DNA of 48,557 nt, from assembly GCA_016929635.1 (NCBI GenBank), contig JAFGIL010000058.1, forward strand, positions 1 through 48,557, read 5' to 3'. How positions within the stretch are numbered: position 1 is the first letter of the stretch; each line of letters opens with the position of its first letter. A model generated the notes under the pieces. It saw only the letters and a program-made list of their open reading frames with translations, was not told the origin of the DNA and did not search any database. Below are positions 1-48,557 of this stretch, one piece after another. Made by a program: the position numbers and the translations under genes. This DNA is from Endomicrobiales bacterium (lineage in GTDB: Bacteria > Elusimicrobiota > Endomicrobiia > Endomicrobiales > JAFGIL01).

Positions 1-68
1 ATTAGATTATATAAACAACACCGGGTGTTGGATTAATCCAACACCCGGTGTTGTTTATATAATCTAAT
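1..68. repeat. Perfect 68-bp palindrome at the window edge
   Basis: Bases 1-34 are exactly the reverse complement of bases 35-68, with no spacer. Each arm also contains a shorter hairpin (CAACACC, one base, GGTGTTG), so the sequence could form a cruciform. It lies 10 bp beyond the stop of the PorV-like gene and could act as its transcription terminator, but no T-tract is visible before the window ends. A perfect palindrome exactly at a sequence end is also a common assembly artefact, in which a read-through of a hairpin folds back. The biological role is therefore uncertain. Confidence 0.8.
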
Positions 69-78
69 TAATAAATAC

Positions 79-1008
79 TTATAGTTTGAAAGTCAGTCCC
101 AGCCTGTGCGTAGCACTAAAATCTTCAAAAGGAGTCCAGGCATAATCAAAACTTATCTTACCTAGATTGATACCCATCCCCCATGAAAATCCGTTTAACG
201 GGCTTGAACCCAAATCTCCATACTTCAGCTGATATCTATATCCGGTTCTTAGTGTTACGACTTTATATAAATTACTTTCAAATCCAAGCTTCAGGAGCTT
301 AACATTATCATAATAGACAACCAGCTCGCCTATCACAAAATGCCTTTCTTTAACGCAGGAGCCTACTCCCACATAACCGCCGCTCGGAAGATTATACCCT
401 TTAACAGCCGGCCCCAGGTTAAAAACTCCGAAACTTAAAATTTCTCCTTTTTTCTTATTGAAATATAACCCGGAGAATGATAGCATCGAGCCCAGCGTGG
501 TTTTGCCGTCAACATTTTCTCTTGCTATCTTGACTCCTGCCCCCAGAGAAAAATTACCCGAAACTTTTTTCCCGTAAGTTAAGTTGACCAGGTTATCCGA
601 AAAAGTAAAAGTGCCTTTTTTGGAATATCCGTAAGCATTGCTTGCGTCATACTCTGTTCGCACAAGCCCCCCCACACCCAAAACGCCTGCGGTAACGCCG
701 AAAGACGAGCTTTTGTTTATAGGCGCTGCATATGTCATCAAACTGTAATTAGTTTCTGATATATAAGACATATGCTGCAAATTTATCTCCTTTTCTTTTA
801 CCTGGGTCAAAGCAGCCTGGTTTACCATCAATGATTGGGACGACGGTTTTGAATAAACGCCGCCCATTGCAGAAGTTACCGGGGAAGGGTCCAGTTTAAG
901 AAATGCAAAAATGCTCGTTCCCACGGAAGCGCCGCGCACCTTGCTGCAGCTGAGAGAACCAAATATGAACAGTAGAATTAAAGTAGTTACAAATATTTTT
1001 ATTCTCAT
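79..1008 (-). CDS. PorV/PorQ-like outer-membrane beta-barrel protein
   Basis: The 309-residue protein starts with a hydrophobic signal segment ending near a Ser-Cys pair (residues 20-21), which could be a lipobox-like site or an ordinary signal peptide. The N-terminal block FLKLDPSPVTSAMGG followed by an N-x-A-A-L motif resembles the opening of the PorV/PorQ family (UPF0164), in which FLK...AMGG and NPA motifs are typical. The remainder is alternating amphipathic strands ending in an aromatic-rich C-terminus, as in outer-membrane barrels. It is 12 bp downstream of the M6 protease gene, so the two are probably co-transcribed. In Bacteroidota PorV is the shuttle of the type IX secretion system; that this protein exports its neighbour is inference. 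Confidence 0.62.
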   Translation of the reverse strand: MRIKIFVTTLILLFIFGSLSCSKVRGASVGTSIFAFLKLDPSPVTSAMGGVYSKPSSQSLMVNQAALTQVKEKEINLQHMSYISETNYSLMTYAAPINKSSSFGVTAGVLGVGGLVRTEYDASNAYGYSKKGTFTFSDNLVNLTYGKKVSGNFSLGAGVKIARENVDGKTTLGSMLSFSGLYFNKKKGEILSFGVFNLGPAVKGYNLPSGGYVGVGSCVKERHFVIGELVVYYDNVKLLKLGFESNLYKVVTLRTGYRYQLKYGDLGSSPLNGFSWGMGINLGKISFDYAWTPFEDFSATHRLGLTFKL

Positions 1009-1020
1009 AAAACCCCAAAA

Positions 1021-2703
1021 CTATCTGACTATTACCATCTTTCCTGTTTTAACGATGTCTCCCGCTTCCAGCCTGTAAAAATACACCCCGGGTGCGACGT
1101 TTTCCCCGTCAATGTTTTTCCCGTCCCAGTCATACTCATATATGGCATTATTGATGTCTGAAACGGCGGCATTCATAATTATCTGTTCTTTGCTTGCTTT
1201 TTGCACTTTCTCGCCCGCTATGTTGTATATCTCAAGCTCCCTGTCTGTAATTACTCCGGAAAAATTCAAAACGAACGTTGTGATTATGCCGCTGTCCTGT
1301 TTCGGATGAAAGTACCCGTTGCCTGCGGGATTAGGATAATTAACTACGTCCGTAACGCTAAACTCGCCATTTAAAGTCGCGTTCGTTATGTTAAAAGATG
1401 CCTTGCCGCTTTTAATCGAAATATTCACAATGTTCATCTCTGCTTTTGTTCCCTCATAAGATTCCGGAGATATTAATATTCCTTTAAGCCCGGGCCAGGG
1501 ATCGTTCTTATCCCCGTAGGGAAACTCACTGGGATGCGAGTAATCGGCCGGGATTATGTCCACTGTATTGTGGCTGTAGTTATTGATACTGTTATTCTCA
1601 AACCTCTGATGAAAGGATTTATCGTCAATTACGCCTTCGTCAATGTGCCATATCAGGATTCCCTCTCCGGGATAGGATGGATTATACTCCGACTGTTCGG
1701 AAAAACAGATTAAAAGGTATTCTGTTTCCGAGAAATTAACCTGATAAACATTATCAGGCGATTCCTGGATCGGGTCTATGTCTCCCAGCTCCAATGAAAA
1801 TTCAACTAGCTTTGGTTTAACCCATCCCAGATATTTTTTGCACCATACAGAAAGATGCGCAGGCTTTGACCCCATGCTTATCCAGCTTCCCATGTCCATA
1901 AGGCACCATCTGCCGATAGCAGATGAGCCTTCTGATGTGTTGTATAAGTCGGGGAGCCCCAGCACATGGCCGAACTCATGACAGGTAACGCCGATAGTGC
2001 TCGCGTTCTGCTCTCTTGCCGGAACAACCACACCGTCCCTGAAGCCATAGGTTATTTTCGTTATCTTTACAAAAGCCGACCATATGTCCCCGTAATTAAA
2101 AGTTGACTCATTTCCGTATCCCGCATGAGCAATAAATACCGCATCATATTTGGACGACGTAACCTGTTTCTCCTGCGAGTTAGCTGCTATCAATCCGTGC
2201 AGAATCAGCTTGTTAAGCCCCCACCCGTCGCCTACCTCATCGCCGAGCCCGTAGTATGATATTGATTTATCCAACGTAAAAGGCGTTTCATTCCCTGTTA
2301 AAACGTTCGAACTCCCTCCTTCATAGAAAAACGTATATTCAAGATCAAGCTGGTTGTATGAGACTTCAGCGTAGTAGTTCTTCAGGTATTCAAAAGTTTC
2401 ATTAAAACCCAGCAAATCATCCTGCGTCATTTCATTTGCTTCGGAGGTATTGTAGCCGGCTGATTCAAAATTAACCAGTATAACCGCAATTTCTTTTGTG
2501 CCTGTAGGTTTGGAAATCCCGTTTTTAACCATTCCCGATTTAGACGTTATTATCTGTTTTGTTTCCCTGACATGTTCTTTCGGGCCTGTGAGATTCTCGG
2601 TTATATGCGGAACTGCAATTACTTCCCTTGGAAAACAGAAAGCCGATAAAAGAAGGCTTGCCGTACAGAGTATTTTGTTTATTTTTAGGATTGAGTGCTT
2701 CAT
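1021..2703 (-). CDS. Secreted M6-family metalloprotease with C-terminal FlgD/sorting-like domain
   Basis: This 560-residue protein has an N-terminal signal peptide (about residues 1-30), a catalytic region with HEFGH at residues 242-246 followed by LGLPDLY, and the later Met-turn-like WCLMDMGSW. HExxHxxGxPD is the signature of peptidase family M6 (immune inhibitor A type zinc proteases). The last 110 residues begin YPNP and end with APGVYFYRLEAGD..KTGKMVIVR, the pattern of FlgD Ig-like or type IX secretion C-terminal domains. The ATG has a good AGGAG ribosome site. Together with the adjacent PorV-like barrel it is likely an exported, surface-attached or released protease. Its substrate is unknown. 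Confidence 0.85.
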   Translation of the reverse strand: MKHSILKINKILCTASLLLSAFCFPREVIAVPHITENLTGPKEHVRETKQIITSKSGMVKNGISKPTGTKEIAVILVNFESAGYNTSEANEMTQDDLLGFNETFEYLKNYYAEVSYNQLDLEYTFFYEGGSSNVLTGNETPFTLDKSISYYGLGDEVGDGWGLNKLILHGLIAANSQEKQVTSSKYDAVFIAHAGYGNESTFNYGDIWSAFVKITKITYGFRDGVVVPAREQNASTIGVTCHEFGHVLGLPDLYNTSEGSSAIGRWCLMDMGSWISMGSKPAHLSVWCKKYLGWVKPKLVEFSLELGDIDPIQESPDNVYQVNFSETEYLLICFSEQSEYNPSYPGEGILIWHIDEGVIDDKSFHQRFENNSINNYSHNTVDIIPADYSHPSEFPYGDKNDPWPGLKGILISPESYEGTKAEMNIVNISIKSGKASFNITNATLNGEFSVTDVVNYPNPAGNGYFHPKQDSGIITTFVLNFSGVITDRELEIYNIAGEKVQKASKEQIIMNAAVSDINNAIYEYDWDGKNIDGENVAPGVYFYRLEAGDIVKTGKMVIVR

Positions 2704-2742
2704 TTTTTTCTCCTGTTATGGAGTGTTCACATCAATCCTATC

Positions 2743-2759
2743 TGCAATAACTGTGCCAA
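2743..2759 (-). promoter_or_regulatory. Sigma-54 (RpoN) promoter for the protease/PorV operon
   Basis: On the minus strand this reads TTGGCACAGTTATTGCA. It matches the -24/-12 consensus TGGCAC-N5-TTGC(A/T) completely, with GG and GC separated by exactly 10 bases. It lies 39 bp before the ATG of the M6 protease, followed by a good ribosome binding site. Sigma-54 promoters need an AAA+ activator bound upstream; a candidate site is the inverted repeat at 2771-2801. Confidence 0.78.
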
Positions 2760-2770
2760 TTGACTTAACT

Positions 2771-2801
2771 CAATACTCTAAAATAATTATCGTGAGTATT
2801 G
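2771..2801. promoter_or_regulatory. Inverted repeat, candidate activator (enhancer) site
   Basis: The 8-bp arms CAATACTC (2771-2778) and GAGTATTG (2794-2801) are perfectly complementary with a 15-bp AT-rich spacer. The arm-centre distance is about 23 bp, so both arms face nearly the same side of the helix. It starts 11 bp upstream of the sigma-54 element, which is closer than many enhancer sites. Binding by a regulator is inference. Confidence 0.45.
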
Positions 2802-2922
2802 AATTTATAGATATGCATGTGTCATACTTAAAACAAAGTTGTTTCATAATTAAACATATTGAATTTCCAGACATTTTTATATGTCTCATTTTTGATACAT
2901 TTTTCCATAAATAATAACAAAT

Positions 2923-2954
2923 AAAAAACCACTTGAATAATCAAGTGGTTTTAA
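2923..2954. terminator. Rho-independent terminator downstream of arsC (works in both directions)
   Basis: The arms AAAACCACTTGA (2925-2936) and TCAAGTGGTTTT (2941-2952) form a perfect 12-bp stem around an ATAA loop. On the minus strand the stem runs into a T-run, ending the arsC/PiT transcript. It also has a short T-tract on the plus side. Confidence 0.85.
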
Positions 2955-2993
2955 TATGGGCTATTAGAAATTTAGATTACTATTTATGCATTT

Positions 2994-3407
2994 TTAATTA
3001 ATATTTAATTCTTCCTGCAGCCAATCCTTTATCTCATCTCTGACTCGTTTAAATCCAGAAAGCAGCTCCTCATCGCTGCCCTTTAATTCTGAAGGATCGT
3101 CAAAAGCTTTGTGTATATACTTTGTTGCACCCGCAACAAATGGACAATCTTCTTTCCCGGTATTGCATAAAGTTATAACATAGTCAAATTTAATATTTTT
3201 AAATTCATTAATATGCTTGGGCCTTTGATTTGAGGCATCAATGCCTATATCTTTTAAAACATTAATTGTTATGGGATTAATTTTAGTTGGCCGGGTTCCT
3301 GCACTGTATACTTCAAAAACATTTCCATATAGACTGCGCATTATCGCTTCTGCCATTTGAGAGCGGTTAGCATTATGCGTACAAATGAATATAATTTTTT
3401 TCTCCAT
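2994..3407 (-). CDS. arsC: Arsenate reductase, low-molecular-weight phosphatase type (thioredoxin-coupled family)
   Basis: The protein of about 137 residues has the phosphatase loop CTHNANRS (C9 and R15, CX5R), the general-acid DDP near residue 105, and the resolving pair C81 and C88 in TLCNTGKEDC. These three elements together mark the pI258-type ArsC family, which reduces arsenate to arsenite using thioredoxin. I chose the ATG at 3405-3407; a TTG two codons upstream would also be open, and neither has a clear Shine-Dalgarno. It follows a PiT phosphate transporter gene by under 30 bp. This fits its job, since arsenate enters cells through phosphate carriers. No arsenite pump is visible in the window. 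Confidence 0.88.
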   Translation of the reverse strand: MEKKIIFICTHNANRSQMAEAIMRSLYGNVFEVYSAGTRPTKINPITINVLKDIGIDASNQRPKHINEFKNIKFDYVITLCNTGKEDCPFVAGATKYIHKAFDDPSELKGSDEELLSGFKRVRDEIKDWLQEELNIN

Positions 3408-3435
3408 TATCAAGGGGGGTCCGGGATAATGATGT

Positions 3436-5700
3436 TTATTCTATATCAAACTCAAAGGCATTATTTTCTTTTCCGAAAGTCTCATCAAATATTTTGAGAA
3501 GTTTTAAATTCTCCTTGGAAATCATTATGGCATTGCCGATTATGGCATAGAACAGAATACTAAGGCGTGTTTTTGACTCTTCTTCCCTTATACGGTCCAT
3601 CTGCAGTTTATGAAGCTTACTTGCAAGATTTTTTAAGTTATTATTTTTCTCGATAACTGCAGCGATCCTGTTTGAATGCCTTCTGCTAAAAGTCTTTTCA
3701 CAATCAAAAAGAATGTCATGTAGTATTTCTTTTACTGCCTTTAGCTCTTCTATTTGGACATCCAAAAGCCCTTTATGATGATTACTCACATGCATATACG
3801 CACGCATTACTATGTCTCTGTGCCCGTCAGCGAGTTTCTGCAAAGCCCTGATTGTCTGCCCGTATTTATAAGAAAGGTCTACCCTTTCTTTCTGCAGCAA
3901 CCTCATAGATTTAAACACATTTGCCACTACTATATTAGCCCATTTCTGGAATCTTTTTGACTTATTACTTTCAACCCTTAAAGCATATGCATTCTGGTTA
4001 AAAAGGGCTTCTAAACTAATATCCAACGATTGCCTGATCTCGCAAAGAAGGTAGGATATATGCTCAAAAGTGGTAGATATTGACTCTTGTATATCTGTAA
4101 TCTTTGTCAGATTGAATACTTTAGTCTGGTCTGTCCCCTTTTTACGTTCATTGAATTTATGATGCTGCTTCCATATGATTACTCCGGATAAACCTATCAA
4201 TAAAAAGATTCCGGGTGCTTTGGTATAATACAAGATAGCAGCAACAACTGCCGACATCGTAAATGCAAGCAAAGCCGTCATAAACCAGCCGCCTATCACG
4301 GTTAACACACCGCTTACTCTATATACCGCGCTTTCCCTGCCCCATGCATGGTCGGCAAACGACGTTCCCATTGCAACCATGAAAGTTATGTATGTGGTTG
4401 ACAGAGGAAGTTTTTTCGAGGTGGCGTATGATATTATCGCGCTTGCAACCATAAGATTTACTGAAGCCCTCAGCAAATCAAAGGACGGGCGGTTTTCCGT
4501 ATCTATATTTGCATGATAATGAGTTAAATCAAACCGGTTATTAATCCATTTACGCAAAGGAACAGGGACAAACGTTCTGCAAGTATTAAAAAAATCTATA
4601 AAAAGCCTGACTATTACTCTTGATAATGTTATTGATTCGAACATCTCTACTCCCTCTTCCTGCCGTCCAAGGTTTAAAGAGGTTTCTGTAACACCTTTTG
4701 CTTTATTTGAAAACCACAGGGTGATAACCATTATAGCTCCTGCAATCAGAAGCAGGTATGTGCTGGTTGGAACTTCTGCGGCCATCATTTTCATGCTTAC
4801 TGTCAAAGGGTTTTCTGTTAAAAGAGCAGCTTTATAGGAATGGTATCCGGCTATAGGCACCCCTATGAAGTTCATAAGGTCATTTGCCGCGAAAGCCATG
4901 GCAAGGGCAAACGTTCCTATGAGAACTATCGGTTTTAGTATATTTACTTTCAGGAAAATCATTATTTGCAGAACTATGGCTGAAATTACGAAAATACCGG
5001 ATATTATATTTAAAGTATTTGCTCTTATCCACGCCACTGTTTCATCAGTCATAAAAGATGTACCCTTGGCGCCTTTAACGAGAATAAAATAAACGATAAC
5101 TGAAAGCGCGATCCCGCCCCAGATAGCGCCATAGCTTTTCATCCTCTTTTCAAAGTCAAAAGTAAATATAAGCCGTGAAACAAACTGTATTACAGCCCCG
5201 AAAAAAAAGGCAATAACAACCGAAAGCAGTATGCCCATTATTATTACCATTGCTTTGTTTGTATTTATATAATGCGACAGAGAAGAAATTCCTTCGTGTA
5301 ACCGCGCAACTTTTATTGCAGAAACCGAAACCGCAGATCCAAGGAGGCCGAACACTATTTGAACTGTTGTTGAGGTAGGAAGGCTGTAAGTATTGAATAA
5401 ATCTATAAGCACAACGCCGCTCATCATTACGCCCAAAAATATTATAATAAGCTCGGGCATTGTGAAGAATTCCGGATGAAATATTCCTTTTCTTGCAACC
5501 TCCATCATCCCGCTGGAAAACGTGACGCCCACAAGAATACCCAGGCATGCAGTTATCATTATCACATAAATAGGCGCTACTTTTGACCCTATGGCAGAGT
5601 TGAGGAAGTTTACGGCGTCGTTACTGACCCCGACTGCCAGATTAATAATGGCAAAAAGGATAAGAATAACTATCGCTAAGATAATAATTTCCAAACTCAC
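3436..5700 (-). CDS. PiT-family phosphate transporter with C-terminal PhoU-like helical domain (copy 1)
   Basis: The 754-residue membrane protein carries both PiT signatures, SNDAVNFLNSA (residues 26-36) and ANDLMNFIG (272-280), within about 500 residues of hydrophobic segments. These match Pho4-type inorganic phosphate symporters. The last 220 residues are polar, helical and PhoU/DUF47-like, so transport and regulation may be fused. The start is GTG, supported by GGAGGC ten bases upstream. It is paralogous to the copy at 5931-8201 over its whole length. arsC follows directly, probably in the same transcript. Cation coupling (proton or sodium) cannot be told from the sequence. Confidence 0.88.
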   Translation of the reverse strand: MSLEIIILAIVILILFAIINLAVGVSNDAVNFLNSAIGSKVAPIYVIMITACLGILVGVTFSSGMMEVARKGIFHPEFFTMPELIIIFLGVMMSGVVLIDLFNTYSLPTSTTVQIVFGLLGSAVSVSAIKVARLHEGISSLSHYINTNKAMVIIMGILLSVVIAFFFGAVIQFVSRLIFTFDFEKRMKSYGAIWGGIALSVIVYFILVKGAKGTSFMTDETVAWIRANTLNIISGIFVISAIVLQIMIFLKVNILKPIVLIGTFALAMAFAANDLMNFIGVPIAGYHSYKAALLTENPLTVSMKMMAAEVPTSTYLLLIAGAIMVITLWFSNKAKGVTETSLNLGRQEEGVEMFESITLSRVIVRLFIDFFNTCRTFVPVPLRKWINNRFDLTHYHANIDTENRPSFDLLRASVNLMVASAIISYATSKKLPLSTTYITFMVAMGTSFADHAWGRESAVYRVSGVLTVIGGWFMTALLAFTMSAVVAAILYYTKAPGIFLLIGLSGVIIWKQHHKFNERKKGTDQTKVFNLTKITDIQESISTTFEHISYLLCEIRQSLDISLEALFNQNAYALRVESNKSKRFQKWANIVVANVFKSMRLLQKERVDLSYKYGQTIRALQKLADGHRDIVMRAYMHVSNHHKGLLDVQIEELKAVKEILHDILFDCEKTFSRRHSNRIAAVIEKNNNLKNLASKLHKLQMDRIREEESKTRLSILFYAIIGNAIMISKENLKLLKIFDETFGKENNAFEFDIE

Positions 5701-5930
5701 AAGTCTATGGCCTCCATATTATTTTCCGATACTCATATTACTAAAATCATAAAGAAAAATCAAACACATTTGACTTTGACCGCCCCTTTAGTAAATAAAG
5801 GGCCTAAAAAAGCATGTTAACCGACTACATTCGGGACTTACAGACAAAAAATTCCCTTCACCGGTTATTTTAAACCGGCTAAGTGATTAAATCTCCCGCC
5901 TTTTAACCCGCACTGCTGCTAGCAACGGAT
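5701..5930. other. Intergenic region between the two PiT genes with three hairpins
   Basis: It holds CCCTTTA-GTAAA-TAAAGGG (5784-5802), CCGGTT...AACCGG (5861-5878) and a 9-bp inverted repeat GATTAAATC (5885-5893) with GATTTAATC (5928-5936) that overlaps the stop of the upstream PiT gene. On the minus strand the CCGGTT hairpin is followed after about ten bases by six Ts, so it may be a weak terminator. Only one TTAACA half-site is present, so I do not call a Pho box here. No clear sigma-70 promoter was found. Confidence 0.4.
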
Positions 5931-8201
5931 TTAATCGAGTTCAAATTCCGAATCTATCTCCTGATTGCTGAAACTTTCATTAAAGATTTTCAAAAGTTTA
6001 AGATTTTCTTTTGAAATCATTATAGCATTGCCAATAATGGCGTAATACAAAATACTAAGCCGCGTCCTGGATATGTCTTCGCTGATACGGTCCATCTGAA
6101 GTCTGTGTAATTTTTCTGCCATATTTTTCAGCTCTCTGTGTTTGATAGCCATAGATTCAAACCTGCTTGAATGCTCGCGGCTAAAAGCTTTCTGAGAGTC
6201 TAAGAGAATATCATGAAGAAGGTTTGCAACACCCCTGAGTTCTTCCTTTTGAGCATCCAAAAGGCCCCTGTAATGGTTCCTTACATGATGAAAAGAACGC
6301 ATGGTTATGTCCCTGTGCCCGTCAGCAAGCTTTTGAAGCGCACGTATCGTCTGTCCATACTTGTAAGAAACGCCCGAATGTTCCCTTTGAAGCAGCCTTA
6401 GAGATTTGAATATATTTGCTACAATAATATTTGCCCATCTCTGGAATTTTTTTGTTTTATTTTTTTCAATCCCGAGGGAATATTTGTTTTGTTCAAGCAA
6501 TGCTGTTATTGTTGTGTCCAGAGACACCCTGAGCTCCTGCAATAAAATTCCTATATGCTCAAAAGTAGTTGATATCGAAGTGTTTATATCCTTAACCTTC
6601 CTTAAATTAAACACCTTTTCCTGGTCAGCGCCTTTTTTACGCTCGCCGAATTTATGATTATGCTTCCATACTATTAAGCAAGCTGTAATTACTAAAAAAA
6701 TTATGCCCGGTGCTTCTGTATAGTACATAACAGTGGCGGCAATACATGACATTGTAAAAGCAAGAAAAGCAGTCATAAACCATCCGCCTATTACGGTTAA
6801 AACTCCGCTTACCCTGTAAACCGCGCTTTCCCTGCCCCACGCCTGATCCGCAAATGACGTTCCCATAGCTACCATGAATGTTATGTAGGTTGTTGAAAGG
6901 GGCAGTTTTCTGGAAGTAGCATAAGATATTATCGCGCTTGCAACCACAAGGTTCACCGAAGCTCTCAAAAGGTCAAAAGACGGCCTGTTATCCTTATCGA
7001 TGTTTGCGTGATAATGGGATGCGTCAAATCTCCCGGCAATCCAGTTTTGCACAGGAACAGGCACTAGGAATCTAACCATATTGGAAACGTTTATAAACAA
7101 CTTTACGATAACCCTGGATAATGAAATCGATTCAAACATCTCAACACCTTCCTCCTGACTGCCAAGGTTGATGGAAGTTTCCGTAACACCTTTGGCTTTC
7201 TTTGATATCCACAAGGTTATAACCATAATTAATCCTGCCAGAAGAAGCAGGGCCGTGCTTGTAGGCACTGTTTTACTTAGCATTCCCATTGTTGATAACA
7301 AAGGTGCATCCGTTAAAATCGCTGCTTTATATGCATGATAACCTGCCATAGGCACACCGATAAAATTCATAAGGTCATTTGCCGCAAAAGCCATGGCAAG
7401 GGCAAACGTGCCTATAAGAACAATAGGCTTAAAAATATTCACTTTAAAAAATATCAGTATCTGAAGCAGTACGGCTGACGCCACAAACATAACTGATATT
7501 ATGTTAAAGCTGTTTGCCTTTATCCATTCTACGGTTTCTTTAGTCATAAAAGATGTGCCTTTAGCTCCTTTAACAAGAATAAAATATACAATCAGAGAAA
7601 GAGCTACGCCTCCCCATATCGCACCGTATCTCTTTATGCGCTTCTCATAATTAAACGTAAATACAAAACGCGAGACAAACTGCGCTGCCGAACCGCAGAC
7701 AAATGCCACCGCAACCGAAAGAAGTATCCCGAATATAATTATCATGGCTTTACTTGTGTTTATATACTGCGCCAGCTCTGTCAGGCTGCCGTGTGTATTA
7801 TAGATTTTGATTGCGGAAATCGCAACGGCAGCCCCCAGGAGTTCGAACACTATCGACACCGTGGTTGATGTAGGAAGCCCGTAAGTATTAAACATATCAA
7901 GCAGTATAACGTCAGTTATCATTACGCCCAGGAATATGACAATCAGTTCCGGCATTGTAAAGAAACCCGGATGAAAAATGCCTTTCCGTGCCACTTCCAT
8001 CATCCCGCTTGAAAACGTAACGCCTGCCATAATACCCAGGCTTGCGACAATCATTATCACAGAAAACGGGGCGACCTTTGAACCTATAGCAGAGTTCAAA
8101 AAATTAACGGCATCGTTGCTGACGCCGACAATCAAATCAAAGATTGCAAAGAAAACCAAAATAACTATCGCAAAGATAATAATTTCCAGTCCTATTCCCA
8201 T
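5931..8201 (-). CDS. PiT-family phosphate transporter with C-terminal PhoU-like helical domain (copy 2)
   Basis: The 756-residue protein has the same architecture as copy 1: SNDAVNFLNSA near the N-terminus, AND at residues 274-276, two blocks of membrane segments, and a PhoU-like tail from about residue 540. The ATG at 8201 has AAAAGGAG seven bases upstream. It starts 34 bp after the porin stop codon, so both very likely sit on one transcript from the Pho-box promoter. Copy 2 would then be the phosphate-starvation-induced carrier, while copy 1 is linked to arsC. That functional split is inference. Confidence 0.88.
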   Translation of the reverse strand: MGIGLEIIIFAIVILVFFAIFDLIVGVSNDAVNFLNSAIGSKVAPFSVIMIVASLGIMAGVTFSSGMMEVARKGIFHPGFFTMPELIVIFLGVMITDVILLDMFNTYGLPTSTTVSIVFELLGAAVAISAIKIYNTHGSLTELAQYINTSKAMIIIFGILLSVAVAFVCGSAAQFVSRFVFTFNYEKRIKRYGAIWGGVALSLIVYFILVKGAKGTSFMTKETVEWIKANSFNIISVMFVASAVLLQILIFFKVNIFKPIVLIGTFALAMAFAANDLMNFIGVPMAGYHAYKAAILTDAPLLSTMGMLSKTVPTSTALLLLAGLIMVITLWISKKAKGVTETSINLGSQEEGVEMFESISLSRVIVKLFINVSNMVRFLVPVPVQNWIAGRFDASHYHANIDKDNRPSFDLLRASVNLVVASAIISYATSRKLPLSTTYITFMVAMGTSFADQAWGRESAVYRVSGVLTVIGGWFMTAFLAFTMSCIAATVMYYTEAPGIIFLVITACLIVWKHNHKFGERKKGADQEKVFNLRKVKDINTSISTTFEHIGILLQELRVSLDTTITALLEQNKYSLGIEKNKTKKFQRWANIIVANIFKSLRLLQREHSGVSYKYGQTIRALQKLADGHRDITMRSFHHVRNHYRGLLDAQKEELRGVANLLHDILLDSQKAFSREHSSRFESMAIKHRELKNMAEKLHRLQMDRISEDISRTRLSILYYAIIGNAIMISKENLKLLKIFNESFSNQEIDSEFELD

Positions 8202-8235
8202 AAAGTTTAGCTCCTTTTATTTCTGTTTAAAAAAA

Positions 8236-9339
8236 TCAGAACTTATACGTTAAATCAAGCTGTCCGAGATCGCATTTTTTATCGCCGGCCTCTTCTTTTG
8301 CCTCGCCGCTGATATAATAGTCCACGCCTAAAGTAACGTTTTCAGCCAATCCATACGTAAATACAAATTCCGGGCCTGCGGTATCGGTTCTTCCGTCTCT
8401 TGCGTCTGAATCAGAAAGCCAGTCCATCCATGCATCCTTGCCGAGGCTTCTGTACACGGCTTTTGCCTGCCATTGCCCGTATGATTTTATTTCTTCTGCG
8501 CCAAAAACAATGCCGGCAAGCAACCCGGTATTCTCTTCGGACGGGTCAGGATTGGACACATACTCGCCGAAAAACGCAGATTTATCAAAATAAGGATTAT
8601 CAAAAGTTAAATTAAATCCCAGCGACATACAATTGTAATCATACAAATAGCTCCCTCCGGTTAATGTGTTAGATGCGCCCGCGTTTGCGCTTGCCGCAAA
8701 AGCCGGAGCATTTTTGTGCCCGGAAAGTATGTATTTGGCAGCATTTAATTCCAGCTTTACGCCATCATTTATCTGTATAATTACCCCGGGCTGAACGACT
8801 GTCATTGAAGGATCGTTCCCGTTATCTGCATAGTCCATTATAAGATAGTCAACGTTTCCAAAAAACCGCAGCTTTTTCGAATCCGACATGTAACCGGCCG
8901 CAATACCCTCTACTGCGATATCACTATCCCATAATAGGTCGCCGTGGGTTTTTATGGCTTTTTTTACAGGAATCTTACCTGTTTTAATATTTAAGCCTTT
9001 GACTCCTTTAAATGACCCATATGCATAATCCAGGTTGAATGCCTTTGTTTCAAAACCATTATCCAGAGTCTGGTTTGTTGAACGCGGGTCGGTTCCGCCT
9101 GTTGCAAACCCCCAGGCTACCAGCCAATCCTTTACGGGCATTGCTTCGCCCTGAAGCCTGAAACGGATTCTTGCCCTCTCCCTTCTGTACGTACTTCTGT
9201 CTTCATTCTGATAACGGAATCTCAGATCTCCCCCTATTTTCATACTTTGGACCCAGGAGAGCGTTTTACCAGGCTCTTCCGCCTTTACCGCACCTGCAGC
9301 GCACATTGTGCATAAGACCAAAACAGATAACTTTTTCAT
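8236..9339 (-). CDS. Putative outer-membrane porin, likely phosphate-regulated
   Basis: The 367-residue protein has a clear signal peptide (MKKLSVLVLCTMCAAGAVKA), then GDLRFRYQNEDRSTYRRERARIRFR, an opening seen in putative porins of the Porin_5 type. The remainder is beta-strand-rich and ends LDLTYKF with the terminal aromatic of outer-membrane barrels. A strong AAGGAGG ribosome site precedes the ATG. It leads the operon with PiT copy 2 and lies behind a Pho-box array next to phoR. An anion or phosphate diffusion role, as in OprP/PhoE, is suggested by context; the sequence itself does not show selectivity. Confidence 0.72.
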   Translation of the reverse strand: MKKLSVLVLCTMCAAGAVKAEEPGKTLSWVQSMKIGGDLRFRYQNEDRSTYRRERARIRFRLQGEAMPVKDWLVAWGFATGGTDPRSTNQTLDNGFETKAFNLDYAYGSFKGVKGLNIKTGKIPVKKAIKTHGDLLWDSDIAVEGIAAGYMSDSKKLRFFGNVDYLIMDYADNGNDPSMTVVQPGVIIQINDGVKLELNAAKYILSGHKNAPAFAASANAGASNTLTGGSYLYDYNCMSLGFNLTFDNPYFDKSAFFGEYVSNPDPSEENTGLLAGIVFGAEEIKSYGQWQAKAVYRSLGKDAWMDWLSDSDARDGRTDTAGPEFVFTYGLAENVTLGVDYYISGEAKEEAGDKKCDLGQLDLTYKF

Positions 9340-9427
9340 TTTCCAAAATCCTCCTTTTTGTTATTGCCGACTGAAAATCAGATATCAAACAATTTGCAGC
9401 TAAATAATACAAAATGCCAATTAATTT

Positions 9428-9457
9428 AGTATAAAGGATTTGTTAAATTTGTGTTAA
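9428..9457 (-). promoter_or_regulatory. Candidate porin promoter overlapping the Pho box
   Basis: On the minus strand, TTAACA (9457-9452) is followed after 18 bases by TATACT (9433-9428). The -35 hexamer is poor as TTGACA but is itself a Pho half-site, as expected where an activator replaces -35 contacts. The leader to the porin ATG is about 85 nt. Confidence 0.5.
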
Positions 9458-9484
9458 TTCTGGCCCTGAGAAGGATTAATTCTG
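9441..9484 (-). promoter_or_regulatory. Pho-box array, 11-bp phased direct repeats
   Basis: Read on the plus strand the segment falls into four 11-mers: TGTTAAATTTG, TGTTAATTCTG, a degenerate unit, and GATTAATTCTG. On the minus strand the first two give TTAACA-N5-TTAACA, the Bacillus-type PhoP box; PhoB boxes also use 11-bp direct repeats. The position, between phoR and the porin/PiT operon, is where a PhoB-class regulator should act. Confidence 0.65.
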
Positions 9485-9490
9485 ATTTGA

Positions 9491-10933
9491 TTATGAAAGT
9501 TGTAACGGCAGGATTATTCTGAACCCGGTCCCCGTGCCTTGCCGGCTTTCCACATCTATGGTTCCCTGATGAAGCTGTATGATATGTTTGACTATTGAAA
9601 GCCCGAGGCCCGTACCACCGAACTTCTTTGACCTGGACTTATCTGCTACATAAAACCTTTCAAATATGCGGTTCAAATGCTCTTTGGGAATACCTATACC
9701 AGTATCTTTTATATCAATGATTGTATTTGTTTCATCCTGATTAACTTCGATAGATATACTTCCCTTTTCCGTATATTTTATTGCATTATCAATTAAATTT
9801 ACAAATACCTGCTCGAGCCTGAAAGAATCCGCTTGAATAGGTTTAAGGGATCCGGTTTTGCTTAATCTGAGTTTAAGCTTTTTTTGTTTAATTCTGTCAT
9901 CGAACAGTTTTATTACATCATTTATTAGATTAATAATGTTTACTTCCGTTAACTCTATTTTAAACTTCCGGCTTTCAAGGTTTGACAGAACCAAAAGGTC
10001 GTTAACTATATTTATTAGCCTTTCCGAATGTTTAAGAATTATATCCACATAACGCGCGGATTCCTTTCTGGCAGCAGGTTTTGAACTTTTTACTGTTTGT
10101 TTCAGTGTTTCGGTGAAACCTTTTATTGCGGTAAGGGGTGTGCGCAGCTCATGTGACACATTAGTTACAAAATCTTTTCTAACAGCCTCCATGTGCTTTA
10201 GCTCTTTAAAAAGAGCTCCTACCTTCTCGGTCATATTATTAAAACTGTCTCCGAGCTGTTTTAGCTCGTCGCTGTTTTTTATATGTATTTTTGCATTAAA
10301 ATCACCCGAACCTACCTTTTCGGCAATCAGGCTCAATTCCCTGACAGGATCAGATATTCCTTTTGCAAAAAAATATGAGCCTAACAGCGCCATGATTATA
10401 AAAAAGAACGTCAGCCTTATCATATTGCCTTTCAGGACAGCGGTCAGGTCGCCGATATCCTTTAAAAATATGCTTGCCCTTAATACCCCGTATATGTTCT
10501 TCCCGTCATCTATCGGTATTGCAAGATAAAGCATCTCCTTCTCGAGAGTAGAGCTGTACCTTATAGATGTGCTTCTTTCTTTGCCGCTAAAGGCTTCTTT
10601 TACCTCCGGCCTGTTGCCGTGATTATCCATGTGCTCCGCTTCTTCCTCGGAATCGGCAACCACAGTGCCGTCCGGAGATATTATAGTTAACCTGGTATTT
10701 GTTTTCTCCGAAATGTCTTTAATGATTGGTTTAAGTTTTTTATAATTATGTTTTTTTAATGGCGGTTTTATTGCATATAAAGATACGTCTGCAATACTTG
10801 CCAGTGAGCGGGTTAAGGTAGATATGTACTGTTGCCTTATGACCTCAAACGAGGAAAAAAGTATCAGAATTGAAAAGATAACAAGTATTACAGCATTAGC
10901 GCTGAATATTTTTGAAAATATTGTCCGCCACAC
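9491..10933 (-). CDS. phoR: PhoR-like sensor histidine kinase
   Basis: The 480-residue kinase has TM1 (about 12-30), an extracytoplasmic sensor domain (about 35-165), TM2 (about 172-190), HAMP, HisKA with phospho-acceptor H261 in VSHELRTPL, and HATPase with N box (NLIDNAIKYT), G1 (DTGIGIP) and G2 (GGTGLGLSIV). It starts 6 bp after the phoB-like gene, so the two are co-transcribed. The architecture matches PhoR/WalK-type kinases. The phosphate role rests on the adjacent porin, PiT genes and Pho box. There is no PstSCAB-PhoU operon nearby, so how it senses phosphate is open. Confidence 0.85.
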   Translation of the reverse strand: MWRTIFSKIFSANAVILVIFSILILFSSFEVIRQQYISTLTRSLASIADVSLYAIKPPLKKHNYKKLKPIIKDISEKTNTRLTIISPDGTVVADSEEEAEHMDNHGNRPEVKEAFSGKERSTSIRYSSTLEKEMLYLAIPIDDGKNIYGVLRASIFLKDIGDLTAVLKGNMIRLTFFFIIMALLGSYFFAKGISDPVRELSLIAEKVGSGDFNAKIHIKNSDELKQLGDSFNNMTEKVGALFKELKHMEAVRKDFVTNVSHELRTPLTAIKGFTETLKQTVKSSKPAARKESARYVDIILKHSERLINIVNDLLVLSNLESRKFKIELTEVNIINLINDVIKLFDDRIKQKKLKLRLSKTGSLKPIQADSFRLEQVFVNLIDNAIKYTEKGSISIEVNQDETNTIIDIKDTGIGIPKEHLNRIFERFYVADKSRSKKFGGTGLGLSIVKHIIQLHQGTIDVESRQGTGTGFRIILPLQLS

Positions 10934-10939
10934 CTTTGA

Positions 10940-11629
10940 TTATTCCTCCAGCTTATATCCGACACCTCTTATATTCTTAATAAGATTAGCAGAACTCCCG
11001 AGCTTCTCCCTGAGGTGCCTGATATGCACGTCAATCGTCCTGTCAACCACGATTTTCTCCTGCCCCCATAAATGGTTCAGTATCTGGTCCCTGGTAAAAA
11101 CTTTTTCTTTATTCGATGCAAGCAGTTCAAGTATTTTAAACTCCGTAGTTGTCAGGCTGATTTTCTTATTATTCAGTTCAACACTGTATTTATCCAAATC
11201 AACAACGACATTCCTTCCAACCTGGATTCTTCTGGCACCTTCTGTTTCTTTTTTCCCGGAGTTCCTGCGAAGCACTGTTTTTACTCTTGCCACAAGCTCT
11301 TTTGGAGAGAAAGGTTTTGTGACATAATCATCAGCGCCTATTTCCAAACCAACTATCTTGTCGGTTTCCTCCCCTTTTGCGGTTAGCATAATTACCGGGA
11401 TATGAGAGTATCGTTCATCTTTTTTCAGCGTTTTGCATACTTCAAATCCGTCCGCATCAGGCAGCATCAGATCCAGAATAATCAGATCAGGTTTCTTTTT
11501 GGCAATATGCCTGAAGAAGCTTTTTGCATCCTCGAACTTGAAAGGCTTGTATCCTGTTTTTTTCAGATGGATTGACACCAGCTCAGATATGTCAGCTTCA
11601 TCTTCAATTATAGCTATTAATTCGTTCAT
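10940..11629 (-). CDS. phoB: PhoB-like OmpR-family response regulator
   Basis: The 229-residue regulator has a receiver domain with D53 (LDLMLPD), T83 and K105, and a C-terminal winged helix with RTIDVHIRHLREKLG and a final IRGVGYKLEE. This is the standard OmpR/PhoB layout and length. A GAGG ribosome site precedes the ATG. It is the first gene of the pair with phoR. It is the expected binder of the TTAACA repeats at 9441-9484; no such repeats are visible at its own promoter. Confidence 0.88.
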   Translation of the reverse strand: MNELIAIIEDEADISELVSIHLKKTGYKPFKFEDAKSFFRHIAKKKPDLIILDLMLPDADGFEVCKTLKKDERYSHIPVIMLTAKGEETDKIVGLEIGADDYVTKPFSPKELVARVKTVLRRNSGKKETEGARRIQVGRNVVVDLDKYSVELNNKKISLTTTEFKILELLASNKEKVFTRDQILNHLWGQEKIVVDRTIDVHIRHLREKLGSSANLIKNIRGVGYKLEE

Positions 11630-11647
11630 GGCTTACCTCAGGGCTAC

Positions 11648-11676
11648 ATTTTATAATATTTTAAATGCTGTGACAA
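11648..11676 (-). promoter_or_regulatory. Sigma-70 promoter of phoB-phoR
   Basis: On the minus strand, TTGTCA (11676-11671), a 17-base spacer and TAAAAT (11653-11648) lie about 20 bp before the phoB ATG. It is divergent from the promoter of the plus-strand nitronate monooxygenase-like gene. Confidence 0.6.
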
Positions 11677-11697
11677 ATAGATATTAATTAAGATTTA

Positions 11698-11706
11698 TGC
11701 TATAAT
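11698..11706 (+). promoter_or_regulatory. Extended -10 promoter for the NMO-like gene
   Basis: TGCTATAAT is an extended -10 with perfect TATAAT at 11701-11706. No good -35 hexamer lies at 17 bp, as is usual for extended -10 promoters. The ATG at 11742 follows 35 bp later. Confidence 0.55.
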
Positions 11707-11741
11707 GTTATGCGGTATATTATTTGATATCAGAGGGGTTT

Positions 11742-12821
11742 ATGAAATTACCAGTTTTAAAAATAGGTGACATAGAAATAAAGATTCCCATTATACAGGG
11801 CGCTATGGGTGTTAGAATATCCAAGGCAGGGCTTGCATCGGCCGTTACGAACCAGGGATGTCTCGGCACTATCTCCAGTGTAGGTATAGGCCCTGTTGAG
11901 GGAAAACATATCTCTGAATATGGCGCACTTAACGCGGTAGCCCTTAAAGAAAATATAATAAAAGCAAAAGAAATGTGTGACGGGGGCCCCATTGCAGTCA
12001 ATATATTGGTAGCTCAAACAGATTACGAACTTTTAGTAAAGGCATGTATCGAAGCAGGGGCAGATATTATTGTATCAGGAGCAGGATTGCCTTTCATGCT
12101 TCCTGAATTTACCAGAGATTCAAACATAAAGCTTGTGCCAATAGTTTCATCGGGCCGTGCGGCAAAAATTATTGCGGATAAATGGTTCAAGAAATACTCT
12201 CTGTTGCCTGACGCTTTTGTTGTTGAAGGCACTCTCGCAGGCGGTCATTTGGGTTTTTCATTTGAACAGATGGAGAATATGCAGGATTATCCTCTGGAAA
12301 AGCTGATAGGAGAAGTGCTGGATGTAACAAAAGATCTGGAGCATAAACACGGTAAAAAAATACCGGTGATTGCTGCAGGCGGTATTTATGACGGAAAAGA
12401 TATTGCCAAATTCATAAAACTCGGAGCAGGCGGCGTCCAGATGGCTACAAGATTTGTCTGCACGGAAGAATGCGACGCATCCCAGGAGTTCAAGCAGGCG
12501 TATCTTGACGCAAAGGAAGAGGATATTACATTGATTAAGAGCCCCGTGGGACTGCCCGGAAGAGTAATACGGAACAGCTTTATAAAAGACATCGTGGAAA
12601 GCGGGAAAAAAGCCGTATTCAGCTGCCCTTATCACTGCTTAAAAACATGCGTACCAACAAAAGTACCATATTGCATAGCAAAAGCACTGCTTAATGCTTT
12701 CTACGGCAAAATGGAAGAAGGTTTTGCTTTTGCCGGATCCAATGTCTACAGATGCGACAAAATAACGACCGTCAAGGAACTGATAACAGAATTGGTGGAA
12801 GAGACAAAAAAGTATCTGTAA
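11742..12821 (+). CDS. Nitronate monooxygenase / 2-nitropropane dioxygenase-like FMN enzyme
   Basis: This TIM-barrel flavoenzyme of about 359 residues has the family opening (I)IPIIQGAMGVRIS, a SGAGLP segment, the catalytic-loop region VVEGTLAGGHLGF, and FMN-phosphate motifs AAGGIYDG and GAGGVQMATRF. The family includes nitronate monooxygenases and FabK-type enoyl-ACP reductases. The retained GGH favours the former, but the substrate is uncertain. I start at the ATG at 11742 because AGAGGGG is three bases upstream; a TTG at 11724 is less likely. It is one of only two plus-strand genes here and is transcribed alone. Confidence 0.8.
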   Translation: MKLPVLKIGDIEIKIPIIQGAMGVRISKAGLASAVTNQGCLGTISSVGIGPVEGKHISEYGALNAVALKENIIKAKEMCDGGPIAVNILVAQTDYELLVKACIEAGADIIVSGAGLPFMLPEFTRDSNIKLVPIVSSGRAAKIIADKWFKKYSLLPDAFVVEGTLAGGHLGFSFEQMENMQDYPLEKLIGEVLDVTKDLEHKHGKKIPVIAAGGIYDGKDIAKFIKLGAGGVQMATRFVCTEECDASQEFKQAYLDAKEEDITLIKSPVGLPGRVIRNSFIKDIVESGKKAVFSCPYHCLKTCVPTKVPYCIAKALLNAFYGKMEEGFAFAGSNVYRCDKITTVKELITELVEETKKYL

Positions 12822-12849
12822 CACCACATAGCGGGAAATGCCTATTAAC

Positions 12850-12877
12850 AAAAACCTTGCAAAGCGGGGTTTTTTTA
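12850..12877. terminator. Terminator between convergent genes
   Basis: A-rich bases, AAAACC, a short loop region and GGGGTTTTTTT form a stem ending in seven Ts on the plus strand. It ends the nitronate monooxygenase-like transcript. The stop codon of the convergent GIY-YIG gene (12875-12877) lies inside it. Confidence 0.7.
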
Positions 12878-13123
12878 TTTCCGGATGCCTGACGCCATCT
12901 CAAGCTTTTTCTTTCTTGTTAATTTTTTAATCCGTGCCTCGCATTTAAGTGCGGAGCTTCTGGTGGGACATGCTTTCTTATAGATGAGCTTTTTTACCTT
13001 GAATGCTCTTGTATACCGTGCGCCCTTGCCTTTTTTATGTTCTTTTATACGGCGGGTGATATTTTTTGTTATGCCTGTATATAAAGTTCTGTTCTTACAT
13101 TCCAGGATGTAGACGTACCACAT
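12875..13123 (-). CDS. Small GIY-YIG domain protein (YhbQ/UPF0213 type)
   Basis: The 82-residue protein is a single GIY-YIG domain: MWYVYILEC...LYTGIT, an Arg in the following helix (TRRIKEH), and the catalytic-type Glu in ALKCEARIKKLT. Length and order match stand-alone GIY-YIG proteins. Its role in cells is poorly understood, with DNA repair and mobile nucleases both proposed. No ribosome binding site is seen before the ATG. It is clearly diverged from the second GIY-YIG gene at 17198-17440 and is not next to a tRNA. Confidence 0.82.
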   Translation of the reverse strand: MWYVYILECKNRTLYTGITKNITRRIKEHKKGKGARYTRAFKVKKLIYKKACPTRSSALKCEARIKKLTRKKKLEMASGIRK

Positions 13124-13182
13124 TCAATTATATTACAAATAAATGTTGTTCAGGTCAAATCCGGGAAGGTGCAGGGAAGGTT

Positions 13183-14133
13183 TTAAACGGCTTGTTTCAT
13201 ATCTGTCCTTATGATATTAATTATATCGTTGGCAGTAACAGGCTTTTCCAGATGCCCCTGGGCGCCCATCTCCTCACCCTGTACTTTCAGAGTATTTCCC
13301 GAAATACCTGTTACAAAATATATCAGGGAATTACCGCCGCTCTCTCTTATTGATTTCAGCACTTCAAAACCGCTTATATCTGGCAGGGAAATATCGAGAA
13401 AAATAATTTCGGGCAGGTGCTTGCGGTATAATCCCAGAGCCTCTTCCCCGCTGCCGGCAGTCAACACGTCAATCCCTTCGCGGGAAAGGAAGCTCTTGAA
13501 CTGGCTGCATATATACTCTTCATCGTCTACAATCATCACATTCTGCGATCTCTGTTTTGGCGACTGAGCGGCGGCGCCCGCGACTGCGGCATTCTTGGTT
13601 AAAAAGGCGTTAAACAATAAAGAGAAGTTCTTGAAACAGTTTGCAGCAAGAGAGGTTACAAGCTCTAATTCCTCGAAGGTGCATGAGCTTACCTTATTGC
13701 AGATAGCATTTTCTCTTATAACCGAAAGCCTTTTAAAGTTGTTAATAAAATCGCCTGTCCCTTTTTCTTTGAGTATAGCCGCAGTGTTTTGGTCTATTAA
13801 CTGATTAAAAAGATTAATAAGAAGCTCTCTGTTCAGCAGCCTGGAAAATTCGGTTCTGTTATTCTGTTTTGAATTATTTCTGCACAGCAGCGAGAATATC
13901 AGGTCCTCCAGGAGTATTTCATACACATTATATAAGCACAGGACAGCCATTTGCTGGCCGCTGGCGGTCGAGAGGTCCTGTTCATTAACTATGTTGATAA
14001 GGTTCTGAAGATATTGTACAGGCCAGGGTGTTAAAGACGGCGAAGCTGTATTGCAGCAGTTTTGTGCATCATATGCCAATACAATCTTTTTACACGAATT
14101 ACATTGAAAATACAAGCTGGATTTAGCGTCCAT
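13183..14133 (-). CDS. Response regulator with unusual Cys-containing N-terminal domain
   Basis: The 316-residue protein ends in a complete receiver domain (about 197-316) with acidic pocket D203/D204, phospho-acceptor D247 in FLDISLPD, T275 and K297. The first 190 residues are not a family I recognise: C11 and C14 (CNSC) plus C26 and C27 suggest a metal site, followed by a mostly helical region. An Ala/Gln/Ser linker joins the parts. No DNA-binding or enzymatic output domain is visible, and no partner kinase is adjacent. The ATG has AAGGA six bases upstream. Confidence 0.75.
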   Translation of the reverse strand: MDAKSSLYFQCNSCKKIVLAYDAQNCCNTASPSLTPWPVQYLQNLINIVNEQDLSTASGQQMAVLCLYNVYEILLEDLIFSLLCRNNSKQNNRTEFSRLLNRELLINLFNQLIDQNTAAILKEKGTGDFINNFKRLSVIRENAICNKVSSCTFEELELVTSLAANCFKNFSLLFNAFLTKNAAVAGAAAQSPKQRSQNVMIVDDEEYICSQFKSFLSREGIDVLTAGSGEEALGLYRKHLPEIIFLDISLPDISGFEVLKSIRESGGNSLIYFVTGISGNTLKVQGEEMGAQGHLEKPVTANDIINIIRTDMKQAV

Positions 14134-14174
14134 ATTTTATCCTTTTTTCGCCTGTTTACTTCATTGATAATACA

Positions 14175-14203
14175 TTATTAGCACAAAATACTTCCAGTTG
14201 CAA
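14175..14203 (-). promoter_or_regulatory. Probable promoter of the response regulator gene
   Basis: On the minus strand, TTGCAA (14203-14198) and TAATAA (14180-14175) are separated by 17 bases. The match is moderate. It is the only sigma-70-like pair in the gap, and it lies just after the terminator at 14241-14285. Confidence 0.4.
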
Positions 14204-14240
14204 GGGATTTTTTTATATATAAATTTTTATAAGGTTGTGT

Positions 14241-14285
14241 AAAAAAAATCAGCCCGGATTTCATTTCTGAAATATGAGCTGATTT
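14241..14285 (-). terminator. Terminator downstream of the TonB receptor (in repeat copy A)
   Basis: On the minus strand, an imperfect stem (AAATCAGC... with ...GCTGATTT, 14246-14285) runs directly into eight Ts at 14248-14241. It is the distal end of repeat copy A. The equivalent hairpin in copy B has different bases but a similar fold. Confidence 0.75.
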
Positions 14286-14366
14286 ATTCTGTGAGAGATT
14301 TTTTCCTAACCTCTCAAGTGGTTGCGGGGGCAGTATTTGAATCCCGCCGCGGCGGGATTATGAGCA
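14251..14366 (-). repeat. tRNA-fMet-remnant repeat, copy A
   Basis: This 116-bp stretch aligns without gaps to 17091-17206, about 96 of 116 bases identical by hand count and about 69 of 76 in the right part. On the minus strand it has an anticodon-like CTCATAA, the palindrome ATCCCGCCGCGGCGGGAT (14341-14358), a tRNA-fMet-like 3' end (14341-14319) ending in CCA, a shared linker, then a terminator hairpin. Most of the 5' half of the tRNA is missing, so it is not a functional tRNA. Confidence 0.8.
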
Positions 14367-14477
14367 AGGTATTATGTCATTTTTTTATTTCTTGTCCAAT
14401 GTATTGCAAATAACCATTGAAAAAGCAATAATTATAAAATAAGTTAAGAATCAATCTTATAAAATAACGCCGGCACG

Positions 14478-16430
14478 TTAAAATTTATATGAAGCTGTAC
14501 CGTATACAGCTCTGCCGGGCTCTAAAGGCAGAGTATTAACCCAGTTTTTAGAAAACTCGGGATAATAGTAATCCTGGTCTAAAGCATTTTGTACAAACAC
14601 ATTAAATGATAATGCCTTCATTGTTGGAACGGTATAGTCAAGGTTTACACTCACTATATTAACCGCGTTAGCTTCCGGATTTACCACCTTGCCCGCGTTT
14701 TTCTTGGGCTCGCCAAAATAAGTGTCAAAAACACTTGCTATTAGCCCAAACTCCGCATGATAAGATAACCCTGCTTTTACCATAAAGTACGGAGAGGCTA
14801 CTTTGCCGTCTTTTTCAGCCTGATAGGTTCCCCCTCCCTGTACGTAAAGGCCTGACATCAGAGACACTCTTGATTCTATTTCTAATCCCTGTATTTCCAT
14901 TGTGCTTGAATTATCATAGGAGCTGGTACCACCCGATATTGTAGGATGAGAAATGCGCGTAATTAAATCTTCGTAGTTGCTATTAAACAATGTTAATGAC
15001 GACTGATGTTTTTTAGCGTTATAAAGCACCTGAAAATCCAGGGTTTTTACTTTCTCTGGTTTTAACGAAGGATTCCCCACTAAAACACCCGGGAAATAGG
15101 TTAATGTTTCTATGGCCCAGGGAGACCTGAATGCTTCTGCATATGAAGCCTTTGTTGTCAACTTATCCGTGAACTGATATGTCCCGCCTATGCGGGGTAC
15201 GGTAACTGCATCTATATCTTCCGGTTTGTTATACTGTGCTCCTCCAACAAGTTTCAGCTTGTCTACAGGTTTATAATCTAACTGGGCATAACCTGAAAAA
15301 TAATTGTTATCGAAATCGACTATTTTAGCCGCACTGATATCCTCGTTTTTCTGATTTTTCAGAACCATACCCGCCATGAAATTAACGTTTTCCATAACCG
15401 GCCCGCCGATTGAAACTTCCCCCAATATGTCATGGGCGCCTTCGCTGGAAGCAAGGCTATTATTGCCATAGCTTTCAAACATGTAATAATTGTAAGTTAG
15501 ATTAGCCTGAAAATTATAATCACCGGAAAGTTTTTTGCTGTATCCTATATCAGCATAACGCCTGTAAGTTGTAAGCCAGGCAGCCCCGTTTTCTCCTGTA
15601 ACTGCCCAGAGAGGAACAAGCCCGAAATCCTTCTGTTCAAGTTTGGCAATATAGAAATCAAAACTAAAATCTTTATATTTTAGGAATAGAGAACCGCTTG
15701 TGTTATTGTTTCCAAGTTTTGTTTCACCGCTGTATTCGCTGCCGGGCGCGGGAGAAGCCGAGATGGCCTTAAAATCCCAACCGTCGTCCTTAAAGTAATT
15801 TATGTTGGCAAGCAAACTTAGGTCATTATTTTTAATATTGATCGTCCCTTTGCCAATATTTGCCCCGAAAGAACCGGCGCCTATGGAAACTTTGGCATCC
15901 ATATCTTCAGCAGGTTTTTTGGTAATAACGTTTATAACTCCGTCAAAAGCATTTGTTCCGTACAAAACTGACCCGGGCCCACGGACGTACTCTATTCTGC
16001 TAATTACCTCTACCGGGAACATGTTATAGAAAGAAGCGTTCAGCCCGCCTGCCACATCTTCCCTGAAAGGCCTACCGTTAATGAGAATTAATATATGGTT
16101 ATCGTAATGCCCTACAAGATCCCCGCGTACTACCGCAGCATTCCTGGGATATAAATGAGAACCTATAGGCTGGATACTGGGCATTCTCTGCAATACATCA
16201 TAAAAAGTAACTGCACCGAAATCCTTTATTTCCTGAGCGGTAATAACCGTGACGACCGCAGGCGCTTCCTGAATTTTTTCTTCCTTTTTTGAAGCAGTCA
16301 CAATGGAACCCATGTCCATAAATAACAAATCTTCAAGTGAAGTCCCACTCACATCGGCAGCAATTGCATTTGCTGATACAACTGGCAAACTAATTGTTAA
16401 AGCTAACAACATTGAAAATACTTTGCGCAT
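14478..16430 (-). CDS. TonB-dependent outer-membrane receptor
   Basis: The 650-residue protein has a signal peptide (about 1-25), a TonB-box-like GSIVTASKK near residue 43, a plug domain (about 55-170) with APAVVTVITAQEI, and the diagnostic VRGPGSVLYGTNAFDGVINVIT. The C-terminal barrel ends in ASYKF. The plug most resembles BtuB/CirA-type receptors for cobalamin, siderophores or similar ligands, but the ligand is not determinable. It has its own promoter and a ~200-nt leader with no recognised riboswitch. It lies between two copies of a tRNA-remnant repeat, which hints at acquisition as cargo. No tonB-exbBD genes are in the window. Confidence 0.88.
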   Translation of the reverse strand: MRKVFSMLLALTISLPVVSANAIAADVSGTSLEDLLFMDMGSIVTASKKEEKIQEAPAVVTVITAQEIKDFGAVTFYDVLQRMPSIQPIGSHLYPRNAAVVRGDLVGHYDNHILILINGRPFREDVAGGLNASFYNMFPVEVISRIEYVRGPGSVLYGTNAFDGVINVITKKPAEDMDAKVSIGAGSFGANIGKGTINIKNNDLSLLANINYFKDDGWDFKAISASPAPGSEYSGETKLGNNNTSGSLFLKYKDFSFDFYIAKLEQKDFGLVPLWAVTGENGAAWLTTYRRYADIGYSKKLSGDYNFQANLTYNYYMFESYGNNSLASSEGAHDILGEVSIGGPVMENVNFMAGMVLKNQKNEDISAAKIVDFDNNYFSGYAQLDYKPVDKLKLVGGAQYNKPEDIDAVTVPRIGGTYQFTDKLTTKASYAEAFRSPWAIETLTYFPGVLVGNPSLKPEKVKTLDFQVLYNAKKHQSSLTLFNSNYEDLITRISHPTISGGTSSYDNSSTMEIQGLEIESRVSLMSGLYVQGGGTYQAEKDGKVASPYFMVKAGLSYHAEFGLIASVFDTYFGEPKKNAGKVVNPEANAVNIVSVNLDYTVPTMKALSFNVFVQNALDQDYYYPEFSKNWVNTLPLEPGRAVYGTASYKF

Positions 16431-16627
16431 ACTTCCTCCTTTTTTCTGTTTTTACATATCCTAAATTACTGCATACAAAAACGAAAACTCGGATAAAAGA
16501 GTTATCTATCCGGTATCAAAGAATATATAACGGATTACTTCGTTTGGTTTGGTTTGGTTATAAAAGGCTACTTTTAAAACCATTTAATTCCTATAAATTT
16601 CTCGTTCTTAATAAAGCTATTTCCATC

Positions 16628-16656
16628 TTTATACATAAATTTATTTGAAATGTCAA
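16628..16656 (-). promoter_or_regulatory. Promoter of the TonB-dependent receptor
   Basis: On the minus strand, a perfect TTGACA (16656-16651), a 17-base spacer and TATAAA (16633-16628) give a strong sigma-70 promoter. The 5' leader is about 190 nt. It contains a CGGATA...TATCCG hairpin and ends with AAAAGGAGG before the ATG. I recognise no B12 box or other named riboswitch in it. Confidence 0.75.
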
Positions 16657-16740
16657 ACTAAAATTAATAGCAAATAGTGTCTCTTTATTAAATTATTATT
16701 TTTATTAAGGGTTTTGTTCTAGCTAAAAGCTCGCCGACCG

Positions 16741-17086
16741 TTTTTCCCGGTAACACGTAACACTAAAATATGCCTTTTTGAGCAATACTCCCTTTTGCCA
16801 TTCTCCGTTGGGATTGGCGGACTTGTCGTTTCACCTTGAACAAATTCAGCAGTTCCAGGTTATCAGGTTTTTAAAGGCGCGGGAAATGCGGGTATACAGG
16901 GGAAGATGAAACAAAAAAGCTCATAACCTGGGGAATTTGAAAATTCTCGGATTTGGAGAGTTAGAGAATCCGTAAAGGCACTTCGTACCCATAGACTTAA
17001 GGAAATTCTGCAATGTCCCACCCCGGGAGAGTGACTTCGTCCCACTCCCGGGGAGTGACATTGTTATTTTTCCGACGGGAACAAAA
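16741..17086. other. Structured non-coding region of unknown function
   Basis: No credible gene lies here. The stretch holds long-range complementarity CCAGGTTAT (16855-16863) with ATAACCTGG (16923-16931), a local CGGATT (16948-16953) with AATCCG (16967-16972), and the large hairpin at 17011-17063. It could be an RNA gene, a decayed mobile element or several stacked repeats. The base composition is more GC-rich than the AT-rich receptor leader next to it. Confidence 0.5.
17011..17063. repeat. 53-bp GC-rich inverted repeat
   Basis: The arms pair as CAATGTC, three bases, CCCCGGGAG ... CTCCCGGGG, three bases, GACATTG around a TTC centre, with further GTGAC/GTCNC pairing inside. Matching bulges on both sides make it nearly symmetric. 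It resembles dispersed REP-like palindromes. A few Ts follow on the plus strand, but it ends no plus-strand gene. Confidence 0.65.
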
Positions 17087-17123
17087 AATGAGCCCGGATT
17101 CTTTTTGATGAATCGGGACTCAT
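17082..17123 (-). terminator. Terminator downstream of the GIY-YIG gene (in repeat copy B)
   Basis: On the minus strand, ATGAG-CCCGATTC pairs with GAATC-CGGG-CTCAT (17123-17088) and is followed by six Ts. It should end transcripts that come from the tRNA-fMet promoter through the GIY-YIG gene. Confidence 0.8.
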
Positions 17124-17206
17124 TTATTTTGCGAGAGATCTTTTCCTAACCTCTCAAGTGGTTGCGGGGGTAGGATTTGAATCCCGCCATGGCGGGATTA
17201 TGAGCC
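17091..17206 (-). repeat. tRNA-fMet-remnant repeat, copy B
   Basis: It is the closer relative of the intact tRNA. Bases 17159-17181 are identical over 23 positions to tRNA bases 17501-17523 (acceptor 3' strand, CCA and part of the T arm). Bases 17198-17208 repeat the 11-base anticodon segment TTATGAGCCTG. Between them the T-stem and variable region are replaced by the palindrome ATCCCGCCATGGCGGGAT (17181-17198). It then continues with the same linker and terminator as copy A. The stop codon of the GIY-YIG gene (17198-17200) lies inside the remnant. Confidence 0.85.
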
Positions 17207-17440
17207 TGCTATCAGTTTTTTCAGTGCATTACCGCCTTTATACGATTTTATCTGTTTCTCACGTTTCATTGCTGCTGCCCTAGTCGGATATTCTTCAACA
17301 TAAGCCAGTTCCCAATCCTTATATTTCCTGGTCCATATCGAGTCGCCTGACCTGTGCTGTTCTAATCTCCGGTCAAGGTTATTCGTTTGGCCTATGTAAT
17401 ATTTGCCTTCTTTTGATTTCAGGACGTATACTTTAAACAA
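17198..17440 (-). CDS. GIY-YIG nuclease family protein downstream of tRNA-fMet
   Basis: The 80-residue protein is one GIY-YIG domain: FKVYVLKS, KYYIGQTNNLDRRLEQH, then the Glu-containing helix AMKREKQIKSYKGGNALKKLI. It begins at TTG (17438-17440), supported by AGGAGGGG about seven bases upstream. The start and ribosome site (17438-17450) are exactly complementary to part of the upstream tRNA-fMet 3' end. It has no promoter of its own that I can see, and it lies 60 bp after the tRNA, so it probably depends on the tRNA promoter. The reading frame ends inside a tRNA-fMet remnant. A homing or tRNA-gene-targeting nuclease is inferred, not shown. Confidence 0.84.
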   Translation of the reverse strand: MFKVYVLKSKEGKYYIGQTNNLDRRLEQHRSGDSIWTRKYKDWELAYVEEYPTRAAAMKREKQIKSYKGGNALKKLIAGS

Positions 17441-17450
17441 ATCCTACCCC
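17438..17450 (-). promoter_or_regulatory. GIY-YIG start region antisense to the tRNA-fMet 3' end
   Basis: On the minus strand this is GGGGTAGGATTTG, which contains part of the ribosome site and the TTG start. It is a perfect 13-base reverse complement of the tRNA segment at 17509-17521. The two lie on one predicted transcript with the hairpin 17461-17498 between them. Unprocessed RNA could therefore hide the start codon. Confidence 0.6.
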
Positions 17451-17460
17451 TCCTAAACTT

Positions 17461-17498
17461 AAGAAACCATCCCCACCGAAAGGCGGGAATGGTTTCTT
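17461..17498. repeat. Hairpin between tRNA-fMet and GIY-YIG gene
   Basis: The outer arms AAGAAACCAT (17461-17470) and ATGGTTTCTT (17489-17498) are perfect. Inner C/G pairs extend the stem to 17 positions with two mismatches around a four-base loop. On the minus strand no T-run follows, so it is more likely a processing or readthrough hairpin than a terminator. Confidence 0.7.
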
Positions 17499-17500
17499 GA

Positions 17501-17577
<77 letters not shown>

Positions 17578-17602
17578 ATTATATGGGATAAAAGGTTGTT
17601 AT

Positions 17603-17631
17603 ATTATACTCTTTAATCTATCAGCTGTCAA
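17603..17631 (-). promoter_or_regulatory. Consensus sigma-70 promoter of tRNA-fMet
   Basis: On the minus strand, TTGACA (17631-17626), a 17-base spacer and TATAAT (17608-17603) match the consensus at all 12 positions. It overlaps the last codons of the phosphoesterase gene. The tRNA 5' end follows 25 bp later. Confidence 0.85.
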
Positions 17632-18310
17632 GAATGTCATTTTTGTAGGAAATATCAATGGAATCCCTGCCGACATTTACGAATTTATAACCGAAAACAT
17701 TTAGAATAGTAGTGTTGTGCAACACCGTAACCTGATTTTTATGCGTATCAGGAATATGAACGTGGCCGTGGAGCCAGAGAACAGGTGAAACAGCTTTAAC
17801 AAAATCATGAAAACACTTAAACCCCGTATGGCAAACATCCGGCTGGTCGTGTATTTTATACATGGGCGCGTGAGAAATAGCAATAATCTCTTTCTTTTTC
17901 CTGCGTATAATTTTATCCTTGAACCTGATCCACTTTACTTTTCTTATGACCTTCTTAACGACCTTAACCATCTCTTTTTCTTTGTACTCGTATCCTTTTC
18001 CCCCGTACCACTTGGAACCGCCAAATCCCACAATTATGTAATCATTATAAACCTGTGCCCTGCCGTGCAGGTCTTCGCTGCCCGCAATATAGCGCAGTAT
18101 TTTGCCGTCTTCTTCCTTTGCCCTCTGGACGTGATTCCCGTGAATAAAAAATAAATCACGCCCTATGCCGTCAGCCAAATACTCCAGATATTGTTTGTCC
18201 AGATCGCCGCAGGAAACTATAATATCCAGTTTCTTCAGTTTTTTGGAAGAATGCGCAACATAGTTTTCCAGGCTCTGGCTTGATACGTCAGAAACAGCCA
18301 ATATTTTCAC
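17621..18310 (-). CDS. Calcineurin-like metallophosphoesterase
   Basis: The 229-residue protein has most metal-binding motifs of the superfamily: D8 in AVSDVS, GD at 35-36, GNH at 58-60, H147 in SHAP and HGHVH at 181-185. The usual first motif DxH is DxS here (S10), so one metal ligand is changed. Substrate is unknown; related small proteins act on phosphodiesters. The start is GTG with GGAG seven bases upstream. Its 3' end contains the tRNA-fMet promoter. It is 30 bp downstream of a ParB-like gene and probably in the same transcript. Confidence 0.8.
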   Translation of the reverse strand: MKILAVSDVSSQSLENYVAHSSKKLKKLDIIVSCGDLDKQYLEYLADGIGRDLFFIHGNHVQRAKEEDGKILRYIAGSEDLHGRAQVYNDYIIVGFGGSKWYGGKGYEYKEKEMVKVVKKVIRKVKWIRFKDKIIRRKKKEIIAISHAPMYKIHDQPDVCHTGFKCFHDFVKAVSPVLWLHGHVHIPDTHKNQVTVLHNTTILNVFGYKFVNVGRDSIDISYKNDILDS

Positions 18311-18340
18311 TCGGTTTCTCCGGCGGGGTTTATTTCAAAA

Positions 18341-19240
18341 TTATAATTTTAGTTTTTTGCTTATTTCCTTTTTAATCATCCTGATAATATCCTGGGTCAG
18401 TTGAGGCAATAATTCGAAAAACTTTATTTTACGGAACTTCTGGACGAAATCATCCATGGTAAAATCAAAACCGACATCATATCCTGCCCGCTGGCTGAGA
18501 TAATACTTATGCTGCTGAATCCAGACATAAACGTCCGTATATGTCCTTTTGGGGAACATTTTCAGCACTTCTTCCTCCATAATGATTTTTGCCGCAGGAA
18601 AAAATCTTTTCTCATACCATAAATAACTTGAGAAAATAATATTCTTTCTAGCTAATTCCCTGTTTTCACAATTCCTGCGAAAATCCTCTATTTCCTCGTA
18701 AAGTTTAGCATAACTTGTGAGCTCGGTTACCTTTAAAGGATAAATAAGAATATCATTTTTCAGATAAGTCTTCTTCTGAAAAGCGTCTTCTTCAAGGAGT
18801 ATCAGAAAATCCTTTGCCTGCTCGGTGTCATACGAATATTTGCGGTCCGGGGAAAGCTCAAAATTAAACACTATCTCTATTACCTCCGCATCTATATCAA
18901 CGGCTTTCAACTCATTTTTGGCAACGGTTATTCTGTGGTGCCCGTCAATAACAAAATAACTGTCCATTATCTTGTATAATTTTATAGGAGGAAGTATTTT
19001 ACCTGCAAGCATTGCCCTTTTTACGCTTTCATACTTTGCGCTTTTAGGGTGATGTGGCAGAAACCCTTCTGTAAAATCCTGGTAACGCCCCAGGCTTCCC
19101 ACAATTTTATCTATCGGGATTTCCTGTATCCCGCGGTTAATCTGGTGAATACTGTCCAAATTTTTTTCAATAGAGTGAAAATCAACCAGAATGTCTTTTT
19201 CTTCTGAAGACATAATTCTCTCCATTAATTCTAAAATCAT
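18341..19240 (-). CDS. ParB/sulfiredoxin-fold N-terminal domain protein
   Basis: The 299-residue protein has a ParB-like core around residues 38-125, with PPIKLYKI and VIDGHHR (97-103), the segment that binds nucleotide in ParB/Srx-fold proteins. The remaining 170 residues are helical and charged, and are not recognised. It lacks an obvious helix-turn-helix and is far from parA, so it is unlikely to be the chromosome-partition ParB. Two starts are plausible: the ATG at 19240 with AGAGG ten bases upstream, or an internal ATG at residue 10 with GGAGAG five bases upstream. It precedes the phosphoesterase gene. Confidence 0.65.
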   Translation of the reverse strand: MILELMERIMSSEEKDILVDFHSIEKNLDSIHQINRGIQEIPIDKIVGSLGRYQDFTEGFLPHHPKSAKYESVKRAMLAGKILPPIKLYKIMDSYFVIDGHHRITVAKNELKAVDIDAEVIEIVFNFELSPDRKYSYDTEQAKDFLILLEEDAFQKKTYLKNDILIYPLKVTELTSYAKLYEEIEDFRRNCENRELARKNIIFSSYLWYEKRFFPAAKIIMEEEVLKMFPKRTYTDVYVWIQQHKYYLSQRAGYDVGFDFTMDDFVQKFRKIKFFELLPQLTQDIIRMIKKEISKKLKL

Positions 19241-19290
19241 CTATTTTAAACCTCTTTCTGATAATAATCATTTTTATCTCTTATAAAAAA

Positions 19291-19409
19291 ATGCGCAGGG
19301 AGCCCTTCGATAAACTCAGGACTCCTTAATTGATTTCTTTATAATCCAATTTTAATTTATTTCTAAATTATGGTGAGCGAGCGAAGCGAGTCGAACCATG
19401 CGCAGGGAG
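19291..19409. mobile_element. Short palindromic element inserted at the tRNA-Leu 3' end
   Basis: The 12-bp sequence ATGCGCAGGGAG occurs at 19291-19302 and again at 19398-19409, where it is the 3' end of tRNA-Leu. The 95 bp between them begin CCCTTCGATAAACTCAGG and end GAGCGAAGCGAGTCGAACC, sharing TTCGA/TCGAA near both termini. Beyond the outer copy, on the minus strand, come seven Ts, which would be the original tRNA terminator tract. This is the picture of a small non-coding element with a target-site duplication. No transposase is encoded. Confidence 0.6.
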
Positions 19410-19484
19410 GGACTTGAACCCTCACATCCCCGGAGGGACTCAGGATTTTAAGTCCTGTGCGTCTGCCAATTCCGCCACCCGCGC
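19399..19484 (-). tRNA. tRNA-Leu (UAA)
   Basis: The 86-nt class II tRNA has acceptor GCGCGGG/CCTGCGC, the Leu-typical TGGCGGAATTGGCAGACGC, anticodon stem CAGGA/TCCTG around CTTAAAA (anticodon TAA), a long variable arm CTCCGGGGATG, and T arm GAGGG-TTCAAGT-CCCTC. The discriminator is A. CCA is not encoded; the next bases are TGG from the inserted element. A perfect promoter is upstream. Confidence 0.95.
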
Positions 19485-19558
19485 ATCTGTTGTGAGTTTT
19501 TCTACTTATTAAGCATACCTATTCAATTTTCAATACTACCTATGTATAATGTCCGCTT

Positions 19559-19587
19559 ATTATATAATAAGTTGAAAAAAGTGTCAA
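19559..19587 (-). promoter_or_regulatory. Consensus sigma-70 promoter of tRNA-Leu
   Basis: On the minus strand, TTGACA (19587-19582), a 17-base spacer and TATAAT (19564-19559) match the consensus at all positions. The tRNA begins about 75 bp downstream, so a 5' leader must be removed by RNase P. Confidence 0.8.
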
Positions 19588-19628
19588 ATTTTGAATAACT
19601 TTTGATAAGCCGGCAATACTTTTCACAA

Positions 19629-20693
19629 TTATTTCCCGTTTTTTGAAACCATGGACATTCGCATGAAACATAAAAGCAAATCAGCCATAAACCGGAAACC
19701 TACAACCATAAAATATGAGACCAGTATTGCAAGCACCAGACTGATAACAGCCAGTACAATGTCCTGTGTAAGAAATATTAAGAAAATAACAGGTGTTGTT
19801 ATAACGCCTGTTACTCCGAATAGCCAGGATAAAAACGTAAGGGCGTGAACTACCCGTTCCATTCCGCGGTACGGAGTTACAACAATTTTTTTCCTAGGAG
19901 CAGCCACCTGTAATGAATGCCCGCATACAACGCAGTACCATGATGTCAGCGTATTAGTTTTGCCGCAGTAATCACAGGTTTTTTTCTCGAGTTTCGGATC
20001 TTCTCTTCTGTTGAAAATATATAATTTTTCAATAAAGCCGATAAAAAACCACAGCACAGCCCCCACCAACCCTCCGGAGAACCCTTCAATAAGCCTTAAT
20101 GCAAACCAGCTCTCAGGCCGAAATTCAAAATGTATTGAACCATAAAAAAGAGAGCCCAGCAATCCGCCGATAGCCCCGCCCACCAAACCGAAACTAATTC
20201 CTGCATAAATCTTCTTTTTGTTCTGTTCAAACAAGCCGCTTGTTGCCCCGATAAACGCGCCTCCGATAGCCCATGTTAACAGAATCGAGAAAGGCAATGC
20301 GAACCTGTCACCCTCGAACATCCTGCTGATGGGAATATTAAGAAACCCCCCTATCCCTCCTCCGATAGTGCCCAGTATCCCGCCCCGGAACGCCTTATAA
20401 GCCGATTCTTCTATGATGCCTCCGACAGTGCCCAGGAATACACCGCAAATCATGCCTCCAAATAAGTTGTTCAAAACAGGGCTTGCGTTCTGTCCGATTA
20501 TGCGCGTTATTACGAAAACTATGATCCAGCCAATGAATCCCGCCACAAACCCGGCCCAGCTGCGGCGCCATATCCATCCGAAGTTCGTGCTTAGATGAAT
20601 CAGTAGCTCACTTTTCTTATTAAGGAACATACCGCAATGTCCGCAGTACTTTGCCTCGTCATCCATAAATCTTTCACAACTTGGGCAATACAT
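19629..20693 (-). CDS. Zinc-ribbon multi-pass membrane protein
   Basis: The 354-residue protein starts with a zinc ribbon (C3, C6, C17, C20) and carries a second one, CDYCG...CVVCG, near residues 240-258. Between them are glycine-rich hydrophobic segments with repeated GG(I/F)xG patterns, and two further membrane helices follow near the C-terminus. I recognise no named family. An AAAGGAG site seven bases before the ATG supports the start. It follows the rhomboid gene by 71 bp and may share its transcript. Confidence 0.7.
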   Translation of the reverse strand: MYCPSCERFMDDEAKYCGHCGMFLNKKSELLIHLSTNFGWIWRRSWAGFVAGFIGWIIVFVITRIIGQNASPVLNNLFGGMICGVFLGTVGGIIEESAYKAFRGGILGTIGGGIGGFLNIPISRMFEGDRFALPFSILLTWAIGGAFIGATSGLFEQNKKKIYAGISFGLVGGAIGGLLGSLFYGSIHFEFRPESWFALRLIEGFSGGLVGAVLWFFIGFIEKLYIFNRREDPKLEKKTCDYCGKTNTLTSWYCVVCGHSLQVAAPRKKIVVTPYRGMERVVHALTFLSWLFGVTGVITTPVIFLIFLTQDIVLAVISLVLAILVSYFMVVGFRFMADLLLCFMRMSMVSKNGK

Positions 20694-20764
20694 ATAGAAT
20701 CTCCTTTTGCCTGGATTTATAATCTGATTTTATATCTTTATTCCAAGAAAGTCAAAACTCCTTA

Positions 20765-21547
20765 TTACAAAGAGTCCCTGAAAGTATGATATTTCCTGAC
20801 AATTTTATTTGTTTTCCCGCGCTTATGCCTGCAATTATCAAGCCTTTTAGGGTCACACATTAATTTTACCAAAACTATTCCTGTTAAAAAACCCCCTATG
20901 TGCGCCCAGAATGCAACGCCCCCTGCTTCTTTTCCAAGAGCCGGCAGCCCTCCCAGTATCTGAAGCAAAAACCAGTACCCCAGCATTAATGAAGCAGGTA
21001 CAACAATCCTCGTGATATAAAATCCGAAAAAAACAAGCAGGTGCACAGGCGCCCGGGGATACATTATCGCATACGCTCCCATAACCCCTCCAATGGCTCC
21101 TGAAGCCCCGACCATAGGTATAGAACTTGAGGGGTTTGTTGCGATTTGCAGTACTTCCGCACCAATCCCGCAAAGCAGATAAAACAGCAGGAATTTCAGC
21201 GGGCCCATTGCATCCTCGACATTATCTCCGAATACCAGAAGAAACCACATGTTGATTATGAGATGAAACCAGCCTCCGTGCATGAACATGGAGGTTATTA
21301 AGGTTATCCAGTTAGGCACACCGTCCAAAGTGCAAACATAGCCGCCGCCCACGGAAACACTGGCCCCCGGTGAAACCGTTCCCAGAATTTCGGAAGGAAT
21401 CAGACCTAGAGTGCATATTGATTTCACTAATGCCGGATTAGAGCCCAGCCCCTGCAGAAAAATCCAGGATGCGGCATTGAGAGCCACTATCAGGAATGTT
21501 ACAAAAGAAGTGTGTAATGTAGGGTTTTCGTCCCGTATTGGAAACAT
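20765..21547 (-). CDS. Rhomboid family intramembrane serine protease
   Basis: The protein of about 260 residues has the rhomboid core: HGGWFHLIINMWFL (oxyanion-side H90, H95, N99), catalytic serine in GASGAIGG (S149) and catalytic histidine in AHIGGF (H216), all within hydrophobic segments. It should cleave membrane-anchored substrates within the bilayer. I start at the ATG at 21545-21547; a TTG two codons earlier is open. No good ribosome site is seen, and it begins 11 bp after the upstream gene, suggesting coupling. Confidence 0.9.
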   Translation of the reverse strand: MFPIRDENPTLHTSFVTFLIVALNAASWIFLQGLGSNPALVKSICTLGLIPSEILGTVSPGASVSVGGGYVCTLDGVPNWITLITSMFMHGGWFHLIINMWFLLVFGDNVEDAMGPLKFLLFYLLCGIGAEVLQIATNPSSSIPMVGASGAIGGVMGAYAIMYPRAPVHLLVFFGFYITRIVVPASLMLGYWFLLQILGGLPALGKEAGGVAFWAHIGGFLTGIVLVKLMCDPKRLDNCRHKRGKTNKIVRKYHTFRDSL

Positions 21548-21558
21548 ACACAATAATA

Positions 21559-21945
21559 TTACTGCTTATTCTTTTTTATGTATTTCTTAAACTCATTTAT
21601 TTTTTTTACGATAAACTTATTAATCTCGGGGCTCACATTTTTGGAGCTCTTCACATATTTATGTAAAACATCCTGAAGGGGGAATGCCCCGTCAGGAACC
21701 ATAATAGGGGTCATATGAATATCTGCAATAGGCTCGCCGTCATCTACTCTGTAGTGTGAAAATCCTGAATCTTTGCTCCAGATAAACACGTGCTCATCAT
21801 TAAACCTGTTGTAACACAACTCGAAGCCGGCTATTTTTCTCTTGTCGCCGTAAAAGACAATCAAGTCAAAATAATCATCCTGGAACCACCTTCTGAAATA
21901 CTCTCCCTCGTGTTGTTTTGCGTTTTTAATTTCACTTAGTGCCAT
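21559..21945 (-). CDS. Conserved hypothetical protein
   Basis: The 128-residue protein is soluble, aromatic-rich and acidic in its first two thirds, with a lysine-rich C-terminal tail. It contains FRRWFQDDYFDLIVFYGD and a SGFSHYRVDDGE segment. I do not recognise a family. It is the first gene of a short minus-strand run with the rhomboid and zinc-ribbon genes. Confidence 0.6.
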   Translation of the reverse strand: MALSEIKNAKQHEGEYFRRWFQDDYFDLIVFYGDKRKIAGFELCYNRFNDEHVFIWSKDSGFSHYRVDDGEPIADIHMTPIMVPDGAFPLQDVLHKYVKSSKNVSPEINKFIVKKINEFKKYIKKNKQ

Positions 21946-22057
21946 TGCGGTTTATCCTTATAAAACATTTTGTATCTTTGATTTTCTTGATTTTTATTAT
22001 AACATATTTAATCTATATTTTTCTATAAAAAATCTTTCGTGAATTTGCTTTTTGGGG

Positions 22058-22087
22058 TTGACAACCCGATAAAACATTTATTAAAAT
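22058..22087 (+). promoter_or_regulatory. Promoter of the aminotransferase gene
   Basis: TTGACA (22058-22063) is followed after 17-18 bases by TTAAAA or TAAAAT (22081-22087). The ATG comes about 55 bp later behind GGGAGGGAG. This region is divergent from the hypothetical gene at 21945, for which no convincing -35 was found. Confidence 0.6.
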
Positions 22088-22140
22088 TACCGAAATTATA
22101 GAAGCTATATTATGTGTGTTTAAAATCCGGGAGGGAGTGA

Positions 22141-23328
22141 ATGTGGCTGTCTAATCGTATACAAAAAATAAAACCTTCGGCAACGCTTGCCATAACAGCA
22201 AAAGCCAAGGCCTTAAAAGCTAAAGGGATGGATATCATAAATTTCGGTGCAGGCGAACCTGATTTTGATACTCCTTCGAACATTAAAGAAGCCGCAAAAA
22301 GAGCGATCGATTCCGGATTTACAAAATACTGCCCTGTTCCCGGAACCCCGGATTTAAAACAGGCAATTATAGACAAGTTTAAGCGCGATAACAATATAGA
22401 ATACGCGCAAAACGAGATTATTGTCTCCTGCGGGGCAAAACACTCCCTGTTTAACCTTTTTCAGTCAATATTGAACCCCAACGATGAAATAATTATACCG
22501 GCGCCGTACTGGGTATCTTACCCGGACATGGCTCTTATCTGCGACGCGAAGCCAAAAATAGTAAAGACCAGGGAATCTGACAGCTTTAAAATGACTCCGG
22601 AACAGCTGAAAAAAGCAATAACAAAAAGAACAAAAGCTCTGATTATCAACACTCCTTCCAACCCCACCGGCTGCGCGTATAATAAAGAAGAGCTGGAATC
22701 ACTTGCTCAGGTCTGTGTAAAAAACAAGATACTTATTATTGCAGATGAGATATACGAGAAACTGGTTTATGACAACTTTATGTTCACTTCTGTCGGGAGC
22801 TTATCCCCCGAGATAAAAGCCAATACAATAGTGATTAACGGAGTTTCAAAATCATACTCTATGACAGGTTGGAGAATCGGTTACGCTGCCGGGGACAAAG
22901 AGATTATACAATCAATGGGCAAGATTCAAAGCCAGTCAACCTCCAATCCGACTTCAATATCCTTAAAAGCCGCAACTGAAGCCTTGAACGGCCCGCAGGA
23001 TGAGGTTGAAAAGATGCGCCGGGAGTTCGAAAAACGGAGGAATTTTATAGTTGAAAGGTTAAATAAAATTCAAGGCGTGAAATGTTTCAACCCTAACGGT
23101 GCTTTCTATGTTCTTCCTAACGTAGACGGTCTGCTTGGTAAAAAGTACGACGGGAAGCCAATATCCAGCAGTATGGAACTTGCGGAATATCTGATTGATA
23201 AAGCCCAGATTGCGGTAGTGCCCGGGGATCCTTTCGGAGCGCCCGGATATTTAAGGCTTTCATATGCCACGTCTTTCGAAAATATAAAGGTAGGCCTTGA
23301 CCGGTTTGAAAATGCCGTGAAAGCCTAA
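22141..23328 (+). CDS. aspC: Class I PLP aminotransferase, aspartate aminotransferase type
   Basis: The 395-residue enzyme shows the fold-type I signatures: NFGAGEPDFDTP near the N-terminus, SCGAKHSLF, PAPYWVSYPDM, NTPSNPTG, ADEIYEKLVY, and the PLP lysine K237 in GVSKSYSMTGWRIGY. Its C-terminal arginine (LRLSYATS) binds substrate carboxylate. Length and motifs match the bacterial aspartate aminotransferases of the Ib group, which interconvert aspartate and oxaloacetate with glutamate; some homologues act on prephenate. It is a single plus-strand gene convergent with rng, with only 20 bp between and no obvious terminator. Confidence 0.88.
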   Translation: MWLSNRIQKIKPSATLAITAKAKALKAKGMDIINFGAGEPDFDTPSNIKEAAKRAIDSGFTKYCPVPGTPDLKQAIIDKFKRDNNIEYAQNEIIVSCGAKHSLFNLFQSILNPNDEIIIPAPYWVSYPDMALICDAKPKIVKTRESDSFKMTPEQLKKAITKRTKALIINTPSNPTGCAYNKEELESLAQVCVKNKILIIADEIYEKLVYDNFMFTSVGSLSPEIKANTIVINGVSKSYSMTGWRIGYAAGDKEIIQSMGKIQSQSTSNPTSISLKAATEALNGPQDEVEKMRREFEKRRNFIVERLNKIQGVKCFNPNGAFYVLPNVDGLLGKKYDGKPISSSMELAEYLIDKAQIAVVPGDPFGAPGYLRLSYATSFENIKVGLDRFENAVKA

Positions 23329-23348
23329 TTCCGCCCGGTGCAGTATTA

Positions 23349-24773
23349 CTATTCCACGATTATCTGGTAATCCTCTATACCTATATCTTTGCTTGCCTGT
23401 ATCTCTATTTTATCTCCCACAATCTTCTCAAGCTTTGACAATCTTTCCTTGAAATAATTAACTACCGAGTTGTTCAGTTTCAAGCGGGTTTTCCCGTGAT
23501 GATGGCCGAGTTTCAGCTGCTGTAAGTCATTGCTGATCTGTATAAGCAGGGACTCCCTGGATACAATCAAACCAGTACCGCTGCAAACAGGACAGGTCTC
23601 GCTAAGCAGTGAAGACAAAGATTCCCTTTTTCTTTCGCGCGACATCTCAATAAGCCCGAGCCTTGTTATGGGAAATATCCTTATTTTGGCCTTGTCCCCT
23701 TTAACAGAATTTTCCAGAGCGCTCAGGACCCTTTGCCTGTTTTTTGCTTTTCTCATGTCTATAAAATCAATGACAATTATTCCGCCGATGTTACGGAGCC
23801 TTAGCTGCATGGCGATTTCCTTTGCGGCCTCTAAGTTGGTAATGGTTACCGTCTCTTCCTGCGACTGATTCCCTACGAACTTGCCTGTATTTACGTCAAT
23901 TGCGCACAGGGATTCTGCCTCCTGAATTATTATATATCCTCCGGAAGGCAGGTTTACTTTATTGGACCGTAATTTTTTTAACGCTTCTTCTATATTATAT
24001 GCCTTGAATATGGGTGTCTTGCTCGTATAAAGATTTACCCTGTCTGCAAGTTCCGGGGAGACTATTTTCACGAAATTCGTCAGCTCTTTGTGTTCTTCTT
24101 TCGAATCAACTAAAATAATTTCGACATCTTCGCTAAAATAGTCTCTTATTGTCTGGAAAACAAGGCCGAGATCCCTGTGTAAAAGTGACGGAGATTTTAC
24201 TTTATCAATGCGGGAACATACCGAATCCCAAAGCCTTGTAAGATACCTCATCTCCCTTTTTAAATCTTCCTTTGTAGCGTCTTCTGCTTCCGTACGTATT
24301 ATAATGCCGCCTTTCTTTGGCTTTATCTCTTCAATAATGACCTTGAGCCTGTTTCGCTCCTGGCGCGATTCAATATGCTTGGAAACCCCCACTCTCTCCT
24401 GGAAAGGCATATAGACCAGATAACGACCGGGCAACGAAATATCCATTGTGACCTTGGCGCCTTTCGTGCTTATAGGCTCTTTTTCCACCTGGACGATTAT
24501 CTCCTTTCTCCTTGAAATCATCTTTTCTATGTTGCTTTCTTTTTTTTCGCTTATTATGTCGCTTACATTAAGATAAGCATTCTTTCCTATGCCGATATTT
24601 ACAAAAGCACCGGAAATCCCCGGTAAAATAGCTTCAACTCTTCCTTTGTATATGTTCCCGACTATTTTTTCAGACTCGCTGCGTTCAACAAACAAATTTA
24701 TCAGTTTGCTGTCTTCCAGAATTGCTATTCTTATCTCTTCCTGCGACCTGTTTATAATTATTTCTTTTTTCAT
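23349..24773 (-). CDS. rng: Ribonuclease E/G family endonuclease (RNase G type)
   Basis: The 474-residue protein has the N-terminal S1 domain (GNIYKGRVEAILPGISGAFVNIG), the DNase I-like catalytic region with AIDVNTGKFVG and VIDFIDM carrying the metal-binding aspartates, and the zinc-link CPVC (C394, C397). It ends soon after this, without the long scaffold tail of RNase E, so RNase G is the better name. It processes rRNA 5' ends and mRNAs. AAGGAGG precedes the ATG. It is the last gene of the long minus-strand series, 26 bp after the radical SAM gene, an arrangement seen in several phyla. Confidence 0.9.
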   Translation of the reverse strand: MKKEIIINRSQEEIRIAILEDSKLINLFVERSESEKIVGNIYKGRVEAILPGISGAFVNIGIGKNAYLNVSDIISEKKESNIEKMISRRKEIIVQVEKEPISTKGAKVTMDISLPGRYLVYMPFQERVGVSKHIESRQERNRLKVIIEEIKPKKGGIIIRTEAEDATKEDLKREMRYLTRLWDSVCSRIDKVKSPSLLHRDLGLVFQTIRDYFSEDVEIILVDSKEEHKELTNFVKIVSPELADRVNLYTSKTPIFKAYNIEEALKKLRSNKVNLPSGGYIIIQEAESLCAIDVNTGKFVGNQSQEETVTITNLEAAKEIAMQLRLRNIGGIIVIDFIDMRKAKNRQRVLSALENSVKGDKAKIRIFPITRLGLIEMSRERKRESLSSLLSETCPVCSGTGLIVSRESLLIQISNDLQQLKLGHHHGKTRLKLNNSVVNYFKERLSKLEKIVGDKIEIQASKDIGIEDYQIIVE

Positions 24774-24799
24774 TTATTTTTCCTCCTTATTTAAATCTG

Positions 24800-27292
24800 C
24801 TATAGTAATAATAATTTTCCGTCATCCTGCTCTCTGAATATGTTTTCTCTCGAGATTAAGAGTAATTTTACCTCGTCCTCGCTTAAACCGCACAGTTTTT
24901 TGACGATTGCCTCAGGCTTTACTGTTTTTCCCGGGCCGAATCTCAACTGTAAATATAAATTATTATTCCTGGCCTCGATTTTCTTTATTAATGGCTTTAC
25001 GTTTATTCTTATTATACCTTTTTTCTTTGTTTTTTCTACAATAATTTCAGGATGTGACAACAATTCGTCAATTTGCCTTCCGGATACTTTAACATTTATC
25101 CTGTAATCAGCGACGTTTGCAAGGGAATCAATAGACGGAAAATACAAGGGTATCTTTTTTATTGATAACAATTTAAACCCCGCGGACATCGCATCCCGGA
25201 TATCAGATTCCAGCTTTCCCGGGTCTGCCTTCTCTGATAAATCCACGTCTACATATTCGCTTTCGCTTTCATAGCCCACTGATATCGCAGGGCCAAAAGA
25301 CATTTTCGGCTGCGGGTGAAAACCCGACGAATATGTGAAAGGAACGCCGGCCCTTCGCATTGCCCTTCTGAAATACTCAATCTGGTCCAGGTGTGAAATG
25401 AAACGCATGACTCCAGTTCTTGAGAACCGCAGCCTGATTCTCTGGACCGGCTTTTTTTCAATCTTATGTTCCATTTTACCAGTGTTAAATGAATTACTGT
25501 CTGCCTCATTTACAGAAACAGGATTTTGCGGACGGCTGCTGTTTTTATCAGTTTCAAGGCTCTTTTTATAGTTTTCCCATAACAGCTCCTTCTCCTTATT
25601 ATAAAAAACTATGTGATCCCACGGCAGGATTTCATCGTATTTCTTTTCCCTGAACAAATAATAATCCAAATCCAGCCCTTCTTCCCTGAATGACTCCATC
25701 CAGAAGTCATATTTCAGCTTTTCCCTCCATTGATCAAAACGGCATCCTTTTTTCCAGGCTTTTAATATCACCTTTGATAGCCTTCTGTCCCCGCAGGCTA
25801 TTGCAGCTTCCAACAGGCAGTTCCTGGCTGACTGGGATTTAACCGATGCCGGCAATGTTTTAATCAATTTACTTATCCGGGATTGCAGCACTTCAGCTTT
25901 TGCCATGTTAACCCACTGAAAAGGAGTATGCGATTTAGGGACAAAAGGCGACAGGGTAATATTAAAATTAAGGTTCCTTGTTTTCTTTTTTACAAGGTTA
26001 ACCATTCGCCCGATCGCATCAATATCTTCTTCCGTCTCGGTTGGAAGCCCTATCATGAAATACAGTTTTGCCAACTTCCATTTTAAGTTATTCGCAAAAA
26101 TAAGAGTGTTGACAATTTCATTATCCGAGAGATCCTTCCCGATTATACCCCTGAGCCTTTCACTTCCTGATTCCGGGGCAAAAGTAAGGTTCGGGCGTCT
26201 TCCTGCCCCCAGGCTGTTTGCGACTTTTACGGAAAACCGGTCGCATCTCAATGAGGGCAGCGATATGGATATTTTCTTAGAAGAAAACTCCTTATTAATT
26301 TCCGAAAGCAGCTCCTCGATTTCCTTATACTCCGTGCAGGAGAGCGCAGAAAGAGAAACTTCATCATAACCCGTATTTTTCAATCCCAGCCTAAGGAGTT
26401 CCAGTATTTTCTTGCGTGAGCGGACTCTGTATGGCCTGTAATATTTCGAAGCCTGGCAAAATCTGCAGTTTCTGGCACATCCCCTTGCGATTTCAATGTT
26501 AAGCCTGTCATGCACGGTCTGCAGGTAAGGGACGATTGGTTTTACGGGATAAAAGGACTTTTCAAGATTTACTTCCTGCTTGTATATTTTTTCCGGGACG
26601 CTGCCAATGACCGGTGAGAATCTTTTTATTGTCCCGTCAGGGTTATACTCTGCCTGATAAAAAGCCGGAACATAGACCCCGGGTATATTTGCCAATCTGA
26701 CAAGCAGTTCTTTTTTATCGCCTTTTGATTTGGATCTTTTTATTGCCCTGACTTCTTCTATAATTTTTATTACGGCTTCTTCCCCGTCCCCTATGACGAA
26801 AGCATCAAAAAAACCGGCAAATGGCTCGGGGTTTGCCGTAACAGGACCCCCTCCTATTATAAGAGGAAACATTTCCTTTCTTTCCCCGGAAAGAAACGGC
26901 AATCCTGCCAAATGCAGCATGTTTAAGACATTGGTCGCGCATAATTCATACTGCAGGGTGAACCCCAGAATATCGAACTCAGAGATATCCGTTTTGGACT
27001 CAAGCGAAAAAGGCGCTTTTTTATCATTCTTTATCAACTCCTCAAGATCTGTATCGGGACTGTAGCATCTCTCAGCCACAGCACCTTCCTGCTGGTTGAT
27101 GATATGATAAAGTATTTCCAGCCCCAGATTGGAAGCTCCTAATTCAAACAAATCAGGAAAACAAAGACAAACCTTTACGTCTGCTTTATTTTTACCCGTA
27201 TAAGAATTTACCTCATGATTAATGTAGCGGGCCGGCCGCTGAACGAGTGGTAATATTCTGTTTAAATCCATTTTTCTAATTGTGCCTGTCAT
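24800..27292 (-). CDS. Radical SAM protein fused to TIGR03936/DUF2344 domain (TIGR03960 type)
   Basis: The 830-residue fusion has an N-terminal B12-binding-like region, a radical SAM core with CARNCRFC (C272, C276, C279 binding the 4Fe-4S cluster), and from about residue 600 a DUF2344 domain beginning RIRLRFSRTGVMRFISHLDQ with SSGFHPQPKMSFG. This fusion is the TIGR03960 family combined with TIGR03936; the reaction is not established. Its usual genomic partner is RNase E/G, which is the next gene here. The ATG at 27292 is 3 bp after the rodA stop; another ATG at 27271 (MDLNRILP) better fits family N-termini. Neither has a clear ribosome site. Confidence 0.86.
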   Translation of the reverse strand: MTGTIRKMDLNRILPLVQRPARYINHEVNSYTGKNKADVKVCLCFPDLFELGASNLGLEILYHIINQQEGAVAERCYSPDTDLEELIKNDKKAPFSLESKTDISEFDILGFTLQYELCATNVLNMLHLAGLPFLSGERKEMFPLIIGGGPVTANPEPFAGFFDAFVIGDGEEAVIKIIEEVRAIKRSKSKGDKKELLVRLANIPGVYVPAFYQAEYNPDGTIKRFSPVIGSVPEKIYKQEVNLEKSFYPVKPIVPYLQTVHDRLNIEIARGCARNCRFCQASKYYRPYRVRSRKKILELLRLGLKNTGYDEVSLSALSCTEYKEIEELLSEINKEFSSKKISISLPSLRCDRFSVKVANSLGAGRRPNLTFAPESGSERLRGIIGKDLSDNEIVNTLIFANNLKWKLAKLYFMIGLPTETEEDIDAIGRMVNLVKKKTRNLNFNITLSPFVPKSHTPFQWVNMAKAEVLQSRISKLIKTLPASVKSQSARNCLLEAAIACGDRRLSKVILKAWKKGCRFDQWREKLKYDFWMESFREEGLDLDYYLFREKKYDEILPWDHIVFYNKEKELLWENYKKSLETDKNSSRPQNPVSVNEADSNSFNTGKMEHKIEKKPVQRIRLRFSRTGVMRFISHLDQIEYFRRAMRRAGVPFTYSSGFHPQPKMSFGPAISVGYESESEYVDVDLSEKADPGKLESDIRDAMSAGFKLLSIKKIPLYFPSIDSLANVADYRINVKVSGRQIDELLSHPEIIVEKTKKKGIIRINVKPLIKKIEARNNNLYLQLRFGPGKTVKPEAIVKKLCGLSEDEVKLLLISRENIFREQDDGKLLLL

Positions 27293-27295
27293 AAT

Positions 27296-28663
27296 TTAAT
27301 GTGTATACCTTCTTATCTGTATGGAAAATAATATCCCTATAGCACACAAAGAAGAGACCATGCATGACCCTCCGTATGAAAGAAACGGCAGCGGCAGCCC
27401 GGTTGCAGGCATGAGGCCCATAACCATGCCGATATTTATTATCCCGTAAAAAGCAAACATGGAGGCAATACCCGTGGCAACCAGCGAGCCGTACCTGTCC
27501 CTGGCATCCCTTGCAATAATCAAAGCCCTCCATACAAGAAGGAAATAAAGGATTATGGCAAGTTGAGAGAAGAAATAGCCCGTCTCTTCGCCGATCATTG
27601 AAAAAATAAAATCAGTATGCTGTTCCGGTAAAAATCCCAGCTGAGACTGCGTTCCCGAAAACAAACCCTTGCCCAAAAGCTGCCCGGAACCTATGGCTAT
27701 TTTTGATTGTATAATGTTATAGCCTGCGCCCAGCGGATCTATTTCCGGATTAAGAAAGACTATAAGCCTTTTTCTCTGGTATTCCCTCAGCGATTTCTGT
27801 ACAACGACGGACGAAATACTGCCAAAAACTATAATACCCGATAAAATAATCAAATATAAAAAGGGAATAGAAATCCTGAGCTGGTTTAAAAACCACCAAA
27901 CTATGGTCAGGATTAGGATTATGCCCAACAAAACAACAAGTGCCTGCCACCCGCCCCTTGTCGCAATAACTATAAAATTTATCACAGGGTGCGTACCTAA
28001 AAACTCCGGCTGCATGCGAAAATACGTTGCCATCAGAGGTATGCCTGCAGCTAAACCGCCAAACAGCACAATCGCCAGCAGGTATAGAAGTTCAGCGCCA
28101 ACCACATAAAGCAATATTAAAGTCACGGGGAAATAAACCAGGGTTGAAGAAAAATCAGGCTGCATTAGTATAAGTATGACATGGCCTAGAAGCAAAAAAA
28201 GCGAAATAAATACAGTCGATAAACGTTTTATTTCCCTCCAGCGCCTGTCAAGATACCCGGCTAAAACCAGGATAAACATTATCTTTGCAAATTCAACTGG
28301 TTGAAATGAAAAATAAAACAAACTGAACCATCCTTTCGTTCCCCTGATTTTAATGCCGAAAACCAGGACCAGGGCAAGAAGCAGGAAAGAAGATATATAA
28401 ATAAAATACGGTATCTGTCTGTAATATTGATAATTCAAAGTTAAAAAAATTAAAAGCCCGACAAACCCTAAAATTACCGCAATAATCTGGGTAGTAAGAA
28501 ACTTTTCCGGGCTTTCGAAGTTGCGAATCGCGGAATATACAGCCACCAACCCGGATAGGACCAGCAAAGCGACAATGGAAAAAAGCATCCAATCCATTTT
28601 CTCCAGAAATCGCCTTGGAAAAGTCTTATTCGTATAATCAATTGATTCAAATTTATAAATCAC
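27296..28663 (-). CDS. rodA: Rod shape-determining SEDS glycosyltransferase RodA
   Basis: The 455-residue polytopic protein carries the SEDS motifs QPVEFAK (121-127), QPDFSS (168-173), REYQRKRL, DPLGAGYNIIQSKIAIGSGQLLGKG and FLPEQHTDFIFS. It polymerises lipid II with its partner PBP2. At 455 residues it is longer than most RodA proteins (about 370), mainly because of an insertion around residues 213-270 with an extra hydrophobic hairpin. The start is GTG, 7 bp after the mrdA stop, implying translational coupling with its partner gene. Confidence 0.93.
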   Translation of the reverse strand: MIYKFESIDYTNKTFPRRFLEKMDWMLFSIVALLVLSGLVAVYSAIRNFESPEKFLTTQIIAVILGFVGLLIFLTLNYQYYRQIPYFIYISSFLLLALVLVFGIKIRGTKGWFSLFYFSFQPVEFAKIMFILVLAGYLDRRWREIKRLSTVFISLFLLLGHVILILMQPDFSSTLVYFPVTLILLYVVGAELLYLLAIVLFGGLAAGIPLMATYFRMQPEFLGTHPVINFIVIATRGGWQALVVLLGIILILTIVWWFLNQLRISIPFLYLIILSGIIVFGSISSVVVQKSLREYQRKRLIVFLNPEIDPLGAGYNIIQSKIAIGSGQLLGKGLFSGTQSQLGFLPEQHTDFIFSMIGEETGYFFSQLAIILYFLLVWRALIIARDARDRYGSLVATGIASMFAFYGIINIGMVMGLMPATGLPLPFLSYGGSCMVSSLCAIGILFSIQIRRYTH

Positions 28664-28670
28664 CTGTTAC

Positions 28671-30449
28671 CTACCAATCCCTTTTTGTCTGTTCCCTGAA
28701 CGCCTCTTTAAATATCTTTCTTGCGATGGGGGCCGCGACACTGCCTCCGCTGCCGCCGTTTTCAACAATAACCACCAATACCAGTTCGGGATTATCAGCC
28801 GGCGCATATGCCGAAAACCACGCATGGTCCTCCCCGTGAGGGTTCTCTGCCGTGCCTGTTTTACCTGCGACTTCCAGTGTTTTGAATTTACACCATTGTC
28901 CCGTTCCGTCCCTAACCACCTCTCTTAGACCCAAATGCAGCAAATCCCAGACATTGTCTTCGAGCTTTATTTCTCCGAGCTTGTCTTTCCCGACCTGACG
29001 GACTACGTCCCCCTGAGGAGAAATGACTTTCTCAAGAATATACGGCTTATAAAAAGTTCCTTTATTCGCTATAGAAGCCATCATAACTGCAACCTGAACA
29101 GGGCTAAACCACAACGGTCCCTGCCCAATAGCCATATTTATGGTATCACCCGGCAGCCATACTTCATCCAGTTTTTCTTTCTTCCATTTTTTATCCGGGA
29201 CTAATCCTACTTTTTCCGATGGTATTTCAATGCCCGTGGGTTTGTCTAAGCGGAACCTCCTGGCATACTTGCTGATAGTATCTACGTGTGTCTTTAATCC
29301 AAGATGATAAAAATATACATTGCAGGATTTAGCCAGGGCAGGTATTAAAGATATTTTACCATGCCCTTTCTTTTCCCAGCAATTATATGTCTTTTTCCCA
29401 AAGTAAAATTTCCCTTTACAAACTATCTCTTTTTCCAAATCTATCTTTTCTTCGGCAACCGCAGCCACAAAAGTAATTACTTTGAACAGCGACCCCGGCG
29501 GATATAATGCCTGAATGGTCCTGTTAAAAAGCGGCAGCTCATTATCCGTTAAATAATTTTTAAATTCCTTTGAAAAAGACAGCTCCGGATTAAAACCGGG
29601 ACACGAAACAAAAATCCGCACTGCCCCGGAACGCGGATCCAACCCTATAACCGCACCTCTGCCCGTAGGGCTTTTTTTCAATTCCTCATAAGCGACTTTC
29701 TGTAAATCCAAATTAATAGTCGTATAAAGGCTGTTGCCTATAAAGGAGGGTATGTGCTTAACAAGCCTGGTCTGCCTGCCGAAAGCATCTACTTCTATCT
29801 GCCAGCCTCCGTCTCTCCCGCGCAAAAGGCTGTCATATACCTCTTCCAGCCCCCTCTGTCCCACCCAGTCGCCCATTTTATAACCTTCATTTTTCAGATT
29901 ATTCAATTCCTTACGCGAAATTTCATTTAGATAACCTATCAAATGGGAATTGGCTTCGGGAAAGTTGTAATTTCTGCGGGATTCCTTTACAACGGATATC
30001 CCTGGAATGACCAGACGCTGTTCCTGGATACGGAACATATCTTCGCGGGAAAGGTTTTCAGCTAATCTTACAACCTGGCCTTTACGCCATCCTGTTGCAA
30101 TCTGGGAAGATAAGTCTTTGATATCAAATATTTTACTCAGCCGGGTCAGCAGTTCTTTGGGAAGTTCTGCCTCTTGCGTGAAAGGATAGAATAGTGCTAC
30201 AAAAGCCGTCCTGTTGCCGACTATTATCCTGTTATTCTGGTCGTAAATAAGCCCCCTGGCAGCGCGTTCCAGTATTATCTGTGTACGTTGCTCTTCGGAG
30301 ACCGATTTGTAATATTTGCCGCGTATAACCTGAAGGTGCAACAACCTAAGAGATAAAAGAAGGAACGCTCCCAGGAAACAAATTGTAACAATTCTGTATT
30401 TTTCAAGAAAACTTTCGTATGATAATTTATGCTCTTGCTGCCAAACCAT
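28671..30449 (-). CDS. mrdA: Penicillin-binding protein 2, elongation transpeptidase
   Basis: The 592-residue class B PBP has one N-terminal membrane anchor (about 18-40), a dimerisation/pedestal domain, and a transpeptidase with active serine S320 in SLFK, SCN in AKSCNVYF, and KTGTAE at K530. It cross-links peptidoglycan made by RodA in the elongasome. Length and order with mreBCD and rodA match mrdA. No strong ribosome site precedes the ATG. A large hairpin (30471-30516) lies in the 77-bp gap after mreD. Confidence 0.94.
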   Translation of the reverse strand: MVWQQEHKLSYESFLEKYRIVTICFLGAFLLLSLRLLHLQVIRGKYYKSVSEEQRTQIILERAARGLIYDQNNRIIVGNRTAFVALFYPFTQEAELPKELLTRLSKIFDIKDLSSQIATGWRKGQVVRLAENLSREDMFRIQEQRLVIPGISVVKESRRNYNFPEANSHLIGYLNEISRKELNNLKNEGYKMGDWVGQRGLEEVYDSLLRGRDGGWQIEVDAFGRQTRLVKHIPSFIGNSLYTTINLDLQKVAYEELKKSPTGRGAVIGLDPRSGAVRIFVSCPGFNPELSFSKEFKNYLTDNELPLFNRTIQALYPPGSLFKVITFVAAVAEEKIDLEKEIVCKGKFYFGKKTYNCWEKKGHGKISLIPALAKSCNVYFYHLGLKTHVDTISKYARRFRLDKPTGIEIPSEKVGLVPDKKWKKEKLDEVWLPGDTINMAIGQGPLWFSPVQVAVMMASIANKGTFYKPYILEKVISPQGDVVRQVGKDKLGEIKLEDNVWDLLHLGLREVVRDGTGQWCKFKTLEVAGKTGTAENPHGEDHAWFSAYAPADNPELVLVVIVENGGSGGSVAAPIARKIFKEAFREQTKRDW

Positions 30450-30470
30450 AGTTAAAAAATCCTAAACTAT

Positions 30471-30516
30471 AAATCCCAATAACCAATAAATAATTATTAT
30501 TTGGTAATTGGGATTT
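30471..30516. repeat. Long AT-rich hairpin between mreD and mrdA
   Basis: AAATCCCAAT and ATTGGGATTT style arms continue into ACCAAT/ATTTGGT and a central TAATAATTA, giving an almost continuous stem over 46 bp. On the transcribed minus strand no T-run follows closely, so it is not a typical terminator. It may modulate mrdA-rodA expression or be a REP-like unit. Confidence 0.6.
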
Positions 30517-30526
30517 TTAGCTGTAA

Positions 30527-31027
30527 TTAATGTCGACTGGAATAAATATCAAAATAATCAATGACTAAATTACAAAATTTAAAAATTATCGGAGCTATCA
30601 GCATATTTAATACCGGCTGCCAAATAACAATATAATTTATCTTAAATGCAAATTCTTCGGGTGCAAAAATTGTATATAACAAATTCAACAGCACCCAAAA
30701 CATTATTGAACTTATCAGGACAAGGAGCATTTGCGTGACTGCCTTGGATTCATTCCATTTCTTGCTCAACTTCCCGATAAAATACCCTATACATGTGAAT
30801 ATAAAAGTATAACTGCCGAAAAGGTCAACCGATAAAACATCCCAGGATAACCCCCACGAAAAACCCAGCAGCTGGCCTATCATGGGGCCTCGTAAAAGTG
30901 AAATAAAGATAATGAAAATTATTAAAAAATTCGGGGCGAGCCCGTAGAACTGAAGGAATTGACTCCAGCCAAACTGAAGAATAACTCCAAATATGAAAAA
31001 CAGTGAATAAAATATAAATCGTCCCAT
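30527..31027 (-). CDS. mreD: Rod shape-determining protein MreD
   Basis: The 166-residue protein has about five hydrophobic segments with few charged loops and the LLRGPMIGQLLGFSWGLSWDVLS segment typical of MreD. Sequence conservation in this family is low, so the call relies on size, topology and position between mreC and mrdA. It is a membrane part of the elongasome. It starts 15 bp after mreC. Confidence 0.85.
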   Translation of the reverse strand: MGRFIFYSLFFIFGVILQFGWSQFLQFYGLAPNFLIIFIIFISLLRGPMIGQLLGFSWGLSWDVLSVDLFGSYTFIFTCIGYFIGKLSKKWNESKAVTQMLLVLISSIMFWVLLNLLYTIFAPEEFAFKINYIVIWQPVLNMLIAPIIFKFCNLVIDYFDIYSSRH

Positions 31028-31042
31028 TTTATTATATACCCC

Positions 31043-31873
31043 TTATTTACCTTCGGGGATTAGCACTATTACCTCACGCAAATTATTAAAATTAACGATA
31101 GACTCCACCTCTACTGAACTAAACCTTTCATCTTCCGATTCAGCAAAATCCACAATGCTCCCAATCATTATACCAGGAGGAAAAACAGAGCTTAAAGGGC
31201 TTGTTACCACTTTGTTTCCCAATGCAAACTTTTTTTTGGGGGTTAAATAATTGGCTCTTAACCTGAAAGCATTCTGGCCCTCCAGCAATCCGTCTTCCCT
31301 GACAGGCTCAATCAGAACGGGCAACGCGGATAATGCATTAGTTATTAGAATAACCTTGGAAGATTCATTAAAAACCTCTCCTATGCGCCCCAAAGCACAA
31401 AGTTTCTTGTCCTGCCACGTTAAGACCGGTGCATCAATAAATAGCTGATCCTCTTTGCCTTTATCGATTATTATCCACTGGAACCAACTGCCCGGCTCCC
31501 TGCTGACAACCTTTGCAACAACAATTTTTTTGTTTTTAAACTGTGAAAGGTTAAAGACATTTTTCAATCTTATGTTCTCTTCCTGTATCTGCGCCCATTC
31601 ATCTTCAAGCAACCTGTAGTATTCCAGCATCTCGCGCAGTTTCTGGTTTTCCTGATGGGCTTTAACAATGCCTTTTATGTTAGAAGATAAATTATGGCTT
31701 GCCTGGTATACATTTGCCGCAAACCTCGGAGTAGGAATTATGACATAAAAAAGGAAGTTTTTTATGATTTTTACATAGCTGCCAAGCCGTGCTGTTAAAA
31801 GAAAAATGCTGAAGGTTAAAAGAAAAACAAATATAAGGTTAGTTTTACGATGAGGATGGAACTCTTCATTCAT
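31043..31873 (-). CDS. mreC: Rod shape-determining protein MreC
   Basis: The 276-residue protein has one N-terminal membrane helix (about 12-30), a coiled coil (about 65-105) and a beta-rich domain with VVSREPGSWFQWIIIDKGKED and a conserved GLLEGQ segment near residue 200. This is the standard MreC layout; it links MreB to PBP2 on the periplasmic side. The ATG follows the mreB stop by 48 bp. Confidence 0.92.
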   Translation of the reverse strand: MNEEFHPHRKTNLIFVFLLTFSIFLLTARLGSYVKIIKNFLFYVIIPTPRFAANVYQASHNLSSNIKGIVKAHQENQKLREMLEYYRLLEDEWAQIQEENIRLKNVFNLSQFKNKKIVVAKVVSREPGSWFQWIIIDKGKEDQLFIDAPVLTWQDKKLCALGRIGEVFNESSKVILITNALSALPVLIEPVREDGLLEGQNAFRLRANYLTPKKKFALGNKVVTSPLSSVFPPGIMIGSIVDFAESEDERFSSVEVESIVNFNNLREVIVLIPEGK

Positions 31874-31921
31874 AATGTTTCAGGGACTTGAACCCTGCCT
31901 TAAAAAGCTTGTATTTAATTG

Positions 31922-32950
31922 CTACATTATACTTCTTTTTCTGAAACGTATATTGTCCAGCTCTTCCAGATATCTTCCAGTGCCGCGGACAACGCAGGTG
32001 AGAGAATCCTCTGCTATGTTAACCGGTAATTCGGTTTCCTGGGAAATCAGCTCCGATATCCCCCGGATCAACGAGCCCCCTCCCGCTAAAACTATTCCCC
32101 TGTCAACCAGATCAGCAGACAGCTCCGCGGGCGTCTCTTCCAATGTGCTTTTGATTACTTCGATTATTGCTTTCATAGGCTCAGAAAGCGCTGAGCGGAC
32201 TTCTTCTGAGGTTATTGTGATTGTTTTAGGAAGACCTGTTACCTGATCCCTTCCTTTTACCTCAAGGCTCTTTTCTTCAGGTAACGGAAAAACCGATCCG
32301 ATTTTTATTTTTACTTCCTCTGCTGTATTTTCACCTATTAAAAGATTATATTTACGCCTAAAATACTGTACTATAGATTCATCCATCTCGTCTCCGGCAA
32401 CGTCTATTGATTTAGACACCACCATGCCCCCTAGAGATATAACTGCAACTTCAGTAGTACCCCCGCCGATATCAACAATCATATTGCCTTCGGGTTCCTG
32501 TATGGGGATCTCGGCACCGATAGCTGCAGCCATCGGCTCTTCGATTAGAAAAACTTCCCTGGCGCCTGCCTGTTCCGCGGATTCCCTGACAGCCCGCCTT
32601 TCGACTTCGGTTATTCCTGACGGAATTCCTATAACGATACGAGGGTGCAATAAGCTTCTTCTGTTATGCACCTTTTTAATAAAATACCGGATCATTTGTT
32701 CGGTAATCTCAAAATCGGCAATGACTCCGTTTCTGAGAGGCCTCACGGCAATAATGTTTGAGGGGGTTTTCCCCAGCATCCTTTTTGCCTCAGCGCCGAT
32801 GGCAAGTACATTTCTAGTATCTTTTTCAATTGCAACCACTGAAGGCTCGCTAAGGACAATCCCCTGCCCTTTCACGTATACAAGAATGGAAGCAGTCCCG
32901 AGGTCAATACCCATATCATTCGAAAAAAGACTAAAAAAATAATTAAACAT
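31922..32950 (-). CDS. mreB: Actin-like rod shape protein MreB
   Basis: The 342-residue protein has all the actin-fold ATP motifs: [14 protein letters not shown] (phosphate 1), [19 protein letters not shown] (phosphate 2) and [13 protein letters not shown] (adenosine), plus [10 protein letters not shown]. It forms membrane-bound filaments that orient cell-wall synthesis. It lies 36 bp after rplQ, so the elongasome genes appear continuous with the ribosomal operon. I saw no clear promoter in that gap. Confidence 0.96.
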
Positions 32951-32986
32951 TATAACACCAGCCTTAAGCTATCATTCTGACAGCTT

Positions 32987-33340
32987 TTAACTAATTAACC
33001 TTATTATTGCCATCTCAGCCCCATCCCCCGGGCGTTCTCCAATCCTGAAAATCTGGGTAAAACCGCCTGAACGGTCCTGATATCTGGGAACAAGTATCTC
33101 AAATAGCTTCTTCTGGATATTTTTGTCTTTTATCTCACGGCTTATGTATCTGCGGGCAACCAGATCCGAAGGCTTGGCCGTAGAAATCAGCTTTTCAGAA
33201 TAGCTGGCTAATTCCTTTGCTTTAGGCAATGTTGTTTTTATCTTTTCATGCTGGAACAGTGCTGTTGCCAGATTCCTGAGGGTTGACCGGCGGTGACCGC
33301 CTGTCCTTGATAATTTGCGTCGACTAAGATTTTTAATCAT
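32987..33340 (-). CDS. rplQ: 50S ribosomal protein L17
   Basis: The 117-residue protein has the L17 N-terminus (NLSRRKLSRTGGHRRSTLRNLATALFQHEKIKTT) and ends with GDGAEMAIIRLIS. It lacks C-terminal extensions. Its ATG overlaps the end of rpoA by 8 nt (ATGATTAA), implying translational coupling. It is the last ribosomal gene of the cluster and is followed directly by mreB. Confidence 0.97.
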   Translation of the reverse strand: MIKNLSRRKLSRTGGHRRSTLRNLATALFQHEKIKTTLPKAKELASYSEKLISTAKPSDLVARRYISREIKDKNIQKKLFEILVPRYQDRSGGFTQIFRIGERPGDGAEMAIIRLIS

Positions 33341-34295
33341 TGCCCATTCCTTTCATTCCTAATGCTAATCCGAGTTCATTCAGTTTATCTTTTATCTCAT
33401 TCATCGAACGTTTTCCGCAATTTTTATATGATAATATTTCTTCTTCCTGCTTAATCACCAAATCACCTATGGTTTTAAGCCCGGCAGCCATAAGCGCGTT
33501 TGCTGAACGGACAGATAAATCCATTATAGTTAAAGGCTGTGTAAGTAGTTCTTTAAGCTTTTCGTCTTCCACTTCCTTCTCGGTTACTTTTTCCGGTTCG
33601 GGTTCAGGCCCCGTAAAAATACTTAATGTATCCTTTAATATTTTAGCAGAATAGGCCAAAGCATCAGAAGGAGACACGGATCCATCCGTCCATATTTCCA
33701 ATATCAACTTGTCATAATCTGTGATTTGCTCAACCCTTGTATTCTCGACTTCATAATTTACCTTTAAAATAGGCGAAAAAAGAGAATCCAGAAATATAGT
33801 ATTTGTCGAATGCTTCTCCGATGCATTTTCTGATTCTAAAACATAGCCCTTCCCGCGATTGACTTCCAGCTCCATGTCCAGATCTGCGCCAAAGTCCAGC
33901 GTTGCAATCGGCTGGTCCGGATTGAGTATTTCTATATTTGGGTTCGCTTCGATATCCTTGGCAAAGACTATTCCTTCCTTTTTTATCTTCAAATAAAGCT
34001 TCTCAGGTCCGGGCGTATACATTTTTAATCTTATCTTCTTTAAGTTCAATAATATATTAGCCACATCTTCTTTGCTTCCTTTAAGGATCGCAAACTCATG
34101 CAATGCACCTTTTATCCTGACCGATGTTATAGCCGCTCCCTCCAGGCTGGATAATAAAATCCTCCTTAAAGCATTTCCTATTGTATGACCGTAACCCCTG
34201 TCAAAGGGTTCGGCTATAAAGCGTCCATATTCAGGGGTTGATGTCTTTTCATCCAGAGCAAGTCTTCTTAATTTTCCTAAATCTGATATTTTCAT
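33333..34295 (-). CDS. rpoA: DNA-directed RNA polymerase subunit alpha
   Basis: The protein of about 320 residues has the N-terminal dimerisation domain (FIAEPFDRGYGHTIGNALRRILLSSLEGAAI) and the C-terminal helix-hairpin-helix domain (LSVRSANALMAAGLKTIGDLV) that contacts UP elements and activators. I start at the ATG at 34293-34295 (MKISDLGK) because AGGAGG lies ten bases upstream. An upstream in-frame start at 34343 would add 16 residues that the family does not have. rplQ overlaps its end. Confidence 0.96.
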   Translation of the reverse strand: MKISDLGKLRRLALDEKTSTPEYGRFIAEPFDRGYGHTIGNALRRILLSSLEGAAITSVRIKGALHEFAILKGSKEDVANILLNLKKIRLKMYTPGPEKLYLKIKKEGIVFAKDIEANPNIEILNPDQPIATLDFGADLDMELEVNRGKGYVLESENASEKHSTNTIFLDSLFSPILKVNYEVENTRVEQITDYDKLILEIWTDGSVSPSDALAYSAKILKDTLSIFTGPEPEPEKVTEKEVEDEKLKELLTQPLTIMDLSVRSANALMAAGLKTIGDLVIKQEEEILSYKNCGKRSMNEIKDKLNELGLALGMKGMGND

Positions 34296-34373
34296 TCCTA
34301 AAAACCTCCTAATTTTACTCAGGGCCTTTAATAAGACGGCCAATTTTCATTATATCACAAATGGTTTTATATA

Positions 34374-35003
34374 TTACTTTGAATACAACTCTACTATCAA
34401 CTGACTGTTTATGGGATGAGAAAACTCTCCTCTTTGAGGCACGCTAACAACCACCCCGGTAAGGCTCTGTTTATCAAAATTCAGCCAGGCAGGATATTTA
34501 TCCGTCTGCTCTATAGATTTTTGTACAAAAGTATTACTTTTCGTCTTTTCTTTTATCGTAATTTTATCTTCTATCTTTAATATATATCCCGGTAAATCAA
34601 CTCTTTTGTCATTAACAAGAATATGGCCGTGGTTAACTATTTGCCTTGCCATATTCCTTGACGGGGCTATTCCCAGCCTGTAAACAACATTGTCCAGCCT
34701 CAACTCCAGAAGCTGCAATAAATTATCTCCGGTTAAACCTTTCATTCTATCTGCACGAACAAAATAGTGATGAAACTGTTGCTCGGTTAAGCCATATAAA
34801 CGACGTGCCTTTTGTTTTTCTCTTAACCTTAAAGCATATTCTGACATCTTTTTAGAACGTGATGAACCGCCTTGTTCTCCCGGCGGATTTTTTCCGCGCT
34901 TTGAATCAAAAGAACATTTTGTATTACATCTTTGCCCTTTTAAAAACAGCTTTTCCTTTTCTCTACGGCAAAGCTTGCAAACCGAATCTAAATACCTCGC
35001 CAT
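34374..35003 (-). CDS. rpsD: 30S ribosomal protein S4, zinc-binding form
   Basis: The 209-residue protein has the primary-rRNA-binding S4 fold with the S4 domain LELRLDNVVYRLGIAPSRNMARQIVNHGHILVND. The N-terminus keeps four cysteines (C9, C12, C26, C30: CKLC...CNTKC), the zinc-containing form. In E. coli S4 represses the alpha operon; a possible leader structure lies at 35920-35951. A 78-bp gap separates it from rpoA. Confidence 0.97.
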   Translation of the reverse strand: MARYLDSVCKLCRREKEKLFLKGQRCNTKCSFDSKRGKNPPGEQGGSSRSKKMSEYALRLREKQKARRLYGLTEQQFHHYFVRADRMKGLTGDNLLQLLELRLDNVVYRLGIAPSRNMARQIVNHGHILVNDKRVDLPGYILKIEDKITIKEKTKSNTFVQKSIEQTDKYPAWLNFDKQSLTGVVVSVPQRGEFSHPINSQLIVELYSK

Positions 35004-35022
35004 CTTTTTTCAAACCTCCAAT

Positions 35023-35430
35023 TTAAACGCGCCTGGGTTTAGGCGGCCTGCAACCATCATGTGGTACAGGAGTAATATCCCTGATTGAAACTATGCTTAA
35101 TCCTGCTGCCTGCAATCCTCTTATTGCTGTTTCCCGTCCGGGGCCAGGCCCTTTTACCAAAACTGAAACTTGTTTTACGCCGTAATCAAGTGCTTTTCTT
35201 GCAACATTTGCCGCTGTCATCTGAGCTGCAAACGGCGTGCCTTTTTTAGTTCCTTTAAATCCCGTGCCTCCGGCCGAAGACCAGACTATTGTCTTGCCTT
35301 TTTCGTCTGTTACAGTAATAATCGTATTATTGAAAGAAGACTGGACATAAGCTTTTGCCACTCCTCCGGCAAACCTTAGTTTCTTTTTCTTTTTAACAAC
35401 TGCTGGTTTTTTCTCTTTCTCTTGAGTCAT
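35023..35430 (-). CDS. rpsK: 30S ribosomal protein S11
   Basis: The 135-residue protein has a Lys-rich N-terminus, [39 protein letters not shown], and the conserved ending [17 protein letters not shown]11 forms part of the platform near the mRNA exit. It lies between rpsM and rpsD in the usual alpha-operon order. Confidence 0.97.
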
Positions 35431-35463
35431 TAATTAAATCCTCCAAAAATCAACTATATAATA

Positions 35464-35868
35464 CTACTCTGTTTTTTCTGTCGGTAACTTTTTAGTTACT
35501 GCTGCTTTTACCGAGCCCACTGTCTTGCGTTTTCCGCGTTTAGTACGTGCGTTAGTCCGGGTTCTTTGCCCGCGAACCGGTAAATTCCTTCTATGCCTGT
35601 AACCGCGATAAGAACCGATATTAGTCAGCCTTTTAATGTTTTCCTGAACTTCTCTCCTTAAATCGCCTTCTACTTTAAAATTTTTTGCGATAATAGTATT
35701 AAGCTTACCAACCTCTTCTTCTGAAAGGTTCTTTACGCGTTTTGCCGGGTCGATCTGAGCGTCATTAACTATTCTGCTTGCCAGAAAACGCCCTATCCCG
35801 TATATGTAGCTTAACGCTATATCAACTCTTTTTTCTTTAGGTAAATCCACTCCTGATACTCGAGCCAT
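35464..35868 (-). CDS. rpsM: 30S ribosomal protein S13
   Basis: The 134-residue protein starts [26 protein letters not shown] and has [25 protein letters not shown] near its end, which contacts tRNA in the P site. A short C-terminal extension follows. It is preceded by an unusually long (113-bp) gap after rpmJ containing a hairpin. An AGG-rich ribosome site precedes the ATG. Confidence 0.97.
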
Positions 35869-35919
35869 ACTAAAACCTCCGATTATTGGTTGCGGTTATG
35901 ATGCCTGTTTTGTTATATG

Positions 35920-35951
35920 GTTACGGCAACGTAGCTTCTCGTTACCGTTAC
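35920..35951 (-). promoter_or_regulatory. Imperfect hairpin in the rpmJ-rpsM gap, possible alpha-operon leader
   Basis: GTTACGGCAACG (35920-35931) and CGTTACCGTTAC (35940-35951) can pair at 10 of 12 positions around an 8-base loop. It sits about 50 bp upstream of rpsM, where S4-responsive leaders occur in E. coli and Bacillus. I cannot fold a pseudoknot by eye, so an r-protein binding role is only a suggestion. Confidence 0.35.
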
Positions 35952-35981
35952 GGGCTTCGTTACCCTAACCTTTGTACAGTT

Positions 35982-36095
35982 TTAACCCTGTCTTTGTTTG
36001 TGCCTTGGATCATCACATATTACACGAACTACGCCTTTTCTCTTTACTACCTTGCACTTTTTGCATATTGGTTTTACTGATGTTCTTACTTTCAC
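35982..36095 (-). CDS. rpmJ: 50S ribosomal protein L36
   Basis: The 37-residue protein reads [17 protein letters not shown], then [20 protein letters not shown]. The cysteines (C11, C14, C27) and H32 form the zinc site of the C+ type L36. The start is GTG (36093-36095) with GGAGG nine bases upstream. Its position between infA and rpsM is the classical one. The gap to infA contains a near-duplicate of this translation start. Confidence 0.95.
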
Positions 36096-36197
36096 CCAGC
36101 CCTTCCTCCAAAAATTATATTTCCCGAAATAAAAATATTATATTATCACCCAGCTCCGGTTACCCTAAATAAATACTTTAGGAAGGACTGGATTCAT

Positions 36198-36416
36198 TTA
36201 TTTTTCCCTGTAAATTATTCTTCCTCTTGTTAAATCATACGGAGAAAGCTCAACCTTTACCTTGTCTCCGGGTAAAATCTTTATATAATGCATCCTCATC
36301 TTGCCGCAGATATGCGCCAATACTTTGTGTCCGCCTTCAATTTCAACACGAAACATGGCGTTTGGCAACGCTTCAATTATTTTACCTTCAACTGTTATTT
36401 TTTCTTCTTTTGCCAT
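36198..36416 (-). CDS. infA: Translation initiation factor IF-1
   Basis: The 72-residue OB-fold protein starts [25 protein letters not shown] and ends [16 protein letters not shown], full length for the family. It binds the 30S A site during initiation. It is 22 bp after map and 102 bp before rpmJ. Confidence 0.97.
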
Positions 36417-36438
36417 TCTTTTCTCTAAAAACCTTAAA

Positions 36439-37284
36439 TTATATTCTTGTTAAAACCTCACATCCCTTCTCTGTTATAGCTACCATGTGTTCAAAATGCG
36501 CGCAAAGCCTGCCATCGGAAGTCACTACGGTCCAGCCGTCATCCAATGTCTTTACCTTCCAGTCCCCCGCGTTCACCATGGGTTCTATTGCAAGTACCAT
36601 TCCGGGCATAAGACGAATCCCGGTATTTGCTTCGCCAAAATTAGGTATCTGCGGATCTTCGTGAAGTTTGCGGCCTATCCCGTGACCGACATAATCCCTG
36701 ACAACGGAATATCCCGATTTTTCAACAAAACTCTGAATCGCCCATGAAACATCGCCCAAACGATTATCCGGCCTTACTTTTTCAATAGCTTTATCTAACG
36801 CCTGTCTTGTTATTTCTATTAATCTTTTTGCTTCGGCTGAAATTTCCCCTACCCCGCAAGTAATCGCCGCATCCCCGTAAAAACCATGATGGAACACTCC
36901 GATGTCTATGCTTACCAGGTCGCCTTCTTTTATAATCCTGTCAGCCTTGGGAATTCCGTGCACCAGCTCATTATTTATGGAAATACATGTAGATGACGGA
37001 TATCCTCTGTATCCCAGAAAAGCCGGCTTCATACCCATCCGGTCTATCTCCTTAAATGCTAAATCATCCAGGTGTTTGGTAGAGATTCCCGGTTTCAGGC
37101 TTTCCTGAAGTTTCTTTAATATTTTAGGGACTGCCTGAGCCACTTCTTTCATCAGCCTAATCTCAGAAACTGTTTTCAGCTCAATAGGCTGTTTTTCCGA
37201 AATACCGGCCCCTTTTTCTTTTTCATATGATAAATTGCTGCTATTTTTCTTCGATAACCGCACAGATATTCTTGAAAACCTCAT
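36439..37284 (-). CDS. map: Type I methionine aminopeptidase
   Basis: The enzyme has the metal ligands of the family: SIDIGV and [10 protein letters not shown] aspartates, [16 protein letters not shown] with the catalytic His, and the Glu residues in [10 protein letters not shown] and HFEHMVAIT. It removes initiator Met from nascent proteins. Homologues begin close to IELKT, equivalent to residue 34 here, but no ATG, GTG or TTG occurs between the adk stop and that point. Either the gene starts inside adk (44-nt overlap from this ATG, or a GTG at codon 8), or a rare codon such as ATT after AAGGGG is used. Confidence 0.93.
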
Positions 37285-37891
37285 TTATGGATTTTGCGCC
37301 ATCTATTTTGACTAGAATCTTCGTTTTGGAATAATACTCAATCAACGGTTCCGTTTGATCTCTGTAAACTTTCAATCTCTGTTTTATTGTTTCGGGATTA
37401 TCATCAGCACGCTGCACAAGCTCACCCGAGCAATTATCGCATATTTCTCCGTTCTTAGGAGGCTGGGTAATGAGATTATAGTTAGCCCCGCAGCTCTTGC
37501 ATACCCTCCTGGAAGACAGGCGGCTCACCACCTCTTCTTCGCTCAGGTCAAGGGAAAGAGCTTTGTCAATTTTCCTGTTTTCCTTTAACAGAACCTTGTC
37601 AAGATTTTCCGCCTGAACCAAGGTCCTCGGAAAACCGTCTAAAAGAAAACCTTTCTGACAGTCAGGCCTTACTATTCTTTCTTTAACTATCTCTACTACC
37701 AAATCATCCGGGACAAGTGCGCCGGAAGACATATAACTCTGCAGCTTCTTGCCTAAATCCGATCCACTTTTTGATGTTTCGCGGAAAATGTCTCCCGTTG
37801 AAACATGCTGAATATTATATTTTTTAGCTATCTTTTTTGCCTGAGTCCCTTTGCCAGCACCTGGAGGACCGAGTATTATTAAATTCATCAT
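37241..37891 (-). CDS. adk: Adenylate kinase, zinc-lid form
   Basis: The 216-residue enzyme has the P loop GPPGAGKGT, STGDIFRE, the LDGFPRT motif, and a LID domain with CKSCGANYN...CDNCSG (four Cys) that binds zinc, followed by QRADDNPETIKQRL. It catalyses ATP + AMP = 2 ADP. Two adjacent ATGs start the frame, with no clear ribosome site. The secY-adk-map-infA order is typical. Confidence 0.96.
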   Translation of the reverse strand: MMNLIILGPPGAGKGTQAKKIAKKYNIQHVSTGDIFRETSKSGSDLGKKLQSYMSSGALVPDDLVVEIVKERIVRPDCQKGFLLDGFPRTLVQAENLDKVLLKENRKIDKALSLDLSEEEVVSRLSSRRVCKSCGANYNLITQPPKNGEICDNCSGELVQRADDNPETIKQRLKVYRDQTEPLIEYYSKTKILVKIDGAKSINEVFKNICAVIEEK

Positions 37892-37913
37892 CAGTATTCG
37901 AATTATGTACCTA

Positions 37914-39242
37914 TTATTTTATATTAAACCAGCGGCCTTTGACGCGCCCGTCTTTCATAAACCCGTCATAATGGCGCATTATCAAATGGGACTCAATCTG
38001 CCCGATGGTGTCCAACGCGACTCCTACTACTATTAAAAGAGCTGTTCCTCCAAAGAAAAAAGGCGCATTAAGCCAACTTCTTAAATAGTCGGGAAGAACT
38101 GCTATTGATGCAACAAATAATGCCCCTCCCAAAGTGATACGCTCAAGGACTTTCTGTATATAGTTTGATGTCGGCTCTCCGGGACGTATTCCGGGGATAA
38201 ACCCTCCCCATTTTTTCATATTCTCAGCCAGCTCTTTAGGATTAAATGCAACGGAATTGTAAAAATAACAGAAAAATATTATAAGGCCTGCATAAACGAC
38301 CTGATAAAGCAAAGAACCATGCCTGAACCATCCACTTATAATTTTCGACCATCCTGCGTCAGGAAAAAACTGTGCTATTGTCAAAGGTGCAGACAACAGG
38401 GATATCGCAAATATTACAGCTATAACTCCCGACTGGTCAACCTTTAAAGGCAAAAACGTGCTTGCGCCTCCGTACATTTTACGTCCGATAATTCTTTTTG
38501 CGTACTGGACAGGTATCTTGCGCTGTGCTGTCTCAACCCATACAACAAGGGCAGTTATTACCAGAACTATTCCTGTAAGCAACAAAACCGTTAACAATGA
38601 AAGCTCTTCAAGACGCAGAAGCCGTATCAAGTCTTTTATAGCTGCGGGAAGCCTGTCTACAATTCCCGCAAATATGATCAATGATATACCGTTTCCCACA
38701 CCCTGTTCCGTAATCTGCTCTCCGAGCCACATAATGAACACTGTTCCAGTAACTAATGTCATTACAGTTAACGCAGTCCATGCAGTCGTCGGATTGTTAA
38801 CTATAGGAATACCTGCAGGCGTAGGCATCTTGCTTATGGCCATGGTAAGCCCGAAAGACTGTATTGAACCCAAAATCAACGTTGCATATCTTGTTATCTG
38901 GGTAATCTTCTTTCTTCCTAACTCGCCTTCTTTGGCCAAACGGTCTAAATATGGTATTACATGCGCGCCCTGTAAAAGGCTCATGATGATTGAAGCATTG
39001 ATGTACGGCATTATTCCCATTGAAAAAATTGAAAGCCTGTTCAGCGCTCCTCCGGAAAACATATCCAAGAACCCAAGCAGTGAATTTCTGTGAGCATCGA
39101 ACAAAGAACGTAAAGCAGCAGCGTTTACTCCCGGAATAGGAATAGCTGCCCCGAGCCTGTAAGCAGCAAGAATTCCCAAGGTAAATAAAACCCTTTTCTT
39201 CAATTCAGGAATCTTAAAAATATCGCCAAAAGATTTAAGCAT
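37914..39242 (-). CDS. secY: Preprotein translocase subunit SecY
   Basis: The 442-residue protein has ten predicted membrane helices, the plug region GALNRLSIFSMGIMPYINASIIM, and conserved loops QRKIPVQYAKR (cytosolic C4) and FIPGIRPGEPTSNYI (C5) that contact the ribosome and SecA. It forms the protein-conducting channel. It follows rplO by 10 bp. Confidence 0.97.
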   Translation of the reverse strand: MLKSFGDIFKIPELKKRVLFTLGILAAYRLGAAIPIPGVNAAALRSLFDAHRNSLLGFLDMFSGGALNRLSIFSMGIMPYINASIIMSLLQGAHVIPYLDRLAKEGELGRKKITQITRYATLILGSIQSFGLTMAISKMPTPAGIPIVNNPTTAWTALTVMTLVTGTVFIMWLGEQITEQGVGNGISLIIFAGIVDRLPAAIKDLIRLLRLEELSLLTVLLLTGIVLVITALVVWVETAQRKIPVQYAKRIIGRKMYGGASTFLPLKVDQSGVIAVIFAISLLSAPLTIAQFFPDAGWSKIISGWFRHGSLLYQVVYAGLIIFFCYFYNSVAFNPKELAENMKKWGGFIPGIRPGEPTSNYIQKVLERITLGGALFVASIAVLPDYLRSWLNAPFFFGGTALLIVVGVALDTIGQIESHLIMRHYDGFMKDGRVKGRWFNIK

Positions 39243-39252
39243 ATTACTCTCT

Positions 39253-39762
39253 TTATTTTTTAGTTTCTGCCGTTCCGCCGGCAGCTTTAATTTTCTCTAT
39301 AGCCTGTTTTGAAAATGCTTCGGTTTTAACTGTCAATGCCTTCTTAATTTCACCGTCACCGAGTACTTTGACGGGCCAGTCTTTCTTTATCAATCCCTTT
39401 TCCCTCAGTTTATCGGAAGTAACCTCAGCGCCGGAATCAAAACATGCATCCAGGGTTTCAACGTTAATTACAGCATAAGGCTGTCTGAATTTATTTGTAA
39501 AACCTCTTTTGGGTATTCTTCGCAATAACGGCATCTGCCCGCCTTCAAACCCGATCATCTTTCCGTCGCCCGATCGGCATTTTTGTCCTCTCATGCCGCG
39601 GGTAGAAGTCCCACCGTGCCCCGAACCTTCACCGCGCCCTACGATTTTTTTTCTATGTTTAGCCCCAAAAGCAGGCTTCAGGTTGTTTAAACCGTTTAAG
39701 TTAACAACTATATCACTGCCCTTGGTTTCTTTTTTTCGAGATTTCCGTGATTTGACTACCAT
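39253..39762 (-). CDS. rplO: 50S ribosomal protein L15
   Basis: The 169-residue protein has the L15 block [20 protein letters not shown] with [20 protein letters not shown] and [16 protein letters not shown]. The first 20 residues (lysine-rich) extend beyond the usual start, but AAAGGAG before this ATG supports it. It follows rpsE directly: rpmD (L30), usually between them, is absent. Confidence 0.96.
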
Positions 39763-39794
39763 GAACTTATCTCCTTTAATTCAACTAAAACCAA

Positions 39795-40307
39795 TTATAT
39801 CTCACTGACATCTTTATTTCTGATTTTCGCCACTTCTTCTTTTGTACGTAAAGATTTCAATGCTTCAATTGTAGCATACACTACATTAAAAGGATTTGCA
39901 GAACGCAGCGATTTGGTCAGGATATCCTTAATTCCGCAAGCTTCAAGAACCGCCCTGACAGGGCCGCCAGCTATAACTCCGGTTCCCGGTGCTGCGGGCC
40001 TTAAATAGACACGGCCTGCGCCTGACTCTCCTATAATTTCATGCGGAATTGTAGCATCAACCATAGGAACATGAACCATGTTTTTACGGGCTTTTGAACT
40101 TGCTTTTTGGATTGCAGCCTGGACTTCCTTTGCTTTACCTAACGCACATCCGACGTTGCCCTGCTCATCACCCACAACTACCAGGGCATTAAACGAAAAA
40201 CGTTTTCCGCCCTTAACAACTTTCGTTACGCGGTTTACAGCGACAACAGTCTCTTTGCTTATCCCGGCATTACTGCCTTCTGATTGTAAGCTTGCTTCTT
40301 CTAACAA
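39795..40307 (-). CDS. rpsE: 30S ribosomal protein S5
   Basis: The 170-residue protein has the double-stranded RNA-binding region [19 protein letters not shown], the loop [13 protein letters not shown] and the C-terminal [24 protein letters not shown]5 supports decoding accuracy and helicase activity at the mRNA entry. It follows rplR by 34 bp. Confidence 0.97.
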
Positions 40308-40341
40308 TTAAACCTCCTGCTGATTTACGATTTTATATTAT

Positions 40342-40701
40342 TTAAAATTCAAGTCCCGATTTTCTTGCGGCTTCCGCAAAAGCTTTTATCCTTCCGTGAT
40401 ACAAATACCCGCTTCTGTCAAAAACCACTTTTTTTAATCCTTTTTCTATTGCCTTTTTGGCAATTAAATCTCCCACTGACTGGGCTGCCGTAACAGAATC
40501 TGTTGATTTTACTTTTCCTTTCAGTTCTTTCGATAGAGTTGAAGTAAAAACAAGCGTATTCCCGTTTTCGTCATCAACCAGTTGTGCATATATATGCTTG
40601 TTGCTCTTATAAATGTTAAGCCTCGGGCATTCATTTGTGCCAATAACTTTTTTCCTTATCCGTTTTTTTCGTAACATTAATCTCTTCTCTGCAGTTCTCA
40701 T
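40342..40701 (-). CDS. rplR: 50S ribosomal protein L18
   Basis: The 119-residue protein has a basic N-terminus ([12 protein letters not shown]), [19 protein letters not shown] and the C-terminal [28 protein letters not shown]. It binds 5S rRNA in the central protuberance. The spacing to rplF is 24 bp. Confidence 0.97.
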
Positions 40702-40725
40702 AAAAACTCCGTTTAATAATTATGC

Positions 40726-41283
40726 TTATTTTGCTCCCATTGCTCCGGCTGCAGCCGCTTTGCCTGCTTTTCTGATTATGTGTTCGCCTACATATTTTAT
40801 GCCTGTAGCTTTATATGGTTCAGGCGGCCTGAATGACCTTATATGGGCAGCTGTTTTACCAACTAAAGTTTTATCCGCTCCGGAAATGGTTATCCTTGTT
40901 GCTTTCTCTACCGTAATCTTGATTCCTTCCGGAACAGGAAAAACCACAGGATGAGAAAAACCCAGCTGTAAATTAAGTTTATTACCTTCAAGCGCAGCTT
41001 TGTACCCCAATCCTGATATCTCTAATTCCTTTTTAAACCCATTAACAACCCCTTCAATGCAATTCTTGACCAACCCCCTGGTTAAACCATGCATCATGTT
41101 GTTTTCAGGGGAGAATTCGGTCATTTCAAAAACAACCTGGTTATTCTCTATCTTTGCATTAATACATAAAGGTATATTCTGGTTTAAAGTGCCTAAGGGG
41201 CCCGTTATTCTTAAAATATGGTCCTTTTTCTCAACTTTAACCTTTTCTGGTATTGGCAACGGCCTTTTTCCTAAACGACTCAT
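40726..41283 (-). CDS. rplF: 50S ribosomal protein L6
   Basis: The 185-residue protein starts MSRLGKRPLPIPEKV and has the two L6 repeats and the conserved FRPPEPYKATGIKYVGEHI motif that contacts 23S rRNA near the sarcin-ricin loop. An Ala/Gly-rich tail ends the protein. Confidence 0.97.
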   Translation of the reverse strand: MSRLGKRPLPIPEKVKVEKKDHILRITGPLGTLNQNIPLCINAKIENNQVVFEMTEFSPENNMMHGLTRGLVKNCIEGVVNGFKKELEISGLGYKAALEGNKLNLQLGFSHPVVFPVPEGIKITVEKATRITISGADKTLVGKTAAHIRSFRPPEPYKATGIKYVGEHIIRKAGKAAAAGAMGAK

Positions 41284-41309
41284 TTTATCAACCTCGTACT
41301 ATTTATATT

Positions 41310-41705
41310 TTACCACACATAACCCAGGATTTCTCCTCCGGTCTTTTCCAGTTTCGCCTGCTTATTTGCCATTATTCCCTTCGATGTGGAAATTATGGCA
41401 ACTCCCATGCCGCCTTCTACTTTCGGCAGCTTCTTATATCCATGAAAAATCCGCAGTCCTGGTCGTGATACCCTTTTAAGTCCCTGCAGAACTTTTTTAC
41501 CCTCTGGAGTGTATTTAAGATAAACGCGGAGAATTCCCTGTTTATAATCCTCGATATTTTTATAGTTTGCAATATATCCTTCTTCTTTCAAAATCCTGGC
41601 AATCTCGACTTTAAGTTTCGATGAAGGAATATCAACTTTCTCCAGCAATTTTGCATTAGCATTTCTAATGCGTGTAAACATATCAGAAATCGGATCTGTA
41701 ATCAT
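41310..41705 (-). CDS. rpsH: 30S ribosomal protein S8
   Basis: The 131-residue protein starts ITDPISDMFTRIRNAN and ends with ISTSKGIMANKQAKLEKTGGEILGYVW, the conserved S8 C-terminus that binds helix 21 of 16S rRNA. In E. coli S8 represses the spc operon through rplE mRNA; I see no obvious mimic here. Confidence 0.97.
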   Translation of the reverse strand: MITDPISDMFTRIRNANAKLLEKVDIPSSKLKVEIARILKEEGYIANYKNIEDYKQGILRVYLKYTPEGKKVLQGLKRVSRPGLRIFHGYKKLPKVEGGMGVAIISTSKGIMANKQAKLEKTGGEILGYVW

Positions 41706-41718
41706 TATATTACCTCTT

Positions 41719-41904
41719 TTACCAGCTTGCTTTTGTTACGCCGGGTATTTCGCCTTTACGTGCCAGTGCACGGAAACAAATTCTGCAAAGACCAAAATCC
41801 CTGATAAAACTCCTTGGCCTTCCGCACAATCTACAGCGGTTTCTGAACCTTGTTGTGAACTTTAACGGTTTTCTCATTTTCACCATTGCAGAAATTGTTG
41901 ACAT
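41719..41904 (-). CDS. rpsN: 30S ribosomal protein S14, zinc-binding (type Z)
   Basis: The 61-residue protein is the short S14 with [20 protein letters not shown], four zinc cysteines, ending [17 protein letters not shown] nine bases before the ATG supports the start. The zinc-independent long form is not present in this window. Confidence 0.97.
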
Positions 41905-41928
41905 ATCACAAGTCTCCTTTTTACTCTT

Positions 41929-42483
41929 CTATCTTTTTTTAAACGGCATTCCCATTAAACCTAATAACTCTTTGGCTTCATTATCGCTATTTGCATCTGT
42001 TACAATAGTTATATTCATCCCTCTGGCTTTATCTGATTTTTCAATATTTATTTCAGGAAAAATATACTGTTCGGATAAACCCAGGTTAAAATTACCTCTT
42101 CCGTCAAAAGCATTGGACTCCAGGCCGCGAAAATCCCGGATCCTTGGTATTGCAACGCTTACCAGGCGGTCGAAGAATTCATACATTCTTTCGCTTCTTA
42201 AAGTTACTTTTAATCCTATAGGCATACCTTTTTTCAGCTTAAAGTTCGAAATGGCTTTTTTTGCACGGCGGATCTGGGGCTTTTGACCACAAATAGAACC
42301 AAGCTCACCAGAGGCAATGTCAACTACTTTAATGTTTTCCTTTGCTTCGTTTAAACCGATATTAATCACTATCTTTTTTAATTTCGGAACCTGATGAACG
42401 TTTTTATAATTAAATATCTTCATCATCTCGGGAACCGTAACTTTTGAATATTTTTCTTTTAGTCTTGGAATGTATCCTTTCAT
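41929..42483 (-). CDS. rplE: 50S ribosomal protein L5
   Basis: The 184-residue protein starts with [38 protein letters not shown] and has [20 protein letters not shown] and the C-terminal [28 protein letters not shown]. It binds 5S rRNA and the P-site tRNA. Confidence 0.97.
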
Positions 42484-42499
42484 TTTTTAATCCTGTCTT

Positions 42500-42811
42500 T
42501 TAAGATATCATTTCTCCGCAGCGGCGGCAAACCCTTATCTTTTTGCCGTCTGAAAGAAAATCTATCTTTAATCTTGTAGTTTGGCTGCATTTAGGACAAA
42601 TCAGCATTACGTTGGAAATATTTATGGGTGCTTCCTTTTCATGAATTCCGCCCGGATCCTGCTGCGTAGGCCGGGTATGCCTTTTGACAAAATTTACCTT
42701 TGACACTATTACCCTCATTTCGTTGGGAAACACCTTTAAAACCTCTCCGGTTTTGCCTTTGTCTTTTCCGGATAATATTTTTACCTTATCTTTCTTTTTT
42801 ACGCTTAACAT
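42500..42811 (-). CDS. rplX: 50S ribosomal protein L24 with Cys4 motif
   Basis: The protein of about 103 residues has a KOW domain (KKKDKVKILSGKDKGKTGEVLKVFP) and RHTRPTQQDPGGIHEKEAPI. Its C-terminal part keeps CPKC...CRRC, the zinc-finger-like version. I start at the ATG at 42809-42811, with AGAGG eight bases upstream, rather than at a TTG two codons earlier. Confidence 0.96.
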   Translation of the reverse strand: MLSVKKKDKVKILSGKDKGKTGEVLKVFPNEMRVIVSKVNFVKRHTRPTQQDPGGIHEKEAPINISNVMLICPKCSQTTRLKIDFLSDGKKIRVCRRCGEMIS

Positions 42812-42829
42812 TTTCAATACCTCTTTTAG

Positions 42830-43198
42830 TTACACAACCTCGGGTGCCAGAGAAATAATCTTTAAATAATTCCGCTCACGAAGCTCTCTTGCAACCGGCC
42901 CGAATATCCTTGTCCCTTTTGGCTCTCCGTTATCATTTATTACAACAGCAGCATTATCATCAAACTTAATATAAGTACCGTCAGGCCTTCTATATTCTTT
43001 GGTTATTCTTACGATTACCACTTTTACAACCTCGCCCTTTTTCACTGCGGTTCTCGGCAATGCATCCTGGACAGAAGCAACGACAACGTCCCCAAGAGTC
43101 GCATATCTGCGCCTTGTGCCTCCTAAAACCCTGAAACACCTGACTTTCCGAGCACCTGAGTTATCGGCAATATTTAAAATCGTTCTTTCTTGAATCAT
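42830..43198 (-). CDS. rplN: 50S ribosomal protein L14
   Basis: The 122-residue protein starts [27 protein letters not shown] and has [26 protein letters not shown] and [28 protein letters not shown]. It contacts 16S rRNA at bridge B8. Confidence 0.97.
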
Positions 43199-43218
43199 CG
43201 TTAAATCCTTTTCCCGGT

Positions 43219-43488
43219 TTACTGCGCAGCTTTTTTAATTATTTCTTCAAGTCGCCATCTTTTAAGCTTCGAAAGCGGCCTTGTTTCCATAATTTTAACT
43301 TTATCTCCGGCTTTTGCTTCATTTTTTTCGTCATGCATATAGTATTTTTTATATTTCCTCACTACTTTATTATAAAACTTATGATGAAAAGTTTGAAGCA
43401 CCTTGACTACCCTTGTTTTATCCATCTTGTCCTGGATAACCACTCCTACTTTTGTTTTTCTTTTGTTTTGACTCATTTTACCTTCCAT
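43219..43488 (-). CDS. rpsQ: 30S ribosomal protein S17
   Basis: The 89-residue OB-fold protein has [36 protein letters not shown] and [14 protein letters not shown]. The ATG used here has AAGGA nine bases upstream. A second ATG four codons later has a closer AAGG, so the N-terminus could be shorter. It starts 5 bp after rpmC. Confidence 0.96.
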
Positions 43489-43493
43489 TAATA

Positions 43494-43700
43494 TTATTCC
43501 TTTTCGTTCTCTTTTTCTTTTAATAATGTTTTAATCTTTGCAATAGTGCGTTTTGTGATCCTAATTGTCAGAGGATTTTTTATAGGAGTTGAAGAATGCT
43601 TAAATTTAAAACGAAAAAGCTCTTCTTCTATGTCCCTCAATTTAGCTTCTAATTCGATTTTGGATAAACTTCTCATTTCCTGCCAGACTTTATTCTTCAT
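43494..43700 (-). CDS. rpmC: 50S ribosomal protein L29
   Basis: The 68-residue helical hairpin has [24 protein letters not shown] and [22 protein letters not shown], the L29 pattern. It lies at the peptide exit where trigger factor and SRP dock. The C-terminus is slightly longer and charged. Confidence 0.95.
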
Positions 43701-43721
43701 CCTATTGAACCTCTTTCCTAT

Positions 43722-44135
43722 TTAAATCTCTTCTCTTTCAATAAATTTTGTGCGTATGGGCAATTTATGCGCTGCCCTGGCCATTGCATGGCGGGCTACA
43801 TCCGGGGTAACTCCTTCCAGCTCAAACATTACCTTGCCGGGTTTAACCACGCTAACCCAATACTCAGGGGAACCTTTACCTTTACCCATCCTGGTCTCTG
43901 CCGGTTTTTTACTTACAGATTTATCAGGAAATATCCGAACCCAAAGCTTTCCGCCTTTTTTCAGGTATTTAGTTAAAGCCATTCTTGCTGCCTCAATCTG
44001 CTGGCTTGTGATCCAAGTTGGCTCTAACGCACGCAATCCATACTGGCCAAAAGCAACCTTAAGGCCTCCTTTGGCTTTGCCTTTCATCCTGCCTCTCTGT
44101 GTTTTTCTGTATTTGACTCTTTTAGGCATTAACAT
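43722..44135 (-). CDS. rplP: 50S ribosomal protein L16
   Basis: The 137-residue protein has [44 protein letters not shown] and [25 protein letters not shown]. It organises the A-site tRNA region. GGAAGG nine bases before this ATG supports it; the family start (MPKRVK) is two codons later. Confidence 0.97.
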
Positions 44136-44156
44136 TTTTCTATACCTTCCCGAATC

Positions 44157-44906
44157 TTAACTTTTAGTGTTCCCGGATTCTTTTTTTTCTGTTTTTGTTT
44201 CCTTTTCATTCTTATCCGGTGCCTGCTCGATTGATTCTTTATCAACCACTTTTGCTTCTTCCAATAACTCTTTCTCTGTCTTTTTAAAAAGTTCTTTTTT
44301 AAATACCCATACCTTTATTCCAATATGCCCCATGGTTGTGTATGCTTCCGTAAAACCGTAATCAATATCGGCCCTGAATGTCTGCAGAGGAATTCTTCCT
44401 TCCTTCAGCCATTCACTGCGGGCTATTTCCGCACCGCCCAACCGTCCTCCGACCATCACTTTTATCCCCTGTGCGCCTGAAACCATTGCTTTTTCAATAG
44501 CCCGTTTCATCGCACGGCGGTAAGAAACCTGTTTTTCAATCTGGAGCGCAATGCCTTCAGCAATCAACTGTGCGTCAATCGCGGGTTGTTTTATTTCCAT
44601 TACATTCACAAATGTTTTCTTTTCGCTTATTTCCTCCAGCTCTTTCTGTATGGTTTCTATACCCTGGCCGCCTTTGCCTATAACTATTCCCGGGCGTGCG
44701 GTATAAATGTTTACTCTTAAATACTTGCCCGCCCGCTCAATGCCAATCTTGGAAACAGCGGCTGTGCTGAGTTTGTTTTTAATATAGCGCCGTATCCGCT
44801 GATCCTCTTCAATAAAATCCGGCATTTCTTTTAAGTTAAACCATCTGGAATCCCAGTTTTTAATGTATCCTAATCTGACACTTTTTGGATGTACTTTTTG
44901 ACCCAT
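44157..44906 (-). CDS. rpsC: 30S ribosomal protein S3
   Basis: The 249-residue protein has the KH domain with [19 protein letters not shown] and the S3 C-terminal domain ([26 protein letters not shown] type, here [15 protein letters not shown]). The last 30 residues are a Glu/Lys-rich tail beyond the conserved fold. S3 lines the mRNA entry channel. Confidence 0.97.
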   Translation of the reverse strand: [249 protein letters not shown]

Positions 44907-44926
44907 AATTTTTTCCTCTGTTTAAT

Positions 44927-45250
44927 TTAGTCTCCTATTACTATTGTTAAATGACATGTTTTTCTTTTATATAACATACCCCGCCCCATCGGACCAGGCC
45001 TCAATCTTTTTAATACGGGCCCCTGCCCTACCCAGCAGTTTTTTACCTTAACTCCGGTCATGTTTTTTAATTTTCCTGCGTTAGCCACAGCGCTCTTTAA
45101 AGTCTTAGATATCAAAACAGCTGACACCTTGGAGCTGAATGATAAATTCTCCAACGCCTTTTCAACCGGTTTATTTCTTATCAATTCTAAAACCTGATTT
45201 ACTTTTCTAGGTGAATACCTTACAAATCTGCTTCTTGCAATTGCTTCCAT
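44927..45250 (-). CDS. rplV: 50S ribosomal protein L22
   Basis: The 107-residue protein starts MEAIARSRFVRYSPRKVNQVLELIR and ends with VGQGPVLKRLRPGPMGRGMLYKRKTCHLTIV, the loop that lines the exit tunnel, where macrolide resistance changes occur. It follows rpsS by 17 bp. Confidence 0.97.
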   Translation of the reverse strand: MEAIARSRFVRYSPRKVNQVLELIRNKPVEKALENLSFSSKVSAVLISKTLKSAVANAGKLKNMTGVKVKNCWVGQGPVLKRLRPGPMGRGMLYKRKTCHLTIVIGD

Positions 45251-45267
45251 GTTTTCCTCTTATCTTT

Positions 45268-45555
45268 TTATGTTAAAGCGGTAGCTTCCTTAGTATGTGC
45301 TTCTCCGTGACCTTTGAAAAATCTTGTCGGTGCGAATTCACCCAATCTGTGCCCGACCATCTGCTCCGTTATAAATATAGGCAAAAACTTCCTTCCGTTA
45401 TGCACCGCAATGGTATGTCCAACAAAATCCGGAGTAATCATACAAGCCCTTGCCCATGTTTTGATAACCTTTTTCTGCCCTGTATCATTAAGCACCTGTA
45501 TCTTTTTTGTGAGTTTCTCGTCAATATAAGGACCTTTTTTTGTTGAACGACCCAT
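45268..45555 (-). CDS. rpsS: 30S ribosomal protein S19
   Basis: The 95-residue protein starts [15 protein letters not shown] and has [19 protein letters not shown] and [22 protein letters not shown]. It works with S13 in the head of the 30S subunit. Confidence 0.97.
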
Positions 45556-45576
45556 TTATGTTATACCTCCGATTAA

Positions 45577-46416
45577 TTATTTAGAGCTTTTTTTCGAAAC
45601 ACGCCTTCTTATGACCATCCTGTCCCAGACTTTTTTACGCCTGGTTTTAAATCCTTTAGCAGGCTGATTCCACGGGCTGCGCGGCTGATTGTTACCTTTG
45701 GATTTTCCACGTCCGCCGCCGTGAGGGTGGTCCACGGAATTCATCGCCGTACCCCTTACCGTTGGCCTGATTCCCATACGACGTTTTCTTCCGGCCGAAC
45801 CTAAAGTTATATTTTCATGATCTATATTTCCTATTTGTCCTATAGTAGCAAAACAGTGCAAGGATATTAATCTCATTTCACCTGAAGGCATTCTTATATG
45901 TGCAAACCCTCCCTCCTTTGCCATAATTTGAGCTACCGCCCCGGCTGAACGGACAAGCTTGGCCCCTCTTCCGGGCATTAATTCAATATTGTGGATAAAA
46001 GTTCCCGCGGGTAAATTCGCCAAAGGCAGTGCATTGCCTACTTTTATCTCAACATTTTTTCCGGCTACTATCGTATCTCCGACTTTTAACCCTAAAGGCT
46101 GAATAATGTAACGTCTCTCCCCGTCCTCATATTCCACCAATGCAAGCCTTGCAGATCTGTTAGGATCATATTCAATGGCAATAACCTTGGCCGGAGCATC
46201 ATGTTTTTCTCTTTTGAAATCAATTATTCTATAAAATCTTTTATGCCCGCCGCCGCGATGCCTTACAGTAACACGCCCTGTATTATTTCTTCCGCCTGTT
46301 TTTTTCAAAGGGACTATAAGAGATTTTTCCGGTTCTTTCTTCGTAATATCCGAAAAATCTTCTATCGACATGAATCTTCTTGTCGGCGTATATGCTTTGT
46401 AGGTTTTTACTGGCAT
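45577..46416 (-). CDS. rplB: 50S ribosomal protein L2
   Basis: The 279-residue protein has [34 protein letters not shown] and, near the C-terminus, [15 protein letters not shown] with NQPRSPW and KGFKTRRK. The His in HPHGGG is close to the peptidyl transferase centre. Full family length. Confidence 0.97.
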
Positions 46417-46440
46417 TTTTTCCTCGCTTCTGCTTTATAA

Positions 46441-46728
46441 TTAAACTTCTTCAACCATTTTTATTTCCTGGCCTTTTTTCACTTTTACTATGGCTTTCTT
46501 CCAGTCCGATCTGTAACCGGAATGAGCGCCTAATCTTCGAAGCTTGCCAGGCATGACTGATGTATGAACGTTTTCTACCTTTACTTTAAAAAGCTCTTCA
46601 ACAGCCTTTTTAATCTGCCCTTTGGTCGCCAATCTATTTACCCGAAAAAGATACTTGTTCTCCTGTTCTTTCAGCAGATTGGCCTTTTCCGTAATTAAAG
46701 GTTTTTGTATAATTCTTTTTGAATCCAT
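46441..46728 (-). CDS. rplW: 50S ribosomal protein L23
   Basis: The 95-residue protein has IIQKPLITEKANLLKEQENKYLF and FKVKVENVHTSVMPGKLRRLG, as in bacterial L23, the docking site for trigger factor at the tunnel exit. It starts 8 bp after rplD. Confidence 0.96.
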   Translation of the reverse strand: MDSKRIIQKPLITEKANLLKEQENKYLFRVNRLATKGQIKKAVEELFKVKVENVHTSVMPGKLRRLGAHSGYRSDWKKAIVKVKKGQEIKMVEEV

Positions 46729-46736
46729 TTGGATAC

Positions 46737-47360
46737 CTATTTATTCCCTTTTTCTTCTAATTTTTTTACTGCTTCCGACGTAATGACAACTTTGTTAACC
46801 CACAAAACCTGGTATGTATTTATAGTAGAATATTCCTCCACCAAGAGGCCCTGTATATTCCTGCTTGCGATTTTCAATTTTTCTTCCAGTTTGTCCACGA
46901 TTAAAAGGACTTTCTGGCCCTGAATTTTTAAATTTTCTAATATTTGTACTACATTCTTGGTTTTTGGCTTGTCAATAGAAACACTATCCACAACTATAAC
47001 ATTCTTCCCCTTTGCTTTTTCCGATAAAGCCATAAGCAGTGACAGCTTTTTTTTCTTTCTCGGAATATTTTGATAATAATCTCTTGGTTCCGGGCCGAAA
47101 ATTATGCCGCCCTTGCGCCAGAGGGGCGAACGGATACTGCCTGCCCTTGCCCTTCCCGTACCCTTTTGTCTCCACGGCTTTATTCCTCCGCCTTTGACTT
47201 CGGCACGGGTTTTGGTTGAATGAGTACCTGCCCGCTGATTAGCAAGATATCCTGTCACTATTTCATGCAACAAAGTGTTAGATGACTTCACATCAAAAAT
47301 ATTCGGCAAATCCATCTTGCCAGATTCTTTTCCCTGCATATTATAAACTGTTATTTCCAT
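46737..47360 (-). CDS. rplD: 50S ribosomal protein L4
   Basis: The 207-residue protein has the exit-tunnel loop QRAGTHSTKTRAEVKGGGIK with WRQKGTGRARAGSIRSPLWRKGG and the C-terminal LLVEEYSTINTYQVLWVNKVVIT. In E. coli L4 also represses the S10 operon; no leader is visible here because the operon's upstream end lies outside the window. Confidence 0.97.
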   Translation of the reverse strand: MEITVYNMQGKESGKMDLPNIFDVKSSNTLLHEIVTGYLANQRAGTHSTKTRAEVKGGGIKPWRQKGTGRARAGSIRSPLWRKGGIIFGPEPRDYYQNIPRKKKKLSLLMALSEKAKGKNVIVVDSVSIDKPKTKNVVQILENLKIQGQKVLLIVDKLEEKLKIASRNIQGLLVEEYSTINTYQVLWVNKVVITSEAVKKLEEKGNK

Positions 47361-47379
47361 TTATTAACCTCTTAAATAA

Positions 47380-48066
47380 TTACTTCTTGCCGCCTTTGGC
47401 TTTCTTTTTTTGTGATTGCTGAGCATCAGGAGCCGTTACTTTTTTAACAGTTTTTTCTATTATCAGCAAACTTTCACTAACTCCCGGAACCGCCCCGCTG
47501 ATTAAAAGAATGTTCTTGTCAGTATCAACAGCAACGATTTTCAGTTTTTGCACCGTAACCATTTCATGGCCCAAATGCCCGGCCATTCTTTTTCCTTTTA
47601 TTACATGCGTTGGACGTTGCGCTCCGATACTCCCGGGTGCGCGCTGTCTGTCAGACTGGCCGTGGGTTGTGACTCCACCCTGAAAACCATGTCTTTTGAC
47701 CGTGCCGGCAAATCCTTTTCCCTTGCTTACTCCGGAAACATCCACATATTCCCCGGCTTTAAATATATCTGATTTTATTTCCTGTCCTATTGTGTATTGT
47801 GATACATCCTCGATTCTGAATTCACGCAAATACTTTTTTACGGGTATATTCTTCTTTTTAAACTGCCCGGCCAACGGTTTAGATAAAGACTTTTCTTTTA
47901 CGTTACCAAAGCCAAGCTGTAGGGCACAATATCCGTCGTTTTCTTTTGTTCTTATATTTGCAACGATACAAGGGCTGCAATCAACCACGGTTACCGGGAT
48001 GATGTTGCCTGTTTCGTCAAAAATCTGCGTCATTCCTACTTTGTTTCCTAAAATTGATTTTAGCAT
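47380..48066 (-). CDS. rplC: 50S ribosomal protein L3
   Basis: The protein of about 228 residues has MLKSILGNKVGMTQIFDETG, the central loop KGKGFAGTVKRHGFQGGVTTHGQSDRQRAPGSIG (split here: family core is intact) with the Gln usually methylated, and a Lys-rich C-terminal tail. I start at the ATG at 48064-48066, supported by GGAG. An upstream ATG at 48120 would add 18 residues derived from a repeat-like spacer. Confidence 0.96.
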   Translation of the reverse strand: MLKSILGNKVGMTQIFDETGNIIPVTVVDCSPCIVANIRTKENDGYCALQLGFGNVKEKSLSKPLAGQFKKKNIPVKKYLREFRIEDVSQYTIGQEIKSDIFKAGEYVDVSGVSKGKGFAGTVKRHGFQGGVTTHGQSDRQRAPGSIGAQRPTHVIKGKRMAGHLGHEMVTVQKLKIVAVDTDKNILLISGAVPGVSESLLIIEKTVKKVTAPDAQQSQKKKAKGGKK

Positions 48067-48168
48067 TTCTCTGCTCCGCTCATTACTCAGATTGCCGCAG
48101 GTTCTTCTGCAGATTATCACTTAAACATCTGCTATCATCTGCTTCTTTATCTGCGATTATCCGTGTAC
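48067..48168. repeat. Repeat-like spacer between rpsJ and rplC
   Basis: The 102-bp gap contrasts with 5-34 bp elsewhere in the S10/spc block. It contains ATCTGCT (48127-48133), ATCTGCT (48137-48143), ATCTGCG (48149-48155) and a related inverted CTGCAGAT near 48108. The wording (GATTATC, ATCTGC, CCGTGT) resembles short dispersed repeats known from several phyla. I infer a small insertion, with low certainty about family. Confidence 0.45.
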
Positions 48169-48495
48169 TTACATTTTTATTTCAATGTCAACGCCAGCCG
48201 GCAAATCAAGCTTCATCAGTTCTTCCACTGTTTTCTGAGACGGCTCGATAATATCAACCAGTCTTTTATGGATTCTCATTTCAAACTGTTCCCTGGACTT
48301 TTTATCTGCATGCGGGGAACGGTTTACGGTGTACCTTTTAAATTCTGTCGGTAAAAGCACCGGGCCTGTTATACTCGCCCCTGTACGTCGGGCTGTATCA
48401 ACAATCTTTGCCAATGAATCATCCAGCATCTTATGATCGTACGCTCTCAGCTTGATTCTTAACCGTTGTGTAGTTACTACTTTTTCTGTAACCAT
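48169..48495 (-). CDS. rpsJ: 30S ribosomal protein S10
   Basis: The protein of about 108 residues has [40 protein letters not shown] (core), then [30 protein letters not shown]10 is also the NusB partner (NusE) in antitermination. I prefer the ATG at 48493-48495, with AAGG six bases upstream; the ATG at 48501 has its ribosome site too close. It starts 11 bp after tuf. Confidence 0.97.
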
Positions 48496-48506
48496 AACCA
48501 TCCTTC

Positions 48507-48557
48507 TTATTCAACAACTTCGGTGACAACGCCCGCGCCTACAGTGTGTCCGCCTTC
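48507..48557 (-). CDS. tuf: Elongation factor Tu, C-terminal end (partial)
   Basis: The last 16 codons read [16 protein letters not shown] followed by TAA, the conserved C-terminus of EF-Tu (usually [14 protein letters not shown]). The rest lies beyond the window. tuf directly before rpsJ is the normal str-S10 junction. The contig may end here because tuf is often present in two nearly identical copies. Confidence 0.93.

What the first reader, a model, noticed from the sequence alone, without database searches (positions are those of the whole stretch)
2743..2801. Sigma-54 promoter plus dyad controlling an exported protease
TTGGCAC-N4/5-TTGCA matches the -24/-12 consensus with exact spacing 39 bp before the M6 protease ATG, and a perfect 8-bp dyad lies 11 bp upstream. 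Sigma-54 control of a secreted protease with its presumed outer-membrane partner suggests activation by a specific signal through an enhancer-binding protein.
Basis: partly seen in the sequence, partly recalled or inferred. Interest (0 to 1): 0.55.

Follow-up and report, generated by a model that had tools for sequence, protein, structure and literature searches.

The report
Enhancer-driven sigma-54 switch for secreted protease
An uncultured bacterium appears to switch on an exported protease through a rare kind of promoter that needs an activator bound further upstream; the promoter that was pointed out looks real, but the likely activator sites are two other palindromes, and a similar arrangement stands before a few other cell-surface genes.

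Summary
The -24/-12 element is real (window 2758-2743, minus strand, exact spacing, 39 nt before the M6 protease ATG). The genome (probably Elusimicrobiota) has one divergent, short rpoN and one NtrC-type enhancer-binding protein (EBP), encoded beside it with a hybrid histidine kinase. Three other intergenic TGGCAY-N5-TTGCA sites stand 35-41 nt before an ATG. All four share a block from -26 to about +9, with nothing comparable in the 60 bp upstream. The likely enhancers are two 18-bp palindromes, TGTNTYA-N4-TRANACA, at 2818-2835 and 2882-2899 (centres -94.5, -158.5). A pilin-like operon has the same pair (-123.5, -155.5). A further exact copy led to a fifth sigma-54-like promoter that was not used to derive the motif; two of the four siblings lack it. 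So sigma-54 plus EBP control of the M6-PorV operon is well supported by sequence; the dyad as control site is not. In rpoN-bearing relatives 19 of 32 rpoN-like genes lie within 4 kb of an EBP, suggesting dedicated sigma-54/activator pairs. No expression data were available.

The parts
2743..2758 (-). -24/-12 promoter element TGGCAC-N5-TTGCA
   Evidence: one of 3 exact TGGCAC-N5-TTGCW places in the genome
2724..2758 (-). Extended promoter block, -26 to about +9, shared with three other promoters; inferred +1 at 2732 (12 nt past the C of -12, by convention, not measured)
   Evidence: 7 of the first 14 columns past the core invariant in four sites; 2 of 60 columns upstream invariant
2818..2835 (.). 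Proposed EBP enhancer 1, palindrome TGTNTYA-N4-TRANACA, centre about -94.5
2882..2899 (.). Proposed EBP enhancer 2, same palindrome, centre about -158.5, 64 bp from enhancer 1
2770..2802 (.).
1021..2703 (-). M6-family metalloprotease, 560 aa, HEFGHVLGLPD motif intact, borderline C-terminal sorting domain
   Evidence: TIGR03296 129 bits, cut-off 110.8
79..1008 (-). PorV/PorQ-family outer-membrane protein, 12 nt downstream of the protease gene, probably co-transcribed
   Evidence: NF033709 93.4 bits, cut-off 90
2925..2952 (-). Terminator-like hairpin after the upstream gene, separating it from the protease operon
   Evidence: 12-bp stem, T-rich tail; 2 such sites found in 2600-3100, shuffles mean 0.1
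2710..2714 (-). Ribosome-binding sequence AGGAG of the protease gene
   Evidence: read

Best explanation
The stretch is a sigma-54 promoter for an M6 protease-PorV operon. A divergent, short RpoN with core polymerase binds the -24/-12 element and stays closed until the genome's one recognisable NtrC-type EBP, made beside rpoN with a hybrid histidine kinase, binds the two TGTNTYA-N4-TRANACA palindromes at -94.5 and -158.5, loops over and opens the complex. The same activator would switch on a pilin-like operon and a DUF4384/WD40 operon, and perhaps an HD-domain protein and a 58-aa protein, making a small surface-related regulon. Shown here by sequence: the promoter element, its three extended-type siblings, the palindromes, rpoN, the EBP and the kinase genes. 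Inferred: binding, looping, the phosphorelay, the start site and the signal, which is unknown.
For: Exact element and rpoN. One EBP at 240 bits; the other three PF00158 hits score 31 bits or less. EBP and hybrid kinase genes overlap and are divergent from rpoN. Four intergenic promoters with 35, 39, 39 and 41 nt to an ATG. Extended pattern: 4 places at 0 mismatches (by construction), none at 1-2, two at 3, reversed control 0; in 0 of 100,000 random-offset sets were 7 of 14 columns invariant as in the four. In about 615 kb of this genome 6 places match the palindrome exactly; 5 of them lie 59-123 bp from a sigma-54-like site pointing away, at three promoters; the sixth and the 7 one-mismatch places have none. 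One of the five (C16b) was not used to derive the palindrome and revealed a TGGAAT-N5-TTGCAG promoter I had missed; at the score it reached (9.5) a random position has such a neighbour in 19 of 4000 trials, 2 of 4000 if ending TTGCAG. Spacings of 64 and 32 bp are close to whole helical turns. No EBP at E 1e-25 in 8 of 8 rpoN-free genomes tested.
Against: Not conserved: in 36 other loci with an M6 relative (33 with at least 300 bp before the first possible start) no same-strand site of 9 of 11 or better lies within 500 bp before that start. Two of the four siblings (C72, C16a) lack the palindrome at up to 2 mismatches in 300 bp upstream. In the window alone the 2 palindromes are not rare: 15 of 100 shuffles have 2 at up to 1 mismatch. 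The palindrome was first seen by eye in the M6, C72 and C31 regions, so the shuffle test (2 or more sites in 2 of 2000, 4 or more in 0 of 2000) is circular; in the window plus 400 kb, 3 of 200 permuted palindromes also had 3 exact matches, mean 0.37. Reversed-pattern controls are too lenient (47 against 11 in rpoN-free genomes). RpoN is far below the NCBIfam cut-off (41.4 against 277.35 bits), and Pfam's activator-interacting and core-binding domains are not among the 7 families listed for it.
Confidence: 0.72

Rival explanations
1. One reading: the EBP, or another specific regulator, acts at the 9-bp dyad at -54.
For: The dyad is real and close to the promoter; in the 60 bp just upstream only 12 of 1000 shuffles reach 9 bp, a window chosen afterwards.
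Against: Ordinary in the whole intergenic region (22 of 300); exact dyad unique in the genome, and none of the places at up to 3 mismatches is at another promoter of this type, although only one EBP was found. Inverted repeats listed upstream of the siblings have other sequences.
Confidence: 0.08
2. The -24/-12 match is a chance sequence and the operon is transcribed from a housekeeping promoter.
For: Motif counts per Mb are no higher in rpoN-bearing than in rpoN-free relatives; the site is not conserved at M6 relatives.
Against: No minus-strand sigma-70-like site of 9 of 12 in 2600-3100; extended block shared with three promoters; intergenic placement goes with rpoN; palindrome association.
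Confidence: 0.1
3. Promoter and palindromes are real, but the palindromes bind a different regulator that cooperates with or represses sigma-54 transcription.
For: No binding data; two of the four extended promoters lack the palindrome.
Against: One EBP was found and the palindromes lie at -94 to -158, the usual enhancer range (recalled), at three promoters. Relatives whose EBPs have another recognition helix carry other repeats, TTGCACA and TTGTGC-N5-GCACAA.
Confidence: 0.1

Closest known systems
Sigma-54 promoters driven by NtrC/AtoC-family enhancer-binding proteins
   Same: -24/-12 element, distant palindromic sites, response-regulator EBP with AAA+ domain and Fis-type HTH
   Different: Conserved block reaches about +9; RpoN is short and divergent; EBP L1 loop reads GAYTDA rather than GAFTGA (recalled)
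Cereibacter (Rhodobacter) sphaeroides RpoN paralogues with their own EBPs (PMC11999139, passages read)
   Same: Each studied sigma-54 copy works with a particular activator; that paper calls the organism exceptional
   Different: There shown by genetics; here inferred from linkage (19 of 32 rpoN-like genes within 4 kb of an EBP) and from counts, equal in 13 of 21 genomes
Sigma-54 as controller of the bacterial exterior (PMC3162934, passages read)
   Same: Several targets here look exported or envelope-related; that paper names Elusimicrobium minutum as lacking sigma-54, in line with rpoN-free families here
   Different: The passages read do not treat rpoN-bearing Elusimicrobiota
Survey of sigma-54 regulons in 16 phyla (PMC12316311, passages read)
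   Same: Reports that about 5% of its organisms carry more than one rpoN copy, so several copies are known
   Different: Not among the papers listed for Elusimicrobi plus RpoN
Chlamydia trachomatis sigma-54 regulon (PMC7482065, search listing only)
   Same: A sigma-54 regulon linked in its title to membrane reorganisation and secreted effectors
   Different: No sequence comparison made

Membership tests
Sigma-54-dependent promoter | GG and GC at exact spacing within TGGCAC-N5-TTGCW | tested here: met
Sigma-54-dependent promoter | rpoN in the genome | tested here: met
   divergent
Sigma-54-dependent promoter | Enhancer-binding protein in the genome | tested here: met
   one at 240 bits
Sigma-54-dependent promoter | Repeated upstream activator site (usual range recalled) | tested here: met
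   by sequence only; two of the four extended promoters lack it
Sigma-54-dependent promoter | Start about 12 nt past -12 and dependence on RpoN | not testable with these tools
   needs RNA and genetics
RpoN (sigma-54) | DNA-binding domain with RpoN box | tested here: met
   PF04552 34.8 bits (cut-off 22.8); box read; 20 of 20 aligned members match PF04552 at E up to 1
RpoN (sigma-54) | NCBIfam equivalog cut-off | tested here: not met
   TIGR02395 41.4 against 277.35 bits; so described as a divergent sigma-54-like factor
RpoN (sigma-54) | Activator-interacting and core-binding domains | tested here: inconclusive
   not among 7 families listed for the protein, nor among the 25 of 63 families shown for 20 members; profile comparison with one full-length RpoN aligns from position 148 of 461 on
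M6 peptidase | Family domain and HExxH | tested here: met
Type IX secretion cargo | C-terminal sorting domain | tested here: inconclusive
   TIGR04183 23.5 bits, cut-off 23; PF18962 and PF13585 below cut-off
Type IX secretion cargo | Core secretion machinery in the genome | not tested

The most novel reading that the evidence does not exclude
Elusimicrobiota carry a lineage of short, divergent sigma-54 factors, many wired to their own neighbouring activator and enhancer motif, so that sigma-54 acts as a private switch for small surface or biosynthetic regulons; in this genome the factor reads a promoter that extends to the start site.
Probability: 0.4. Interest if true: 0.7.

Novelty: new variant of a known kind. 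Interest (0 to 1): 0.5.

Why it matters
It gives a concrete, testable regulon (promoters, enhancers, activator, kinase) for a little-studied, mostly uncultured lineage. It also suggests that pairing one sigma-54 with one activator, called exceptional in C. sphaeroides (PMC11999139, passages read), may be common in Elusimicrobiota. Three searches of the held library (Elusimicrobia with sigma-54; Elusimicrobi with RpoN; Elusimicrobi with enhancer-binding protein) listed 2, 4 and 4 papers, none with a title or abstract opening about this.

Tried and rejected
The dyad as a shared enhancer: rejected. Conservation of the promoter at M6 relatives: not found. The extended motif as a phylum-wide element: rejected; a looser form at up to 2 mismatches hits 83 of 119 genomes, including many rpoN-free ones with up to 6 hits, so it is background there, and the 10 intergenic sites of relatives do not share it (mean pairwise identity 0.30 over 14 columns, against 0.67 in the four). 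A search for common 5-bp dyads in the four upstream regions gave AT-rich patterns within the shuffle range. A 7-bp scan of the four was also within range (TGTCTCA-N4 60.8; best of 12 shuffles 61.2), though TGTCTCA-N4 ranked first for M6, C72 and C31, without a shuffle test. The palindrome was first seen by eye in M6, C72 and C31 and then tested on other sequence; the C72 copy is weak (10 of 14) and was dropped. Dropped before the count: two partial rpoN matches below the family cut-off (G090:C14, G100:C14). Confidence in the best explanation was lowered from 0.75 to 0.72 on checking, because the reversed-pattern controls proved too lenient.

Full report
Observation. The -24/-12 element TGGCACAGTTATTGCA is at 2758-2743 on the minus strand, 39 nt before the ATG of the M6 protease. 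A terminator-like hairpin at 2952-2925 follows the upstream gene, so the operon probably needs its own promoter; no minus-strand sigma-70-like site of 9 of 12 was found in 2600-3100. The dyad at 2771-2801 is there, but 22 of 300 shuffles of the 212-bp region hold a perfect inverted repeat as long, and the exact dyad occurs once in the genome, with places at up to 3 mismatches equal to the control, 10 and 10.

Where it is. The window is one contig of a 2.23-Mb genome in 77 contigs, 90% complete.

The machinery. One rpoN-like gene was found (match C16:38055-38462; 348-aa protein). It is divergent: PF04552 34.8 bits (cut-off 22.8) but TIGR02395 41.4 against 277.35. A profile of it and 19 relatives finds a solved RpoN chain at E 2.5e-22, over the C-terminal half. 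One true EBP was found (240 bits; three other hits at 31 bits or less), with receiver, AAA+ and Fis-type HTH domains, its gene overlapping that of a hybrid histidine kinase and divergent from rpoN.

Sibling promoters. Of five listed TGGCAY-N5-TTGCA sites in the genome, four lie just before an ATG, with 39 (M6), 35 (C72, a 58-aa protein), 39 (C16, an HD_5 protein) and 41 nt (C31, an operon in which 2 of 4 proteins carry the N_methyl pilin motif) between. One search listed 100 of 106 one-mismatch places, so a few TGGCAT sites may be unlisted. By the mechanical rule used for relatives the M6 site would not count as intergenic, because of a spurious antisense ORF; then it is 3 of 5 against 1 of 30 in rpoN-free relatives, p = 0.006. 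In rpoN-bearing relatives 10 of 30 examined sites are intergenic (30 of 45 hits fetched), in rpoN-free ones 1 of 30 (30 of 47). Raw counts per Mb do not differ, which speaks against using the motif alone, and the reversed pattern is a lenient control (47 against 11 in rpoN-free genomes).

Extended promoter. The four sites agree from -26 to about +9: 7 of the first 14 columns past the core are invariant, against 2 of the 60 columns before it. An extended pattern built from the four finds them at 0 mismatches, none at 1-2, two at 3 and none in the reversed control. The 10 intergenic sites of relatives do not share it. M6 relatives lack the site: in 36 loci no same-strand site of 9 of 11 or better lies within 500 bp before the first possible start.

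Enhancers. Comparing the upstream regions showed the palindrome TGTNTYA-N4-TRANACA twice at M6, centres -94.5 and -158.5 (window 2818-2835, 2882-2899), and twice at C31, centres -123.5 and -155.5. C72 and C16a lack it at up to 2 mismatches within 300 bp upstream. In about 615 kb of this genome 6 places match exactly; 5 lie 59-123 bp from a sigma-54-like site pointing away, while the sixth and the 7 one-mismatch places do not. One of the five, beyond the HD_5 gene, led to a promoter TGGAAT-N5-TTGCAG before a DUF4384 gene followed by a WD40 gene. It had not been used to derive the palindrome; at its score random positions have such a neighbour in 19 of 4000 trials. The window count alone would be unremarkable (15 of 100 shuffles), and the earlier systematic scan of the four regions stayed within shuffle range.

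Phylum view. rpoN matches occur in 22 of 119 genomes searched, 21 over the cut-off, none of them in family f6. In 21 rpoN-bearing genomes including this one I tallied 32 rpoN-like genes and 36 EBPs; 19 rpoN-like genes lie within 4 kb of an EBP; the counts are equal in 13 of 21 genomes, and two genomes (G002, G108) showed no EBP. Of eight rpoN-free genomes searched none had an EBP at E 1e-25. In three relatives (G102, G104, G110) a sigma-54-like site follows the rpoN-EBP pair, before a gene that Pfam calls a ketosynthase in the one scanned (L242) and that looks alike in the others; upstream lies TTGCACA once in 3 of 3 and a second time in 2 of 3. Their EBPs share a recognition helix unlike that of this genome.

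Conclusion. The promoter and the EBP reading are well supported by sequence; the dyad reading is not. Binding, start site, signal and regulation are untested.

Noticed in passing
window 3436-5700 and 5931-8201: Two similar PiT-type phosphate transporters in tandem, next to a Porin_5 protein (8236-9339) and a two-component kinase-regulator pair (9491-11629), with an arsenate-reductase-like protein (2994-3413) upstream.
   Followed up: no
L074 (G000:C36:5373-7061): A second M6 protease, 48% identical to the window's, in the same genome; the contig ends about 25 bp before its start codon, so its promoter is not visible.
   Followed up: partly
L242, L243, L244: rpoN-EBP pairs followed by a sigma-54-like site, a ketosynthase-like gene and a gene that looks like a B12-binding radical SAM protein (label by eye), with TTGCACA repeats: a possible private biosynthetic regulon.
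   Followed up: partly
L171 (G003:C17): The closest rpoN relative in the alignment (40% identity) ends before the RpoN box.
   Followed up: no
window 2797-2814 and 2857-2874: An 18-nt direct repeat, 83% identical, 60 bp apart; one copy overlaps an arm of the dyad, the other lies between the two proposed enhancers.
   Followed up: no
L260:19623 (G000:C16): One exact match to the proposed enhancer palindrome with no sigma-54-like site nearby.
   Followed up: no
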